Positions 1 through 41,408 of a DNA stretch of 41,408 nucleotides are shown here, piece after piece. The notes beneath the pieces are model-generated. The model ran no database searches, was not told the DNA's origin, and worked only from the letters and a program-made list of their open reading frames with translations. Position numbers and translations under genes: made by a program. Position 1 is the stretch's first letter. Every line of letters starts with the position of its first letter. This DNA comes from an uncultured Pelagibacteraceae bacterium (GTDB taxonomy: Bacteria; Pseudomonadota; Alphaproteobacteria; Pelagibacterales; Pelagibacteraceae): assembly GCA_902630915.1 (NCBI GenBank), contig CACOWD010000005.1:1-41408 (forward strand). Direction: 5' to 3'.

Positions 1-357
1 ACCGGATGCCTCAGGTCCAAACATTAGACCAATACAATTTTTTTTTCTTTTTTTCAGAATATCATGAAAATCGCTCATTGAAATATGTTTTTTATTAATA
101 TCTCTTCTTCTTGCGCTTAAAGAAATTACAACTTCAAATTCATTAAGAGCTTCCTCAGTATTTTCAAAAACTTTAGCATTTTTTATTATATCGTAAGCTC
201 CTACCGATGTAGTTTTTGTTTTGTGATTTGGGAAAATAAATTTTGGTGACACGATATTTAATTTTTTAAATCCAAAGTTTTTTATAGAACGTGCACACGC
301 ACCAATATTTTCTCCTAATTGTGGTTTAATCAAAATAAACCCAAATTTACTTTTCAT
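1..357 (-). CDS. SpoU/TrmJ-family RNA 2'-O-methyltransferase (partial, C-terminus outside window)
   Basis: I translated this from position 357 to the window edge; 119 residues are visible. The N-terminus carries the SPOUT/TrmH pattern: a hydrophobic strand, then an N-I-G-A-C-A-R segment near residues 15-21, and at the edge L-M-F-G-P-E-A-S-G, which matches the S-adenosylmethionine-binding motif of TrmJ-like enzymes (usually F-G-x-E-x-x-G-L). These enzymes methylate ribose 2'-OH groups, TrmJ doing so at tRNA position 32. The start ATG overlaps the 3' end of cimA by 11 bases, so the gene is probably translated from the same mRNA. The truncation is caused by the window, not by mutation. Assignment to TrmJ rather than another SpoU member is inference. 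Confidence 0.8.
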   Translation of the reverse strand, partial: MKSKFGFILIKPQLGENIGACARSIKNFGFKKLNIVSPKFIFPNHKTKTTSVGAYDIIKNAKVFENTEEALNEFEVVISLSARRRDINKKHISMSDFHDILKKRKKNCIGLMFGPEASG

Positions 358-1951
358 TTAAATTAGGAGGAGCTTTTTCTTTGAATAGCTTATAATCTAA
401 ACTATCAATTAGTGCCTTAAAAGAAGCTTCAATTATATTTGGAGATACACCTACAGTAAACCAACTTAATCCTGTTTTATCTGTGCTTTCAATTAAAACC
501 CTTGTTGTGGCCTCTGTGCCAGTATTCAAGATTCTTACCTTGTAATCTAACAATTTTAAATCAGAAAAAAAATGATAATATTTTTCAACTTTTTTAAAAT
601 TAGATCTTATTGCATTATCTAAGGCATTAACAGGACCATTTCCCTGCCCGTCGCAACTTATCTCTTTTCCGTCGATTAAAAATACTACATTCGCTTTAGT
701 AATAATTTCATTAGATTTAGATACGTTAACATTATAACTTTTAACTTTTAAATATTCTGGAATTTTTCCTAAAAGTCTATTAGCTAATAATTCAAAAGAG
801 GCGTCAGCGCCATCATACGTGTATCCACTAAATTCTCTGCCTTTTACTTCATCTAAAATTTTTTGAATCTTAGGATCATTAGAGTCAATTTTAATTCCAT
901 ATTTTTCTAAACGGGATAATATATTTGATCTACCGGCTTGGTTAGAAATAATTATATTTCTATGATTACCAATTAATTTTGGATCAATGTGTTCATAGGT
1001 TTTTGGATCTTTTTTAACAGCTGATACGTGTAATCCACCTTTATGAGAAAAAGCTGATGCACCTACATAAGCCATGTTTTTATTTGGCTTTCTATTTAAA
1101 ATTTCGTCTAAAAGCCTTGAACACTCTGTTAATGAAGACAGTTTTTCTTTTTTAATATTGATTTCAAATTTTTCACTAAAGGATTTTTTCAGACACAATG
1201 TGGGTATTATTGACATCAGGTTAGCATTTCCACATCTCTCACCTAATCCATTTATTGTTCCTTGAATTTGCCTTGCGCCTGACTCGATAGCTGCTAAAGA
1301 ATTGGCAACTGCATTCTCTGTATCATTATGAGCATGTATCCCAAGATTTTTTCCCGGTATTACTTTAGAAACTTCAGAGACAATTTTTCGAACCTCATTG
1401 GGTAAAGTCCCTCCGTTCGTATCACATAAAACTACCCATCTTGCTCCATTATCATATGCTTGTTTTAAACAATTAAGTGCATAATCTGGATTAGACTTAT
1501 AGCCATCGAAAAAATGTTCTGCATCAAATAAAAATTCTTTTTTGTTTTTTAGAAAATGTTTTGCTGTTTCCTTGATATTTTCCAAGTTCTCCTCGTTTTT
1601 TATACCAAGCGCCACTTTTACATGGAAATCCCAAGATTTACCAACTACACAAACAGCTGGTGTATTGGCATTAGTTAAAGATGCTAAGCCTGGATCGTTA
1701 TCTGCACTTCTTCCAGTTTTTTTTGTCATGCCGAAAGCAGTAAATAATGATTTGCTCATTTTTGGAGGATTAGAAAAAAATTTTGTGTCTACTGGGTTAG
1801 CTCCAGGCCATCCTCCTTCTACATAATCAACACCAATATCTGACAGCACAGAGGCAATTTTATTCTTATCTTCTATTGAAAAATCAACACCTTCTGTTTG
1901 TGCTCCATCTCTTAATGTTGTGTCAAAAATATATATTTTTTCTTTATTCAT
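347..1951 (-). CDS. cimA: (R)-citramalate synthase
   Basis: This 534-residue enzyme condenses pyruvate and acetyl-CoA to (R)-citramalate, the entry to the threonine-independent route to isoleucine. It opens with the DRE-TIM metallolyase motif D-T-T-L-R-D-G-A-Q-T-E-G near residues 10-21. The metal-binding H-A-H-N-D-T segment follows after about 200 residues, with N-G-L-G-E-R-C-G-N-A-N after it. The C-terminal third is a LeuA-type allosteric dimer domain, which suggests feedback control by isoleucine. The E-G-V-D-F-S sequence after the DRE motif fits citramalate synthase better than isopropylmalate or homocitrate synthase. The start ATG overlaps the cysS stop by 4 bases (ATGA), so the two are probably translationally coupled. 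Confidence 0.9.
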   Translation of the reverse strand: MNKEKIYIFDTTLRDGAQTEGVDFSIEDKNKIASVLSDIGVDYVEGGWPGANPVDTKFFSNPPKMSKSLFTAFGMTKKTGRSADNDPGLASLTNANTPAVCVVGKSWDFHVKVALGIKNEENLENIKETAKHFLKNKKEFLFDAEHFFDGYKSNPDYALNCLKQAYDNGARWVVLCDTNGGTLPNEVRKIVSEVSKVIPGKNLGIHAHNDTENAVANSLAAIESGARQIQGTINGLGERCGNANLMSIIPTLCLKKSFSEKFEINIKKEKLSSLTECSRLLDEILNRKPNKNMAYVGASAFSHKGGLHVSAVKKDPKTYEHIDPKLIGNHRNIIISNQAGRSNILSRLEKYGIKIDSNDPKIQKILDEVKGREFSGYTYDGADASFELLANRLLGKIPEYLKVKSYNVNVSKSNEIITKANVVFLIDGKEISCDGQGNGPVNALDNAIRSNFKKVEKYYHFFSDLKLLDYKVRILNTGTEATTRVLIESTDKTGLSWFTVGVSPNIIEASFKALIDSLDYKLFKEKAPPNLNEK

Positions 1952-3300
1952 TTATAATTCCAAAATGTTTTATCTTTAATATCTTTTATTTCAACACCTT
2001 CATTGTTTAATTCATCTCTAATTTTATCAGCAAGATTATAGTTTCTACTTTTTTTGGCGTGTTCTCTTTCTTTAATTTTACTTAAAATCTCTTTTTCTGA
2101 AATCTTTATTTTACCTTTTTTAAATTTTTCTCTGTCAATTTTTGACTGATGAAATAGTCCTACCAATCTACAAGCTTTATTAAACTCTTTTATTTTATCT
2201 TTATTTCCATCTTGCGATTGATTAAATAAATCATGTAATTTTGATATATAAAGCGGAGTATTTAAATCATCTAATAAATCATTAAAACACTCAGGTAAAT
2301 TTTCACTATAATCTGTGGTATATATCGAATACCACTTGTCTAATATTTTTGATTGAGTTTTTAATAAGTCTTCGCTCCAATCTAAAGGTTGTTTGTAATG
2401 GGAACTTAATAGAGCTAGTCTAACAACTTGTCCTGAATATTTCTTTTCTGCGTCTGAAATTGTAAAGATATTTCCTAAAGACTTAGACATTTTTTCTTTA
2501 TTAAAAGTTACAAATCCATTATGAACCCAGTAATTTGCTAGATTTTTAGTTTTGTTACTCACACACGATTGGGCTATTTCATTTTCATGATGAGGGAAAA
2601 TTAAATCAAGACCTCCTCCATGTATATCGAATTGGCTACCCAAATACTTTTCGCTCATAACCGAACACTCTAGATGCCATCCTGGTCTTCCTCTCCCCCA
2701 AGGTGAGCTCCAACCAGGCTCATCTTTTTTTGACGGTTTCCATAACACAAAATCTAAAGGGTCTTTTTTTAAGTCTGAAACTTCAACTCTTGCACCAATT
2801 TTAAGCTCATTAATTTTTTTATTTGATAATTTTCCATAACTTTTAAAAGAAGAAACTGAAAAATATACATGGCCTTTTTTTTCGTAAGCTGCATTGAGTT
2901 TTGCTAAATTTTCTATCATCGAAATCATCTCATTTACATGATCCGTAGCTTTAGGTTCTAAAGATGGTTTCATGCAAAATAAAGAAATGCAATTTAAATG
3001 AAATTCTTTAGTAATTTTATTTGTAAGTTCTGATATAGAAATTCCCTTTTTTTTTGAAGCTTCAATAATTTTATCATCTATGTCTGTAATATTTCTGATA
3101 TAAGTAACTTTATTTTTACCGTAAATTTCTTTTAAAATTCTAAATAAAAGATCAAAAATTACCAATGCTCTTGCATTTCCGACATGGGGTTTTTCGTAAA
3201 CCGTTGGACCACAAGCATACAATGATATATTCTTAGGATTTATTGGTTTAAATATTTCTTTTTTTCTTGTTAAAGAATTTGTTAAATAAAGATTATTCAT
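1948..3300 (-). CDS. cysS: cysteinyl-tRNA synthetase
   Basis: This 450-residue class I aminoacyl-tRNA synthetase charges tRNA-Cys. The HIGH signature appears as H-V-G-N (residues 39-42) and the second signature as K-M-S-K-S (270-274). The zinc site that selects cysteine is recognisable as Cys30, Cys212, His237 and Glu241. The C-terminal helical region ends with a lysine-rich segment (about 410-450) typical of the DALR/anticodon-binding part. Length is normal for the bacterial family (about 450-460). It overlaps nadE upstream by 8 bases and cimA downstream by 4 bases, placing it in the middle of a coupled run of minus-strand genes. Confidence 0.96.
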   Translation of the reverse strand: MNNLYLTNSLTRKKEIFKPINPKNISLYACGPTVYEKPHVGNARALVIFDLLFRILKEIYGKNKVTYIRNITDIDDKIIEASKKKGISISELTNKITKEFHLNCISLFCMKPSLEPKATDHVNEMISMIENLAKLNAAYEKKGHVYFSVSSFKSYGKLSNKKINELKIGARVEVSDLKKDPLDFVLWKPSKKDEPGWSSPWGRGRPGWHLECSVMSEKYLGSQFDIHGGGLDLIFPHHENEIAQSCVSNKTKNLANYWVHNGFVTFNKEKMSKSLGNIFTISDAEKKYSGQVVRLALLSSHYKQPLDWSEDLLKTQSKILDKWYSIYTTDYSENLPECFNDLLDDLNTPLYISKLHDLFNQSQDGNKDKIKEFNKACRLVGLFHQSKIDREKFKKGKIKISEKEILSKIKEREHAKKSRNYNLADKIRDELNNEGVEIKDIKDKTFWNYK

Positions 3301-4030
3301 TAAACGTACAAACTGGTATCGGTTTCATCTTGTGTAGATTTTTTTCTCTTATCTCTAAATATTTTTTATAATTGGGATCATTTTTATCTTTCATAGCTTT
3401 TTCTAAATCTTCATAAGACATACCAAGCTGTTGTAAATCATTCCTGCCATCATTCCATAGTCCATCTGTTGGGGGAGTATTTATGATTTCTTTGGAAATA
3501 CCTAGGAATCTTCCTAGTTCCCAAACTTGTGTCTTTGTACAATCTGCTATTGGAGATATATCAACTCCTCCATCACCATATTTAGTATAAAACCCAATAC
3601 CAAAATCCTCGACTTTATTTCCAGTACCAACAACTATTCCTGAATAAGCAGCTGCAACTTGGTACAAAGATGCCATCCTTAATCTGGCTCTAGAATTAGC
3701 GAATCCATGCTCGTTCTCAAAGTTATTAAGAACATCTGAAAATGAATTAAAAATTTTGTCCATTTCTAGCAAATGATGTTCGACATTTTTGTATTTACTT
3801 TTTAACCATGCTGCGTGTGATAGGCTTAAGTCATGTTGAGACTTGATCTGTTTTATTGGCATTGTTAACACAATTGTTTTACGTCCAGTATTTGCACATA
3901 AAGTACTAACTACTGAAGAATCAATACCACCCGAAATTCCAACTACTAAAGCTTTGGGTTTATTAGATGCTGTGTCACAATAATTGTTAATCCAATTAGT
4001 GATAATTTTGGCTCTTTCTTTTACTTCCAT
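3293..4030 (-). CDS. nadE: NH3-dependent NAD+ synthetase
   Basis: This 245-residue protein performs the last step of NAD synthesis, amidating nicotinic acid adenine dinucleotide with ATP. The PP-loop S-G-G-I-D-S-S is at residues 33-39, and the substrate-binding G-T-G-N-K-V-E-D-F-G-I-G-F-Y-T-K segment lies near the middle, followed by P-I-A-D-C-T-K. It has no N-terminal nitrilase/glutaminase domain, so it should use free ammonia rather than glutamine. The start is ATG at 4030. The gene follows aroG after 52 bases that hold a perfect AT hairpin (4063-4087), and its stop overlaps cysS. Confidence 0.93.
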   Translation of the reverse strand: MEVKERAKIITNWINNYCDTASNKPKALVVGISGGIDSSVVSTLCANTGRKTIVLTMPIKQIKSQHDLSLSHAAWLKSKYKNVEHHLLEMDKIFNSFSDVLNNFENEHGFANSRARLRMASLYQVAAAYSGIVVGTGNKVEDFGIGFYTKYGDGGVDISPIADCTKTQVWELGRFLGISKEIINTPPTDGLWNDGRNDLQQLGMSYEDLEKAMKDKNDPNYKKYLEIREKNLHKMKPIPVCTFNE

Positions 4031-4062
4031 AATTAATACTTACCTTTCTTTTAAGGTTTGAT

Positions 4063-4087
4063 CTTAATAATTACAATAATTATTAAG
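4063..4087. repeat. perfect 11-bp inverted repeat (hairpin) at the aroG-nadE junction
   Basis: Arms 4063-4073 and 4077-4087 are perfect complements around a 3-base loop, composed almost only of A and T. The aroG stop codon lies in the downstream-coordinate arm. On the minus-strand transcript the stem is not followed by a U-run, so it does not look like a classical intrinsic terminator. It could act in RNA processing or partial termination between aroG and nadE. Confidence 0.55.
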
Positions 4088-5459
4088 ACGCGGCTTGAAT
4101 AATTTTGTTTGATATTTTTGAATTTTTCTTGATTTCATCAGAAATTAAAAAAGCTAATTCCAATGCTTGATCAGCATTTAATCTTGGATCACAATGTGTT
4201 CTGTATCTATTGGATAAATCATTTTCTGATATTTTTTGCGCTCCACCTGTGCATTCTGTCACATCTTGACCGGTCATTTCTACATGTAGACCACCAGCAT
4301 ATGTGCCCTCTGCTTGACTTACTGCAAAGAAATTTTTTACCTCTTTAAGCACACTCTCAAAGGTTCTAGTTTTAAAACCAGTAGCTGCTTTAATTGTGTT
4401 ACCGTGCATAGGATCACAAGACCAGACAACTTTTAAACCTTCTTTTTTAATTACTTTGATTAATTTCGGTAAATATTTTTCTACGTTGTCTGCGCCAAAT
4501 CTTGATATCAAAGTCAATCTACCTGGTTCATTCTCTGGGTTTAAAATATTGCAAAGTTTTATAAGTTCCTCTGGTTTTAATGTAGGTCCACATTTCAAAC
4601 CTATAGGATTTTTTATTCCTCTACAAAACTCTACGTGAGCACCATCAGCTTGCCTTGTTCTATCACCTATCCAAACAAAATGCGCAGAGGTATCATGGTA
4701 TTCACCTGTAGTTGAGTCTACTCTAGTCATAGATTCTTCAAAAGGTAGAAGCAGAGCCTCATGGGATGTGTAAAAATTAACAGATCTTAACCTTCTATTA
4801 TTATCTGAGTTAATTCCGCATGCTTCCATAAAAGCAAGAGCATCACTAATCTTATCCTCTATTTCTCTATACTTTCCTTTAGTTTTATCTTTTATAAATC
4901 CCAAGTTCCATAAATGAACTTGTCTTAAGTCGGCAAATCCACCTTGTGAAAAAGCTCTTAACAAATTTAAAGTTGATGCCGACTGAGAGTATGCTCTAAA
5001 TAATCTTTTAGCATCTGGTATTCTAGCTTTTTCTGTAAATTCCATTCCATTAATATTGTCACCCAGGTAACTTGGTAATTCTTTACCATCTTTTTTTTCA
5101 GTTGGCGCACTCCTTGGTTTTGAAAATTGTCCTGCAATTCTTCCGACTTTTACTACTGGCATTGAAGCTGATGCTGTAAGAACTAAAGACATTTGTAAGA
5201 GAACTTTGAATGTATCTCTGATATTGTCTGGATGAAATTCAGCAAAACTTTCAGCACAATCTCCTCCTTGTAATAAAAATGCTTTTCCTTCAGCTACATC
5301 GGCAAGAGCTTTTTTTAAAGACCTGGACTCTCCTGCAAAAACAAGGGGTGGATACTTTTTAATTTTACTCAAAACTAATTCAAGTTCCTCCTTGTCCTGA
5401 TAAACAGGTAAGTGTTTAGCAGGAAATTTTGTCCAACTATTTAAATTCCATTTTTTCAT
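4083..5459 (-). CDS. class II 3-deoxy-7-phosphoheptulonate (DAHP) synthase
   Basis: This is the first enzyme of the shikimate pathway, joining phosphoenolpyruvate and erythrose 4-phosphate. It belongs to the plant/actinobacterial type II (AroAII) family: [10 protein letters not shown] near the N-terminus, [12 protein letters not shown] in the centre, [10 protein letters not shown], and a C-terminal [12 protein letters not shown]. It is about 458 residues, normal for the family. I chose the ATG at 5459 because the only in-frame codon further upstream that could serve (5465) is TTG, and the chosen protein begins M-K-K-W as in relatives. A sigma-70-like promoter can be drawn just upstream (5475-5503). 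Confidence 0.93.
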
Positions 5460-5474
5460 ATACAACTGAAGGTA

Positions 5475-5503
5475 TATATATATCGCAATTGCAATTTTTC
5501 CAA
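5475..5503 (-). promoter_or_regulatory. putative sigma-70 promoter for class II DAHP synthase
   Basis: Reading the minus strand, TTGGAA (5503-5498) is followed after 17 bases by TATATA (5480-5475), about 15 bases before the start ATG. The spacing is ideal but the background is AT-rich, so a chance match is possible. Confidence 0.35.
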
Positions 5504-5541
5504 GTAAGAATTTAGGTAATTAGTCTAAAATGTACAATATA

Positions 5542-5955
5542 TCAAAATTTTTCAACTTTTTTGTTAAGACCGGCCAAAATTATTTCGATCTTTAAATTTG
5601 GATATTTGTTTTTAAATTTATTTTTTATTTTATTGAAAGAGTTTTCATGAATTTTAGTTTCATTAGATTTATCTAATATTTTTTTTCCATTTATAATTTT
5701 TGCAGCACCGCAATCAAGATGATTGATAACTATCAATTTTTTAATTTTATGTAACTTTATTGAGGTATCAAGATTGTCCCAAAATGCTTTATGCCATTTT
5801 CTAAATTTTGGAGCAGTAACACCAATTGCTGAACCCGCAATCGTAAAAGAACTATATTTTCCATTTAATTTTCTTTTTTTTAAATAATTATAAACTATAG
5901 ACTGAAACCTAGGATCTATACATGATAGAACCATAGCTTGATATTTCTTTTTCAT
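5542..5955 (-). CDS. short beta-carbonic-anhydrase-like protein
   Basis: This 137-residue protein has the zinc-site pattern of beta-carbonic anhydrases: S-C-I-D-P-R (Cys12, Asp14, Arg16) and N-H-L-D-C-G-A (His79, Cys82). Canonical members have C-x-D-x-R and H-x-x-C-G at comparable spacing. The protein is short: only about 55 residues follow the second cysteine motif, whereas typical beta enzymes exceed 190 residues. It could hydrate CO2, or be a divergent zinc protein of the fold. It starts 1 base after the glmS stop, so it is co-transcribed with glmS. Catalytic function is inferred from the metal site only. Confidence 0.7.
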   Translation of the reverse strand: MKKKYQAMVLSCIDPRFQSIVYNYLKKRKLNGKYSSFTIAGSAIGVTAPKFRKWHKAFWDNLDTSIKLHKIKKLIVINHLDCGAAKIINGKKILDKSNETKIHENSFNKIKNKFKNKYPNLKIEIILAGLNKKVEKF

Positions 5956-5956
5956 T

Positions 5957-7774
5957 TTACTCTACGGTGACTGATTTTGCTAAATTTCTTGGTTTGTCTA
6001 TGTCGCAATTTTTTAATAGTGCTACATGATAAGCCAAAAGTTGGAGAGGAATAGTTAATAATAAAGGTGATAACAGATTATCCACGCGAGGAACTTTCAA
6101 TCTAAATCTAATATTTGTACTTAACAATTTTTTTTCATTATCAGTAATAAAAAAAATTTTACCGCCTCTAGCTATAACCTCTTGAGTGTTTGACAAGGTT
6201 TTTTCGTAATATCTATCATTTGGTGCAATTACTATTACTGGTAAGCCTTCCTCAATTAGTGCTAGAGGACCATGTTTCATCTCACCTGCTGGGTATCCCT
6301 CAGCGTGTAAATAAGAAAGTTCTTTTAATTTTAATGCGCCTTCAAGAGCAACCGGAAAAGAATTTCCTCTTCCCAGGAACATTGATCCTTTAGCGTCTAG
6401 AAATTCTTTAGCCATTAATTGAATTTCACTTTCAAGTTTTAAAGTATTATTAATTTCCTCTGAAAGTTTTTGTATATTATGTAAATATTTATCAAAAATT
6501 TTTTTATCAATATCTCCTCTGTTTGCGGCAAGTTTTAAAGTGAGTATATATAAGACTATCAATTGTCCTAGAAAAGCTTTTGTAGAAGCCACTCCTATTT
6601 CTGGACCAGCATGAATAGGTAACACCCAATCTGAGTTTCTTGCAATTGTGCTTTCTACAACATTCACAATCGAGCAAGTTTTCACTTTATTTTTTTTACA
6701 TATATCTAAAGCAGCTGCTGTATCCGCAGTTTCACCAGATTGTGAGACAAAAATATAAAGGTTATTAGAGTTAAATTTTAATTTTCTATATCTAAATTCT
6801 GAAGCTATATCTATTTCAACATCTATTGAGGTTAATTCTTCAAACCAATATTTTGCAATTAAGCATGAATGATATGCTGTCCCACAACCAATTAAAACTA
6901 TTTTGTTAATTTTTTTAGGGTCAATAGGAAAGTTATAAATATTTATGTCTTTTTTTAGACTATCAGTATATTCACTTATACATTTTCTGATTGTGATAGA
7001 CTGTTCAAAAATTTCTTTAGACATAAAGTTTTTATAATCTCCCTTATCAGAAACATTTTCATCGTCTGACACAGTATGAATTTTTTTATTTATCTTATTA
7101 AGATTAACATCATAAAATTCAATATTATCTTTATTCAACATACATAATTCACCATCGTCTAGATAAGAAATTTTATTTGTCATAGCTTTTAAAGCATAAG
7201 AGTCTGATCCTAAATAGTTTTCTTCTTTTGAATAACCAACAGCTAGAGGGCTTCCTCTCCTTGCACCAATTATGATATCTGAAAAGTTTTTAAATATAAT
7301 ACCTAATGCAAAACTACCTTTTAATTTTTTTAATGTTCTGAATACTGAGTCTAAAGGTTTTGAATTTTGTAAAAATTGGGTTACTAAAACAGTAATAACT
7401 TCAGTATCAGTTTGCGATTTAAATTTAAAACCTTGAGCTTCTAAATCTCTCTTTAATTCATCTGAATTTTCAATTATTCCATTATGAACAACAGAGACTT
7501 CTTCCGAGGAATGAGGGTGAGCGTTAATAATATTGGGAACCCCATGAGTAGCCCATCTTACGTGACCTATTCCAATATTTCCTTTTGAGGGATTTTTGAA
7601 TAAAATTTTTTCAAGTTCATCAACTCTACCGGAGCATTTTTTCTCATCTATTATATTGTTACTTAAAGTCGCTAAACCTGCAGAATCATATCCTCTATAC
7701 TCTAATTTTTTTAAAGAATTGATTATATTAATTGAAACAGGTTTGTTACTTGCAATCCCAATAATTCCGCACAT
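5957..7774 (-). CDS. glmS: glutamine-fructose-6-phosphate aminotransferase (isomerizing)
   Basis: This 605-residue enzyme makes glucosamine 6-phosphate, committing carbon to peptidoglycan and lipopolysaccharide. The N-terminal glutaminase domain begins M-C-G-I, exposing the Cys nucleophile, with E-Y-R-G-Y-D-S-A-G near residue 30 and G-H-V-R-W-A-T-H-G near 70. Two SIS sugar-isomerase domains follow (S-Q-S-G-E-T-A-D-T near residues 345-355), then E-G-A-L-K-L-K-E and a C-terminal L-A-K-S-V-T-V-E. Length is standard. The start ATG overlaps the upstream glmU-domain stop by 1 base (TAATG). No glmS ribozyme could fit, because there is no leader between the genes. Confidence 0.97.
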   Translation of the reverse strand: MCGIIGIASNKPVSINIINSLKKLEYRGYDSAGLATLSNNIIDEKKCSGRVDELEKILFKNPSKGNIGIGHVRWATHGVPNIINAHPHSSEEVSVVHNGIIENSDELKRDLEAQGFKFKSQTDTEVITVLVTQFLQNSKPLDSVFRTLKKLKGSFALGIIFKNFSDIIIGARRGSPLAVGYSKEENYLGSDSYALKAMTNKISYLDDGELCMLNKDNIEFYDVNLNKINKKIHTVSDDENVSDKGDYKNFMSKEIFEQSITIRKCISEYTDSLKKDINIYNFPIDPKKINKIVLIGCGTAYHSCLIAKYWFEELTSIDVEIDIASEFRYRKLKFNSNNLYIFVSQSGETADTAAALDICKKNKVKTCSIVNVVESTIARNSDWVLPIHAGPEIGVASTKAFLGQLIVLYILTLKLAANRGDIDKKIFDKYLHNIQKLSEEINNTLKLESEIQLMAKEFLDAKGSMFLGRGNSFPVALEGALKLKELSYLHAEGYPAGEMKHGPLALIEEGLPVIVIAPNDRYYEKTLSNTQEVIARGGKIFFITDNEKKLLSTNIRFRLKVPRVDNLLSPLLLTIPLQLLAYHVALLKNCDIDKPRNLAKSVTVE

Positions 7775-8418
7775 TATTTTTTTTTCCTTTTGTAGTTTTT
7801 AATTTCAATTTGTGATGTCCTTGTAAGTGCTAATGACTTTTTTTTCACATTTTTTGTAATTACTGAACCGGCTCCGATAACACTATTTTTATTTATATGA
7901 ATCGGTGCAACTAATGAAGAATTTGAACCTATAAAAACATTATCTGCTATTTTCGTTTTAGATTTTTTTACGCCATCATAATTACACGTTATTGTTCCTG
8001 CACCAATGTTTGAATTTTTTCCAATTGAAGTATCTCCGATGTAAGAGAGATGACTAACTTTTGTATTTTGGTTGATAGAGGATTTTTTTGTTTCTACAAA
8101 ATTTCCAATTTTAGTATTTTTTTTCAAAACAGTTCCTTCTCTTAACCTTGCATAAGGACCTACAATAACATTTTTTTCAATTTTAGTTCCTTCAAGATGA
8201 CTAAAAGATTTAATGTGGGAATTATCTCCAATTTTAACACTTGGACCTATTACAACATATGGATCTATGGTTACGTTTTTTCCGAATAAAGTATCTTTTG
8301 ATAAAAATATAGTTTCTGGTGCAATTAAATTTACACCTTTTTTCAAAGCTTTATTTCTTAATAATTCTTGTGAAAGCCTATATGAATTAGCTTTATTTAA
8401 TTTATTATTTGTATTCAT
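7774..8418 (-). CDS. stand-alone GlmU C-terminal domain (glucosamine-1-phosphate N-acetyltransferase-like)
   Basis: The 214 residues align by eye with about residue 225 to the end of E. coli GlmU. A short helical linker (N-N-K-L-N-K) is followed by left-handed beta-helix hexapeptide repeats. Conserved GlmU acetyltransferase positions are present: P-Y-A-R-L-R, N-F-V-E-T-K-K, the S-H-L-S-Y segment with the catalytic His, and N-I-G-A-G-T-I-T-C-N-Y-D-G. The N-terminal uridylyltransferase domain is absent. The upstream gene is divergent and only 69 bases away, so there is no room for a frameshifted first half. It overlaps glmS by 1 base, consistent with a UDP-GlcNAc role. The uridylyl step would have to be done by another enzyme. 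Confidence 0.85.
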   Translation of the reverse strand: MNTNNKLNKANSYRLSQELLRNKALKKGVNLIAPETIFLSKDTLFGKNVTIDPYVVIGPSVKIGDNSHIKSFSHLEGTKIEKNVIVGPYARLREGTVLKKNTKIGNFVETKKSSINQNTKVSHLSYIGDTSIGKNSNIGAGTITCNYDGVKKSKTKIADNVFIGSNSSLVAPIHINKNSVIGAGSVITKNVKKKSLALTRTSQIEIKNYKRKKK

Positions 8419-8487
8419 TAAAAATTTCTTTACATTATTAATCTAACTGAAATAAGTCACAAAATATTTCTTTTTAATACTTTAAAA

Positions 8488-9150
8488 ATGAGTCAAATTT
8501 ATACTATTCTTTTTGATCTAGATGGAACAATAGTAAATACTGCACCAGATTTAATGGCTGCTCATAATCATGTAATGAGAAAGTTTGGTCACTCAGAAAA
8601 AAAACTTGAAGATATTAAGTCTCTTGCAGGAAAAGGTGCCTGGGTAATGATGCAAAGATCTTTCAAAGAAAAAATAAAAGATGAGAAAACAAAAAAAGAA
8701 ATGACTAAAGAATTTATAGATTTTTATTCAAAGAATATTGATAAAAATAGTGTTCCAATAAAAGGTGCAATCGATTTTTTTAAGTGGGCAAAAAATAAAA
8801 ATATTTCTATGGCAGTTTGTACAAATAAACAAGAAAGGCTTGCAATAGACTTATTAAAAAAACTGAATTTGTACAAGTTCTTCGAATATGTAGCTGGTTC
8901 AGATACTTTTGCATTCAATAAACCTGACCCTAGACACCTAACAGATGTTGTTGAAATAGTTGGAGGAGATTTAAAGAAAACAATAATGATAGGTGATAGT
9001 GAGGTTGATGCTATGTCCGCACACAACGCTAAGTTACCATTTGTTTTAGTCAAAGATGGATATACCGAAAAAACTGAAAAAGAAATTAATCACGATGAAC
9101 TTATTTCTAATTTTGTGAATTTTGAGAAAATTATTGAAAAATATTTATGA
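8488..9150 (+). CDS. gph: HAD-family phosphoglycolate phosphatase-like hydrolase
   Basis: The 220-residue HAD hydrolase has motif I F-D-L-D-G-T (Asp10 and Asp12), the motif II threonine in V-C-T-N-K-Q, a lysine in F-N-K-P-D-P and motif IV G-D-S-E-V-D. The cap domain lies between about residues 18 and 80, as in Gph. Phosphoglycolate phosphatase is the best family match; other small phosphate esters are possible. The start is divergent from the glmU-domain gene across 69 bases. The stop overlaps the lysE-type exporter start by 4 bases (ATGA). Confidence 0.8.
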   Translation: MSQIYTILFDLDGTIVNTAPDLMAAHNHVMRKFGHSEKKLEDIKSLAGKGAWVMMQRSFKEKIKDEKTKKEMTKEFIDFYSKNIDKNSVPIKGAIDFFKWAKNKNISMAVCTNKQERLAIDLLKKLNLYKFFEYVAGSDTFAFNKPDPRHLTDVVEIVGGDLKKTIMIGDSEVDAMSAHNAKLPFVLVKDGYTEKTEKEINHDELISNFVNFEKIIEKYL

Positions 9151-9746
9151 TTAATTTTGCTCTCTTTTCGGCTTTGGCTACTTTTTATTTTACAATGTTT
9201 TTTACCCCAGGTCCAAATAACGCAATGCTTACTGCCTCGGGTATGAAATTTGGATTTGTGAAAACGTTACCACACTTGATTGGAATTCCTTTAGGACATA
9301 TTTTTCAAATTGGGCTTACCTGTTTTGGTTTAGCAAATTTGTTCATAATTTATCCTCAGATTCAATTCTACATGAAAATCTTATGCTTTATTTATTTACT
9401 TTACTTAGGATGGAAAATGATTGGCTCATTTTCTATGGTTCAAAAAGAAACTGGAAGACCGTTAAGATTTTATGAAGCATCATTATTTCAATTCATAAAT
9501 CCAAAAGCTTGGTCGATCGCGGTTACTGTTGCATCTGGTTTTTTTCCTACTGAAGAAAATATTGTTATAGGGGTTTCATTTGTTACTATTACTGCTGCAG
9601 TAATATGTTTTCCTACAATTAGCCTTTGGGCACTTTTTGGAAGTGGTTTAAGAAAATTTGTAGGAGATGTTAAAACAAAAAAAATTATAGAATATGTTTT
9701 AGCTCTTTTGTTAGTATTAACTGGTATATTTATTCTTATTAAATAA
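9147..9746 (+). CDS. LysE/RhtB-family amino-acid exporter
   Basis: This 199-residue hydrophobic protein has about six predicted membrane segments. It carries the LysE-family N-terminal signature F-T-P-G-P-N-N near residue 20 and F-x-N-P-K-A-W in the middle. Members export amino acids such as homoserine, threonine or lysine, and substrate cannot be read from sequence. The 4-base overlap with the phosphatase gene suggests joint translation, though no pathway link is obvious. Confidence 0.85.
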   Translation: MINFALFSALATFYFTMFFTPGPNNAMLTASGMKFGFVKTLPHLIGIPLGHIFQIGLTCFGLANLFIIYPQIQFYMKILCFIYLLYLGWKMIGSFSMVQKETGRPLRFYEASLFQFINPKAWSIAVTVASGFFPTEENIVIGVSFVTITAAVICFPTISLWALFGSGLRKFVGDVKTKKIIEYVLALLLVLTGIFILIK

Positions 9747-9752
9747 TAGCCT

Positions 9753-9781
9753 TTGATTTTTATTACTCTCTTTAATATAAA
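9753..9781 (+). promoter_or_regulatory. putative sigma-70 promoter for prpBC
   Basis: TTGATT (9753-9758), then a 17-base spacer, then TATAAA (9776-9781). A start site about 7 bases downstream would fall within 1-3 bases of the prpB ATG at 9790, giving a leaderless or nearly leaderless transcript. No Shine-Dalgarno sequence precedes the ATG, which agrees with that reading. Confidence 0.45.
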
Positions 9782-9789
9782 CTTTGCAG

Positions 9790-10686
9790 ATGCATTTCAC
9801 AAAAAAGAAAAGTTCTGAAAAAAGATTAGAATTTGTAAGAAATTTACAATCAAAAAAACTCCTTAGATTTCCTGGTGCTTATAATCCGTTGTGTGCAAAA
9901 CTTATAGCTGAAATCGGATTTGATGGAGTTTACATATCTGGAGGTGTTATGTCTAACGACCTAGGTTTACCAGACATAGGATTAACAACTTTAGATCAAG
10001 TGAGTTACAGAGCTAACCAAATATCTAGAGTGACAGACCTTCCCACCATAGTAGATGCGGATACAGGGTTTAAAGATTGTAAAAAAACAATAATAACTTT
10101 TGAGGAAAAAGGTTTAGCTGGTTGCCATATAGAAGATCAAACAGCGGAAAAAAGGTGCGGACATTTAGATAACAAAGAATTAATTACAAAAGATGAAATG
10201 GTAAAAAAGATCAAAGAGTCTGTTGAAGCCAGAAAAGATAAAAATTTTTTAATAATTGTAAGGACGGATGCTAACACTGTTGAAGGTATAGATAAAACAA
10301 TAGAGAGAATAAAATCTTATGAAGATGCAGGCGCGGATATGATTTTTCCAGAAGCAATGAAAGATGAAAAAGAGTTTGAAAAAGTAAGAAAAATATCAAA
10401 GGGCTATTTACTAGCCAACATGACAGAATTTGGAAAATCCAAATTATTAAATAGATCTCAGTTAGAAAATTTAGGTTATAATTTAGTTATTTATCCTGTA
10501 ACAACTCAGAGGCTAGCTATGCAGAATGTTGAATTAGGTCTTAAAACGATATTTAAAGATGGCCATCAAAATAATATTATTGACAAAATGCAGACTAGAA
10601 AAAGGTTGTACGAGTTAGTAGAATATGAGAAGTACAATACTCCTGATAAGAAAATTACAGACTTTTCGACAGAAGGACATGAATAA
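9790..10686 (+). CDS. prpB: 2-methylisocitrate lyase
   Basis: This is a 298-residue member of the isocitrate lyase/PEP mutase superfamily. It cleaves 2-methylisocitrate to pyruvate and succinate in the propionate (2-methylcitrate) cycle. Visible features are the P-G-A-Y-N beta-strand 1 motif near residue 29, D-A-D-T-G in metal binding near 89-93, and the catalytic K-R-C-G-H near 121-125. The K-R-C-G-H form is shared with isocitrate lyase, but the length and PrpB-like N-terminus favour methylisocitrate lyase. I placed the start at ATG 9790 rather than the upstream TTG at 9784. The stop overlaps prpC by one base. Confidence 0.9.
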   Translation: MHFTKKKSSEKRLEFVRNLQSKKLLRFPGAYNPLCAKLIAEIGFDGVYISGGVMSNDLGLPDIGLTTLDQVSYRANQISRVTDLPTIVDADTGFKDCKKTIITFEEKGLAGCHIEDQTAEKRCGHLDNKELITKDEMVKKIKESVEARKDKNFLIIVRTDANTVEGIDKTIERIKSYEDAGADMIFPEAMKDEKEFEKVRKISKGYLLANMTEFGKSKLLNRSQLENLGYNLVIYPVTTQRLAMQNVELGLKTIFKDGHQNNIIDKMQTRKRLYELVEYEKYNTPDKKITDFSTEGHE

Positions 10687-11810
10687 TGAGCGAGGAAATT
10701 AAAAAAGGTTTATTAGGAATAGTTGTTGATGAAACTACAATTTCACATGTGGTGCCTGAACTTAGTACTTTAACCTATAGAGGTTACACAGTACAAGAAC
10801 TTTGCGATAAGTGTGATTTTGAAGAGGTTGCTTATTTAGTGCTTAACGGAGAACTTCCCAACAAAAGCCAATTGAGAAAATTCATAAAACAAGAAAGGTC
10901 CGAAAGAAAACTTTCAAAACAAATATTAAATGATATTAAGAAAATGCCTCGAAATGCACATCCAATGGATGTTATTCGAACTTGTGTAAGTTTAATGGCA
11001 TTAGAAGATAAAGACACAAAAGATAATTCTCCTAAAGCAAATATGAGAAAGGCAATGAGAATATTTGCTAAAACTCCAACAGCTGTTGCTGCTTATTTCA
11101 GAACACGAAAAGGAAAATCAATTATATCTCCTAGTAAAAAATTATCTTTTTCAGAAAATTTCTTTAAAATGATGTTCAATAAAGTTCCAGACAAAGAAAT
11201 AGTAAGAGCATTTGATATTTCACTAATTTTATATGCTGAACACAGTTTTAATGTGTCGACTTTCACGGCAAGAACTATAACATCTAGTTTATCTGATTTA
11301 CATGGAGCGATAACTGGAGCGATAGCTTCTTTAAAAGGTCCGCTACATGGAGGAGCAAATGAGGCTGTAATGCATATGATGAAAGAGATAGGAAAACCTG
11401 AAAAAGCTAAGGCTTGGATAGAAAATGCACTAAATAAAAAAAAGGTAGTAATGGGATTTGGGCACAGAGTTTACCGTACAGGAGACTCGAGAGTTCCAAC
11501 AATGAAACATTATATGTTTAAAGTAGCTAAACTTCTGAAGAAAGAAAAATACACAAGAATGTATGAAATTTTAGAAAAAGTAATGATAGATAGAAAAAAT
11601 ATTCACCCAAACGTAGATTTTCCATGTGGTCCAACTTATTACATGATGGGAATTGATATAGATTTCTATACTCCAATATTTGTTATGTCTCGTATAACAG
11701 GTTGGTCTGCACATATTATGGAACAACATGCTTCAAATAAACTTATTAGACCATTGTCTAAATACAGGGGTGCTAAAGTAAGAGAAGTAATGCTATTGAA
11801 TCAAAGATAA
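10686..11810 (+). CDS. prpC: 2-methylcitrate synthase (citrate synthase family)
   Basis: The 374-residue enzyme condenses propionyl-CoA (or acetyl-CoA) with oxaloacetate. The catalytic triad of citrate synthases is visible: His in G-P-L-H-G-G-A-N, His in G-F-G-H-R-V-Y and Asp in N-V-D-F-P-C-G. The E-H-S-F-N-V-S-T-F-T-A-R segment and short length match the PrpC/type I bacterial forms. The partner prpB is immediately upstream (TAATG overlap), so methylcitrate synthase is preferred over housekeeping citrate synthase. No methylcitrate dehydratase (prpD or acnD) is in the window, so an aconitase elsewhere would be needed to close the cycle. Confidence 0.9.
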   Translation: MSEEIKKGLLGIVVDETTISHVVPELSTLTYRGYTVQELCDKCDFEEVAYLVLNGELPNKSQLRKFIKQERSERKLSKQILNDIKKMPRNAHPMDVIRTCVSLMALEDKDTKDNSPKANMRKAMRIFAKTPTAVAAYFRTRKGKSIISPSKKLSFSENFFKMMFNKVPDKEIVRAFDISLILYAEHSFNVSTFTARTITSSLSDLHGAITGAIASLKGPLHGGANEAVMHMMKEIGKPEKAKAWIENALNKKKVVMGFGHRVYRTGDSRVPTMKHYMFKVAKLLKKEKYTRMYEILEKVMIDRKNIHPNVDFPCGPTYYMMGIDIDFYTPIFVMSRITGWSAHIMEQHASNKLIRPLSKYRGAKVREVMLLNQR

Positions 11811-11996
11811 ATGACTTTAACTAATTTACTTTTATTTTTAATCTTAATTACATTGGCTACTTACACATTTATGCCTTGGAAAGGTATAGATAAAGGTTCT
11901 TTGTTAAAAGTAGCTTCTCAGTGGTTTATGTGGTTTGTTATTTTTGCAATCATAATTTTGATATCTACTTTTTTTGGAATTGAAGTTTCTGAATAA
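11811..11996 (+). CDS. small hypothetical membrane protein
   Basis: This is a 61-residue open frame with two strongly hydrophobic segments (about 3-20 and 36-54) joined by a short polar loop M-P-W-K-G-I-D-K-G. It starts with ATG on the base right after the prpC stop codon, and its end overlaps the reading frame of the homocysteine methyltransferase by 23 bases. This placement is typical of a translated member of the operon. I recognise no family, and function is unknown. Confidence 0.6.
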   Translation: MTLTNLLLFLILITLATYTFMPWKGIDKGSLLKVASQWFMWFVIFAIIILISTFFGIEVSE

Positions 11997-12882
11997 TCAT
12001 TTTTTTAAAAGAACAAGGATTTTAGATGGGGGTATGGGCCAAGAGCTACTTAACCGTGGAGTAAAGCCTCACGGAACTCTTTGGGGTGCCTCAGCATTGT
12101 ATAAACAAAAATACCATAAAATAGTTGTTAAAACTCATTTAGATTTTATAAAAGCTGGAGCGGAAGTTATTGTAACAAATAGCTTTGGTTGTAGAAAACG
12201 AAGACTTATTGAAAATGGTTTAGTTAAAGAATATAAAAAATTAAATGTTTTAGCAGGCAAATTAGCAAAAAAAGCTGTGTCTATTTCTAAAAAAAAAGTT
12301 TTAATCGCGGGAAGTCTGCCTCCTCAAAACTTTACTTATTTTGCAGATCTTGGAAAAGATCTTAATTTTATAAGAGAAAGTTTTAAATCCCAGGCAAAAT
12401 ATCTTAACCCTTTTGTAGACTTTTTTTATTTGGATGTAATGAGTAGCTGGAAAGAGTGTTCATTAGGTTTGAATGCAATTAAAGAATACAAAAAGAAATT
12501 TATAGTAGGTATCCACATTAGAAAAAAAGGGTTGTTACCTTCGGGTGAAAAATTTATATCTGTAGCAAAAAAGATCCAAAAATATAACCCAATTGGGATT
12601 TTAGCTTCTTGTGTTTCATTTGAGGACTTGAATGATGTCATAAAGGACGCAAATAAACTTAAAGTCCCATTTGGATTTAAAATAAATGCTTTTGAACATA
12701 TACCGCCTGGCTGGAAACCGGACTCAAATAATCCTAAGGTTCATCTTGGAAAAAGGAAAGACCTTACGCCTAAAAAATTTCTCGAAATTTGTAAAAAATT
12801 AGAGAAAAAGGGAGCTAAAATTATTGGAGGGTGTTGTGAAATTACCCCTAAACATATTGAGAAATTAAAAAAACTATCGTGA
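11974..12882 (+). CDS. homocysteine S-methyltransferase family protein
   Basis: About 302 residues forming a Pfam S-methyl_trans-type barrel. The N-terminus has I-L-D-G-G-M-G-Q-E-L. Zinc-thiolate ligands are seen as a single Cys in A-S-C-V-S and the paired cysteines in G-G-C-C-E-I-T-P near the C-terminus. Such enzymes transfer a methyl group (from betaine, S-methylmethionine or similar) to a thiol such as homocysteine. There is no usable ATG: TTG at 11974 or 11980, or CTG at 11989, must start it, which is unusual here. It is convergent with the glycine betaine transporter genes, which hints at a betaine methyl donor, but this link is inference. Confidence 0.78.
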   Translation: MELKFLNNHFFKRTRILDGGMGQELLNRGVKPHGTLWGASALYKQKYHKIVVKTHLDFIKAGAEVIVTNSFGCRKRRLIENGLVKEYKKLNVLAGKLAKKAVSISKKKVLIAGSLPPQNFTYFADLGKDLNFIRESFKSQAKYLNPFVDFFYLDVMSSWKECSLGLNAIKEYKKKFIVGIHIRKKGLLPSGEKFISVAKKIQKYNPIGILASCVSFEDLNDVIKDANKLKVPFGFKINAFEHIPPGWKPDSNNPKVHLGKRKDLTPKKFLEICKKLEKKGAKIIGGCCEITPKHIEKLKKLS

Positions 12883-13725
12883 TTTAATAATTTTTTGAGT
12901 AATTCTATCTAAAATAATTGCTAAAATTACTATCCCTGTTCCTCCAATTACAGCTGAACCAACATCAAGTCTTCCTAGAGCAATGTAAACTGTCAATCCT
13001 AAACCACCAGCTCCAATTAATGCTGCTATAACCACCATAGATAAAGCTAACATGAGAGTCTGATTTACTCCTGCCATTATAGTTTTTAAGGATAGAGGAA
13101 TTTCAATTTTTATAAGTATTAAAAATTTGGTAAGTCCTAAACTAGAACCAGCTTCTTTAAAACCTTTACCAACCTGTCTTATGCCTAGATTAGTCAAACG
13201 AATAATTGGAGGTAAGGCAAATATAATTGTAGCAACTACACCTGGTGTAAGACCTACTCCAAAAAGCATTACTACCGGAATTAAATAAACAAAACTAGGA
13301 ATAGTTTGCATAATATCTAAAACTGGTCTTAAAATAATTTCAAATGTATTGCTCCTAGACGCAATTATACCAAGAGGAATGCCAATTATCATACAGAATA
13401 AAACTGCAGTAAAAATCATTGCAAGCGTGGTCATGCTCTCTGACCAAAGATCTACAAGGTCAATAAAAAGTAAACTCAAAAGAGAAAATAATGCAAATTT
13501 AAAACCATTAGTTTTGTAAGCTAATACTACAAATATTAGGAGTACAATTGGAAAAGGTATAAAATTTAAAATAGACTCAAATCCATTTAAAACAGTATCT
13601 ATTGGAGCTGAAATTTTTTTAAAGAGCGGCCTTTGTTCAAAAAGCCACTCTTTAATATTTCCTTCTATCCACTCTCCAAGTGGAATATATATATCGTAAT
13701 CTGAAGGGGCTAATTTTAAGTTCAT
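12874..13725 (-). CDS. proW: glycine betaine/proline ABC transporter permease
   Basis: A 283-residue ProW-type inner-membrane permease. A hydrophilic N-terminus (about 50 residues) precedes six or more membrane segments. The binding-protein-dependent transport signature lies around E-A-G-S-S-L-G-L-T (EAA loop) in the second half. ProW would move glycine betaine or related osmolytes delivered by ProX. It lies 18 bases after proX. Its 3' end overlaps the convergent homocysteine methyltransferase gene by 9 bases, so a ProV ATPase cannot follow directly and must be encoded elsewhere. Confidence 0.9.
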   Translation of the reverse strand: MNLKLAPSDYDIYIPLGEWIEGNIKEWLFEQRPLFKKISAPIDTVLNGFESILNFIPFPIVLLIFVVLAYKTNGFKFALFSLLSLLFIDLVDLWSESMTTLAMIFTAVLFCMIIGIPLGIIASRSNTFEIILRPVLDIMQTIPSFVYLIPVVMLFGVGLTPGVVATIIFALPPIIRLTNLGIRQVGKGFKEAGSSLGLTKFLILIKIEIPLSLKTIMAGVNQTLMLALSMVVIAALIGAGGLGLTVYIALGRLDVGSAVIGGTGIVILAIILDRITQKIIKSR

Positions 13726-13743
13726 TAAAATTAACCCTAATCC

Positions 13744-14685
13744 TTACTTAATCCAGCTATCAAAAGTACTTTGATTTGCTTTAATCCAGTCGTTGGCGTG
13801 TTTCTTTATTGCTTTTTCACTCTTCTCACCTTTGTTCATCTTAAGATTTTGAGCGGCAATATCCGCTAGTGGAATTGATGCTTTCTTCAACATCTTTTCA
13901 ACTTTAGGATTTGCTTTTAAAAAATCCACGTTAGCTGCTGGTCTAATGTCATCTGCTCCAAAACCTAAATTAACTTTTGATTTTGTTGCATTAGCAACTT
14001 TTGAAGGTTTCGAACCGCTGTATGGAACCTCAATCCAAACAACATCCTTACCAAGTTTTAATGTTCCAACCGTCCAATTAGGTGTCCAAGTGTAAAACAG
14101 CACTGATTTCCCGTTTTTATATTTGGATATTACATCAGCCATTGATGCTGAGTAATCTGCCTTCACTGGATTAATGAATTCTCCTAATCCTAACTCATCG
14201 AAATGTTTTTGAATAACTTTTTCGCATCCCCAACCTGGAGGACAAGCAACCATATCTGCTTTACCATCACCATTTGAGTCCCAGTTTTTCGCATGTTTTT
14301 TTATATCTAAGACTGTTTTGATGCCAAATTTATCAGCCGATTTTTTATCAATTAAATAGCCTTGTAATCCACCTTTTTTCATTACGTGACCTACAGGTTT
14401 TACTTTACCTTTAGACTCAGATATGTACCCATCATGAGTTCCAAACCAACCGTTAACCCATAAATCTACATCGCCTGTTGTTGCTGCAACGTAAAACACT
14501 TGGGGTTTCATAGTTTGCGGACCAGAAACTTTATAGCCCATTTTTTCTAATGCTTGTTTATAGATCTCAGCCTGGAAATAACCTGTATCCCAATCTGCTC
14601 TACCCATTTTAATCTCGTTAGCGTTAACAGCACTACTAATAGTAAGAGCTGCTATTATTGATACTAAATGTTTAAAATATTTCAT
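13744..14685 (-). CDS. proX: glycine betaine/proline-betaine periplasmic binding protein
   Basis: A 313-residue periplasmic protein with a Sec signal peptide (about residues 1-22, ending in A-N-A). It resembles E. coli ProX closely: the betaine-cage tryptophans appear in V-N-G-W (Trp80), P-G-W-G-C (Trp152) and Y-T-W-T-P (Trp200). The cysteine pair flanking the middle Trp (Cys148, Cys154) and the D-S-N-G-D-G-K-A-D loop are also shared. It captures glycine betaine or proline betaine for ProW. The gene has a perfect AGGAGG ribosome binding site (14690-14695), rare in this window, pointing to high expression. A palindrome at 14732-14744 may be its operator. Confidence 0.94.
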   Translation of the reverse strand: MKYFKHLVSIIAALTISSAVNANEIKMGRADWDTGYFQAEIYKQALEKMGYKVSGPQTMKPQVFYVAATTGDVDLWVNGWFGTHDGYISESKGKVKPVGHVMKKGGLQGYLIDKKSADKFGIKTVLDIKKHAKNWDSNGDGKADMVACPPGWGCEKVIQKHFDELGLGEFINPVKADYSASMADVISKYKNGKSVLFYTWTPNWTVGTLKLGKDVVWIEVPYSGSKPSKVANATKSKVNLGFGADDIRPAANVDFLKANPKVEKMLKKASIPLADIAAQNLKMNKGEKSEKAIKKHANDWIKANQSTFDSWIK

Positions 14686-14689
14686 TTTC

Positions 14690-14695
14690 CCTCCT
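14690..14695 (-). promoter_or_regulatory. strong Shine-Dalgarno of proX
   Basis: The minus strand reads AGGAGG, a full match to the anti-Shine-Dalgarno, a few bases before the proX ATG at 14685. Most genes in this window have weak or no such site, so proX is likely translated heavily. Confidence 0.8.
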
Positions 14696-14731
14696 AAATT
14701 TTTAGAAATTTTAACATGTAAAGGAACTTAT

Positions 14732-14744
14732 TGTAACCGTTACA
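14732..14744. promoter_or_regulatory. perfect palindrome in the proX promoter region (possible operator)
   Basis: TGTAAC-C-GTTACA is a perfect inverted repeat about 47-59 bases upstream of proX. On the minus strand it overlaps a possible -10 (TACAAT), with a weak -35 (TTCACT) 18 bases further upstream. A repressor binding here would block transcription of proXW. The cognate regulator is not known. Confidence 0.4.
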
Positions 14745-14807
14745 CAACTAAAAAGTGAAATATGGAAGATATGCTTAAGATAATTTTAGATTAGCTTATT
14801 TTGTCCT

Positions 14808-15200
14808 TTATTTGCAATTTTTGCATAAACCGAAAAATTCTAAGTTAAACCTTTTAAACTTTGTGCCTTTTTTATCACTGAAACTTGATAAATATTTTGA
14901 AAGTTTAGTGTCAATAATTTCATCAACTGTCTCACAACTTTCACAGATTGAAAACGCTGTTGCCTTTGAAATTTCACAATCTGAATTTTTACAAGCAACA
15001 AAAGCATTTTTGCTTTCGATTTTATGAATTTTACCTATCTCAATTAACTTATCCAAAGCTCTATAAATCTGTTGGGGCGCATTAATTCCCTTTTTTTGAA
15101 CATTGAATAAGATAGAGTAAGCTTTCAAGGGAATTTTTGCCCTTTCAATAATGCCTAAAACAATTTTTTGATTTTTAGAAAGTGTTTGTGCTTGAGTCAT
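14808..15200 (-). CDS. zur: Fur-family zinc-responsive repressor
   Basis: A 130-residue Fur-superfamily regulator. The N-terminal winged helix (about 1-75) includes the A-P-Q-Q-I-Y-R-A-L-D recognition region, and the C-terminal dimer domain carries two CxxC pairs (C-E-S-C and C-K-N-C) that form the structural zinc site. Operon position decides the specificity: it lies 23 bases after znuB in a znuC-znuB-zur unit. Two Zur-like palindromes occupy the znuA-znuC promoter region, so Zur rather than Fur is the likely identity. It should repress both znu units, including its own, when zinc is plentiful. Confidence 0.88.
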   Translation of the reverse strand: MTQAQTLSKNQKIVLGIIERAKIPLKAYSILFNVQKKGINAPQQIYRALDKLIEIGKIHKIESKNAFVACKNSDCEISKATAFSICESCETVDEIIDTKLSKYLSSFSDKKGTKFKRFNLEFFGLCKNCK

Positions 15201-15223
15201 AAATTTAATTTATCAATTTGAAA

Positions 15224-16027
15224 TCATTTTTTCAATTCAGAATAATTTTTAATCTTAATAAGTGTAAAACAAAATAAAACTAATGCTGCTGTTATTATAG
15301 ATGGTCCTGAAGGTGTATTAATTTGTAAAGATGAAAACAAACCAATTATTACTGATAATAAACCTCCGATAATTGATAATTTAATCATCTGGTTTGGATT
15401 GTTAGAAATATTTCTTGCCATAGCTGCAGGCATAATTAACATTCCTGTAATTAACAAGAGCCCAACAATTTTAATCGATATTGCAATTATTGCTGCCAAT
15501 AAAACAGTAAAGATTGCATTTACTTTATCAGGATTCATGCCCTCTGCCTCAGCTAGTTCGTGATTAACTGTTGAGGCAAACAAAGGTTTCCAAATAAATT
15601 TAAGTATGAATAAAATTAATGCTCCACCAATCCAAATAATTAAAATATCTATCTCATTTACTGCTAAAATATCCCCAAACAATAAACCCATAATATCAAA
15701 TCGGATTGAAGTTAAAAAACCTATAACAACTAAGCCGACAGCAAGAGATGAATGAGCTAATAGACCTAACAAGGCATCTCCAGGTAGTTTTGTTGTTTTT
15801 TGAAGTTTTAATAGTATTAGCGCAATAGCCGAAGAAATTAAAAAAACTGAAAAAGCGATATTTAATTCAAAAAAGAAAGCTATTGTAACTCCTAATAATG
15901 CGGAATGGGATAAGGTATCACCAAAAAAAGATAGTCTTCTCCAAATTATAAAACACCCGAGAGGCCCTGTCACTAATGCAATCCCTATTCCAGCAATTAA
16001 AGCTCTTATAAAAAAATCGTCAAACAT
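15224..16027 (-). CDS. znuB: zinc ABC transporter permease
   Basis: A 267-residue permease of the ABC-3 (ZnuB/MntB) family with about eight membrane segments. The N-terminal G-P-L-G-C-F-I-I-W-R-R and the S-H-S-A-L-L-G-V region are family hallmarks. It forms the inner-membrane channel for zinc delivered by ZnuA. Its start codon abuts the znuC stop codon with no gap, and zur follows after 23 bases. Confidence 0.92.
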   Translation of the reverse strand: MFDDFFIRALIAGIGIALVTGPLGCFIIWRRLSFFGDTLSHSALLGVTIAFFFELNIAFSVFLISSAIALILLKLQKTTKLPGDALLGLLAHSSLAVGLVVIGFLTSIRFDIMGLLFGDILAVNEIDILIIWIGGALILFILKFIWKPLFASTVNHELAEAEGMNPDKVNAIFTVLLAAIIAISIKIVGLLLITGMLIMPAAMARNISNNPNQMIKLSIIGGLLSVIIGLFSSLQINTPSGPSIITAALVLFCFTLIKIKNYSELKK

Positions 16028-16780
16028 CTATTGTTTCCTTTTTATTGTTCCGTCCGTTGCATGAGTATGATCATGTTTATGCTCGTACACAGATAAAATT
16101 GTTGAAGCGCGGTCTCCAAACAATTCTTGATATTTATTGTTGTTAACTACAGATTGAGGTGTTCCAGAGCAACAAACGTGCCCATTAAGACAAACAACAT
16201 AATCTGTAGAGGACATAACAACATGTAAGTCATGAGATATTAATAAAATTCCGCATTTAACTGTTTCTGAGATTTCTTTTATTAATTCGTAAAGAGAGAT
16301 TTCGCCTTTAAAATCCACTCCTTGAACAGGTTCATCCAAAACTAAAAGATCAGGATTTTTCGCAATCGCTCTTGCAATTAAAACTCTTTGAAATTCTCCT
16401 CCAGATAAATTACTCAAATTATTTTTTTTAAGATGTTCAACTCCAGTTAGTTTTAAAGCATTTATTATTTCCTCATTGCTTAAATTTTGTGTGAGTAACA
16501 TAAAATCAACTACTCTTATTGGTAATGTCCAATCGATAGAAATTTTTTGAGGGACATAGCCAACTTTTTCAGTAAATTTTAAAACTTTTCCTTCGATATT
16601 TTTGTATATACCTAGAGCAATTTTTGCTGTTGTTGTTTTTCCTGATCCATTGGGTCCAATTAATGTAACGATTTCTCCTCTTTTTACTTCTAAGGAAACT
16701 CCCTTAACTAACCATTTATCGTTTTTATATAAACCTACATTATCTACTTTAATTAATGTCTCTGAATTTAATTTATTCAC
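16028..16780 (-). CDS. znuC: zinc ABC transporter ATP-binding protein
   Basis: A 250-residue ABC ATPase. The Walker A G-P-N-G-S-G-K-T-T is at about residues 43-51, the Q-loop in Y-V-P-Q-K, the ABC signature L-S-G-G-E near 126-130, and Walker B L-L-V-L-D-E-P shortly after, followed by the H-loop. The C-terminal tail is histidine-rich (H-K-H-D-H-T-H), common in zinc ATPases. The start is GTG at 16780, preceded by AAGGA at a proper distance on the minus strand. It powers ZnuB and diverges from znuA across 61 bases. Confidence 0.94.
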   Translation of the reverse strand: MNKLNSETLIKVDNVGLYKNDKWLVKGVSLEVKRGEIVTLIGPNGSGKTTTAKIALGIYKNIEGKVLKFTEKVGYVPQKISIDWTLPIRVVDFMLLTQNLSNEEIINALKLTGVEHLKKNNLSNLSGGEFQRVLIARAIAKNPDLLVLDEPVQGVDFKGEISLYELIKEISETVKCGILLISHDLHVVMSSTDYVVCLNGHVCCSGTPQSVVNNNKYQELFGDRASTILSVYEHKHDHTHATDGTIKRKQ

Positions 16781-16805
16781 AATATTAATCCTTGCATTAA
16801 CAAAC

Positions 16806-16818
16806 GTTATATTATAAC
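16806..16818. promoter_or_regulatory. Zur-box-like palindrome 1 between znuC and znuA
   Basis: GTTATA-T-TATAAC is a perfect inverted repeat and resembles the alphaproteobacterial Zur operator (GTTATA-TATAAC core). On the minus strand it contains TATAAT, a likely znuC -10, so bound Zur would block that promoter. Confidence 0.75.
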
Positions 16819-16822
16819 ACTC

Positions 16823-16837
16823 TGTTACTTTATAACA
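16823..16837. promoter_or_regulatory. Zur-box-like palindrome 2 just upstream of znuA
   Basis: TGTTA-CTTTA-TAACA has matching 5-base arms and is centred 18 bp from palindrome 1. It ends 4 bases before the znuA ATG (16842), so a bound dimer would cover the transcription or translation start of znuA. Confidence 0.65.
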
Positions 16838-16841
16838 TATT

Positions 16842-17816
16842 ATGAATAAAATACTTAAATTAATTTCAACTGTATTTATTGCGCTTTTAACAACCCTTTC
16901 AATATCAAAAGCTGAAGTAAAAGTTGTTGCATCAATTAAGCCAATACATTCCTTGGTTAGTTACGTTATGGATGGTGTTGGGAAACCTGATGTAATAGTT
17001 GATGGTTATAATTCTCCGCATGGATTTAGTATGAAACCCTCTCATGCAAAAATGATTGAGAACGCTGATTTAATTATTTGGGTTGGTGAAGATTTAGAGG
17101 CTTTCTTAGAAAAACCATTAAAAACAATTGCTAAAAATGCAGTAAATATTGAAATAATGGATTTGAGTGGGATTAAAAAACTTAAATTTAGAGAAAAAAA
17201 TATATTTGAAAGTCATGATGATCACGGACACGGTCATAAAGAAAAGAAACATAAAGACCATGGTCATAAAAAAGCTAAACATGATGATCACGGGCATGAA
17301 GGACATGCTCACGGTGAACACGATCCACATGTTTGGTTAGATCCTATGAATGCTAAAGTGATTATTAAAGAAATCGAAAATCAATTAGTTAAATTAGATC
17401 CAGATAACAGCTCAAAATATAAAGCTAATTCTAAAAAAGGTCAGTCAGAGTTAGATAATTTAACAAAAAATATTAAAAGAGATCTAAAAGGTAATTTAAG
17501 ATTTGTAGTTTTCCATGATGCTTATCAATACTTTGAAAACAGATTTGATATTAAGGTTTTAGGAGCTTTGACAGTAAATCCAGATGTTTTACCAGGAGCT
17601 GAACAACTATCTGAAATTAGGGAAGTAATTAAACATGAAAAAGTAAATTGCCTTTTTTCAGAGCCACAGTTCAATCCAGCAATTATAAAATCTATTGCAA
17701 AAGATACTAAAATCAAAACTGGTGTTTTAGATCCGCTTGGTGCAACTTTAGATAAAGGCAAAGGCATGTACACTGAATTATTGCGTGGTATGTACGCATC
17801 TTTTAAAGGTTGTTAA
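16842..17816 (+). CDS. znuA: zinc ABC transporter substrate-binding protein
   Basis: A 324-residue cluster A-I metal-binding protein with an N-terminal signal peptide (about residues 1-24). His60 (S-P-H-G-F), His163 (D-P-H-V-W) and the later F-H-D-A-Y segment give the expected zinc ligands. A loop at about 125-160 is packed with His, Asp and Lys (repeated D-H-G-H), the mobile zinc-collecting loop that distinguishes ZnuA from manganese-binding relatives. It delivers zinc to ZnuBC, encoded divergently. Zur boxes overlap its promoter. Its 3' end overlaps the convergent methyltransferase gene by 4 bases. Confidence 0.95.
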   Translation: MNKILKLISTVFIALLTTLSISKAEVKVVASIKPIHSLVSYVMDGVGKPDVIVDGYNSPHGFSMKPSHAKMIENADLIIWVGEDLEAFLEKPLKTIAKNAVNIEIMDLSGIKKLKFREKNIFESHDDHGHGHKEKKHKDHGHKKAKHDDHGHEGHAHGEHDPHVWLDPMNAKVIIKEIENQLVKLDPDNSSKYKANSKKGQSELDNLTKNIKRDLKGNLRFVVFHDAYQYFENRFDIKVLGALTVNPDVLPGAEQLSEIREVIKHEKVNCLFSEPQFNPAIIKSIAKDTKIKTGVLDPLGATLDKGKGMYTELLRGMYASFKGC

Positions 17817-18460
17817 GTAATTATTTCTGCAAACCTATTTTCTATTAAATTTAATTTAAGATTATTTTTTTTGGTGAAATCGTTTATTGCTTTTTCTACT
17901 TCTGAAATATAGCTTTCTTTACCATAATCATCACAAAGAATAACTTTTTTTTGATCTTTCATGCTTTTATATAAAATCATGAGATCACTAGTTACAGTTT
18001 CGTAACTATGTCCTCCATCAAGGAAAACAAAATCGATTTTTTGTAAGTCGATTTCTTTTAAAACTTTATTTGTATCACCTGCGATTAACTTTATATTTTG
18101 ACTGTATTCTTGCAAGAGTTTTTGAACACTTTCAATTGAATTTAAATTTTCTTTTAGAATATAATTATAATAAATATTTTTTAAAGGATTAGAAAATTTC
18201 TGATCTTTTAAAAAATTTGGTTTAATCTCATCTCTTTTATCACTTTGATTGCTTCCGAATAAATCTATGCCCGTGTAAGAAAAATTATTTCCATTTGATT
18301 TATATAAAAAATCACAGGTGTTTTTGGCGGTTACGCCACAAAAAACACCTAATTCTAAAACATTTCTGGGATTATGACGTGAAAGTCTTTCAAGGAAAAT
18401 GTTTCCCCATTTTCCTTTTAAACCAGATTTTCTCCAATAACTTTTATATTTAAATTGCAA
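17813..18460 (-). CDS. class I SAM-dependent methyltransferase-like protein
   Basis: The 215-residue protein has a Rossmann-type motif I V-L-E-L-G-V-F-C-G near residues 34-42, an acidic Y-T-G-I-D-L-F strand II, and V-F-L-D-G-G-H-S-Y, the pattern of Methyltransf_24/cephalosporin-hydroxylase-like methyltransferases. The substrate is unknown. The start must be TTG at 18460: an in-frame stop lies two codons upstream and there is no ATG in the N-terminal region. It follows nrdB after 3 bases and may be co-transcribed with it, though no functional link to nucleotide reduction is evident. Confidence 0.72.
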   Translation of the reverse strand: MQFKYKSYWRKSGLKGKWGNIFLERLSRHNPRNVLELGVFCGVTAKNTCDFLYKSNGNNFSYTGIDLFGSNQSDKRDEIKPNFLKDQKFSNPLKNIYYNYILKENLNSIESVQKLLQEYSQNIKLIAGDTNKVLKEIDLQKIDFVFLDGGHSYETVTSDLMILYKSMKDQKKVILCDDYGKESYISEVEKAINDFTKKNNLKLNLIENRFAEIIT

Positions 18461-18463
18461 ATA

Positions 18464-19471
18464 TTAAGCAAAAACCTCGCCCCATGTCCCTTGTGTCGAA
18501 GCTTTAGAATATTCTGTAGCTCTCCCCTCAAAGAAATTCATGTGCTCTACTCCATTTAGCATTGTGTCTAACCATGTTAATGGGTTTTTCTTAACGTCGT
18601 ATATTGGCTTTAGACCTAGTTGTTCTAATCTTCTGTTACCAATAAATCTAATATACTGTTTAACTTCATCAGCTGTTAAACCCTGCATTGGGCCCATTTG
18701 AAATGCAAGATCGATAAATGCATCTTCATGATGAACAATTGTTTTGCAGGCTTCATAGATTTCATTTTTTAATTTATCATTCCAAATTTGCGGTTCTTCT
18801 TTAATGAAATCTCTGAATAGTCTAATCATAGAATTACAGTGCAAAGTTTCATCTCTTACTGACCAAGTTACTATTTGGCCCATGCCTTTCATTTTATTAA
18901 ATCTAGGAAAGTTTAATAAAATCGCAAAACTGGCAAATAACTGTAAACCTTCTGTGAACGCAGAGAATACGGCCATCGTCATTGCTATGTTATGTTTCGA
19001 TTTAACATCAAAACCTTGCATATAGTCGTACTTATCTTTCATTTCTTTATATTGTAAAAATGCAGAATACTCTGTTTCCGGCATTCCGATAGTATCTAAT
19101 AGATGTGAATAAGCAGCGATATGCACTGTTTCCATTGCTGCAAAAGCTGTCATCATCATTAATACTTCTGTAGGCTTAAACACTGTTGTGTAATGTCTTA
19201 AATAGCAGTTGTTTACCTCAACATCTGCTTGGGTGAAAAATCTAAATATGTGAGTTAAAAGATTCTTTTCTTCTACTGAAAGATTTTTTTGCCAGTCTCT
19301 TACATCGTCTCCTAATGGCACTTCCTCTGGTAACCAATGAATTCTTTGTTGAGTTAACCAGGCATCGTAACACCACGGGTATCTAAATGGCTTGTAAACT
19401 GGGTTTTCTACTAATAAACCCATTTTATTTGGTTGAATAATTGTTGGTTTAGTTTTTTCTGCTACTGACAT
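18464..19471 (-). CDS. nrdB: ribonucleoside-diphosphate reductase, beta subunit
   Basis: A 335-residue class I radical-generating subunit. Diiron ligands and the radical tyrosine are readable: Asp in Q-A-D-V-E, Glu/His/Tyr in E-T-V-H-I-A-A-Y (same spacing as E. coli E115, H118, Y122), Glu in F-T-E-G-L, and Glu/His in R-D-E-T-L-H. The chosen ATG at 19471 is preceded by GAGGAG at good spacing. The alternative GTG nine bases upstream would sit inside that site. It overlaps the nrdA end by 10 bases. With NrdA it makes deoxynucleotides. Confidence 0.95.
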   Translation of the reverse strand: MSVAEKTKPTIIQPNKMGLLVENPVYKPFRYPWCYDAWLTQQRIHWLPEEVPLGDDVRDWQKNLSVEEKNLLTHIFRFFTQADVEVNNCYLRHYTTVFKPTEVLMMMTAFAAMETVHIAAYSHLLDTIGMPETEYSAFLQYKEMKDKYDYMQGFDVKSKHNIAMTMAVFSAFTEGLQLFASFAILLNFPRFNKMKGMGQIVTWSVRDETLHCNSMIRLFRDFIKEEPQIWNDKLKNEIYEACKTIVHHEDAFIDLAFQMGPMQGLTADEVKQYIRFIGNRRLEQLGLKPIYDVKKNPLTWLDTMLNGVEHMNFFEGRATEYSKASTQGTWGEVFA

Positions 19472-21411
19472 GATAAACACTCCTCATAGTTATTGCTTTC
19501 ATTATTTGATTCTTGTTTTCCAGAGTAAACATTTTTTGTCACATCTGTTGAAGACCCGTTGTTTACATTTTCAGCCCTCTGGATTGATTTGGATCTACAA
19601 TAGTAAAGGCTTTTTAAACCTTTTTTCCAAGCTTGAAAATGAATATCGTGAAGTTCTTTTTTATGTATATCTGCAGGAACAAAGATATTTACTGATTGTG
19701 CTTGTGAAATATGAGGCGTTCTATCTGCGCCGAGTTCAACAATCCATCTTTGATCTATTTCAAAAGCAGTTTTAAATGTATCTTTTTCATTCGCAGTTAA
19801 AAAATTTAAATGAGATACGGACCCTTGGTTAGTAGTGATACTTGACCAAACTTCGTCTGTATCTTTGTTGTATTTTTGAAGTATCTTTTTTAAGTATTTA
19901 TTTCTAACATTAAACGAACCTGAGAGCGTTTTATGAGTGTAACTATTAGCAGCAATTGGTTCAATTCCTGGGGAAGACCCACCACAAATTATTGATATAG
20001 AGGCTGTTGGAGCTATCGCAGTTTTGTTTGAAAATCTTTCCTTCATTCCGTACTCTGCCGCATCAGGACATGAACCTCTCTCGTCAGCTAAAGTCTTTGA
20101 GGCTTCATCAACTTTCTCTTGTATGTTTTGGAATATCTTTTTATTCCAAACTTTACTCATTACTGAGCCGAAAGGAATATTTTTTTGCTGGAAGTATGAA
20201 TGTAATCCCATAACTCCGAGACCGACACTTCTCTCTCTCATTGCAGAGTATTTTGCGTGAGCAAATTCATCTGGCGCTCTATTAATAAAATCAGTCATAA
20301 CGTTATCTAAAAATCTCATTACGTCCTCGACAAATTGCGGATCATCTTTCCACTGGTCGTAAGTGTCTAAATTTAATGATGATAAGCAACAAACCGCTGT
20401 TCTTTGATTTCCCTCATTATCAACTCCAGTTGGTAAAGTAATTTCACTGCAAAGATTAGATGTTTTAACTTTTAACCCTGCAAGCTTATGATGTTGGGGG
20501 ATTTGTCTATTAACTGTATCAATATATACAACATAAGGCTCACCTGTTTCGATTCTTGCAGTTAATAATCTTATCCATAAATTTCTTGCTGGTATAGTTT
20601 GTTGAACAGAACCATCGTAGGGACTTCTTAATGCCCATTGACCGCCTGTTTCTACTGCTCTCATGAATTCATCTGTTACTAAAACACCATGGTGCAAATT
20701 TAGAGATCTTCTGTTTACGTCTCCACCTGTTGGTCTTCTCATTTCAATAAACTCTTCAATTTCAGGATGGTCAATTTGTAGATAACAAGCAGCTGATCCT
20801 CTTCTTAAAGAGCCTTGACTTATTGCTAAAGTTAAAGAGTCCATAACCTTGATGAATGGGATTATTCCAGAAGTTTTTCCAACTTTACCAATTTTTTCAC
20901 CAATAGATCTTAAATTACCCCAATAACTTCCTATACCTCCGCCTCTAGCCGCAAGCCAAACATTTTCTTCCCAAAGATTTGTAATTCCCTCTAGGCTATC
21001 GCTAGCTTCGTTTAAGAAACATGAAATTGGCAGTCCTCTCTCTGTGCCACCATTTGATAAAACGGGTGTGGCAGGCATGAACCATAAATTGCTCACGTAA
21101 TTGTAAATTCTTTGTGCGTGTAAATTATCATCAGCATAAACACTTGCAACTCTCGCAAATAAATCTTGAAAACTTTCGTTCTGACCTAAATATCTATCTG
21201 TAAGTGTAGCTCTTCCAAAGTCAGTTAAGTTTCTATCTCTCGATCTATCAATTTTGATAGTGATACCCTTCTCGTTTTGGAATAATTCAGTCTCTCCAGA
21301 TAAAGAAAATAAATCAGGCTTTTTGGGTCCGTTATTCTTTAGTTCGTTTTGGTTTTTTTGGCTTATTGAGCCGACAGCTTTCTTTATTGCCAATGATACA
21401 CTTTTGTTCAT
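19462..21411 (-). CDS. nrdA: ribonucleoside-diphosphate reductase, alpha subunit
   Basis: A 649-residue catalytic subunit. Active-site cysteines and partners are visible in P-I-S-C-F-L-N, S-N-L-C-S-E-I and A-V-C-C-L-S-S-L-N. The P-T-A-S-I-S-I-I phosphate-binding segment is present, and the C-terminal redox pair is C-L-S-C-Q. It is about 110 residues shorter than E. coli NrdA. The N-terminus lacks a recognisable ATP-cone (no V-x-K-R-D-G-like start), so overall activity control by dATP through that domain is probably missing. AAGGA precedes the ATG. Two NrdR-box-like sites lie upstream. Confidence 0.95.
   Translation of the reverse strand: MNKSVSLAIKKAVGSISQKNQNELKNNGPKKPDLFSLSGETELFQNEKGITIKIDRSRDRNLTDFGRATLTDRYLGQNESFQDLFARVASVYADDNLHAQRIYNYVSNLWFMPATPVLSNGGTERGLPISCFLNEASDSLEGITNLWEENVWLAARGGGIGSYWGNLRSIGEKIGKVGKTSGIIPFIKVMDSLTLAISQGSLRRGSAACYLQIDHPEIEEFIEMRRPTGGDVNRRSLNLHHGVLVTDEFMRAVETGGQWALRSPYDGSVQQTIPARNLWIRLLTARIETGEPYVVYIDTVNRQIPQHHKLAGLKVKTSNLCSEITLPTGVDNEGNQRTAVCCLSSLNLDTYDQWKDDPQFVEDVMRFLDNVMTDFINRAPDEFAHAKYSAMRERSVGLGVMGLHSYFQQKNIPFGSVMSKVWNKKIFQNIQEKVDEASKTLADERGSCPDAAEYGMKERFSNKTAIAPTASISIICGGSSPGIEPIAANSYTHKTLSGSFNVRNKYLKKILQKYNKDTDEVWSSITTNQGSVSHLNFLTANEKDTFKTAFEIDQRWIVELGADRTPHISQAQSVNIFVPADIHKKELHDIHFQAWKKGLKSLYYCRSKSIQRAENVNNGSSTDVTKNVYSGKQESNNESNNYEECLSCQ
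19480..19485 (-). promoter_or_regulatory. Shine-Dalgarno that fixes the nrdB start
   Basis: The minus strand reads GAGGAG eight bases before the ATG at 19471, inside the 3' end of nrdA. The spacing excludes the upstream in-frame GTG at 19480. Confidence 0.75.
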
Positions 21412-21445
21412 ATTTTCCTTGTTTTTAGTCGAATTGTTAACAAAA

Positions 21446-21461
21446 CAACTACATGTTGTGT
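21446..21461 (-). promoter_or_regulatory. NrdR-box-like site 1 upstream of nrdA
   Basis: The minus strand reads ACACAACATGTAGTTG, close to the NrdR consensus (acaCwAtATaTwGtgt) with a symmetric CAAC...GTTG core. It lies 35-50 bases from the nrdA start. NrdR is the usual repressor of ribonucleotide reductase genes. Confidence 0.5.
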
Positions 21462-21476
21462 TACATTTAAGTTAAT

Positions 21477-21492
21477 ATACTATATAACATCG
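21477..21492 (-). promoter_or_regulatory. weaker NrdR-box-like site 2 upstream of nrdA
   Basis: The minus strand reads CGATGTTATATAGTAT. The right half (ATATAGT) fits the consensus and the left half is poor. It is centred 31 bp from site 1, matching the roughly three-turn spacing of tandem NrdR boxes, which raises its credibility. Confidence 0.35.
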
Positions 21493-21544
21493 AAATCAAT
21501 AGAACATTATAAGAACATCTGATTAATTTTGCAAGTGGAAAGTT

Positions 21545-21568
21545 TTGTTAATAAACATTTAATAACAA
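21545..21568. repeat. imperfect 24-bp palindrome upstream of the phosphohexomutase
   Basis: TTGTTAATAAAC is mirrored by ATTTAATAACAA with 10 of 12 positions matching. It lies 30 bases before the start of the phosphohexomutase gene. It could be an operator for that gene, or a chance feature of AT-rich DNA. Confidence 0.3.
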
Positions 21569-21597
21569 ATGCCTATATTCTCTAGTATTTATAGCTA

Positions 21598-23037
21598 ATG
21601 AAAATCAATCCAAATGGTTTTAGAGAATACGATGCAAGATGGATATTTGAAAAAGACATCGATATTGAGGGAATCACTAATTTAGGCAAAGGTCTTGGAA
21701 CCCAAATCATTCAAAGCACTAAAAAAACTAATCCAAGAGTTATTGTTGGTCATGATTATAGATCTTATAGTGAAAAAATTAAAAAAGCTCTAACAGATGG
21801 TTTAATCTCAACTGGATGCAATGTTGAGGATGTAGGGTTATCAATTTCTCCAATGGTTTATTTTGCTCAGTTTAATTTAAACTCAGATGCCATAGCAATG
21901 GTAACAGCTAGTCATAATGAGAATGGTTGGACAGGAGTAAAAATGGGTATTCAAAAAGGTTTAACACATGCGCCAGAGGAAATGGCAAACTTAAAAGATA
22001 TAACTTTAAATAAAAAATTTTTAGATGGAGAAGGATCATTAAAAAAAATCGATAATTTTAAAAATGTATATATTCAAGATGTTATTAAAAAAAAGTTAAA
22101 TAAAAAAATAAAAGCCGTAGTTGCTTGTGGTAATGGGACAGCAGGAATTTTTGCTCCAGAAATTTTGAAAGGCATTGGATGTGAAGTTATAGAATTAGAT
22201 TGTAATTTAGATTGGTCCTTTCCTAAATATAACCCAAATCCTGAAGATCTTGAAATGCTCCACGCTATAGCAAAAACTGTGAAAGATAATAAAGCCGATA
22301 TTGGATTTGGTTTTGATGGAGATGGAGATAGATGTGGTGTAATAGATGAACAAGGAAATGAAATATTCTCGGATAAAATTGGGTTACTAATTGCAAGAAA
22401 TCTTTCAAGTAACCACAAAAATTCAAAATTTATCGTCGACGTTAAATCAACTGGACTATTTAAAAACGATAAAATCTTGATAGAAAATGGATGTGAAACT
22501 ATATATTGGAAAACTGGACATTCACACATCAAAAGAAAAGTTAATAAGGAGAAAGCACTAGCAGGTTTTGAAAAGAGTGGACATTTTTTCTTTAACCCAC
22601 CTTTAGGCTATGGATATGATGATGGAATTAATTCAGCTATACAAGTTTGCCGCCTTATAGTAGATCAAAACAAAAAAATGAGTGAAATTATTAGGTCATT
22701 ACCGGTAACTTATCAAACCCCAACGATGGCTCCTTACTGTAAAGATGAGGAGAAATATAAAGTAGTTGATGAAATGGTAAAAGAGGTAATGAAATTAAAA
22801 GATGAAGGTATTAAAATTGATAATCAAAGAATTGTTGAGATATTGACGGTTAATGGTGTGAGATTTTCACTTGAGGATGGATCATGGGGTTTAATAAGAG
22901 CATCATCTAATAAACCATCTTTAGTAATTGTAACTGAAAGCACTATATCAAATGAAAGGAAGAAAAAAATTTTTGAATTTATTGATAATCTTTTACAAAA
23001 AACTGGAAAGATTGGAGATTACGATCAAAAAATTTAA
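21598..23037 (+). CDS. phosphomannomutase/phosphoglucomutase
   Basis: A 479-residue alpha-D-phosphohexomutase. The phosphoserine loop T-A-S-H-N has Ser105. The metal loop is F-D-G-D-G-D-R-C, the sugar-binding loop G-F-E-K-S-G-H-F-F, and a C-terminal phosphate-binding R-A-S-S-N-K-P. It interconverts hexose 1- and 6-phosphates (mannose and/or glucose), feeding GDP-mannose and other sugar nucleotides. The F-E-K-S-G-H pattern fits the ManB/AlgC group better than GlmM. It starts at ATG 21598 and converges on the TSUP exporter gene with a 4-base overlap. It would supply glucose 1-phosphate to the rml genes further along the window. Confidence 0.9.
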   Translation: MKINPNGFREYDARWIFEKDIDIEGITNLGKGLGTQIIQSTKKTNPRVIVGHDYRSYSEKIKKALTDGLISTGCNVEDVGLSISPMVYFAQFNLNSDAIAMVTASHNENGWTGVKMGIQKGLTHAPEEMANLKDITLNKKFLDGEGSLKKIDNFKNVYIQDVIKKKLNKKIKAVVACGNGTAGIFAPEILKGIGCEVIELDCNLDWSFPKYNPNPEDLEMLHAIAKTVKDNKADIGFGFDGDGDRCGVIDEQGNEIFSDKIGLLIARNLSSNHKNSKFIVDVKSTGLFKNDKILIENGCETIYWKTGHSHIKRKVNKEKALAGFEKSGHFFFNPPLGYGYDDGINSAIQVCRLIVDQNKKMSEIIRSLPVTYQTPTMAPYCKDEEKYKVVDEMVKEVMKLKDEGIKIDNQRIVEILTVNGVRFSLEDGSWGLIRASSNKPSLVIVTESTISNERKKKIFEFIDNLLQKTGKIGDYDQKI

Positions 23038-23864
23038 ATTTTAAAATATTCGTATAAGAATCTAGTTCCAATAACTATAAGAAATAATCCAAAATATTTA
23101 GTCATTCTCATTTTATCAACTCTATGACTTGCTTTTGCTCCAAGTCTTGCCATGAATGCAGTAATAGGAAAAAAAACTAAAAAGGCTGGAATGTTTAAAA
23201 ATCCAATACTCATAGGTAAATCAGCATCTAGGTATGAGCCAGAAATTAAAAAACCCCCTGCACCAAATAAAGCTATAATAAACCCAATTGCAGCCGCACT
23301 ACCAATAGCTTTATTTATTGGATAACCAAAAAATTTTAAAATTGGAACATTCATTACTGCACCTCCTATTCCCATTGGTGCTGAAATAAAACCACTAACA
23401 ATACCTGAAGCTGCTTTTGATAATAATCCCATTTTTATTTCAATGTTTGTTTCTTTTTCTTTCAAAAATAATAAATAGAAAGCAAGAATGTATACAACAA
23501 TAGTAAAAAATAAAATTAAAGGTTTTGTCTCTAAACTTGCAGCAAATATAGTCCCAAGAATTACTCCTGTTGCAACAAAAAAACCAAAACCTTTTACAAT
23601 GTTAAAGTCAACAGCTTTATGCTGATGATGAGTTAAAACAGATACAGTTGAAGTTGGTATAATTATTCCAAAAGAGGTTCCTACAGCTAAGTGCATGACG
23701 TATGCTGTTTCAATCCCCGTGGTGCTAAATATGTAAAACAAAATTGGAACAGTAATCAGTCCTCCTCCAATTCCAAACAAACCGGCAGCAAACCCTGCAG
23801 GTATTGCAGTTCCAATCATAATCAAAATTAAATAGACTATTTGTGATTGAGAGAGATCTTCCAA
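23034..23864 (-). CDS. TSUP family (TauE/SafE) membrane transporter
   Basis: A 276-residue protein with about eight hydrophobic segments and two related halves. Each half contains the glycine-rich TSUP motif (G-L-F-G-I-G-G-G near residue 30 and A-P-M-G-I-G-G-A near 160). Members export sulfite, sulfoacetate or related organosulfur anions; substrate is unknown here. The start at 23864 is TTG with GAGAG upstream, and the next ATG lies inside the first membrane segment. It follows dusA after 2 bases. Confidence 0.87.
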   Translation of the reverse strand: MEDLSQSQIVYLILIMIGTAIPAGFAAGLFGIGGGLITVPILFYIFSTTGIETAYVMHLAVGTSFGIIIPTSTVSVLTHHQHKAVDFNIVKGFGFFVATGVILGTIFAASLETKPLILFFTIVVYILAFYLLFLKEKETNIEIKMGLLSKAASGIVSGFISAPMGIGGAVMNVPILKFFGYPINKAIGSAAAIGFIIALFGAGGFLISGSYLDADLPMSIGFLNIPAFLVFFPITAFMARLGAKASHRVDKMRMTKYFGLFLIVIGTRFLYEYFKI

Positions 23865-23866
23865 AA

Positions 23867-24850
23867 TTATCTCTCTAAAGAAACTGGATTAGTTTTTTTG
23901 ACTTGATCCATTATGTGATTTACTTTTTGTAAATCAGCATTTCTTATACACATATTTTTAGAAAGATATTGTTTCCACGTTTTTGAACCATTTTGTCCGT
24001 GAAATAATCCTACAGTGTGCCTCATAATATGATTTAACTGAACACCTTGTGATGTTTGCTCTTGTATATAAGGAATTAAATTTTCCATCACCTCGGATCT
24101 TGTCGGAACATGTTTGTTGTTAAAGATTTCTTTCTCAATTTCAGCTAAGAAATAAGGGGAATGATATACTGCTCTACCGATCATTACACCATCTACTTTT
24201 GATAAATGATTTTTAATTTCATAAGTTGTTTTTACACCGCCATTGATAATAATTTCATCATTTTTAAAATAATCTTTTAATCTATAAACAAAGTCATATT
24301 TTAGTGGTGGAATATTTAAATTCTCTTTAGGAGTTAGTTTTTTAAGTAATGCTTTTCTTGCATGAATTATGAATTTTTGTGAACCTGCATCTTTAGTTGT
24401 TTGAATAAAAGATTTTAAAAATTCGAAATTCTCAACATCATTGTAACCAATTCTTGTTTTAATTGTCACAGGCAATTTGGTTGCTTTAGACATTGCATCA
24501 ATGCATTTAGCTACAAGATTTGGTTCTTGCATTAGACATGCACCAAATTTATTTTTTTGTACTTTTTTACTTGGACAACCTAAATTTAAATTTATTTCTT
24601 TATATCCGTAGTCTTCAGAAATTTTACATGCCTCGGCTAATTCATTTGGATTTGACCCCCCGACTTGAAGCGTTACTGGATTATTTATTTTTTTAAAAGA
24701 AAGTAGTTTTGATCTGTCTCCTCTTATAATTGCATTGGCAACAATCATCTCAGTGTAAAAATGTATATTTTTGCTTATAAGACTGAGAAAATAAATTTCA
24801 TGCTTATCAGTGCAATCCATCATTGGCGCAACTGAAACAGTTTTCTTCAT
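23867..24850 (-). CDS. dusA: tRNA-dihydrouridine synthase A
   Basis: A 327-residue FMN-dependent enzyme that reduces uridine to dihydrouridine in the tRNA D-loop. The N-terminus V-A-P-M-M-D-C-T-D is typical of DusA, N-L-G-C-P-S-K-K-V holds the conserved FMN-site region, and the active cysteine lies in F-G-A-C-L-M. Further landmarks are T-I-K-T-R-I-G-Y and I-N-G-G-V. A C-terminal helical tRNA-binding part contains M-R-H-T-V-G-L-F-H-G, characteristic of DusA versus DusB/C. It lies 3 bases after the rpoZ-like gene. Confidence 0.93.
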   Translation of the reverse strand: MKKTVSVAPMMDCTDKHEIYFLSLISKNIHFYTEMIVANAIIRGDRSKLLSFKKINNPVTLQVGGSNPNELAEACKISEDYGYKEINLNLGCPSKKVQKNKFGACLMQEPNLVAKCIDAMSKATKLPVTIKTRIGYNDVENFEFLKSFIQTTKDAGSQKFIIHARKALLKKLTPKENLNIPPLKYDFVYRLKDYFKNDEIIINGGVKTTYEIKNHLSKVDGVMIGRAVYHSPYFLAEIEKEIFNNKHVPTRSEVMENLIPYIQEQTSQGVQLNHIMRHTVGLFHGQNGSKTWKQYLSKNMCIRNADLQKVNHIMDQVKKTNPVSLER

Positions 24851-24853
24851 AAT

Positions 24854-25354
24854 CTACTCTGATTTATTTTCTTCTTCAGCTGGAGCTTCTTCGCTTAATT
24901 CAAGAGGATCTTCCTCTTTGTCTAAATTTTCCTCTTTAATCTCTGGTTGTTCCGCTTTTAACTCTGAAAGAGCTTCGTCAGCTAAACTTGGTTTTTTTAC
25001 TTCAGGAATTCTTCTTGTTCTTTTTGAGGGCAATATAGCTACACCACTTTTGGAAACTTGTCCTTTATACAAGTTTTCAAAATCATCATTAATTTCCTCC
25101 TCGATTTCTTCTTGTTCCTCTGACTCATCTGGCTCTTTTCTCAATCTTTTAATAGCGCTAGCTTCAACTTCTTTAACATTTATTTTTCCATCTCCAATTT
25201 CTCTCAATGAGATAATTGTTCGTTTATCATTATCTTCCTCAACTAACATTGGAGCGCCAGCATTTAGCTGAACAGTTCTTTCTTTTGCTAATAAGACTAG
25301 ATCGTATTGGTTATCAACTTTTTCTAAACAATCTTCTACGGTAATTCTTGCCAT
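24854..25354 (-). CDS. rpoZ: RNA polymerase omega subunit with long acidic C-terminal extension
   Basis: The first about 70 residues match omega: M-A-R-I-T-V-E-D-C-L at the start, Y-D-L-V-L-L-A-K-E-R and then K-R-T-I-I-S-L-R-E-I. Omega helps assemble beta' into RNA polymerase and, in many bacteria, forms part of a ppGpp site. Residues about 73-166 form a low-complexity tail with many Glu and Asp, broken by a basic patch K-R-T-R-R near 111-115. The total of 166 residues is long for omega (E. coli has 91). The start is ATG. It precedes dusA and TSUP on the same strand. Confidence 0.88.
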   Translation of the reverse strand: MARITVEDCLEKVDNQYDLVLLAKERTVQLNAGAPMLVEEDNDKRTIISLREIGDGKINVKEVEASAIKRLRKEPDESEEQEEIEEEINDDFENLYKGQVSKSGVAILPSKRTRRIPEVKKPSLADEALSELKAEQPEIKEENLDKEEDPLELSEEAPAEEENKSE

Positions 25355-25392
25355 GATGAAAAGTGTATATTCAAATAATCTTAAGAAATCAA

Positions 25393-26607
25393 TTATTTTC
25401 TAAGCTTAATAGGTTCAAGTTTATTTCTTATTAATATTAAAAGAAACAACGAAATAACAATGTATATGCCTGATACAAAAGCAACATTTTCGATTGAAAA
25501 ACCATTATCAATCATTAAACCAAAAACTGCTGTTCCAAAGGCAGTCGAAAACACCATAAAAGCAGTAGTTAAAGCTTTGATAGATCCAATAAATTTTACA
25601 CCGTAAATTTCAGCCCAAGTAGATGAGCCAAGAACGTTAGCTAGTCCATTTGAAATACCTACTAAGCCTAAAAAAATAAATGCTGATAATTCATGTTGAT
25701 AATTAAATAGTACAAACATCGCTATTAACAAAGGTATATTCATAAACAGAATTAATTTTCTACTCGTAAATTTATCTGCTAAAAATCCTGAGAAGAATAA
25801 AGTTATTATGGAGGCTAAAGAATAAACCATAAATGCTTTAGGTATTGTATAGATATTCCACATTTTAGAATCTGAAATAAATGACTGATAAACAAATACA
25901 CCGGTAGCTATCCAGGGCATTGCAAGCATATTAAGCGAGACAATATAAAATCTATAATCTTTAATTACTTCTTGTCTTCTCCAACTTTTAATTTTAAAAC
26001 TTTTTTCAGGGCCTAAATTTTTTTCTCTAGAATCTAATTTAATTTTTTTGATTGTACTTAAAACAACAAATGGCAAAAATATAATTATAATAATTGCTAT
26101 TCCTTGCCAAACTGATCTCCAAGAATAAATTACAAATAAGTAAGTTACTAATACTGGTAAAATAAATTCTGCAGATGACAGTCCAAACCAAATCGTACTT
26201 AGAGCTTTTCCTCTAGATCTTTCAAAAAATCTTGAGATTGTAGTCGTAGACGTATGGCTCATTAAACCTTGGCCAGAAAATCTCATTAAAAATATACCAA
26301 TCGATAGAAAAATAATACTATTGATGTAAGAAAAAAATAAAGAAGAAAAAAATAATAAAAAAATTACAAATAAAGAATAATAAATTATTTGGTACTCATC
26401 GATTTTCTTTCCAACCCATATTAGTAAAAGACTAGAAAATATTGTTGCAGAAGCATAGATATTTCCAAATTGTCCGTGGGTAATACCTAATTCATTTCTA
26501 ATTGGTGCGTTAAACAATCCCAAAAAAAAACTCTGTCCAAAACTTGAAAAAAATGTAAATATAAAACCAAATATAATTACTTTTTTATTTACTGAAAGGT
26601 TAATCAT
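25393..26607 (-). CDS. major facilitator superfamily transporter
   Basis: A 404-residue protein with about twelve hydrophobic segments and an MFS loop 2-3 region (I-W-V-G-K-K-I-D-E). A central cytoplasmic loop rich in Lys/Arg lies around residues 190-220, and the second-half signature F-S-G-F-L-A-D-K-F is present. It resembles the oxalate/formate- or monocarboxylate-type MFS branch only loosely, so substrate is unknown. Its ATG lies 2 bp from the divergent ATG of the dehydrogenase gene, so its promoter must sit inside that neighbour. Confidence 0.82.
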   Translation of the reverse strand: MINLSVNKKVIIFGFIFTFFSSFGQSFFLGLFNAPIRNELGITHGQFGNIYASATIFSSLLLIWVGKKIDEYQIIYYSLFVIFLLFFSSLFFSYINSIIFLSIGIFLMRFSGQGLMSHTSTTTISRFFERSRGKALSTIWFGLSSAEFILPVLVTYLFVIYSWRSVWQGIAIIIIIFLPFVVLSTIKKIKLDSREKNLGPEKSFKIKSWRRQEVIKDYRFYIVSLNMLAMPWIATGVFVYQSFISDSKMWNIYTIPKAFMVYSLASIITLFFSGFLADKFTSRKLILFMNIPLLIAMFVLFNYQHELSAFIFLGLVGISNGLANVLGSSTWAEIYGVKFIGSIKALTTAFMVFSTAFGTAVFGLMIDNGFSIENVAFVSGIYIVISLFLLILIRNKLEPIKLRK

Positions 26608-26609
26608 TT

Positions 26610-27479
26610 ATGAGTTGTAAAGTTGCTTTCATAGGTTTGGGTGTTATGGGATACCCAATGGCAGGTTATATATCAAAAGCTGGTCACAATGTAACTGTTT
26701 ATAATCGTACAAAAAGTAAAGCTGAGAAATGGGTTAAAGAATTTAAAGGTAAAGCAGCAGATACTCCTATGGATGCTGTAAAAGACTGTGATTTTATTTT
26801 TACATGCGTTGGGAATGATAACGATTTAAGGGAAGTTACTTTAGGTGACAAAGGTTTATTCAAAACTGCAAAAAAAGGTTCTATCTACGTGGATAATACT
26901 ACTGCATCTGCAAATATTGCTAGAGAACTTTACAAAGAAGCAAAATCAAAAGGTTTTGATTTCCTGGACGCACCTATTTCAGGTGGACAAGCGGGTGCCG
27001 AAGGTGGAATTTTAACAGTAATGGTTGGAGGAGAGGAAACTCCATATAAAAAAGCTGAACCAGTTATCGATTGCTACAGTAAAAAGATTAAACTGCTTGG
27101 ACCTTCTGGAAGCGGTCAGTTAACTAAGATGGTAAATCAAATTTGTATTGCAGGTTTAGTGCAAGGATTGTCTGAAGCAATAAATTTTGGAATGAATGCG
27201 GGATTAAATATGCATGATGTAATCGAAGTAATTTCAAAAGGCGCTGCACAATCTTGGCAAATGGAAAATAGACATAAAACAATGATTGAAGATAAATTTG
27301 ATTATGGTTTTGCAGTTGATTGGATGAGAAAAGATTTAAAAATTGCTATGGATGAGGCTAAAAAAAATAACTCACCTTTACCTATTACAAAAATAATTGA
27401 TGAATATTACGCTGAGGTGCAAAAAATGGGCGGTCAAAGATGGGACACTTCTAGTTTAATAAAGAGATTTAGAAAATAA
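26610..27479 (+). CDS. 3-hydroxyisobutyrate dehydrogenase/tartronate semialdehyde reductase family oxidoreductase
   Basis: A 289-residue beta-hydroxyacid dehydrogenase. The N-terminal NAD(P) fold has G-L-G-V-M-G-Y-P-M-A, followed by the basic T-V-Y-N-R-T-K-S that suggests NADP preference. The family substrate motif D-A-P-I-S-G-G-Q-A-G is near residue 122, and the catalytic Lys lies in K-M-V-N-Q. Candidates include 3-hydroxyisobutyrate, tartronate semialdehyde or succinic semialdehyde; the sequence does not decide. AAAGG lies about 10 bases upstream of the ATG, inside the divergent MFS gene. A PNPOx-fold gene follows after 3 bases. Confidence 0.88.
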   Translation: MSCKVAFIGLGVMGYPMAGYISKAGHNVTVYNRTKSKAEKWVKEFKGKAADTPMDAVKDCDFIFTCVGNDNDLREVTLGDKGLFKTAKKGSIYVDNTTASANIARELYKEAKSKGFDFLDAPISGGQAGAEGGILTVMVGGEETPYKKAEPVIDCYSKKIKLLGPSGSGQLTKMVNQICIAGLVQGLSEAINFGMNAGLNMHDVIEVISKGAAQSWQMENRHKTMIEDKFDYGFAVDWMRKDLKIAMDEAKKNNSPLPITKIIDEYYAEVQKMGGQRWDTSSLIKRFRK

Positions 27480-27482
27480 ATC

Positions 27483-28091
27483 GTGTCAGAAACAGTTAGT
27501 TACTACGAAGATTCAAAAGAGATTGAAAAGAAAATTTGGGATTTGTTATCTAATGCAGTTAAGGATAGATCCTCTGAATTTAGAACTCCAGTATTCATTT
27601 GTGGAAATGATAAAGATTTTGATGGCAGAGTTGTAGTTCTTAGAAAAGCAGATCAACAAAATAATTTTATTCAGTACCACAGTGATATTAGGTCTTCAAA
27701 AATTAAGAAAATTAAAAATAATCCTAAGTGCTCAATTTTGTTCTATAGTAAAGAAGAAAAAATACAGCTTAGAGTAAAGGCCGAGTGCGAAGTTAATTAT
27801 GATAATGATGTAGCAAAAGAGTCTTGGGAAAAAACTGGCCACATCAGTAGAAAATGTTATTTGGTTACTAATGGACCTGGAACAGAGTCTGAAATACCAA
27901 CTTCAGGTTTAGATAATAAATTTGATAATTTTGATTTCACAAAAAAAGAAAGTGAAGCAGGCTATAAAAACTTTTGTGTAATAAAATGTAAAATCAAAAG
28001 TATTGAGTGGCTTTATTTAGCAGCTAAAGGTCATCGAAGAGCTTTGATTGATTTAAATGTTTCTAAAAAATTTACTTGGTTAGTTCCTTAA
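27483..28091 (+). CDS. pyridoxamine 5'-phosphate oxidase-fold flavoprotein
   Basis: A 202-residue split-barrel protein. V-V-L-R-K-A, the S-D-I-R-S-S-K segment and N-P-K-C-S-I-L-F-Y match the FMN-binding core of PNPOx-like proteins. The C-terminal R-R-A-L-I-D ends as in Alr4036-type members rather than true PdxH (no R-x-H-x-R-x-x-Y at the C-terminus). It probably binds FMN and reduces or oxidises an unknown small molecule. The start is GTG at 27483, 3 bases after the dehydrogenase gene, so the pair likely forms an operon. Confidence 0.75.
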   Translation: MSETVSYYEDSKEIEKKIWDLLSNAVKDRSSEFRTPVFICGNDKDFDGRVVVLRKADQQNNFIQYHSDIRSSKIKKIKNNPKCSILFYSKEEKIQLRVKAECEVNYDNDVAKESWEKTGHISRKCYLVTNGPGTESEIPTSGLDNKFDNFDFTKKESEAGYKNFCVIKCKIKSIEWLYLAAKGHRRALIDLNVSKKFTWLVP

Positions 28092-28092
28092 A

Positions 28093-28596
28093 CTATTTTT
28101 TATATTTTTTAATATTTTCTACGTAATCTCTTGCATTTTCTTTGATGTGTTCAATCTCCTCATTAGTAACTTGCCTTACCACCTTACCAGGGCTTCCAAG
28201 AACTAATGAACGATCAGGAATAACTTTATTTTCTGTTACTAATGAGTTAGCTCCGATAATACAATTTTTTCCAATCTTTGCTTTGTTCAAAATAGTTGAA
28301 CCTATTCCAATTATGCAATCGTCTAAAATTTCACATCCATGAAGCATTACCATGTGCCCTATCGTAACTCCTTTACCAACTATTGTTGGGCAACCTGGAT
28401 CGGTGTGTATTACGCTGCCATCTTGAACATTTGAGCCTTCACCAATTATTATTGGTTCTAAATCACCTCTTAAAGTTGCATTAAACCAAATATTAGAATT
28501 CTTTTTTAATTCTACTCTACCAATAATAACTGCGTTTGAAGCTACCCAGCTATGTGGATCAATTTTAGGAGTGTGACCGTTAACATCGTAAATCAT
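28093..28596 (-). CDS. gamma-carbonic anhydrase-like hexapeptide protein
   Basis: A 167-residue left-handed beta-helix protein of the YrdA/PaaY/gamma-carbonic anhydrase family. The metal-binding histidines are in S-V-I-H-T-D and G-H-M-V-M-L-H-G, which follow the family pattern (one His, then H-x4-H). R-G-D-L-E-P and the Q-D-G-S segment are also typical. It may hydrate CO2 or bind zinc/iron without known activity. It converges on the PNPOx gene with a 1-base gap and diverges from the redoxin gene over 41 bases. Confidence 0.88.
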   Translation of the reverse strand: MIYDVNGHTPKIDPHSWVASNAVIIGRVELKKNSNIWFNATLRGDLEPIIIGEGSNVQDGSVIHTDPGCPTIVGKGVTIGHMVMLHGCEILDDCIIGIGSTILNKAKIGKNCIIGANSLVTENKVIPDRSLVLGSPGKVVRQVTNEEIEHIKENARDYVENIKKYKK

Positions 28597-28626
28597 AAAT
28601 TTGCTGTAATGTATTATTAATTATCT

Positions 28627-28632
28627 TATAAT
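28627..28632 (+). promoter_or_regulatory. TATAAT element immediately upstream of the redoxin gene
   Basis: A perfect -10 hexamer ends 5 bases before the ATG at 28638. A start 6-7 bases downstream would coincide with the ATG (leaderless). No good -35 lies 16-18 bases upstream, so confidence is low. Confidence 0.3.
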
Positions 28633-28637
28633 ATATT

Positions 28638-29195
28638 ATGGCTTTAACAAAGACACCAGTCTGCGATTTTGGAAAAAAAGCTGAAGATTTCAAACTAAAA
28701 TCGATAGAAAATAAAATAATCTCTCTTAATGACGTGAAAGGTGAAAAAGCAACACTAATTATGTTTATTTGTAATCACTGCCCTTATGTAAAGGCTATTA
28801 TTCGTGATTTAGCGAGAGATTGTAACGACTTAAAAAAAGATGGGATTAATTCCGTTGCAATCATGTCTAACGATACTAAGAATTATCCAGAGGACTCATT
28901 CGATAATATGATCAAATTTGCAAGTGCGAATAACTTTGGTGCAATAAATTATTTAATTGATGAAACACAAGATATTGCGAGAAAGTACGGTGCTGTTTGC
29001 ACTCCTGACTTCTTTGGTTATAATAAAGAATTAAAGCTACAATATCGAGGTAGATTCAGAGAGCTTAAAAATTTAAAACCAATTTCAAATGGAGATAGCG
29101 ATTTAAAAGTAGCGATGAAAATGATCTCTGAAACACAAGATGGTCCAAAAGATCAATCCCCGAGTATGGGATGCAATATAAAGTGGTTTAATTAA
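28638..29195 (+). CDS. thioredoxin-like redoxin (AhpC/TSA-type)
   Basis: A 185-residue cytosolic redoxin; no signal peptide is seen. After a peroxiredoxin-like N-terminus (F-K-L-K-S-I-E-N-K), a strand leads to C-N-H-C-P-Y-V-K-A, a CxxC redox centre near residue 48. A G-A-V-C-T-P-D-F-F-G segment supplies the cis-Pro region. Members of this family are annotated as thioredoxin-family or redoxin proteins with unspecified thiol-disulfide or peroxide function. The stop overlaps the GT4 gene by 1 base (TAATG). Confidence 0.82.
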   Translation: MALTKTPVCDFGKKAEDFKLKSIENKIISLNDVKGEKATLIMFICNHCPYVKAIIRDLARDCNDLKKDGINSVAIMSNDTKNYPEDSFDNMIKFASANNFGAINYLIDETQDIARKYGAVCTPDFFGYNKELKLQYRGRFRELKNLKPISNGDSDLKVAMKMISETQDGPKDQSPSMGCNIKWFN

Positions 29196-30280
29196 TGTTT
29201 TTAGTTTCTACAAGAAATTTTCCTCCTGAACTTGGTGGAATGCAGAACTTAATGGAAGGCTTGTCGAATTCTCTTACAAACCATGGTCCGGTAAAGGTTT
29301 TTGCAGACGATCATGAATATGCTGAAAAATACGATCAAAATTCTAAGTTAAATATAGAAAGAATTTCAGGTTTTAAAATATTTAGAAAGTATAGAAAAGC
29401 TAATTTAGTAAAAGATTTTATTAAACAAAATCAAGTTAGAGCATGCTTCTTTGATCATTGGAAAAGTATTGAAAATGTTGATCTAGAGAGCCTTAATAAA
29501 ACAAAATCTTTTTGTTTGATACACTCTAAAGAAATAAATCATCCCTTTGGCTCGTCTTTGAATAAAAGAGTTTTAAAAGCCTTAGGAAAAGCAGATTTTG
29601 TAATTGCAAATTCAAAGTTTACTAAGGAATTAGGTTTGAAACTAGGTATCAAGGATATCAATGTTATTAATCCTGGTTGTAACTATCCCATTGATGTTAA
29701 AAACGAAGCAAGAGAGTTTTCTACAAAAATTTATGGTAATTCTTCACCAAAATTAATCACTATTTCTAGATTGGATGGCCGCAAATGCCATCAAAATATT
29801 TTGATGACTGTAAAAAATCTTTTACCAATATTTCCAAATTTAAAATATGTGTCAATTGGAGATGGAGATGAGAGAAAAAATCTCGAAAAATTAAAAAAAG
29901 AGTTAGGTTTAGAAAATAATGTTAAATTAATTTTTAATTCTACTGAGCAGGAAAAAGTTGGATTACTCGAAAAGTCAGATGTATTTGTGATGCCCTCAGT
30001 TGTTTATAAAAAATCAGTTGAGGGATTTGGTATTGCTTACATTGAAGCTGCTTCGTACGGGAAACCATCAATTGGTGGGATTTACGGTGGTGAGGGAGAT
30101 GCAATAAAATCTGGGATTACAGGATATCTTTGTAATGGAAACGATCTAAATGCAATTTACGATACACTTTTAAAAATTTTATCTAATGAAAAATATAAAG
30201 AACTTGGTTTAAACGCTTTCAATTTTTCAAAAGAGTTTAATTGGGAAAAAACTATAAAAAAATATATTAATTTAATTTAG
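29195..30280 (+). CDS. glycosyltransferase family 4
   Basis: A 361-residue GT-B enzyme. The N-terminal domain has F-P-P-E-L-G-G-M-Q-N, the usual acceptor-side start of GT4. The C-terminal donor domain has L-I-T-I-S-R-L-D-G-R-K, G-D-G-D-E-R-K-N-L and the retaining-enzyme motif E-G-F-G-I-A-Y-I-E-A-A. It probably adds a sugar to lipopolysaccharide or another surface glycan. It is translationally coupled to the redoxin gene, and its 3' end overlaps the convergent GT9 gene by 14 bases. Confidence 0.88.
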   Translation: MFLVSTRNFPPELGGMQNLMEGLSNSLTNHGPVKVFADDHEYAEKYDQNSKLNIERISGFKIFRKYRKANLVKDFIKQNQVRACFFDHWKSIENVDLESLNKTKSFCLIHSKEINHPFGSSLNKRVLKALGKADFVIANSKFTKELGLKLGIKDINVINPGCNYPIDVKNEAREFSTKIYGNSSPKLITISRLDGRKCHQNILMTVKNLLPIFPNLKYVSIGDGDERKNLEKLKKELGLENNVKLIFNSTEQEKVGLLEKSDVFVMPSVVYKKSVEGFGIAYIEAASYGKPSIGGIYGGEGDAIKSGITGYLCNGNDLNAIYDTLLKILSNEKYKELGLNAFNFSKEFNWEKTIKKYINLI

Positions 30281-31199
30281 ATTTAATTTCTTTTAAAACA
30301 GTATCAACAGATAGATGATTTAAGTTATCAACACTTATTGCTTTAAAATTATAGTTTTCAATACTTACTTTTTTGGCGGTAGTATGACTTCCAAAAATTA
30401 CAATTCCTTTTTTATCCAAATGTGATGCTATATGTGCGGGTCCGGTATCATTAGCAATAATTAATTTAGCCTCTCTTATTAAAGATATTAAAGTTTTAAT
30501 GTTAATTGGCTGATTATTATCTAAAACTACCTTAGCATTCAATTTAACAGCTTCATCAATTTCGTTTGGTCCTGGTGCTAACAAAATTGGATATTTATTT
30601 TTATATTCTTGTTTTAATCGTGAAATTAGATTCTTAAAAAAAGGCCATTTTTTTTGAGGGAGTTTTTTTGAGCAAAATGGAAATAATAAAATAAATTCGT
30701 TATTTGCATATTGTTTTTTTAACCTAGAGATATCTGATATAGCCCAATTCAAATCTATATTTTTCACAAATTCAGTATTAACTCCACTTTTTTTTAATTG
30801 AATTTCCATTCTGTCAAGAACAGGGTAATTATCAAAATCTCTCTTTTTTTGACCAGGCTCTAATGAAGTTTCAGAACTAGACCACTCAACATTTTTTAGA
30901 ATAAATCTTTTATAGAATTTTGTTCTGCTTGAATTTTGTAAATCAAATATTTTTGTAAAATCGTATTTTGCTAGATTTTTTTTTAAATTATTGAGATAAA
31001 ATAAATTCCATCTAGGCAATCTCTTATCTATAATAACGCCATCTAAATAAGGACACTCAGACATAAAAATTGCATAAGGCTGAGTTGTTAGTAAAAATAC
31101 TTTTCTATTTTGGTAAAAATTTTTAATATCTTTGATAGCTCCATTTGCTTGAATTAAATCGCCAAGGGAACCATGTTTTATAATTAATATATTTGACAT
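30267..31199 (-). CDS. glycosyltransferase family 9 (heptosyltransferase-like)
   Basis: A 310-residue protein. The N-terminus I-L-I-I-K-H-G-S-L-G-D-L-I-Q and the C-terminal A-N-D-T-G-P-A-H-I-A-S-H are the classic GT9/WaaF signatures. Such enzymes transfer ADP-heptose (or another sugar) to the lipopolysaccharide core. Whether the sugar is heptose is not readable. It lies beside GT4 and DUF6165, making a small envelope-glycan neighbourhood away from the rml locus. Confidence 0.9.
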   Translation of the reverse strand: MSNILIIKHGSLGDLIQANGAIKDIKNFYQNRKVFLLTTQPYAIFMSECPYLDGVIIDKRLPRWNLFYLNNLKKNLAKYDFTKIFDLQNSSRTKFYKRFILKNVEWSSSETSLEPGQKKRDFDNYPVLDRMEIQLKKSGVNTEFVKNIDLNWAISDISRLKKQYANNEFILLFPFCSKKLPQKKWPFFKNLISRLKQEYKNKYPILLAPGPNEIDEAVKLNAKVVLDNNQPINIKTLISLIREAKLIIANDTGPAHIASHLDKKGIVIFGSHTTAKKVSIENYNFKAISVDNLNHLSVDTVLKEIKSKLN

Positions 31200-31245
31200 T
31201 ATTATTTCGAAGTATATTTAATGATTAATATAGTCAAATATAAAT

Positions 31246-31641
31246 ATGAGTAGCAAAATGGACAAAATATTGGCAGAAATATCGGCTGGAGAGTTAATAG
31301 ATAAAATCACCATTTTAGAAATAAAAAAAGAAAAAATAATTAATAAAGAAAAATTAGCAGAAGTTGATAAAGAATTAACCTCATTAAATCAGACTTTAAG
31401 CAAATCTATTAACGATAGAGATAAAATTGTTAATTTTAAGAATGAACTTAAAAAAATAAATTTAAAACTTTGGGAAATAGAAGATGGAAAAAGATCCGCT
31501 GAAAAAAAAAATAGATTTGATCAAAAATTTATTGAACTTGCTAGAAATGTTTACAAATTTAATGATGAAAGAGCAAAGATCAAATTAGCGATCAATAATG
31601 CTCTCGGATCAAATATAAAAGAGGTTAAATCATACGAGTAA
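31246..31641 (+). CDS. DUF6165 family protein
   Basis: A 131-residue, highly charged, mostly helical protein. It starts A-E-I-S-A-G-E-L-I-D-K-I-T-I-L and contains L-W-E-I-E-D-G and F-I-E-L-A-R-N-V-Y-K-F-N-D-E-R, which I recognise as the DUF6165 pattern found next to lipopolysaccharide glycosyltransferases in proteobacteria. Coiled-coil propensity is high between about residues 20 and 85. The biochemical role is unknown. The true start could be ATG 31258 (residue 5), since a TATAAA sits at 31239-31244. It abuts the amidase gene end with no gap. Confidence 0.75.
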   Translation: MSSKMDKILAEISAGELIDKITILEIKKEKIINKEKLAEVDKELTSLNQTLSKSINDRDKIVNFKNELKKINLKLWEIEDGKRSAEKKNRFDQKFIELARNVYKFNDERAKIKLAINNALGSNIKEVKSYE

Positions 31642-32439
31642 TTAATCAGCATTTAAACTAGGTATTCGCTGTCGTAGTTTTTTTGGCAGATAAGGATTGA
31701 TAGAAGCTGTAATAACCCCTTCTGATTTTCTTAATTCTTTAATTATTTCTCCATCTGGAGAAATTATTAATGAATGTCCAAAAGTTTTTCTACCGTTGTA
31801 ATGTGTTCCTCCTTGAGCTGGAGCAAATATATAGCAAAAATTTTCTATAGCTCTTGCTCTTAATAAAGAGTGCCAATGTTTTTTACCTGTTGTTTCGGTA
31901 AATGCTGAAGGCACAGATAAAAATAATGATCCTAATTTAGATAATTTTCGATAAAGATTTGGAAATCGAAGATCGTAACAAATGCTTAAACCAATCTTTC
32001 CCCAAGGTAAATTAAATGTCTTAATCTTGTTTCCTGCATTAAAACATTTAGACTCAAAATATTTTTCTTTTTTACTTAAGATAACATCATACATGTGAAT
32101 TTTGTCATAGTAAGTTTTAATTTTTCCTTTTTTATCAATTAGAACTGATCTATTTACTAATTTGTTTTTAGAAACCTTTATTATCAATGATCCTATTAAA
32201 ATCCATTTTTTATATCTTTTTGCAAGTTTTCGGATACCATTAAGATAAATATCGTTTTTCATTGAAGTGCAAACTCTTAAAAGTTCTTTTTTATCTAATG
32301 AGAAGTGAGAAGAAACTTCTGGAGTAATTATAAAATCAGTTTTTTGTTTAATTGCTTTAATAATAAGTTTAGTAGTTTTGTTTAAGTTAGAGCGGATATC
32401 ATTATTTGATCTTAATTGAATACAAGAAATGCGAAACAT
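31642..32439 (-). CDS. carbon-nitrogen hydrolase (Nit1/deaminated-glutathione-amidase-like)
   Basis: A 265-residue nitrilase-superfamily amidase. The catalytic triad reads Glu41 (T-P-E-V-S), Lys113 (Y-D-K-I-H) and Cys154 (S-I-C-Y-D-L-R-F-P). P-S-A-F-T-E-T-T-G, H-W-H-S-L-L-R-A-R-A-I-E and A-P-A-Q-G-G are typical of Nit1/YbeM-type enzymes that hydrolyse deaminated glutathione, rather than of N-carbamoylputrescine amidase. I start at ATG 32439, which overlaps the spermidine-synthase-fusion stop by 1 base. A longer frame exists upstream but lies within that gene. The coupling to a polyamine/MTA operon is notable: an omega-amidase or polyamine-linked amide substrate is possible. Confidence 0.85.
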   Translation of the reverse strand: MFRISCIQLRSNNDIRSNLNKTTKLIIKAIKQKTDFIITPEVSSHFSLDKKELLRVCTSMKNDIYLNGIRKLAKRYKKWILIGSLIIKVSKNKLVNRSVLIDKKGKIKTYYDKIHMYDVILSKKEKYFESKCFNAGNKIKTFNLPWGKIGLSICYDLRFPNLYRKLSKLGSLFLSVPSAFTETTGKKHWHSLLRARAIENFCYIFAPAQGGTHYNGRKTFGHSLIISPDGEIIKELRKSEGVITASINPYLPKKLRQRIPSLNAD

Positions 32440-33479
32440 TACTTCATTATAGATGAAGCAAAATTCCATTTACAGTCAAAACTAGGAATATAAGCACCAG
32501 ATAATCTAACATTTCCAAAACTTTTTTCTAAAACTTTACACCAATTATCAACTTGTTTTGGTTTTTTGTCCTGACTTCCAACTTGAGCAGTTATCACGCC
32601 ACCTTTTTTTAGTATTCTTTTTAAGCCTTTCATATTTTTTTTTGCTAAATCAATGCAATATTGGTCGTCATTTAAATCTACAAAAATTTTATCATATTTC
32701 GAATCTTCTATTTCTTTTATACTTTTAAACGCATCTCCCCAAAAAGTTTTAATTTTGTTACTTTTTTTAACTTTTGAACAAACTTTTGGTAAATGACGAT
32801 AACAAACATCTACAATCTCTGGATCTAGTTCAAACCAGTCGATGTAGTTGGAGTTATTCTCTAAACAGGCTCTAGCTACTCCTCCATCTCCTCCGCCGAT
32901 AATTGCAACATTGTTAATTTTTTTACTTAAATCGTAACTAGATTTGAAAAAATTTGAGCTATAGATTTTTTCATCTTTTTCAGCTACTTGAATTTCATGA
33001 TCTATAAACAAGGCGTGACCAAACTCTTCTAGGTCCATAATTTCAACAAACTGACCGACTTTAGAAGTGAACTTCTCTAAAACATCTTTGACCACATAGA
33101 ATTTCTTTTGTCCTGGTGTGCTATAAATATCATCATAGAGACCTATGCTACTTCGATCAAAAGCATTGGTGACAACTCTTTGATGGTCAATCTCTTTTCT
33201 TAAAATTTTAAGAGCGACTTTAGGATTCACTTTTCCGCATGTAAAAAAATCAAAGCTTATAACGCCTCTTTCAGGAAAAGTATGAAAACTAAAATGACTT
33301 TCTGACAATAAAGCAACTAAAGTAAAGCCTTGTGGTTCAAATTTGTGGGAAGCAACGTTTAATATTTCTACTTTTGCAGCTTTTGCTATTTTATAGATAA
33401 CTTTTTCGTAAAATTCAGGTGAATAATCTTTTTTAACACCAAGAAAATCGATGGTAATGTGTTCACCAACTTTAATCAT
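32439..33479 (-). CDS. fused S-adenosylmethionine decarboxylase-like / spermidine synthase-like protein
   Basis: One 346-residue frame holds two enzymes. Residues about 1-115 match pyruvoyl-dependent AdoMet decarboxylase class 1B: the autocleavage site L-L-S-E-S-H (Glu60-Ser61), His66, and Cys81 in F-F-T-C-G. Residues about 120-346 match spermidine synthase: A-I-I-G-G-G-D-G-G (192-200), an acidic F-E-L-D strand (Glu217) and W-G-D-A (Asp249). The usual D-x-x-D-P-x-G-P catalytic loop is D-L-N-D-D-Q (268-273), keeping two Asp but losing Pro and Gly. The simple reading is making decarboxylated AdoMet and transferring aminopropyl, releasing MTA, which the upstream genes consume. Substrate specificity of both halves is uncertain. 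Confidence 0.85.
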   Translation of the reverse strand: MIKVGEHITIDFLGVKKDYSPEFYEKVIYKIAKAAKVEILNVASHKFEPQGFTLVALLSESHFSFHTFPERGVISFDFFTCGKVNPKVALKILRKEIDHQRVVTNAFDRSSIGLYDDIYSTPGQKKFYVVKDVLEKFTSKVGQFVEIMDLEEFGHALFIDHEIQVAEKDEKIYSSNFFKSSYDLSKKINNVAIIGGGDGGVARACLENNSNYIDWFELDPEIVDVCYRHLPKVCSKVKKSNKIKTFWGDAFKSIKEIEDSKYDKIFVDLNDDQYCIDLAKKNMKGLKRILKKGGVITAQVGSQDKKPKQVDNWCKVLEKSFGNVRLSGAYIPSFDCKWNFASSIMK

Positions 33480-33485
33480 TAAAAA

Positions 33486-34130
33486 CTATCCTTTTTTATA
33501 ATTTTTAAATTTTTCTAAGACAATTTTCATTTCTTTTTTTGAAAGAATCTTAGGTATTCCAATTCTTATGGCATTTATATATTGATGGCAAATATTTTCG
33601 ATCTCCTGAGCAAGCTCAAAAGTTTTTTCCATATTTTCTCCGAAGGCAACCTGGCCGTGATTAGCAATCAAACATGCTGTTCTATTTTTTAATGCTTTGA
33701 TAATATTTCTTGAAAGATTTTTTGTTCCAAAAGTAGCGTATTTACTACACTTAATGTCTTCTCCACCTGCTACTGCAACCATATAGTGAAAAGCTGGGAT
33801 ACTTTTTTGATGAGTAGAAACAGCTGTAGCACAAGTAGAGTGAGCATGGACTATTGCTTTAGCCTCTTTTTTATTCACATAAATATCTTGATGAAATCTC
33901 CATTCTGAGGATGGTTTGCCTTTTTTTTTATCATAAAAACCTTTAAGCGAAACAAAGATAATGTCTTTTGGTTTTAAAGACGAATATTTTCTTCCTGATG
34001 GAGTAATATAAAAACCATCCACTCCTTTTTCTTTTGATCTGACAGATATGTTGCCTGATCTTAAAGCAGACAGATTAGTGATGTTTAATTTTTTAGAATA
34101 TTTTATTACTTCAGCTTTTAATTTACTCAC
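33486..34130 (-). CDS. class II aldolase, fuculose-1-phosphate-aldolase type (candidate methylthioribulose-1-phosphate aldolase)
   Basis: A 214-residue zinc aldolase strikingly like E. coli FucA: G-N-I-S-V-R, P-S-S-E-W-R-F-H with Glu76, metal ligands His95, His97 and His158, Y-A-T-F-G-T, and a C-terminal V-L-E-K-F-K. No fucose genes are present. Instead it sits between mtnA and the spermidine-synthase fusion and overlaps mtnA by 4 bases (GTGA; GTG start). In this context it probably acts on 5-methylthioribulose 1-phosphate. Either it splits it to dihydroxyacetone phosphate and methylthioacetaldehyde, as the Ald2 enzyme of the DHAP shunt does, or less likely it dehydrates it like MtnB. Fold is certain; substrate is inference. 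Confidence 0.8.
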   Translation of the reverse strand: MSKLKAEVIKYSKKLNITNLSALRSGNISVRSKEKGVDGFYITPSGRKYSSLKPKDIIFVSLKGFYDKKKGKPSSEWRFHQDIYVNKKEAKAIVHAHSTCATAVSTHQKSIPAFHYMVAVAGGEDIKCSKYATFGTKNLSRNIIKALKNRTACLIANHGQVAFGENMEKTFELAQEIENICHQYINAIRIGIPKILSKKEMKIVLEKFKNYKKG

Positions 34131-35197
34131 TTGAATAGACCTTTTAAACCTTTTTCCGAAGCTTCACAAATTCCTTTTTCTGTAATTAACCCTGTAACAT
34201 ATTTAGCAGGTGTTACATCAAATGCTAAGTTCATTGATTTACTTTTCTCTGGGTATATTCTTACTTTTGTAACTTGATTATTTTTGTCTATACCTTCTAC
34301 GTGAGATAGCTCTTGAGAATTTCTCTCTTCAATTGGTATTTGTTTATGATCTTTTATATTCCAATCTATTGTCGAGCTAGGAAGGGCTACGTAGAATGGA
34401 ACATTGTTATCTTTTGCTGCTAATGCTTTTAAATAAGTTCCTATCTTGTTGCACACATCGCCGTTGGACAATGTCCTATCAGTTCCAACAATACAAATAT
34501 CGACTTTACCTCGTTGCATAAGTATTCCTCCAGCATTATCTGTAATTACAGTATTTGGAATTCCCTCTTCATTTAGTTCAAAAGAAGTTAAGTTCGCGCC
34601 TTGATTTCTTGGTCTTGTTTCATCAACCCAGACATGAAGTTTTAATCCTTTTTGGTGAGCAAGATAAATTGGCGAAGTAGCTGTACCCCAATCTATAGTA
34701 GCTAACCATCCAGCATTACAGTGAGTTAAAATATTAACTGTATCTTTTTTTTTATTAGAGATTTCTTCAATAATTTTAAAACCATTTAACCCTATTTTTT
34801 TACAGAAACTAACATCTTCTTCTACAATATCTTTTGCTTCATCAAGTGCTAACTTAAGAATATCTTTATCATTAACACCAGATAATTTTTTCATCATTCT
34901 ATCTACAGCCCATTTTAAATTTATTGCTGTTGGTCTTGACGCTATTAATTCCTCACTAGATTTTTTCAAAAAAGATAAATCCTTTTTTTCGATTATTGAT
35001 AAAACTAAACCATATGCAGCTGTAGCACCAATAAGAGGAGCTCCCCTTACCTCCATAGTTTTAATTGCATTGATTGCATCTTTTATAGTTTTTAAATCTT
35101 TAATTATAAATTGATGAGGTAATTTTGTTTGATCAATTATCTTAACTAAATTATTTTCAAACCAAATAGTTCGGTAAGATTTATTTTCTATCCTCAT
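34127..35197 (-). CDS. mtnA: 5-methylthioribose-1-phosphate isomerase
   Basis: A 356-residue member of the eIF2B-like isomerase family. It carries the catalytic Cys160 in T-H-C-N-A-G and Asp240 in G-T-D-R-T, exactly the active-site pair of MtnA. R-G-A-P near residue 51 and N-K-I-G-T-Y near 250 are also conserved. It converts methylthioribose 1-phosphate, the product of MtnP, to methylthioribulose 1-phosphate. The start overlaps the mtnP stop by one base (TAATG), and its own stop overlaps the aldolase start by four, indicating strong coupling. Confidence 0.95.
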   Translation of the reverse strand: MRIENKSYRTIWFENNLVKIIDQTKLPHQFIIKDLKTIKDAINAIKTMEVRGAPLIGATAAYGLVLSIIEKKDLSFLKKSSEELIASRPTAINLKWAVDRMMKKLSGVNDKDILKLALDEAKDIVEEDVSFCKKIGLNGFKIIEEISNKKKDTVNILTHCNAGWLATIDWGTATSPIYLAHQKGLKLHVWVDETRPRNQGANLTSFELNEEGIPNTVITDNAGGILMQRGKVDICIVGTDRTLSNGDVCNKIGTYLKALAAKDNNVPFYVALPSSTIDWNIKDHKQIPIEERNSQELSHVEGIDKNNQVTKVRIYPEKSKSMNLAFDVTPAKYVTGLITEKGICEASEKGLKGLFK

Positions 35198-36075
35198 TAT
35201 TTTTTATTAAGAACTCTTCCCGCTATATTATTGAGTTTTTTGATTGTTTTTTTAGTTCTTAATTTTTCATCAGTAATAATAGCAACATTTAAACAATCAT
35301 TTGCAGGATCTTTTTCTACTGAATAATTTTTAAAAGTTTTGATTATTTCTTTGATCATGTTTTGTGCATTAGCCGCATTTTTCATTAAAGTTTGAATTAC
35401 CATACTTACATCAACTTCATCATGATCCGGATGCCAACAGTCATAATCCGTTACCATTGCAACAGTACTATATCTAATTTCTGCCTCTCTTGCTAATTTA
35501 GCTTCGGGCATATTAGTCATACCAATTACATCAGCTCCCCAAGATCTATATAAATTTGACTCGGCTAAAGTAGAAAATTGAGGTCCTTCCATTACAACAT
35601 ATGTACCTCCAAATTGATAATTAATATTTAATTTCTTTAATGCAGCCTCGCAACAATTCGAAAGTCCTGGACTTGTAGGTTTAGCCATTGAAACATGGGC
35701 TACTATTTCTTCATTAAAAAATGTTTTTATTCTTGAAAATGTCCTGTCAATAAATTGGTCTACAATTACAAATTTTCCTGGTTCTAAGTTTTCTTTAAGA
35801 GATCCTACCGCAGATACTGAGATTATATCTGTAACCCCTAACTGTTTCATCGCATCAATATTTGCCCTAAAATTTATATTTGATGGATTTATTTTGTGAC
35901 CTCTTGAATGCCTGGGAATAAAACAAATTTCTTCTTTTCCAATACTAGCTAATAAAATTTCATCAGAAGGTTTTCCCCAAGGAGTATTAATTTTTTTCCA
36001 TTTTGTTTTTTCAAAGCCATCCATTTTGTAAAGGCCGCTGCCCCCAATTATCCCTAACTTTCTTTTTTTCATCAT
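35197..36075 (-). CDS. mtnP: S-methyl-5'-thioadenosine phosphorylase
   Basis: A 292-residue trimeric-type nucleoside phosphorylase. Landmarks are G-I-I-G-G-S-G-L-Y at the N-terminus, R-H-S-R-G-H (phosphate site), V-V-M-E-G-P-Q-F-S-T, and T-D-Y-D-C-W, whose aspartates select 6-aminopurines as in human MTAP. It splits MTA, the by-product of polyamine synthesis, into adenine and methylthioribose 1-phosphate. It is the first gene of the minus-strand operon, and its start is 41 bp from the divergent apt gene that can reuse the adenine. ATG 36075 or the adjacent ATG 36072 may be the start. Confidence 0.93.
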   Translation of the reverse strand: MMKKRKLGIIGGSGLYKMDGFEKTKWKKINTPWGKPSDEILLASIGKEEICFIPRHSRGHKINPSNINFRANIDAMKQLGVTDIISVSAVGSLKENLEPGKFVIVDQFIDRTFSRIKTFFNEEIVAHVSMAKPTSPGLSNCCEAALKKLNINYQFGGTYVVMEGPQFSTLAESNLYRSWGADVIGMTNMPEAKLAREAEIRYSTVAMVTDYDCWHPDHDEVDVSMVIQTLMKNAANAQNMIKEIIKTFKNYSVEKDPANDCLNVAIITDEKLRTKKTIKKLNNIAGRVLNKK

Positions 36076-36116
36076 TTAATTATTAATGCTTTTTTGTTAG
36101 AACTTGAAGCATAAAT

Positions 36117-36644
36117 ATGGATTTAAAAAAATACATTCGATCTATTCCAGACTATCCGAAAAAGGGAATTTTATTCAGAGACATCACTACTTTAATAAAA
36201 GATCCCGAAGCATTTAAGTTTACAAATGACAAAATAATTGAAATTGCAAAAAAGATGCAATTTGATAAGGTTGCTGCTATTGAGTCTAGAGGTTTTGTTT
36301 TCGCTTCTACAGTTTCTTATTCTTTAAATAAACCTTTTATTTTATTAAGAAAAAAAAATAAATTGCCTGCAAAAACTTACTCAGTAGATTTTACTTTGGA
36401 GTATGGTGAGGCTACAATTGAAGTGCATAGAGACTCTATTAATAATGGAGAAAAAATACTTGTAATCGACGATCTTATCGCAACTGGGGGTACGGCTGAG
36501 GCTGCGGCAAAATTAATAAAAATTTCAGGCGGTATTGTAGCTGGTTTTATTTTTGTTATTAATCTTTTTGATCTTCCGGGAAATAAACTCCTTAAAGATA
36601 AAGGTTTTGAAACTGAGTGCCTCATAGAGTTTCCTGGTCATTAG
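36117..36644 (+). CDS. apt: adenine phosphoribosyltransferase
   Basis: A 175-residue type I phosphoribosyltransferase. The start D-L-K-K-Y-I-R-S-I-P-D-Y-P-K matches Apt, F-R-D-I-T-T follows, and the PRPP loop is V-I-D-D-L-I-A-T-G-G-T near residues 120-130. It turns adenine into AMP. Being divergent from mtnP, which releases adenine, suggests a shared salvage purpose. Its stop overlaps the stop of the convergent SDR gene (4 bases). Confidence 0.95.
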   Translation: MDLKKYIRSIPDYPKKGILFRDITTLIKDPEAFKFTNDKIIEIAKKMQFDKVAAIESRGFVFASTVSYSLNKPFILLRKKNKLPAKTYSVDFTLEYGEATIEVHRDSINNGEKILVIDDLIATGGTAEAAAKLIKISGGIVAGFIFVINLFDLPGNKLLKDKGFETECLIEFPGH

Positions 36645-37525
36645 ATATTTTTTATAAAATTTTGGATATAATTTTTGAGACTTATTTTTCCAAAATGTTT
36701 ATATATTTTGTTAGACAAATTCTTATCAGTTAAAGCAGACACATACCTTTCACCCTCTCTTTTAGGTAAGTACTTGATTTTAGATTTAAACAATCTAGCA
36801 ACTTCTATAATAGAGTAAGATTTTTTATTAGAAATGCTATAATGTCTGCATAAATTTTTTTTCCAAGCTAAATAGCAAATTTTTATTGTGTCATCGATAT
36901 GCGTAAACCTTCGAGTTTGAGTACCTGGTCTTACAACAGGTAGTGGTTTTCTTTTTTTATGATGATCTTCAAATATTCCTATCACTGTTGACATTTTCCC
37001 ACTACAAATTTGATGAGGTCCATATACATTATAAAAATAAATTACCTCATATTTAAAATTAAACCACTTCTTTAGATTTTCAAGTAATTCAAGATTTTTT
37101 GCTTTTGTAAAAGCATAAGGAGATAAATTTTTATCATTTCCTTTATTCCCTAATGATGCTGAAGTAGCAGAATAAATTAGTTTTATTTTATTTTTCAAAC
37201 AAAAATTGAAAACTGAGCTGGATCCTACTGAATTCGATTCAATGCACTCATTCATTTTTGAAAAACTTTGATAAATTCTAGCAAACTCTCCAAAATGGAA
37301 AACAGATTTTATTTCTTTAGGTTTGTTGATTAATTTTGAGATATTTTTTGTGCTACCTTTTATGTATTTCACCCTTTTATTCTTTAAATGATTTTTTTTA
37401 AAACCAGAGGAATAATCGTCTAAACTTATTATGTTATAATTTGTCTTTTTTAAAAAAAATTTAATTAGATTAGTACCAACAAAACCAGCACCACCAGTTA
37501 TTAAAATTTTTTTATTTTTTTTCAT
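36641..37525 (-). CDS. NAD-dependent sugar epimerase/dehydratase (extended SDR)
   Basis: About 294 residues from ATG 37525, chosen over an upstream TTG (37561) because it directly precedes the Rossmann start M-K-K-N-K-K-I-L-I-T-G-G-A-G-F-V-G. Ser and the Y-x-x-x-K pair occur as S-A-T-S-A-S and P-Y-A-F-T-K. The protein resembles UDP-glucose 4-epimerase/UDP-GlcNAc epimerase-type SDRs but the substrate is unknown. It belongs with the adjacent GT2 gene, 32 bases upstream on the same strand, and lies beside the dTDP-rhamnose genes, so surface glycan synthesis is the likely role. Confidence 0.83.
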   Translation of the reverse strand: MKKNKKILITGGAGFVGTNLIKFFLKKTNYNIISLDDYSSGFKKNHLKNKRVKYIKGSTKNISKLINKPKEIKSVFHFGEFARIYQSFSKMNECIESNSVGSSSVFNFCLKNKIKLIYSATSASLGNKGNDKNLSPYAFTKAKNLELLENLKKWFNFKYEVIYFYNVYGPHQICSGKMSTVIGIFEDHHKKRKPLPVVRPGTQTRRFTHIDDTIKICYLAWKKNLCRHYSISNKKSYSIIEVARLFKSKIKYLPKREGERYVSALTDKNLSNKIYKHFGKISLKNYIQNFIKNI

Positions 37526-37557
37526 TATGAATTTATTATATTTATGGTTTCTATAAA

Positions 37558-38385
37558 TCAATCTAATGATGGTCTATACCAAGATTTTCTTCCTAAAACA
37601 GAATTTATTATTCCACTCATTCGACTAAAGTATATATCTCTTTTTTTAATATTAAAGGTTAATTGATAAAAAAAAGTTTTAATAATCGAGGAAATAAATT
37701 TTGGCATAATAATAATTAAGGCTATTAAAAATCCTTTATATTTTTTATGAAAATAATAAGTAGACCACATCCAATGCCAATTTCTATTTTTTTCAAATTC
37801 ATTTTTATTATTTTTATCAACTGATCCAGATCCTTCATGATTTATTTTTATATTTTTTGACAAAATTATCTTTCCTTTATTCATCTTAACCTTTTTGCAT
37901 AAGTCAATTTCCTCAAAATAAAGGAAAAAATTTTCGTCAAAAAAAGAATTATTAAATTTTTGGATATTAAAAAAAATAGCAAATCCTTTTAAATTATCTA
38001 CTTCAAATTCTTCAGAATTAACTATAATATTACTTTGGTTATTTGCTGGCCCTATTAACCAAAAATCTTGAAATTTTTTTGCAGTACTTAAAAAATTACT
38101 AATACAATTTTTTTCTAATTTAGTATCTGGATTCAAAACTAATGCATATTTTGTCTTAACTTGGTTTAGGCCAATATTATTCCCTCTTGCATATCCTAAA
38201 TTCTCTCTTGCCAAAATACATTTTACATTACTATATTTTGACTCAATTAGTCTTTTGAATTCTTGATTATTTGAATTTTCGACTACTATTATATTTATAT
38301 CATCAGGAATAGAGTTAAGACACGCTAATATTTTATTTTCACTTCTATATGTAACAATTACTACAGTAAGATTGTTTGATTCCAT
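37558..38385 (-). CDS. glycosyltransferase family 2
   Basis: A 275-residue GT-A inverting transferase. V-V-I-V-T-Y-R-S at the N-terminus, E-N-L-G-Y-A-R-G-N-N near residue 60 and the L-N-P-D-T-K metal/nucleotide motif near 90 resemble rhamnosyltransferase-like GT2 proteins. A hydrophobic segment near residue 220 may anchor it to the membrane. It diverges from rmlB over 75 bases. A role in transferring rhamnose or another sugar made by the next operon is plausible. Confidence 0.85.
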   Translation of the reverse strand: MESNNLTVVIVTYRSENKILACLNSIPDDINIIVVENSNNQEFKRLIESKYSNVKCILARENLGYARGNNIGLNQVKTKYALVLNPDTKLEKNCISNFLSTAKKFQDFWLIGPANNQSNIIVNSEEFEVDNLKGFAIFFNIQKFNNSFFDENFFLYFEEIDLCKKVKMNKGKIILSKNIKINHEGSGSVDKNNKNEFEKNRNWHWMWSTYYFHKKYKGFLIALIIIMPKFISSIIKTFFYQLTFNIKKRDIYFSRMSGIINSVLGRKSWYRPSLD

Positions 38386-38420
38386 TTAATAATAATATTT
38401 GATTTTGAAAGATAATTCTT

Positions 38421-38449
38421 TTACTAATTTAACTCATTAGTCGTATAAT
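38421..38449 (+). promoter_or_regulatory. putative sigma-70 promoter for the rml operon
   Basis: TTACTA (38421-38426), a 17-base spacer and a perfect TATAAT (38444-38449). The ATG is at 38461, so the transcript would have a leader of only about 4-6 bases. Confidence 0.5.
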
Positions 38450-38460
38450 TCTAAAAATTT

Positions 38461-39486
38461 ATGAAAAAAATCATTGTTACAGGTGGATCAGGGTTCATAG
38501 GTAGCAACTTAGTTAATTATCTTATTAAAAAAAAATACTTTGTAATTAATATAGACAAACTTACATACTCATCAAATAAATATTTTAGTGATATTAGAAG
38601 TAAGAAAAATTATAAATTTTTCCAATTTGATATAAACAATAAGAATAAGCTAATAAAAGTTATAAGAAAATTTAAACCGAAAGCAATTTTTAATTTAGCT
38701 GCAGAAACACATGTGGATAGATCTATTGATGGACCTAGAGATTTTATTCATACAAATTTAAATGGAACATTTTATTTATTGGAGTCTTTAAGATTTTTAC
38801 AAAAGAAAAAAATTAAACCTAGGCTTATTCATATTTCAACAGATGAGGTATATGGAGACATTAAAAGGAATTTAAGATCTGACGAAAATTATAAATATGA
38901 ACCTAGTTCCCCTTATTCAGCTACAAAAGCTGGCGCAGATCATTTAGTAAAATCATATATTCGCACATACAAATTAAATGCTGTAATATCAAATTGTTGC
39001 AACAATTATGGTCCATTTCAATTTCCAGAAAAATTAATACCAAAAATGATTGCTAATATTTTAAATAATAAAGAGCTACCAATTTACGCAAAAGGAGAAA
39101 ATTCTAGAGAGTGGATACATGTTCAAGACCATTGTGAAGCCTTATTAAGGCTATATTTGAAAGGTAAGACGGGAGAAAATTATAACGTTGGGTCAGGAAA
39201 AAATTTAAGGAACATTGATTTGGTTAAAAAAATATTAAAAATCTTTAAGTCTTTGGGAGTCAAAATAGGAAAAAAATCTAAAATCAAATTTGTGAAAGAT
39301 AGACCAGGTCATGATTATAGATATGCTCTTAACAATAAAAAAATTTTGCGAAAATTAAAATGGAGTAATAAAATTTCTTTTGAAGATGGTTTAAGAAATA
39401 CAGTAAAATGGTATTTAGCTAATGAGACGTTTATTAAACAGATAAAAAGAAAAAAATACGAAAAAAGATTTGGCTTAAGTACATGA
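38461..39486 (+). CDS. rmlB: dTDP-glucose 4,6-dehydratase
   Basis: A 341-residue extended SDR. T-G-G-S-G-F-I-G-S-N near residues 7-16 binds NAD. A-A-E-T-H-V-D-R-S-I, I-S-T-D-E-V-Y-G-D and Y-S-A-T-K-A-G-A-D (catalytic Tyr/Lys) are RmlB signatures, with R-E-W-I-H-V-Q-D-H in the C-terminal part. It removes water from dTDP-glucose to give the 4-keto-6-deoxy sugar. The protein is lysine-rich, reflecting the high AT content of this end of the window. Its stop overlaps the rmlA start by 4 bases. Confidence 0.95.
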   Translation: MKKIIVTGGSGFIGSNLVNYLIKKKYFVINIDKLTYSSNKYFSDIRSKKNYKFFQFDINNKNKLIKVIRKFKPKAIFNLAAETHVDRSIDGPRDFIHTNLNGTFYLLESLRFLQKKKIKPRLIHISTDEVYGDIKRNLRSDENYKYEPSSPYSATKAGADHLVKSYIRTYKLNAVISNCCNNYGPFQFPEKLIPKMIANILNNKELPIYAKGENSREWIHVQDHCEALLRLYLKGKTGENYNVGSGKNLRNIDLVKKILKIFKSLGVKIGKKSKIKFVKDRPGHDYRYALNNKKILRKLKWSNKISFEDGLRNTVKWYLANETFIKQIKRKKYEKRFGLST

Positions 39487-40352
39487 TAAGAAAAGGAATT
39501 ATTTTAGCTGGTGGTTTGGGTTCAAGAATGAGTCCTTTGACTAAAGCAATAAACAAACAACTTCTACCACTTTATGACAAACCCCTAATTTTTTATCCTT
39601 TATCAATTTTAATGCTTGCAGGAATTAAGGATATTTTAATAATTGTAAACAAAGGTCAACTTGGTCAATTCAGAAAGATTCTTCCTGAAAAAAATAATTT
39701 AGGTATAAAAATAGTATATAAAGAACAACCTAAACCTGCTGGCTTACCTCAAGCTTTCACAATAGGTGAGAAATTTATCGGAAAAGATAACGTTTCTTTA
39801 ATTTTAGGAGATAATTTTTTCTACGGTCAAAGTTTATCAAATACTCTTAAAAAGAATTTATATTTTAAAACAGGTGCTAAGATTTTTTTACACCCAGTTA
39901 AAAATCCACAAGATTATGGTGTTGCTAATATAAATAACAAAAAAAAAGTTATTAATCTTAAAGAAAAACCAAAAATAACCAAATCTAACCTTGCTGTTAC
40001 AGGTCTTTACTTTTTTGACAACAAAGTTATCGAGTTTTCAAAAAAATTAAAGCCTTCAAAAAGAGGAGAGTTTGAAATAATTGATCTTTTAAATATTTAT
40101 AGAAAAAAAAATAAATTAAAAGCTGAATTCATTGGAAGAGGTGGAGCTTGGTTAGATACTGGAAATATCGATGATTTTTATAATGCTTCTAATTTTATTG
40201 CAGCTATTGAAAATAGACAAGGTCTTAAAATTGCTTGCTTAGAAGAAATTTCATTTAGAAATAAATGGATTACTAAAAAAGAAATTAATCATGCAATAAA
40301 ATTTTATGGTAATTGCGATTACTCAAAATATCTTAAATTATTAATTGAATAA
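39483..40352 (+). CDS. rmlA: glucose-1-phosphate thymidylyltransferase
   Basis: A 289-residue nucleotidyltransferase that forms dTDP-glucose from glucose 1-phosphate and dTTP. The N-terminal signature G-I-I-L-A-G-G-L-G-S-R-M and K-Q-L-L-P-L-Y-D-K-P are clear. G-D-N-F-F-Y-G near residue 110 holds the metal-binding Asp, and E-K-P-K near 160 is conserved. Length and sequence are standard for RmlA. It overlaps rmlB (4 bases) and the next gene (1 base, TAATG), so the operon is coupled. Confidence 0.95.
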   Translation: MIRKGIILAGGLGSRMSPLTKAINKQLLPLYDKPLIFYPLSILMLAGIKDILIIVNKGQLGQFRKILPEKNNLGIKIVYKEQPKPAGLPQAFTIGEKFIGKDNVSLILGDNFFYGQSLSNTLKKNLYFKTGAKIFLHPVKNPQDYGVANINNKKKVINLKEKPKITKSNLAVTGLYFFDNKVIEFSKKLKPSKRGEFEIIDLLNIYRKKNKLKAEFIGRGGAWLDTGNIDDFYNASNFIAAIENRQGLKIACLEEISFRNKWITKKEINHAIKFYGNCDYSKYLKLLIE

Positions 40353-41050
40353 TGTTTAAAGTTCTCGTAACAGGATCTGATGGCAGATTTGGAAGGGTGC
40401 TTAAAAAATTTGATATAAATAAGAAATTTATCTTTAAAAATAAAAAACAGCTTAATATTTTATCTGAAAGATCAATTACTAATAATATTAAAAAGTATAA
40501 ACCTAATTGTATTTTGCATTTAGCAGGTCTTTCTCGGCCAATGAAAATACATGAAATAAATATTTCTAAAAGTATAGATTTAAATATTATTGGAACTTGC
40601 AATATTGTTAAAGCTGCAGCCAAACATAACATTAAAATAATATATCTTTCAACTAGCTATGTTTATGAGGGCACAAAGGGTAATTACAGTGAAGATGATC
40701 CAGTTAAACCTTGGAATAATTACTCTCGATCAAAGCTTGGTGGCGAATGTGCAGTAAACATGTATAAAAATTCACTTATTATAAGACTTTGTATGACTGA
40801 AAAACCTTTTATACATAAAAAAGCATATTCAAATGTTAAATCAAATTTTCTTTTTCAAGAAGATGCTGCAAAAATTATTTTAAAAGTATTAAAAAAAAAA
40901 GGAATATTAAATATTGGTGGAAAAAGCCAAACAATTTATAATTTTGCTAAAAAGCATAATAAAAAGATTAAGAAAATTTTTTCTAAAGGAGAGTTTCCTT
41001 TTAGAACTGATATGAGTTTAAAAAAATTAAAAAAAGTTTTAAAATCATGA
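40352..41050 (+). CDS. short RmlD-like sugar nucleotide reductase (dTDP-4-dehydrorhamnose reductase-like)
   Basis: A 232-residue SDR. V-T-G-S-D-G-R-F-G starts the Rossmann fold, L-S-T-S-Y-V-Y-E-G gives the catalytic Thr/Ser strand, and Y-S-R-S-K-L-G-G-E supplies Tyr/Lys. Position between rmlA and rmlC argues for dTDP-4-dehydrorhamnose reductase. The protein is about 55-60 residues shorter than typical RmlD and much of the substrate-binding C-terminal part is reduced, so it may instead be a related reductase or epimerase. It overlaps the next start by 4 bases (ATGA). Confidence 0.72.
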   Translation: MFKVLVTGSDGRFGRVLKKFDINKKFIFKNKKQLNILSERSITNNIKKYKPNCILHLAGLSRPMKIHEINISKSIDLNIIGTCNIVKAAAKHNIKIIYLSTSYVYEGTKGNYSEDDPVKPWNNYSRSKLGGECAVNMYKNSLIIRLCMTEKPFIHKKAYSNVKSNFLFQEDAAKIILKVLKKKGILNIGGKSQTIYNFAKKHNKKIKKIFSKGEFPFRTDMSLKKLKKVLKS

Positions 41051-41408
41051 AAATAAGAAAAACAGGATTTAAAGATCTTTTAATTATCGAGCAGAAAGAT
41101 AATAAAGATAACAGGGGTAGCTTGAGAGAAACTTTTAATAATAAGATTTTAAAAAAAAAATTTGTTTTTGAGTACTGTACTACCTCAAAAAAAAATGTGT
41201 TAAGAGGTTTCCATTTTCAAACAAAATTTAAGCAATCAAAATATGTAAATGTCGTAAAAGGAAAAATTCTTGATGTTGTAATTGACTTAAGGAGAAAATC
41301 TAAAACTTTTGGAAAATCTTTCAAAATTATATTATCTAAACGAAATTCTCTAGGTCTATATATTCCTGCTGGTTTTGCCCACGCTTACTATAGTTATGAT
41401 AAAGAAAA
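41047..41408 (+). CDS. rmlC: dTDP-4-dehydrorhamnose 3,5-epimerase (partial, cut by window end)
   Basis: I translated about 120 residues from ATG 41047 to the edge. The cupin features of RmlC are present: D-N-R-G-S-L-R-E-T-F, V-L-R-G-F-H-F-Q (catalytic His), D-V-V-I-D-L-R-R-K-S-K-T-F-G and P-A-G-F-A-H-A-Y. It epimerises the 4-keto sugar between RmlB and RmlD. The ATG overlaps the preceding stop by 4 bases. Only the window end truncates it; roughly 60 residues are missing. Confidence 0.9.
   Translation, partial: MKIRKTGFKDLLIIEQKDNKDNRGSLRETFNNKILKKKFVFEYCTTSKKNVLRGFHFQTKFKQSKYVNVVKGKILDVVIDLRRKSKTFGKSFKIILSKRNSLGLYIPAGFAHAYYSYDKE

Follow-up and report, generated by a model that had tools for sequence, protein, structure and literature searches.

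The locus described here raises the question of what a SAR11 bacterium does with the methylthioadenosine (MTA) that spermidine synthesis would release. Within the window (the whole stretch of DNA analysed, 41,408 nucleotides from an uncultured Pelagibacteraceae bacterium), five genes follow one another on the minus strand: mtnP (MTA phosphorylase; 35197-36075; NF006492 445 bits, cut-off 437), mtnA (methylthioribose-1-phosphate isomerase; 34127-35197; TIGR00512 425 bits, cut-off 279), a class II aldolase gene with a GTG start (33486-34130; PF00596; a predicted methylthioribulose-1-phosphate aldolase, Ald2/DrdA-like and FucA-related), a speD-speE fusion encoding the predicted MTA source (AdoMet decarboxylase and aminopropyltransferase; 32439-33479; PF02675 and PF01564) and a nitrilase-family amidase gene of the Nit1 or deaminated-glutathione-amidase-like type (31642-32439; PF00795), to which the ATG at 32439 was assigned within a longest open reading frame beginning at 32469. 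On the plus strand, apt (adenine phosphoribosyltransferase; 36117-36644; TIGR01090 200 bits, cut-off 185.85) diverges from this operon across an intergenic region (36076-36116) that is the likely start site of both transcripts. The window reading frames overlap by 1 base at mtnP/mtnA, 4 at mtnA/aldolase and 1 at speDE/amidase, with spacers of 6 bases from the aldolase to speDE and 41 bp from apt to mtnP. An earlier note on this DNA had given the layout of five same-strand genes and a divergent apt, with its overlaps and gaps, correctly to the base, and the gene identities it had named were upheld by family profile searches. No Rfam family matched the window at gathering scores, hence no riboswitch was found.

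The speDE product carries PF02675 and PF01564 in one chain, identifying it as an AdoMet decarboxylase-aminopropyltransferase fusion. Its decarboxylase domain scored 93.5 bits against TIGR03330 (cut-off 75.65), while the aminopropyltransferase domain passed PF01564 (83.5, gathering 22.9) and lay below the NCBIfam speE cut-offs (121 and 96 bits against 260 and 249.55). Green 2011 reportedly dealt with such a fusion in Ca. Pelagibacter. The Ca. Pelagibacter protein is the same fusion as that of the window, and SAR11 SpeD-SpeE homologues were active upon expression in E. coli, in an account whose available portion does not treat the neighbouring MTA genes (PMC11107197).

We consider it very probable that the SAR11 operon couples the synthesis of spermidine, and probably also of spermine or thermospermine, to the known DHAP shunt MtnP-MtnA-Ald2, through a slot between apt and speDE that has three fillings. 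We infer that the genes of the operon are co-transcribed. SpeD-SpeE would use decarboxylated AdoMet and release MTA, which MtnP would convert with phosphate to adenine and methylthioribose-1-phosphate; Apt would turn the adenine into AMP, MtnA would yield methylthioribulose-1-phosphate, and the FucA-type aldolase would cleave this predicted substrate to DHAP and 2-(methylthio)acetaldehyde, the latter then being reduced or oxidised by an enzyme outside the operon. The predicted returns of the route are adenine and DHAP. The same enzyme families make up the DHAP shunt of Rhodospirillum rubrum, Rhodopseudomonas palustris and E. coli ATCC 25922 (MtnP or Pfs plus MtnK, then MtnA and Ald2), the predicted products adenine, DHAP and 2-(methylthio)acetaldehyde are common to both, and the MtnP-MtnA-Ald2 version has its precedent in Rhodopseudomonas (PMC5893883). 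Of the features by which that shunt is recognised, the window has MtnP, MtnA and an mtnA-linked class II aldolase with an intact active site.

Unlike in the known shunt, the SAR11 SpeD-SpeE comes after the aldolase and adenine recovery is divergent. No SpeD-SpeE neighbour was found among the 20 loci with ald2 that were fetched at class level (of 84 found); in one of them (L298), speDE matched weakly and only in part, some 3 kb away. The earlier proposal that gene order follows the flow of metabolites holds for mtnP-mtnA-aldolase, but not for the MTA-producing fusion placed after them. Nor is the aldolase the finishing step it was taken for: the known chemistry leaves 2-(methylthio)acetaldehyde, and the operon is without a dehydrogenase. 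Describing the module as self-contained was an overstatement, because the aldehyde that the aldolase should leave is handled by nothing in the operon. In Rhodopseudomonas the step after Ald2 is assigned to a putative alcohol dehydrogenase, with unknown enzymes acting after it, and the sulfur reaches methanethiol and presumably methionine (PMC5893883); in E. coli, according to the available part of one report, MTA sulfur accumulates as 2-methylthioethanol (PMC10986504).

Conservation was compared at two depths. Among near relatives (the best 80 of 507 relatives from the contig search), the gap from the aldolase to speDE was 2-10 bp in 80/80 and that from apt to mtnP 38-42 bp in all 75 measured, demonstrating that gene spacing is conserved more than by chance. 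At the order level (148 Pelagibacterales genomes, whose completeness is not given, so that absences are soft), ald2 directly preceded speDE on the same strand in 73/73 fetched loci with both (within 20 bp in 71), apt lay within 250 bp of mtnP in 79/81 loci with both (on the opposite strand in 78), and mtnA lay within 250 bp of ald2 in 64 of the 72 SAR11 loci with both. The phyletic profile of the 148 genomes agreed, in tallies on which Fisher tests ignore kinship: mtnA was present in 88, mtnP in 86 and AdoMet decarboxylase in 99, the decarboxylase occurring in 86 of the 88 mtnA genomes and 13 of the 60 without mtnA. A strong ald2 was found in 74 genomes, 73 with mtnA and one without; in this last, G041, it stands at the edge of a contig. 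This conserved neighbourhood, on which near relatives and order-level loci agree across SAR11, supports a coupling between polyamine synthesis and MTA salvage, for which the earlier note had suggested a synteny comparison.

The compactness stressed by that note is real in the window but not general, since mtnP and mtnA are joined (gap of at most 2 bp) in only 18/77 near relatives; in 54/77 a gene of about 147 amino acids stands between them. One representative of this gene belongs to PF14832, the copies in other near relatives being matched by size and first residues only. Of the 148 order-level genomes, 25 carry PF14832, and 21 of these also have one or other of the two kinds of aldolase (p 0.007, ignoring kinship); among the 25 loci fetched, 7 have it between mtnP and mtnA and the rest away from that junction. 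Several copies away from mtnP/mtnA stand near a thioredoxin-like gene. As a pathway enzyme, the PF14832 tautomerase was kept only as a lead; the window has no PF14832 at the mtnP/mtnA junction. Cargo genes inserted in many relatives at mtnP/mtnA and mtnA/ald2 fit an explanation in which the genes cluster because the genome is streamlined next to a variable region, with no functional tie. We regard this as very unlikely, given that ald2 and speDE remain joined despite the cargo at every near-relative and order-level locus counted above, and that 14 of the 15 mtnA genomes without ald2 carry an aldolase/dehydrogenase fusion instead.

The amidase is probably a passenger in the operon. Its inclusion as an operon member stands among near relatives, where it lies within 65 bp of speDE in 69/76, but is not steady order-wide: among 95 order-level loci with speDE, the fetched stretch includes it in 32, and its distance from speDE is at most 250 bp in 16 of them. 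An ABC-transporter gene adjoins speDE in 73 of the 95. Deaminated glutathione amidase is the nearest family (NF043013 210 bits, cut-off of 500 not reached), and the best relative of solved structure is a NitFhit protein.

To the DHAP-shunt reading, the identity of the aldolase is central. The protein passes PF00596, has L-fuculose-phosphate aldolases as its nearest families, and shares Glu73, His92, His94, Tyr113, His155 and Tyr209 with E. coli FucA. It could in principle be an MtnB-type dehydratase serving canonical methionine salvage with other genes elsewhere, since MtnB is in the same superfamily and its model does match; we find this barely credible, as the match of 69.8 bits falls short of the cut-off (137) and far short of the 200 bits given by the FucA-type models, the FucA catalytic residues are retained, and the aldolase alternates with an aldolase/dehydrogenase fusion. 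On the score and the residues, an MtnB identity was rejected. MtnB models were compared with the window aldolase only, and the check in relatives comprised ARD and the RuBisCO family. Neither MtnD (ARD; one weaker match in G013, 21.8 bits, cut-off 27) nor the RuBisCO family (MtnW or RuBisCO-like protein) was found over cut-off in any of the 148 Pelagibacterales genomes, and the RuBisCO-like protein that marks the MTA-isoprenoid shunt was likewise found in 0/148. These sequence searches support the view that the relatives lack canonical methionine salvage (MtnA-B-C-D/MtnW-X), with which the SAR11 route shares the first two steps but from which it differs in these two families, and they count further against an MtnB-type dehydratase.

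The nearest characterised structures are fuculose-phosphate aldolases, as would be expected if the enzyme used scavenged fuculose- or rhamnulose-1-phosphate and its operon position were accidental. This is extremely unlikely: each of the 20 class-level loci fetched, of the 84 found, has mtnA or mtnP beside the aldolase gene (mtnA within 250 bp in 18, mtnP present and mtnA not in 2), the SAR11 linkage to mtnA given above points the same way, and no fucose or rhamnose catabolic genes were recognised among the window reading frames, by eye rather than by family search. Specificity for methylthioribulose-1-phosphate rests on such context, because the protein is below the cut-off of every NCBIfam model among the best 25 of 30 matched, its best scores are FucA-type, and one mtnA-linked aldolase shares 56% identity with E. 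coli FucA. In a tree of Ald2 and FucA, FucA sits on a long branch, and SAR11 ald2 needs 3 changes and is not shown as one clade; sequence alone does not decide specificity. A protein search gave no distant named relative among the best 120 of 8000 candidates, all at least 89% identical.

A trio with a similar isomerase and FucA-like aldolase, DrdK-DrdI-DrdA of Bacillus thuringiensis, performs 5-deoxyribose salvage and also acts on methylthioribose in vitro, its enzymes accepting both substrates; it enters by a kinase where SAR11 enters by a phosphorylase, and the accessible part of its description mentions no polyamine gene (PMC6079011). Accordingly, the SAR11 trio might mainly dispose of 5'-deoxyadenosine from radical SAM enzymes in a DrdA-type salvage, with the link to speDE secondary. 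We judge this rather unlikely, on the grounds that AdoMet decarboxylase accompanies mtnA in 86 of 88 genomes and that ald2 and speDE are always adjacent in the 73 order-level loci. The two roles are compatible, and the same enzymes may serve both.

Returning to MTA disposal through the shunt, we propose that the stretch between apt and speDE serves in SAR11 as a slot for MTA disposal, filled in one of three ways: mtnP-mtnA-ald2, as in the window; mtnP-mtnA with a RhaEW-like aldolase/short-chain-dehydrogenase fusion, in 14/148 genomes and in none together with ald2; and a nucleosidase-like gene, in 8 genomes. The 88 mtnA genomes comprise 73 with strong ald2, 14 with the fusion, none with both and one (G136) with neither, and the fusion was found in none of the 60 order-level genomes without mtnA. 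In the wider class, 49 genomes carry a member of the fusion family, and in 27 of them it is no more than 3 kb from mtnA. The 14 SAR11 fusions share the domain layout of RhaEW, the L-rhamnulose-1-phosphate aldolase/lactaldehyde dehydrogenase (PMC3870299), but differ from it in their neighbours, which are mtnA together with either speDE or, in G016, an agmatine-deiminase-like gene, and in score, the two scanned reaching 446.5 and 458 bits against TIGR02632 (cut-off 567.75). Both proteins score above the cut-off of NF006192. The residues that we take to be catalytic in the aldolase and dehydrogenase domains are conserved in 49 or more of the 51 proteins aligned, of which 2 come from SAR11.

An enzyme for 2-(methylthio)acetaldehyde was found nowhere in the window operon; a dehydrogenase fused to an aldolase occurs only in the 14 relatives that carry the fusion. 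The fusion is a candidate for the unassigned aldehyde step of the DHAP shunt. The chances seem to us even that a RhaEW-family fusion replaces Ald2 in SAR11 and widely in Alphaproteobacteria, cleaving methylthioribulose-1-phosphate and then oxidising 2-(methylthio)acetaldehyde with NAD to (methylthio)acetate rather than 2-(methylthio)ethanol, with SAR11 lineages swapping fusion, Ald2 and nucleosidase in one slot beside spermidine synthesis. The swaps were viewed on a tree of speDE, which itself adjoins the slot.

The open-licence PMC literature yielded no paper on SAR11 with the DHAP shunt and none joining RhaEW with methylthioadenosine; subscription journals and supplements lay outside this search, and an earlier description is possible. 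In a study of SAR11 polyamines, 'methylthioribose' is absent from the main text, and Fig. S2, on polyamine gene location, may already show the neighbourhood (PMC8437039).

The unexpected result lies in the relatives, where different enzymes are swapped into one place beside spermidine synthesis. SAR11 depends on reduced sulfur. These bacteria form a very large share of ocean bacteria, according to the available part of PMC8437039, and the way they handle MTA would determine the fate of the sulfur that goes into spermidine synthesis: retention, excretion or conversion to volatile methanethiol. The slot swaps offer natural comparisons between SAR11 lineages; in some of these, Ald2 is replaced by the fusion, which gives the aldehyde step a concrete candidate enzyme open to testing. 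If the proposal is true, the DHAP shunt would have an oxidative branch, and the enzyme missing from it would thereby be identified.

The six genes of the window operon (31642-36644) lie exactly where the earlier note had placed them, with overlaps of 1, 4 and 1 bases, one gap of 6 bases and a divergent apt across 41 bp, as an ORF and coordinate check of the window confirmed. Family scans backed the gene names, three of them more weakly: the aldolase was closest to L-fuculose-phosphate aldolases at scores below their cut-offs, the aminopropyltransferase domain scored above the Pfam cut-off and below the NCBIfam cut-offs, and the amidase was closest to deaminated glutathione amidase, below its cut-off. 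The class II protein could also be read as an MtnB dehydratase; alignment showed, though, that it retains E. coli FucA Glu73, His92, His94, Tyr113, His155 and Tyr209, which we take to be functional residues of the aldolase, disfavouring the dehydratase and making an aldolase much more likely. Beyond apt (36641-41050), genes judged by eye to be nucleotide-sugar and glycosyltransferase-like were observed; their presence and orientation differ between relatives.

The compactness attributed to the operon was assessed in near relatives, the best 80 of 507 from a scan of genome contigs, all Pelagibacteraceae or Pelagibacter. Among these, the aldolase-speDE gap was 2-10 bp in 80/80 and the junction was opened in none, the apt-mtnP gap was 38-42 bp in 75/75, and speDE and the amidase were separated by ≤65 bp in 69/76. 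mtnA and the aldolase overlapped in 59/79, the other 20 carrying inserts of 0.9-2.1 kb; one representative (L001:7075-8001) encodes an alpha/beta-hydrolase-like protein, and another (L002:6871-8001) a protein without any Pfam match. mtnP and mtnA were joined in only 18/77, with a ~147-aa gene between them in 54/77 and larger inserts in 5/77, so the window's compact form is the minority at this junction, while the tight aldolase-speDE arrangement holds throughout. The ~147-aa protein begins Met-Pro and in locus L020 (6488-6931) is a cis-CaaD-like Tautomerase_3; such a gene is absent between mtnP and mtnA in the window. Tautomerase_3 was found in 25 of 148 genomes of the order, in several others of which it lies close to a thioredoxin-like gene.

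This order-level set comprised 148 genomes from the order of genome G004 (70% completeness requested, actual completeness unreported), with 100 loci from 98 genomes fetched for synteny. mtnA was detected in 88 genomes, AdoMet decarboxylase in 99, MTA phosphorylase in 86 (85 above cut-off) and ald2-like genes in 78 at E≤1e-10 (74 strong; contig ends truncate those of G041 and G133). mtnA and the decarboxylase occurred together in 86 genomes, mtnA only in 2, the decarboxylase only in 13 and neither in 47 (Fisher p 4e-24, uncorrected for kinship). ARD was above cut-off in 0/148, with one weak match, and the RuBisCO family in 0/148. A solute-binding protein gene adjoins speDE in 73/95 order-level speDE loci, its L061 relative matching SBP_bac_3; this family-3 type gene and two permease-like genes lie 3' of speDE (e.g. 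L139:8408-10670), in the position of the window's amidase.

In most first-fetched mtnA-positive genomes without ald2, a 677-aa class II aldolase/short-chain dehydrogenase fusion adjoins speDE. Searches with the fusion found it in 14/148 genomes, with mtnA in 14/14 and strong ald2 in 0/14; only G136 carries mtnA with neither aldolase type. In 13/14 the fusion and speDE are on opposite strands, 86-109 bp apart. Of the 13 loci that contain both mtnA and the fusion, 10 have them ≤20 bp apart, whereas the distance is 1.3-9 kb for G089, G090 and G125; in G113, mtnA and the fusion are on separate contigs. G016 (L145) has an apt-mtnP-mtnA-fusion run, the fusion following mtnA on the same strand, and no AdoMet decarboxylase match in its genome; the next gene is agmatine-deiminase-like (below its cut-offs). 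A sulfatase-like gene immediately follows mtnA in G089, G113 and G136 (L144:12398-13981, L146, L147), the one of three scanned being below its cut-offs.

A rapidly built speDE tree (93 rows) needs 7 changes to explain the distribution of the fusion, and strongly supported branches impose at least 4 of these. On a quick fusion tree (62 rows, with long branches and composition warnings), 13/14 SAR11 fusion proteins formed one clade, with G016 apart. This combination suggests that a single SAR11 version passed between lineages or was replaced repeatedly; speDE itself may have moved along with the slot.

A class-level set of 289 genomes contained the fusion (E≤1e-100) in 49 and ald2-like genes (E≤1e-25) in 84. 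Both occurred in five (G182, G248, G271, G326, G346; Fisher p 9e-4, uncorrected for kinship), and therefore exclusion is not strict in the class; in G346 and G248 the fusion adjoins mtnA or mtnP, yet an ald2-like gene is also present. All 49 fusion loci were fetched: 27 have mtnA on the same strand no more than 3 kb away, 5 have mtnP but no mtnA, and 17 have neither, so the fusion family is linked with mtnA well outside SAR11. mtnA was elsewhere in the genome for 14/17 unlinked and 4/5 mtnP-only loci; the 17 may act on other sugars. Among 20 of the 84 ald2-like loci (the 19 strongest outside already-fetched SAR11 genomes, plus G385), mtnA was within 250 bp in 18 and mtnP in 2.

Aligning 51 fusion proteins (49 class-level, 2 SAR11) showed Glu125, His139, His141 and His200 retained in 49-50/51, and Ser562, Tyr575, Lys579 and Asp461 in 51/51; assigning roles by eye from general rules, we presume the first four to be aldolase residues, Ser562, Tyr575 and Lys579 to be dehydrogenase residues and Asp461 to belong to the cofactor site. 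Asp461 suggests NAD as cofactor. PMC3870299 describes Chloroflexus RhaEW as cleaving rhamnulose-1-P and oxidising lactaldehyde with NAD, no NADH activity being detected there; DrdA (PMC6079011) and the E. coli DHAP shunt (PMC10986504, PMC12632272) provide further background. By analogy with RhaEW, oxidation of 2-(methylthio)acetaldehyde by the fusion is predicted to yield (methylthio)acetate.

Besides ald2 and the fusion, a third filling of the slot was seen among the 13 order genomes with the decarboxylase and without mtnA, of which 10 were fetched; G012, G033 and G082, left out, have weak, short decarboxylase matches. Eight of the ten (G017, G032, G038, G069, G071, G122, G147, G150) carry a nucleosidase-like gene in the interval from apt to speDE, the G071 protein, the one scanned, being below its curated cut-offs; G041 is cut at ald2 and G101 is split across contigs. 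In genome-level searches, mtnP, mtnA and strong ald2 were all absent from these eight, and thus MTA salvage may be reduced to adenine recovery.

Related earlier studies are reportedly those of North 2017 and Green 2011. SAR11 SpeD-SpeE fusions expressed in E. coli yield spermidine, spermine and thermospermine, according to PMC11107197. PMC8437039 treats polyamine metabolism in SAR11, where SpeE may act reversibly; its main text names no mtn genes and mentions MTA once, in a figure legend. Further context is found in PMC6302742, PMC11698098, PMC4239095, PMC2211319 and PMC10418091. Taken together, the finding of the earlier note is real and its reading mostly sound, some parts not being borne out: the window operon is most probably an instance of the DHAP shunt sited with its MTA source. 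To this the present analysis adds an interchangeable slot and an aldolase/dehydrogenase fusion, which make the aldehyde step of the DHAP shunt testable.
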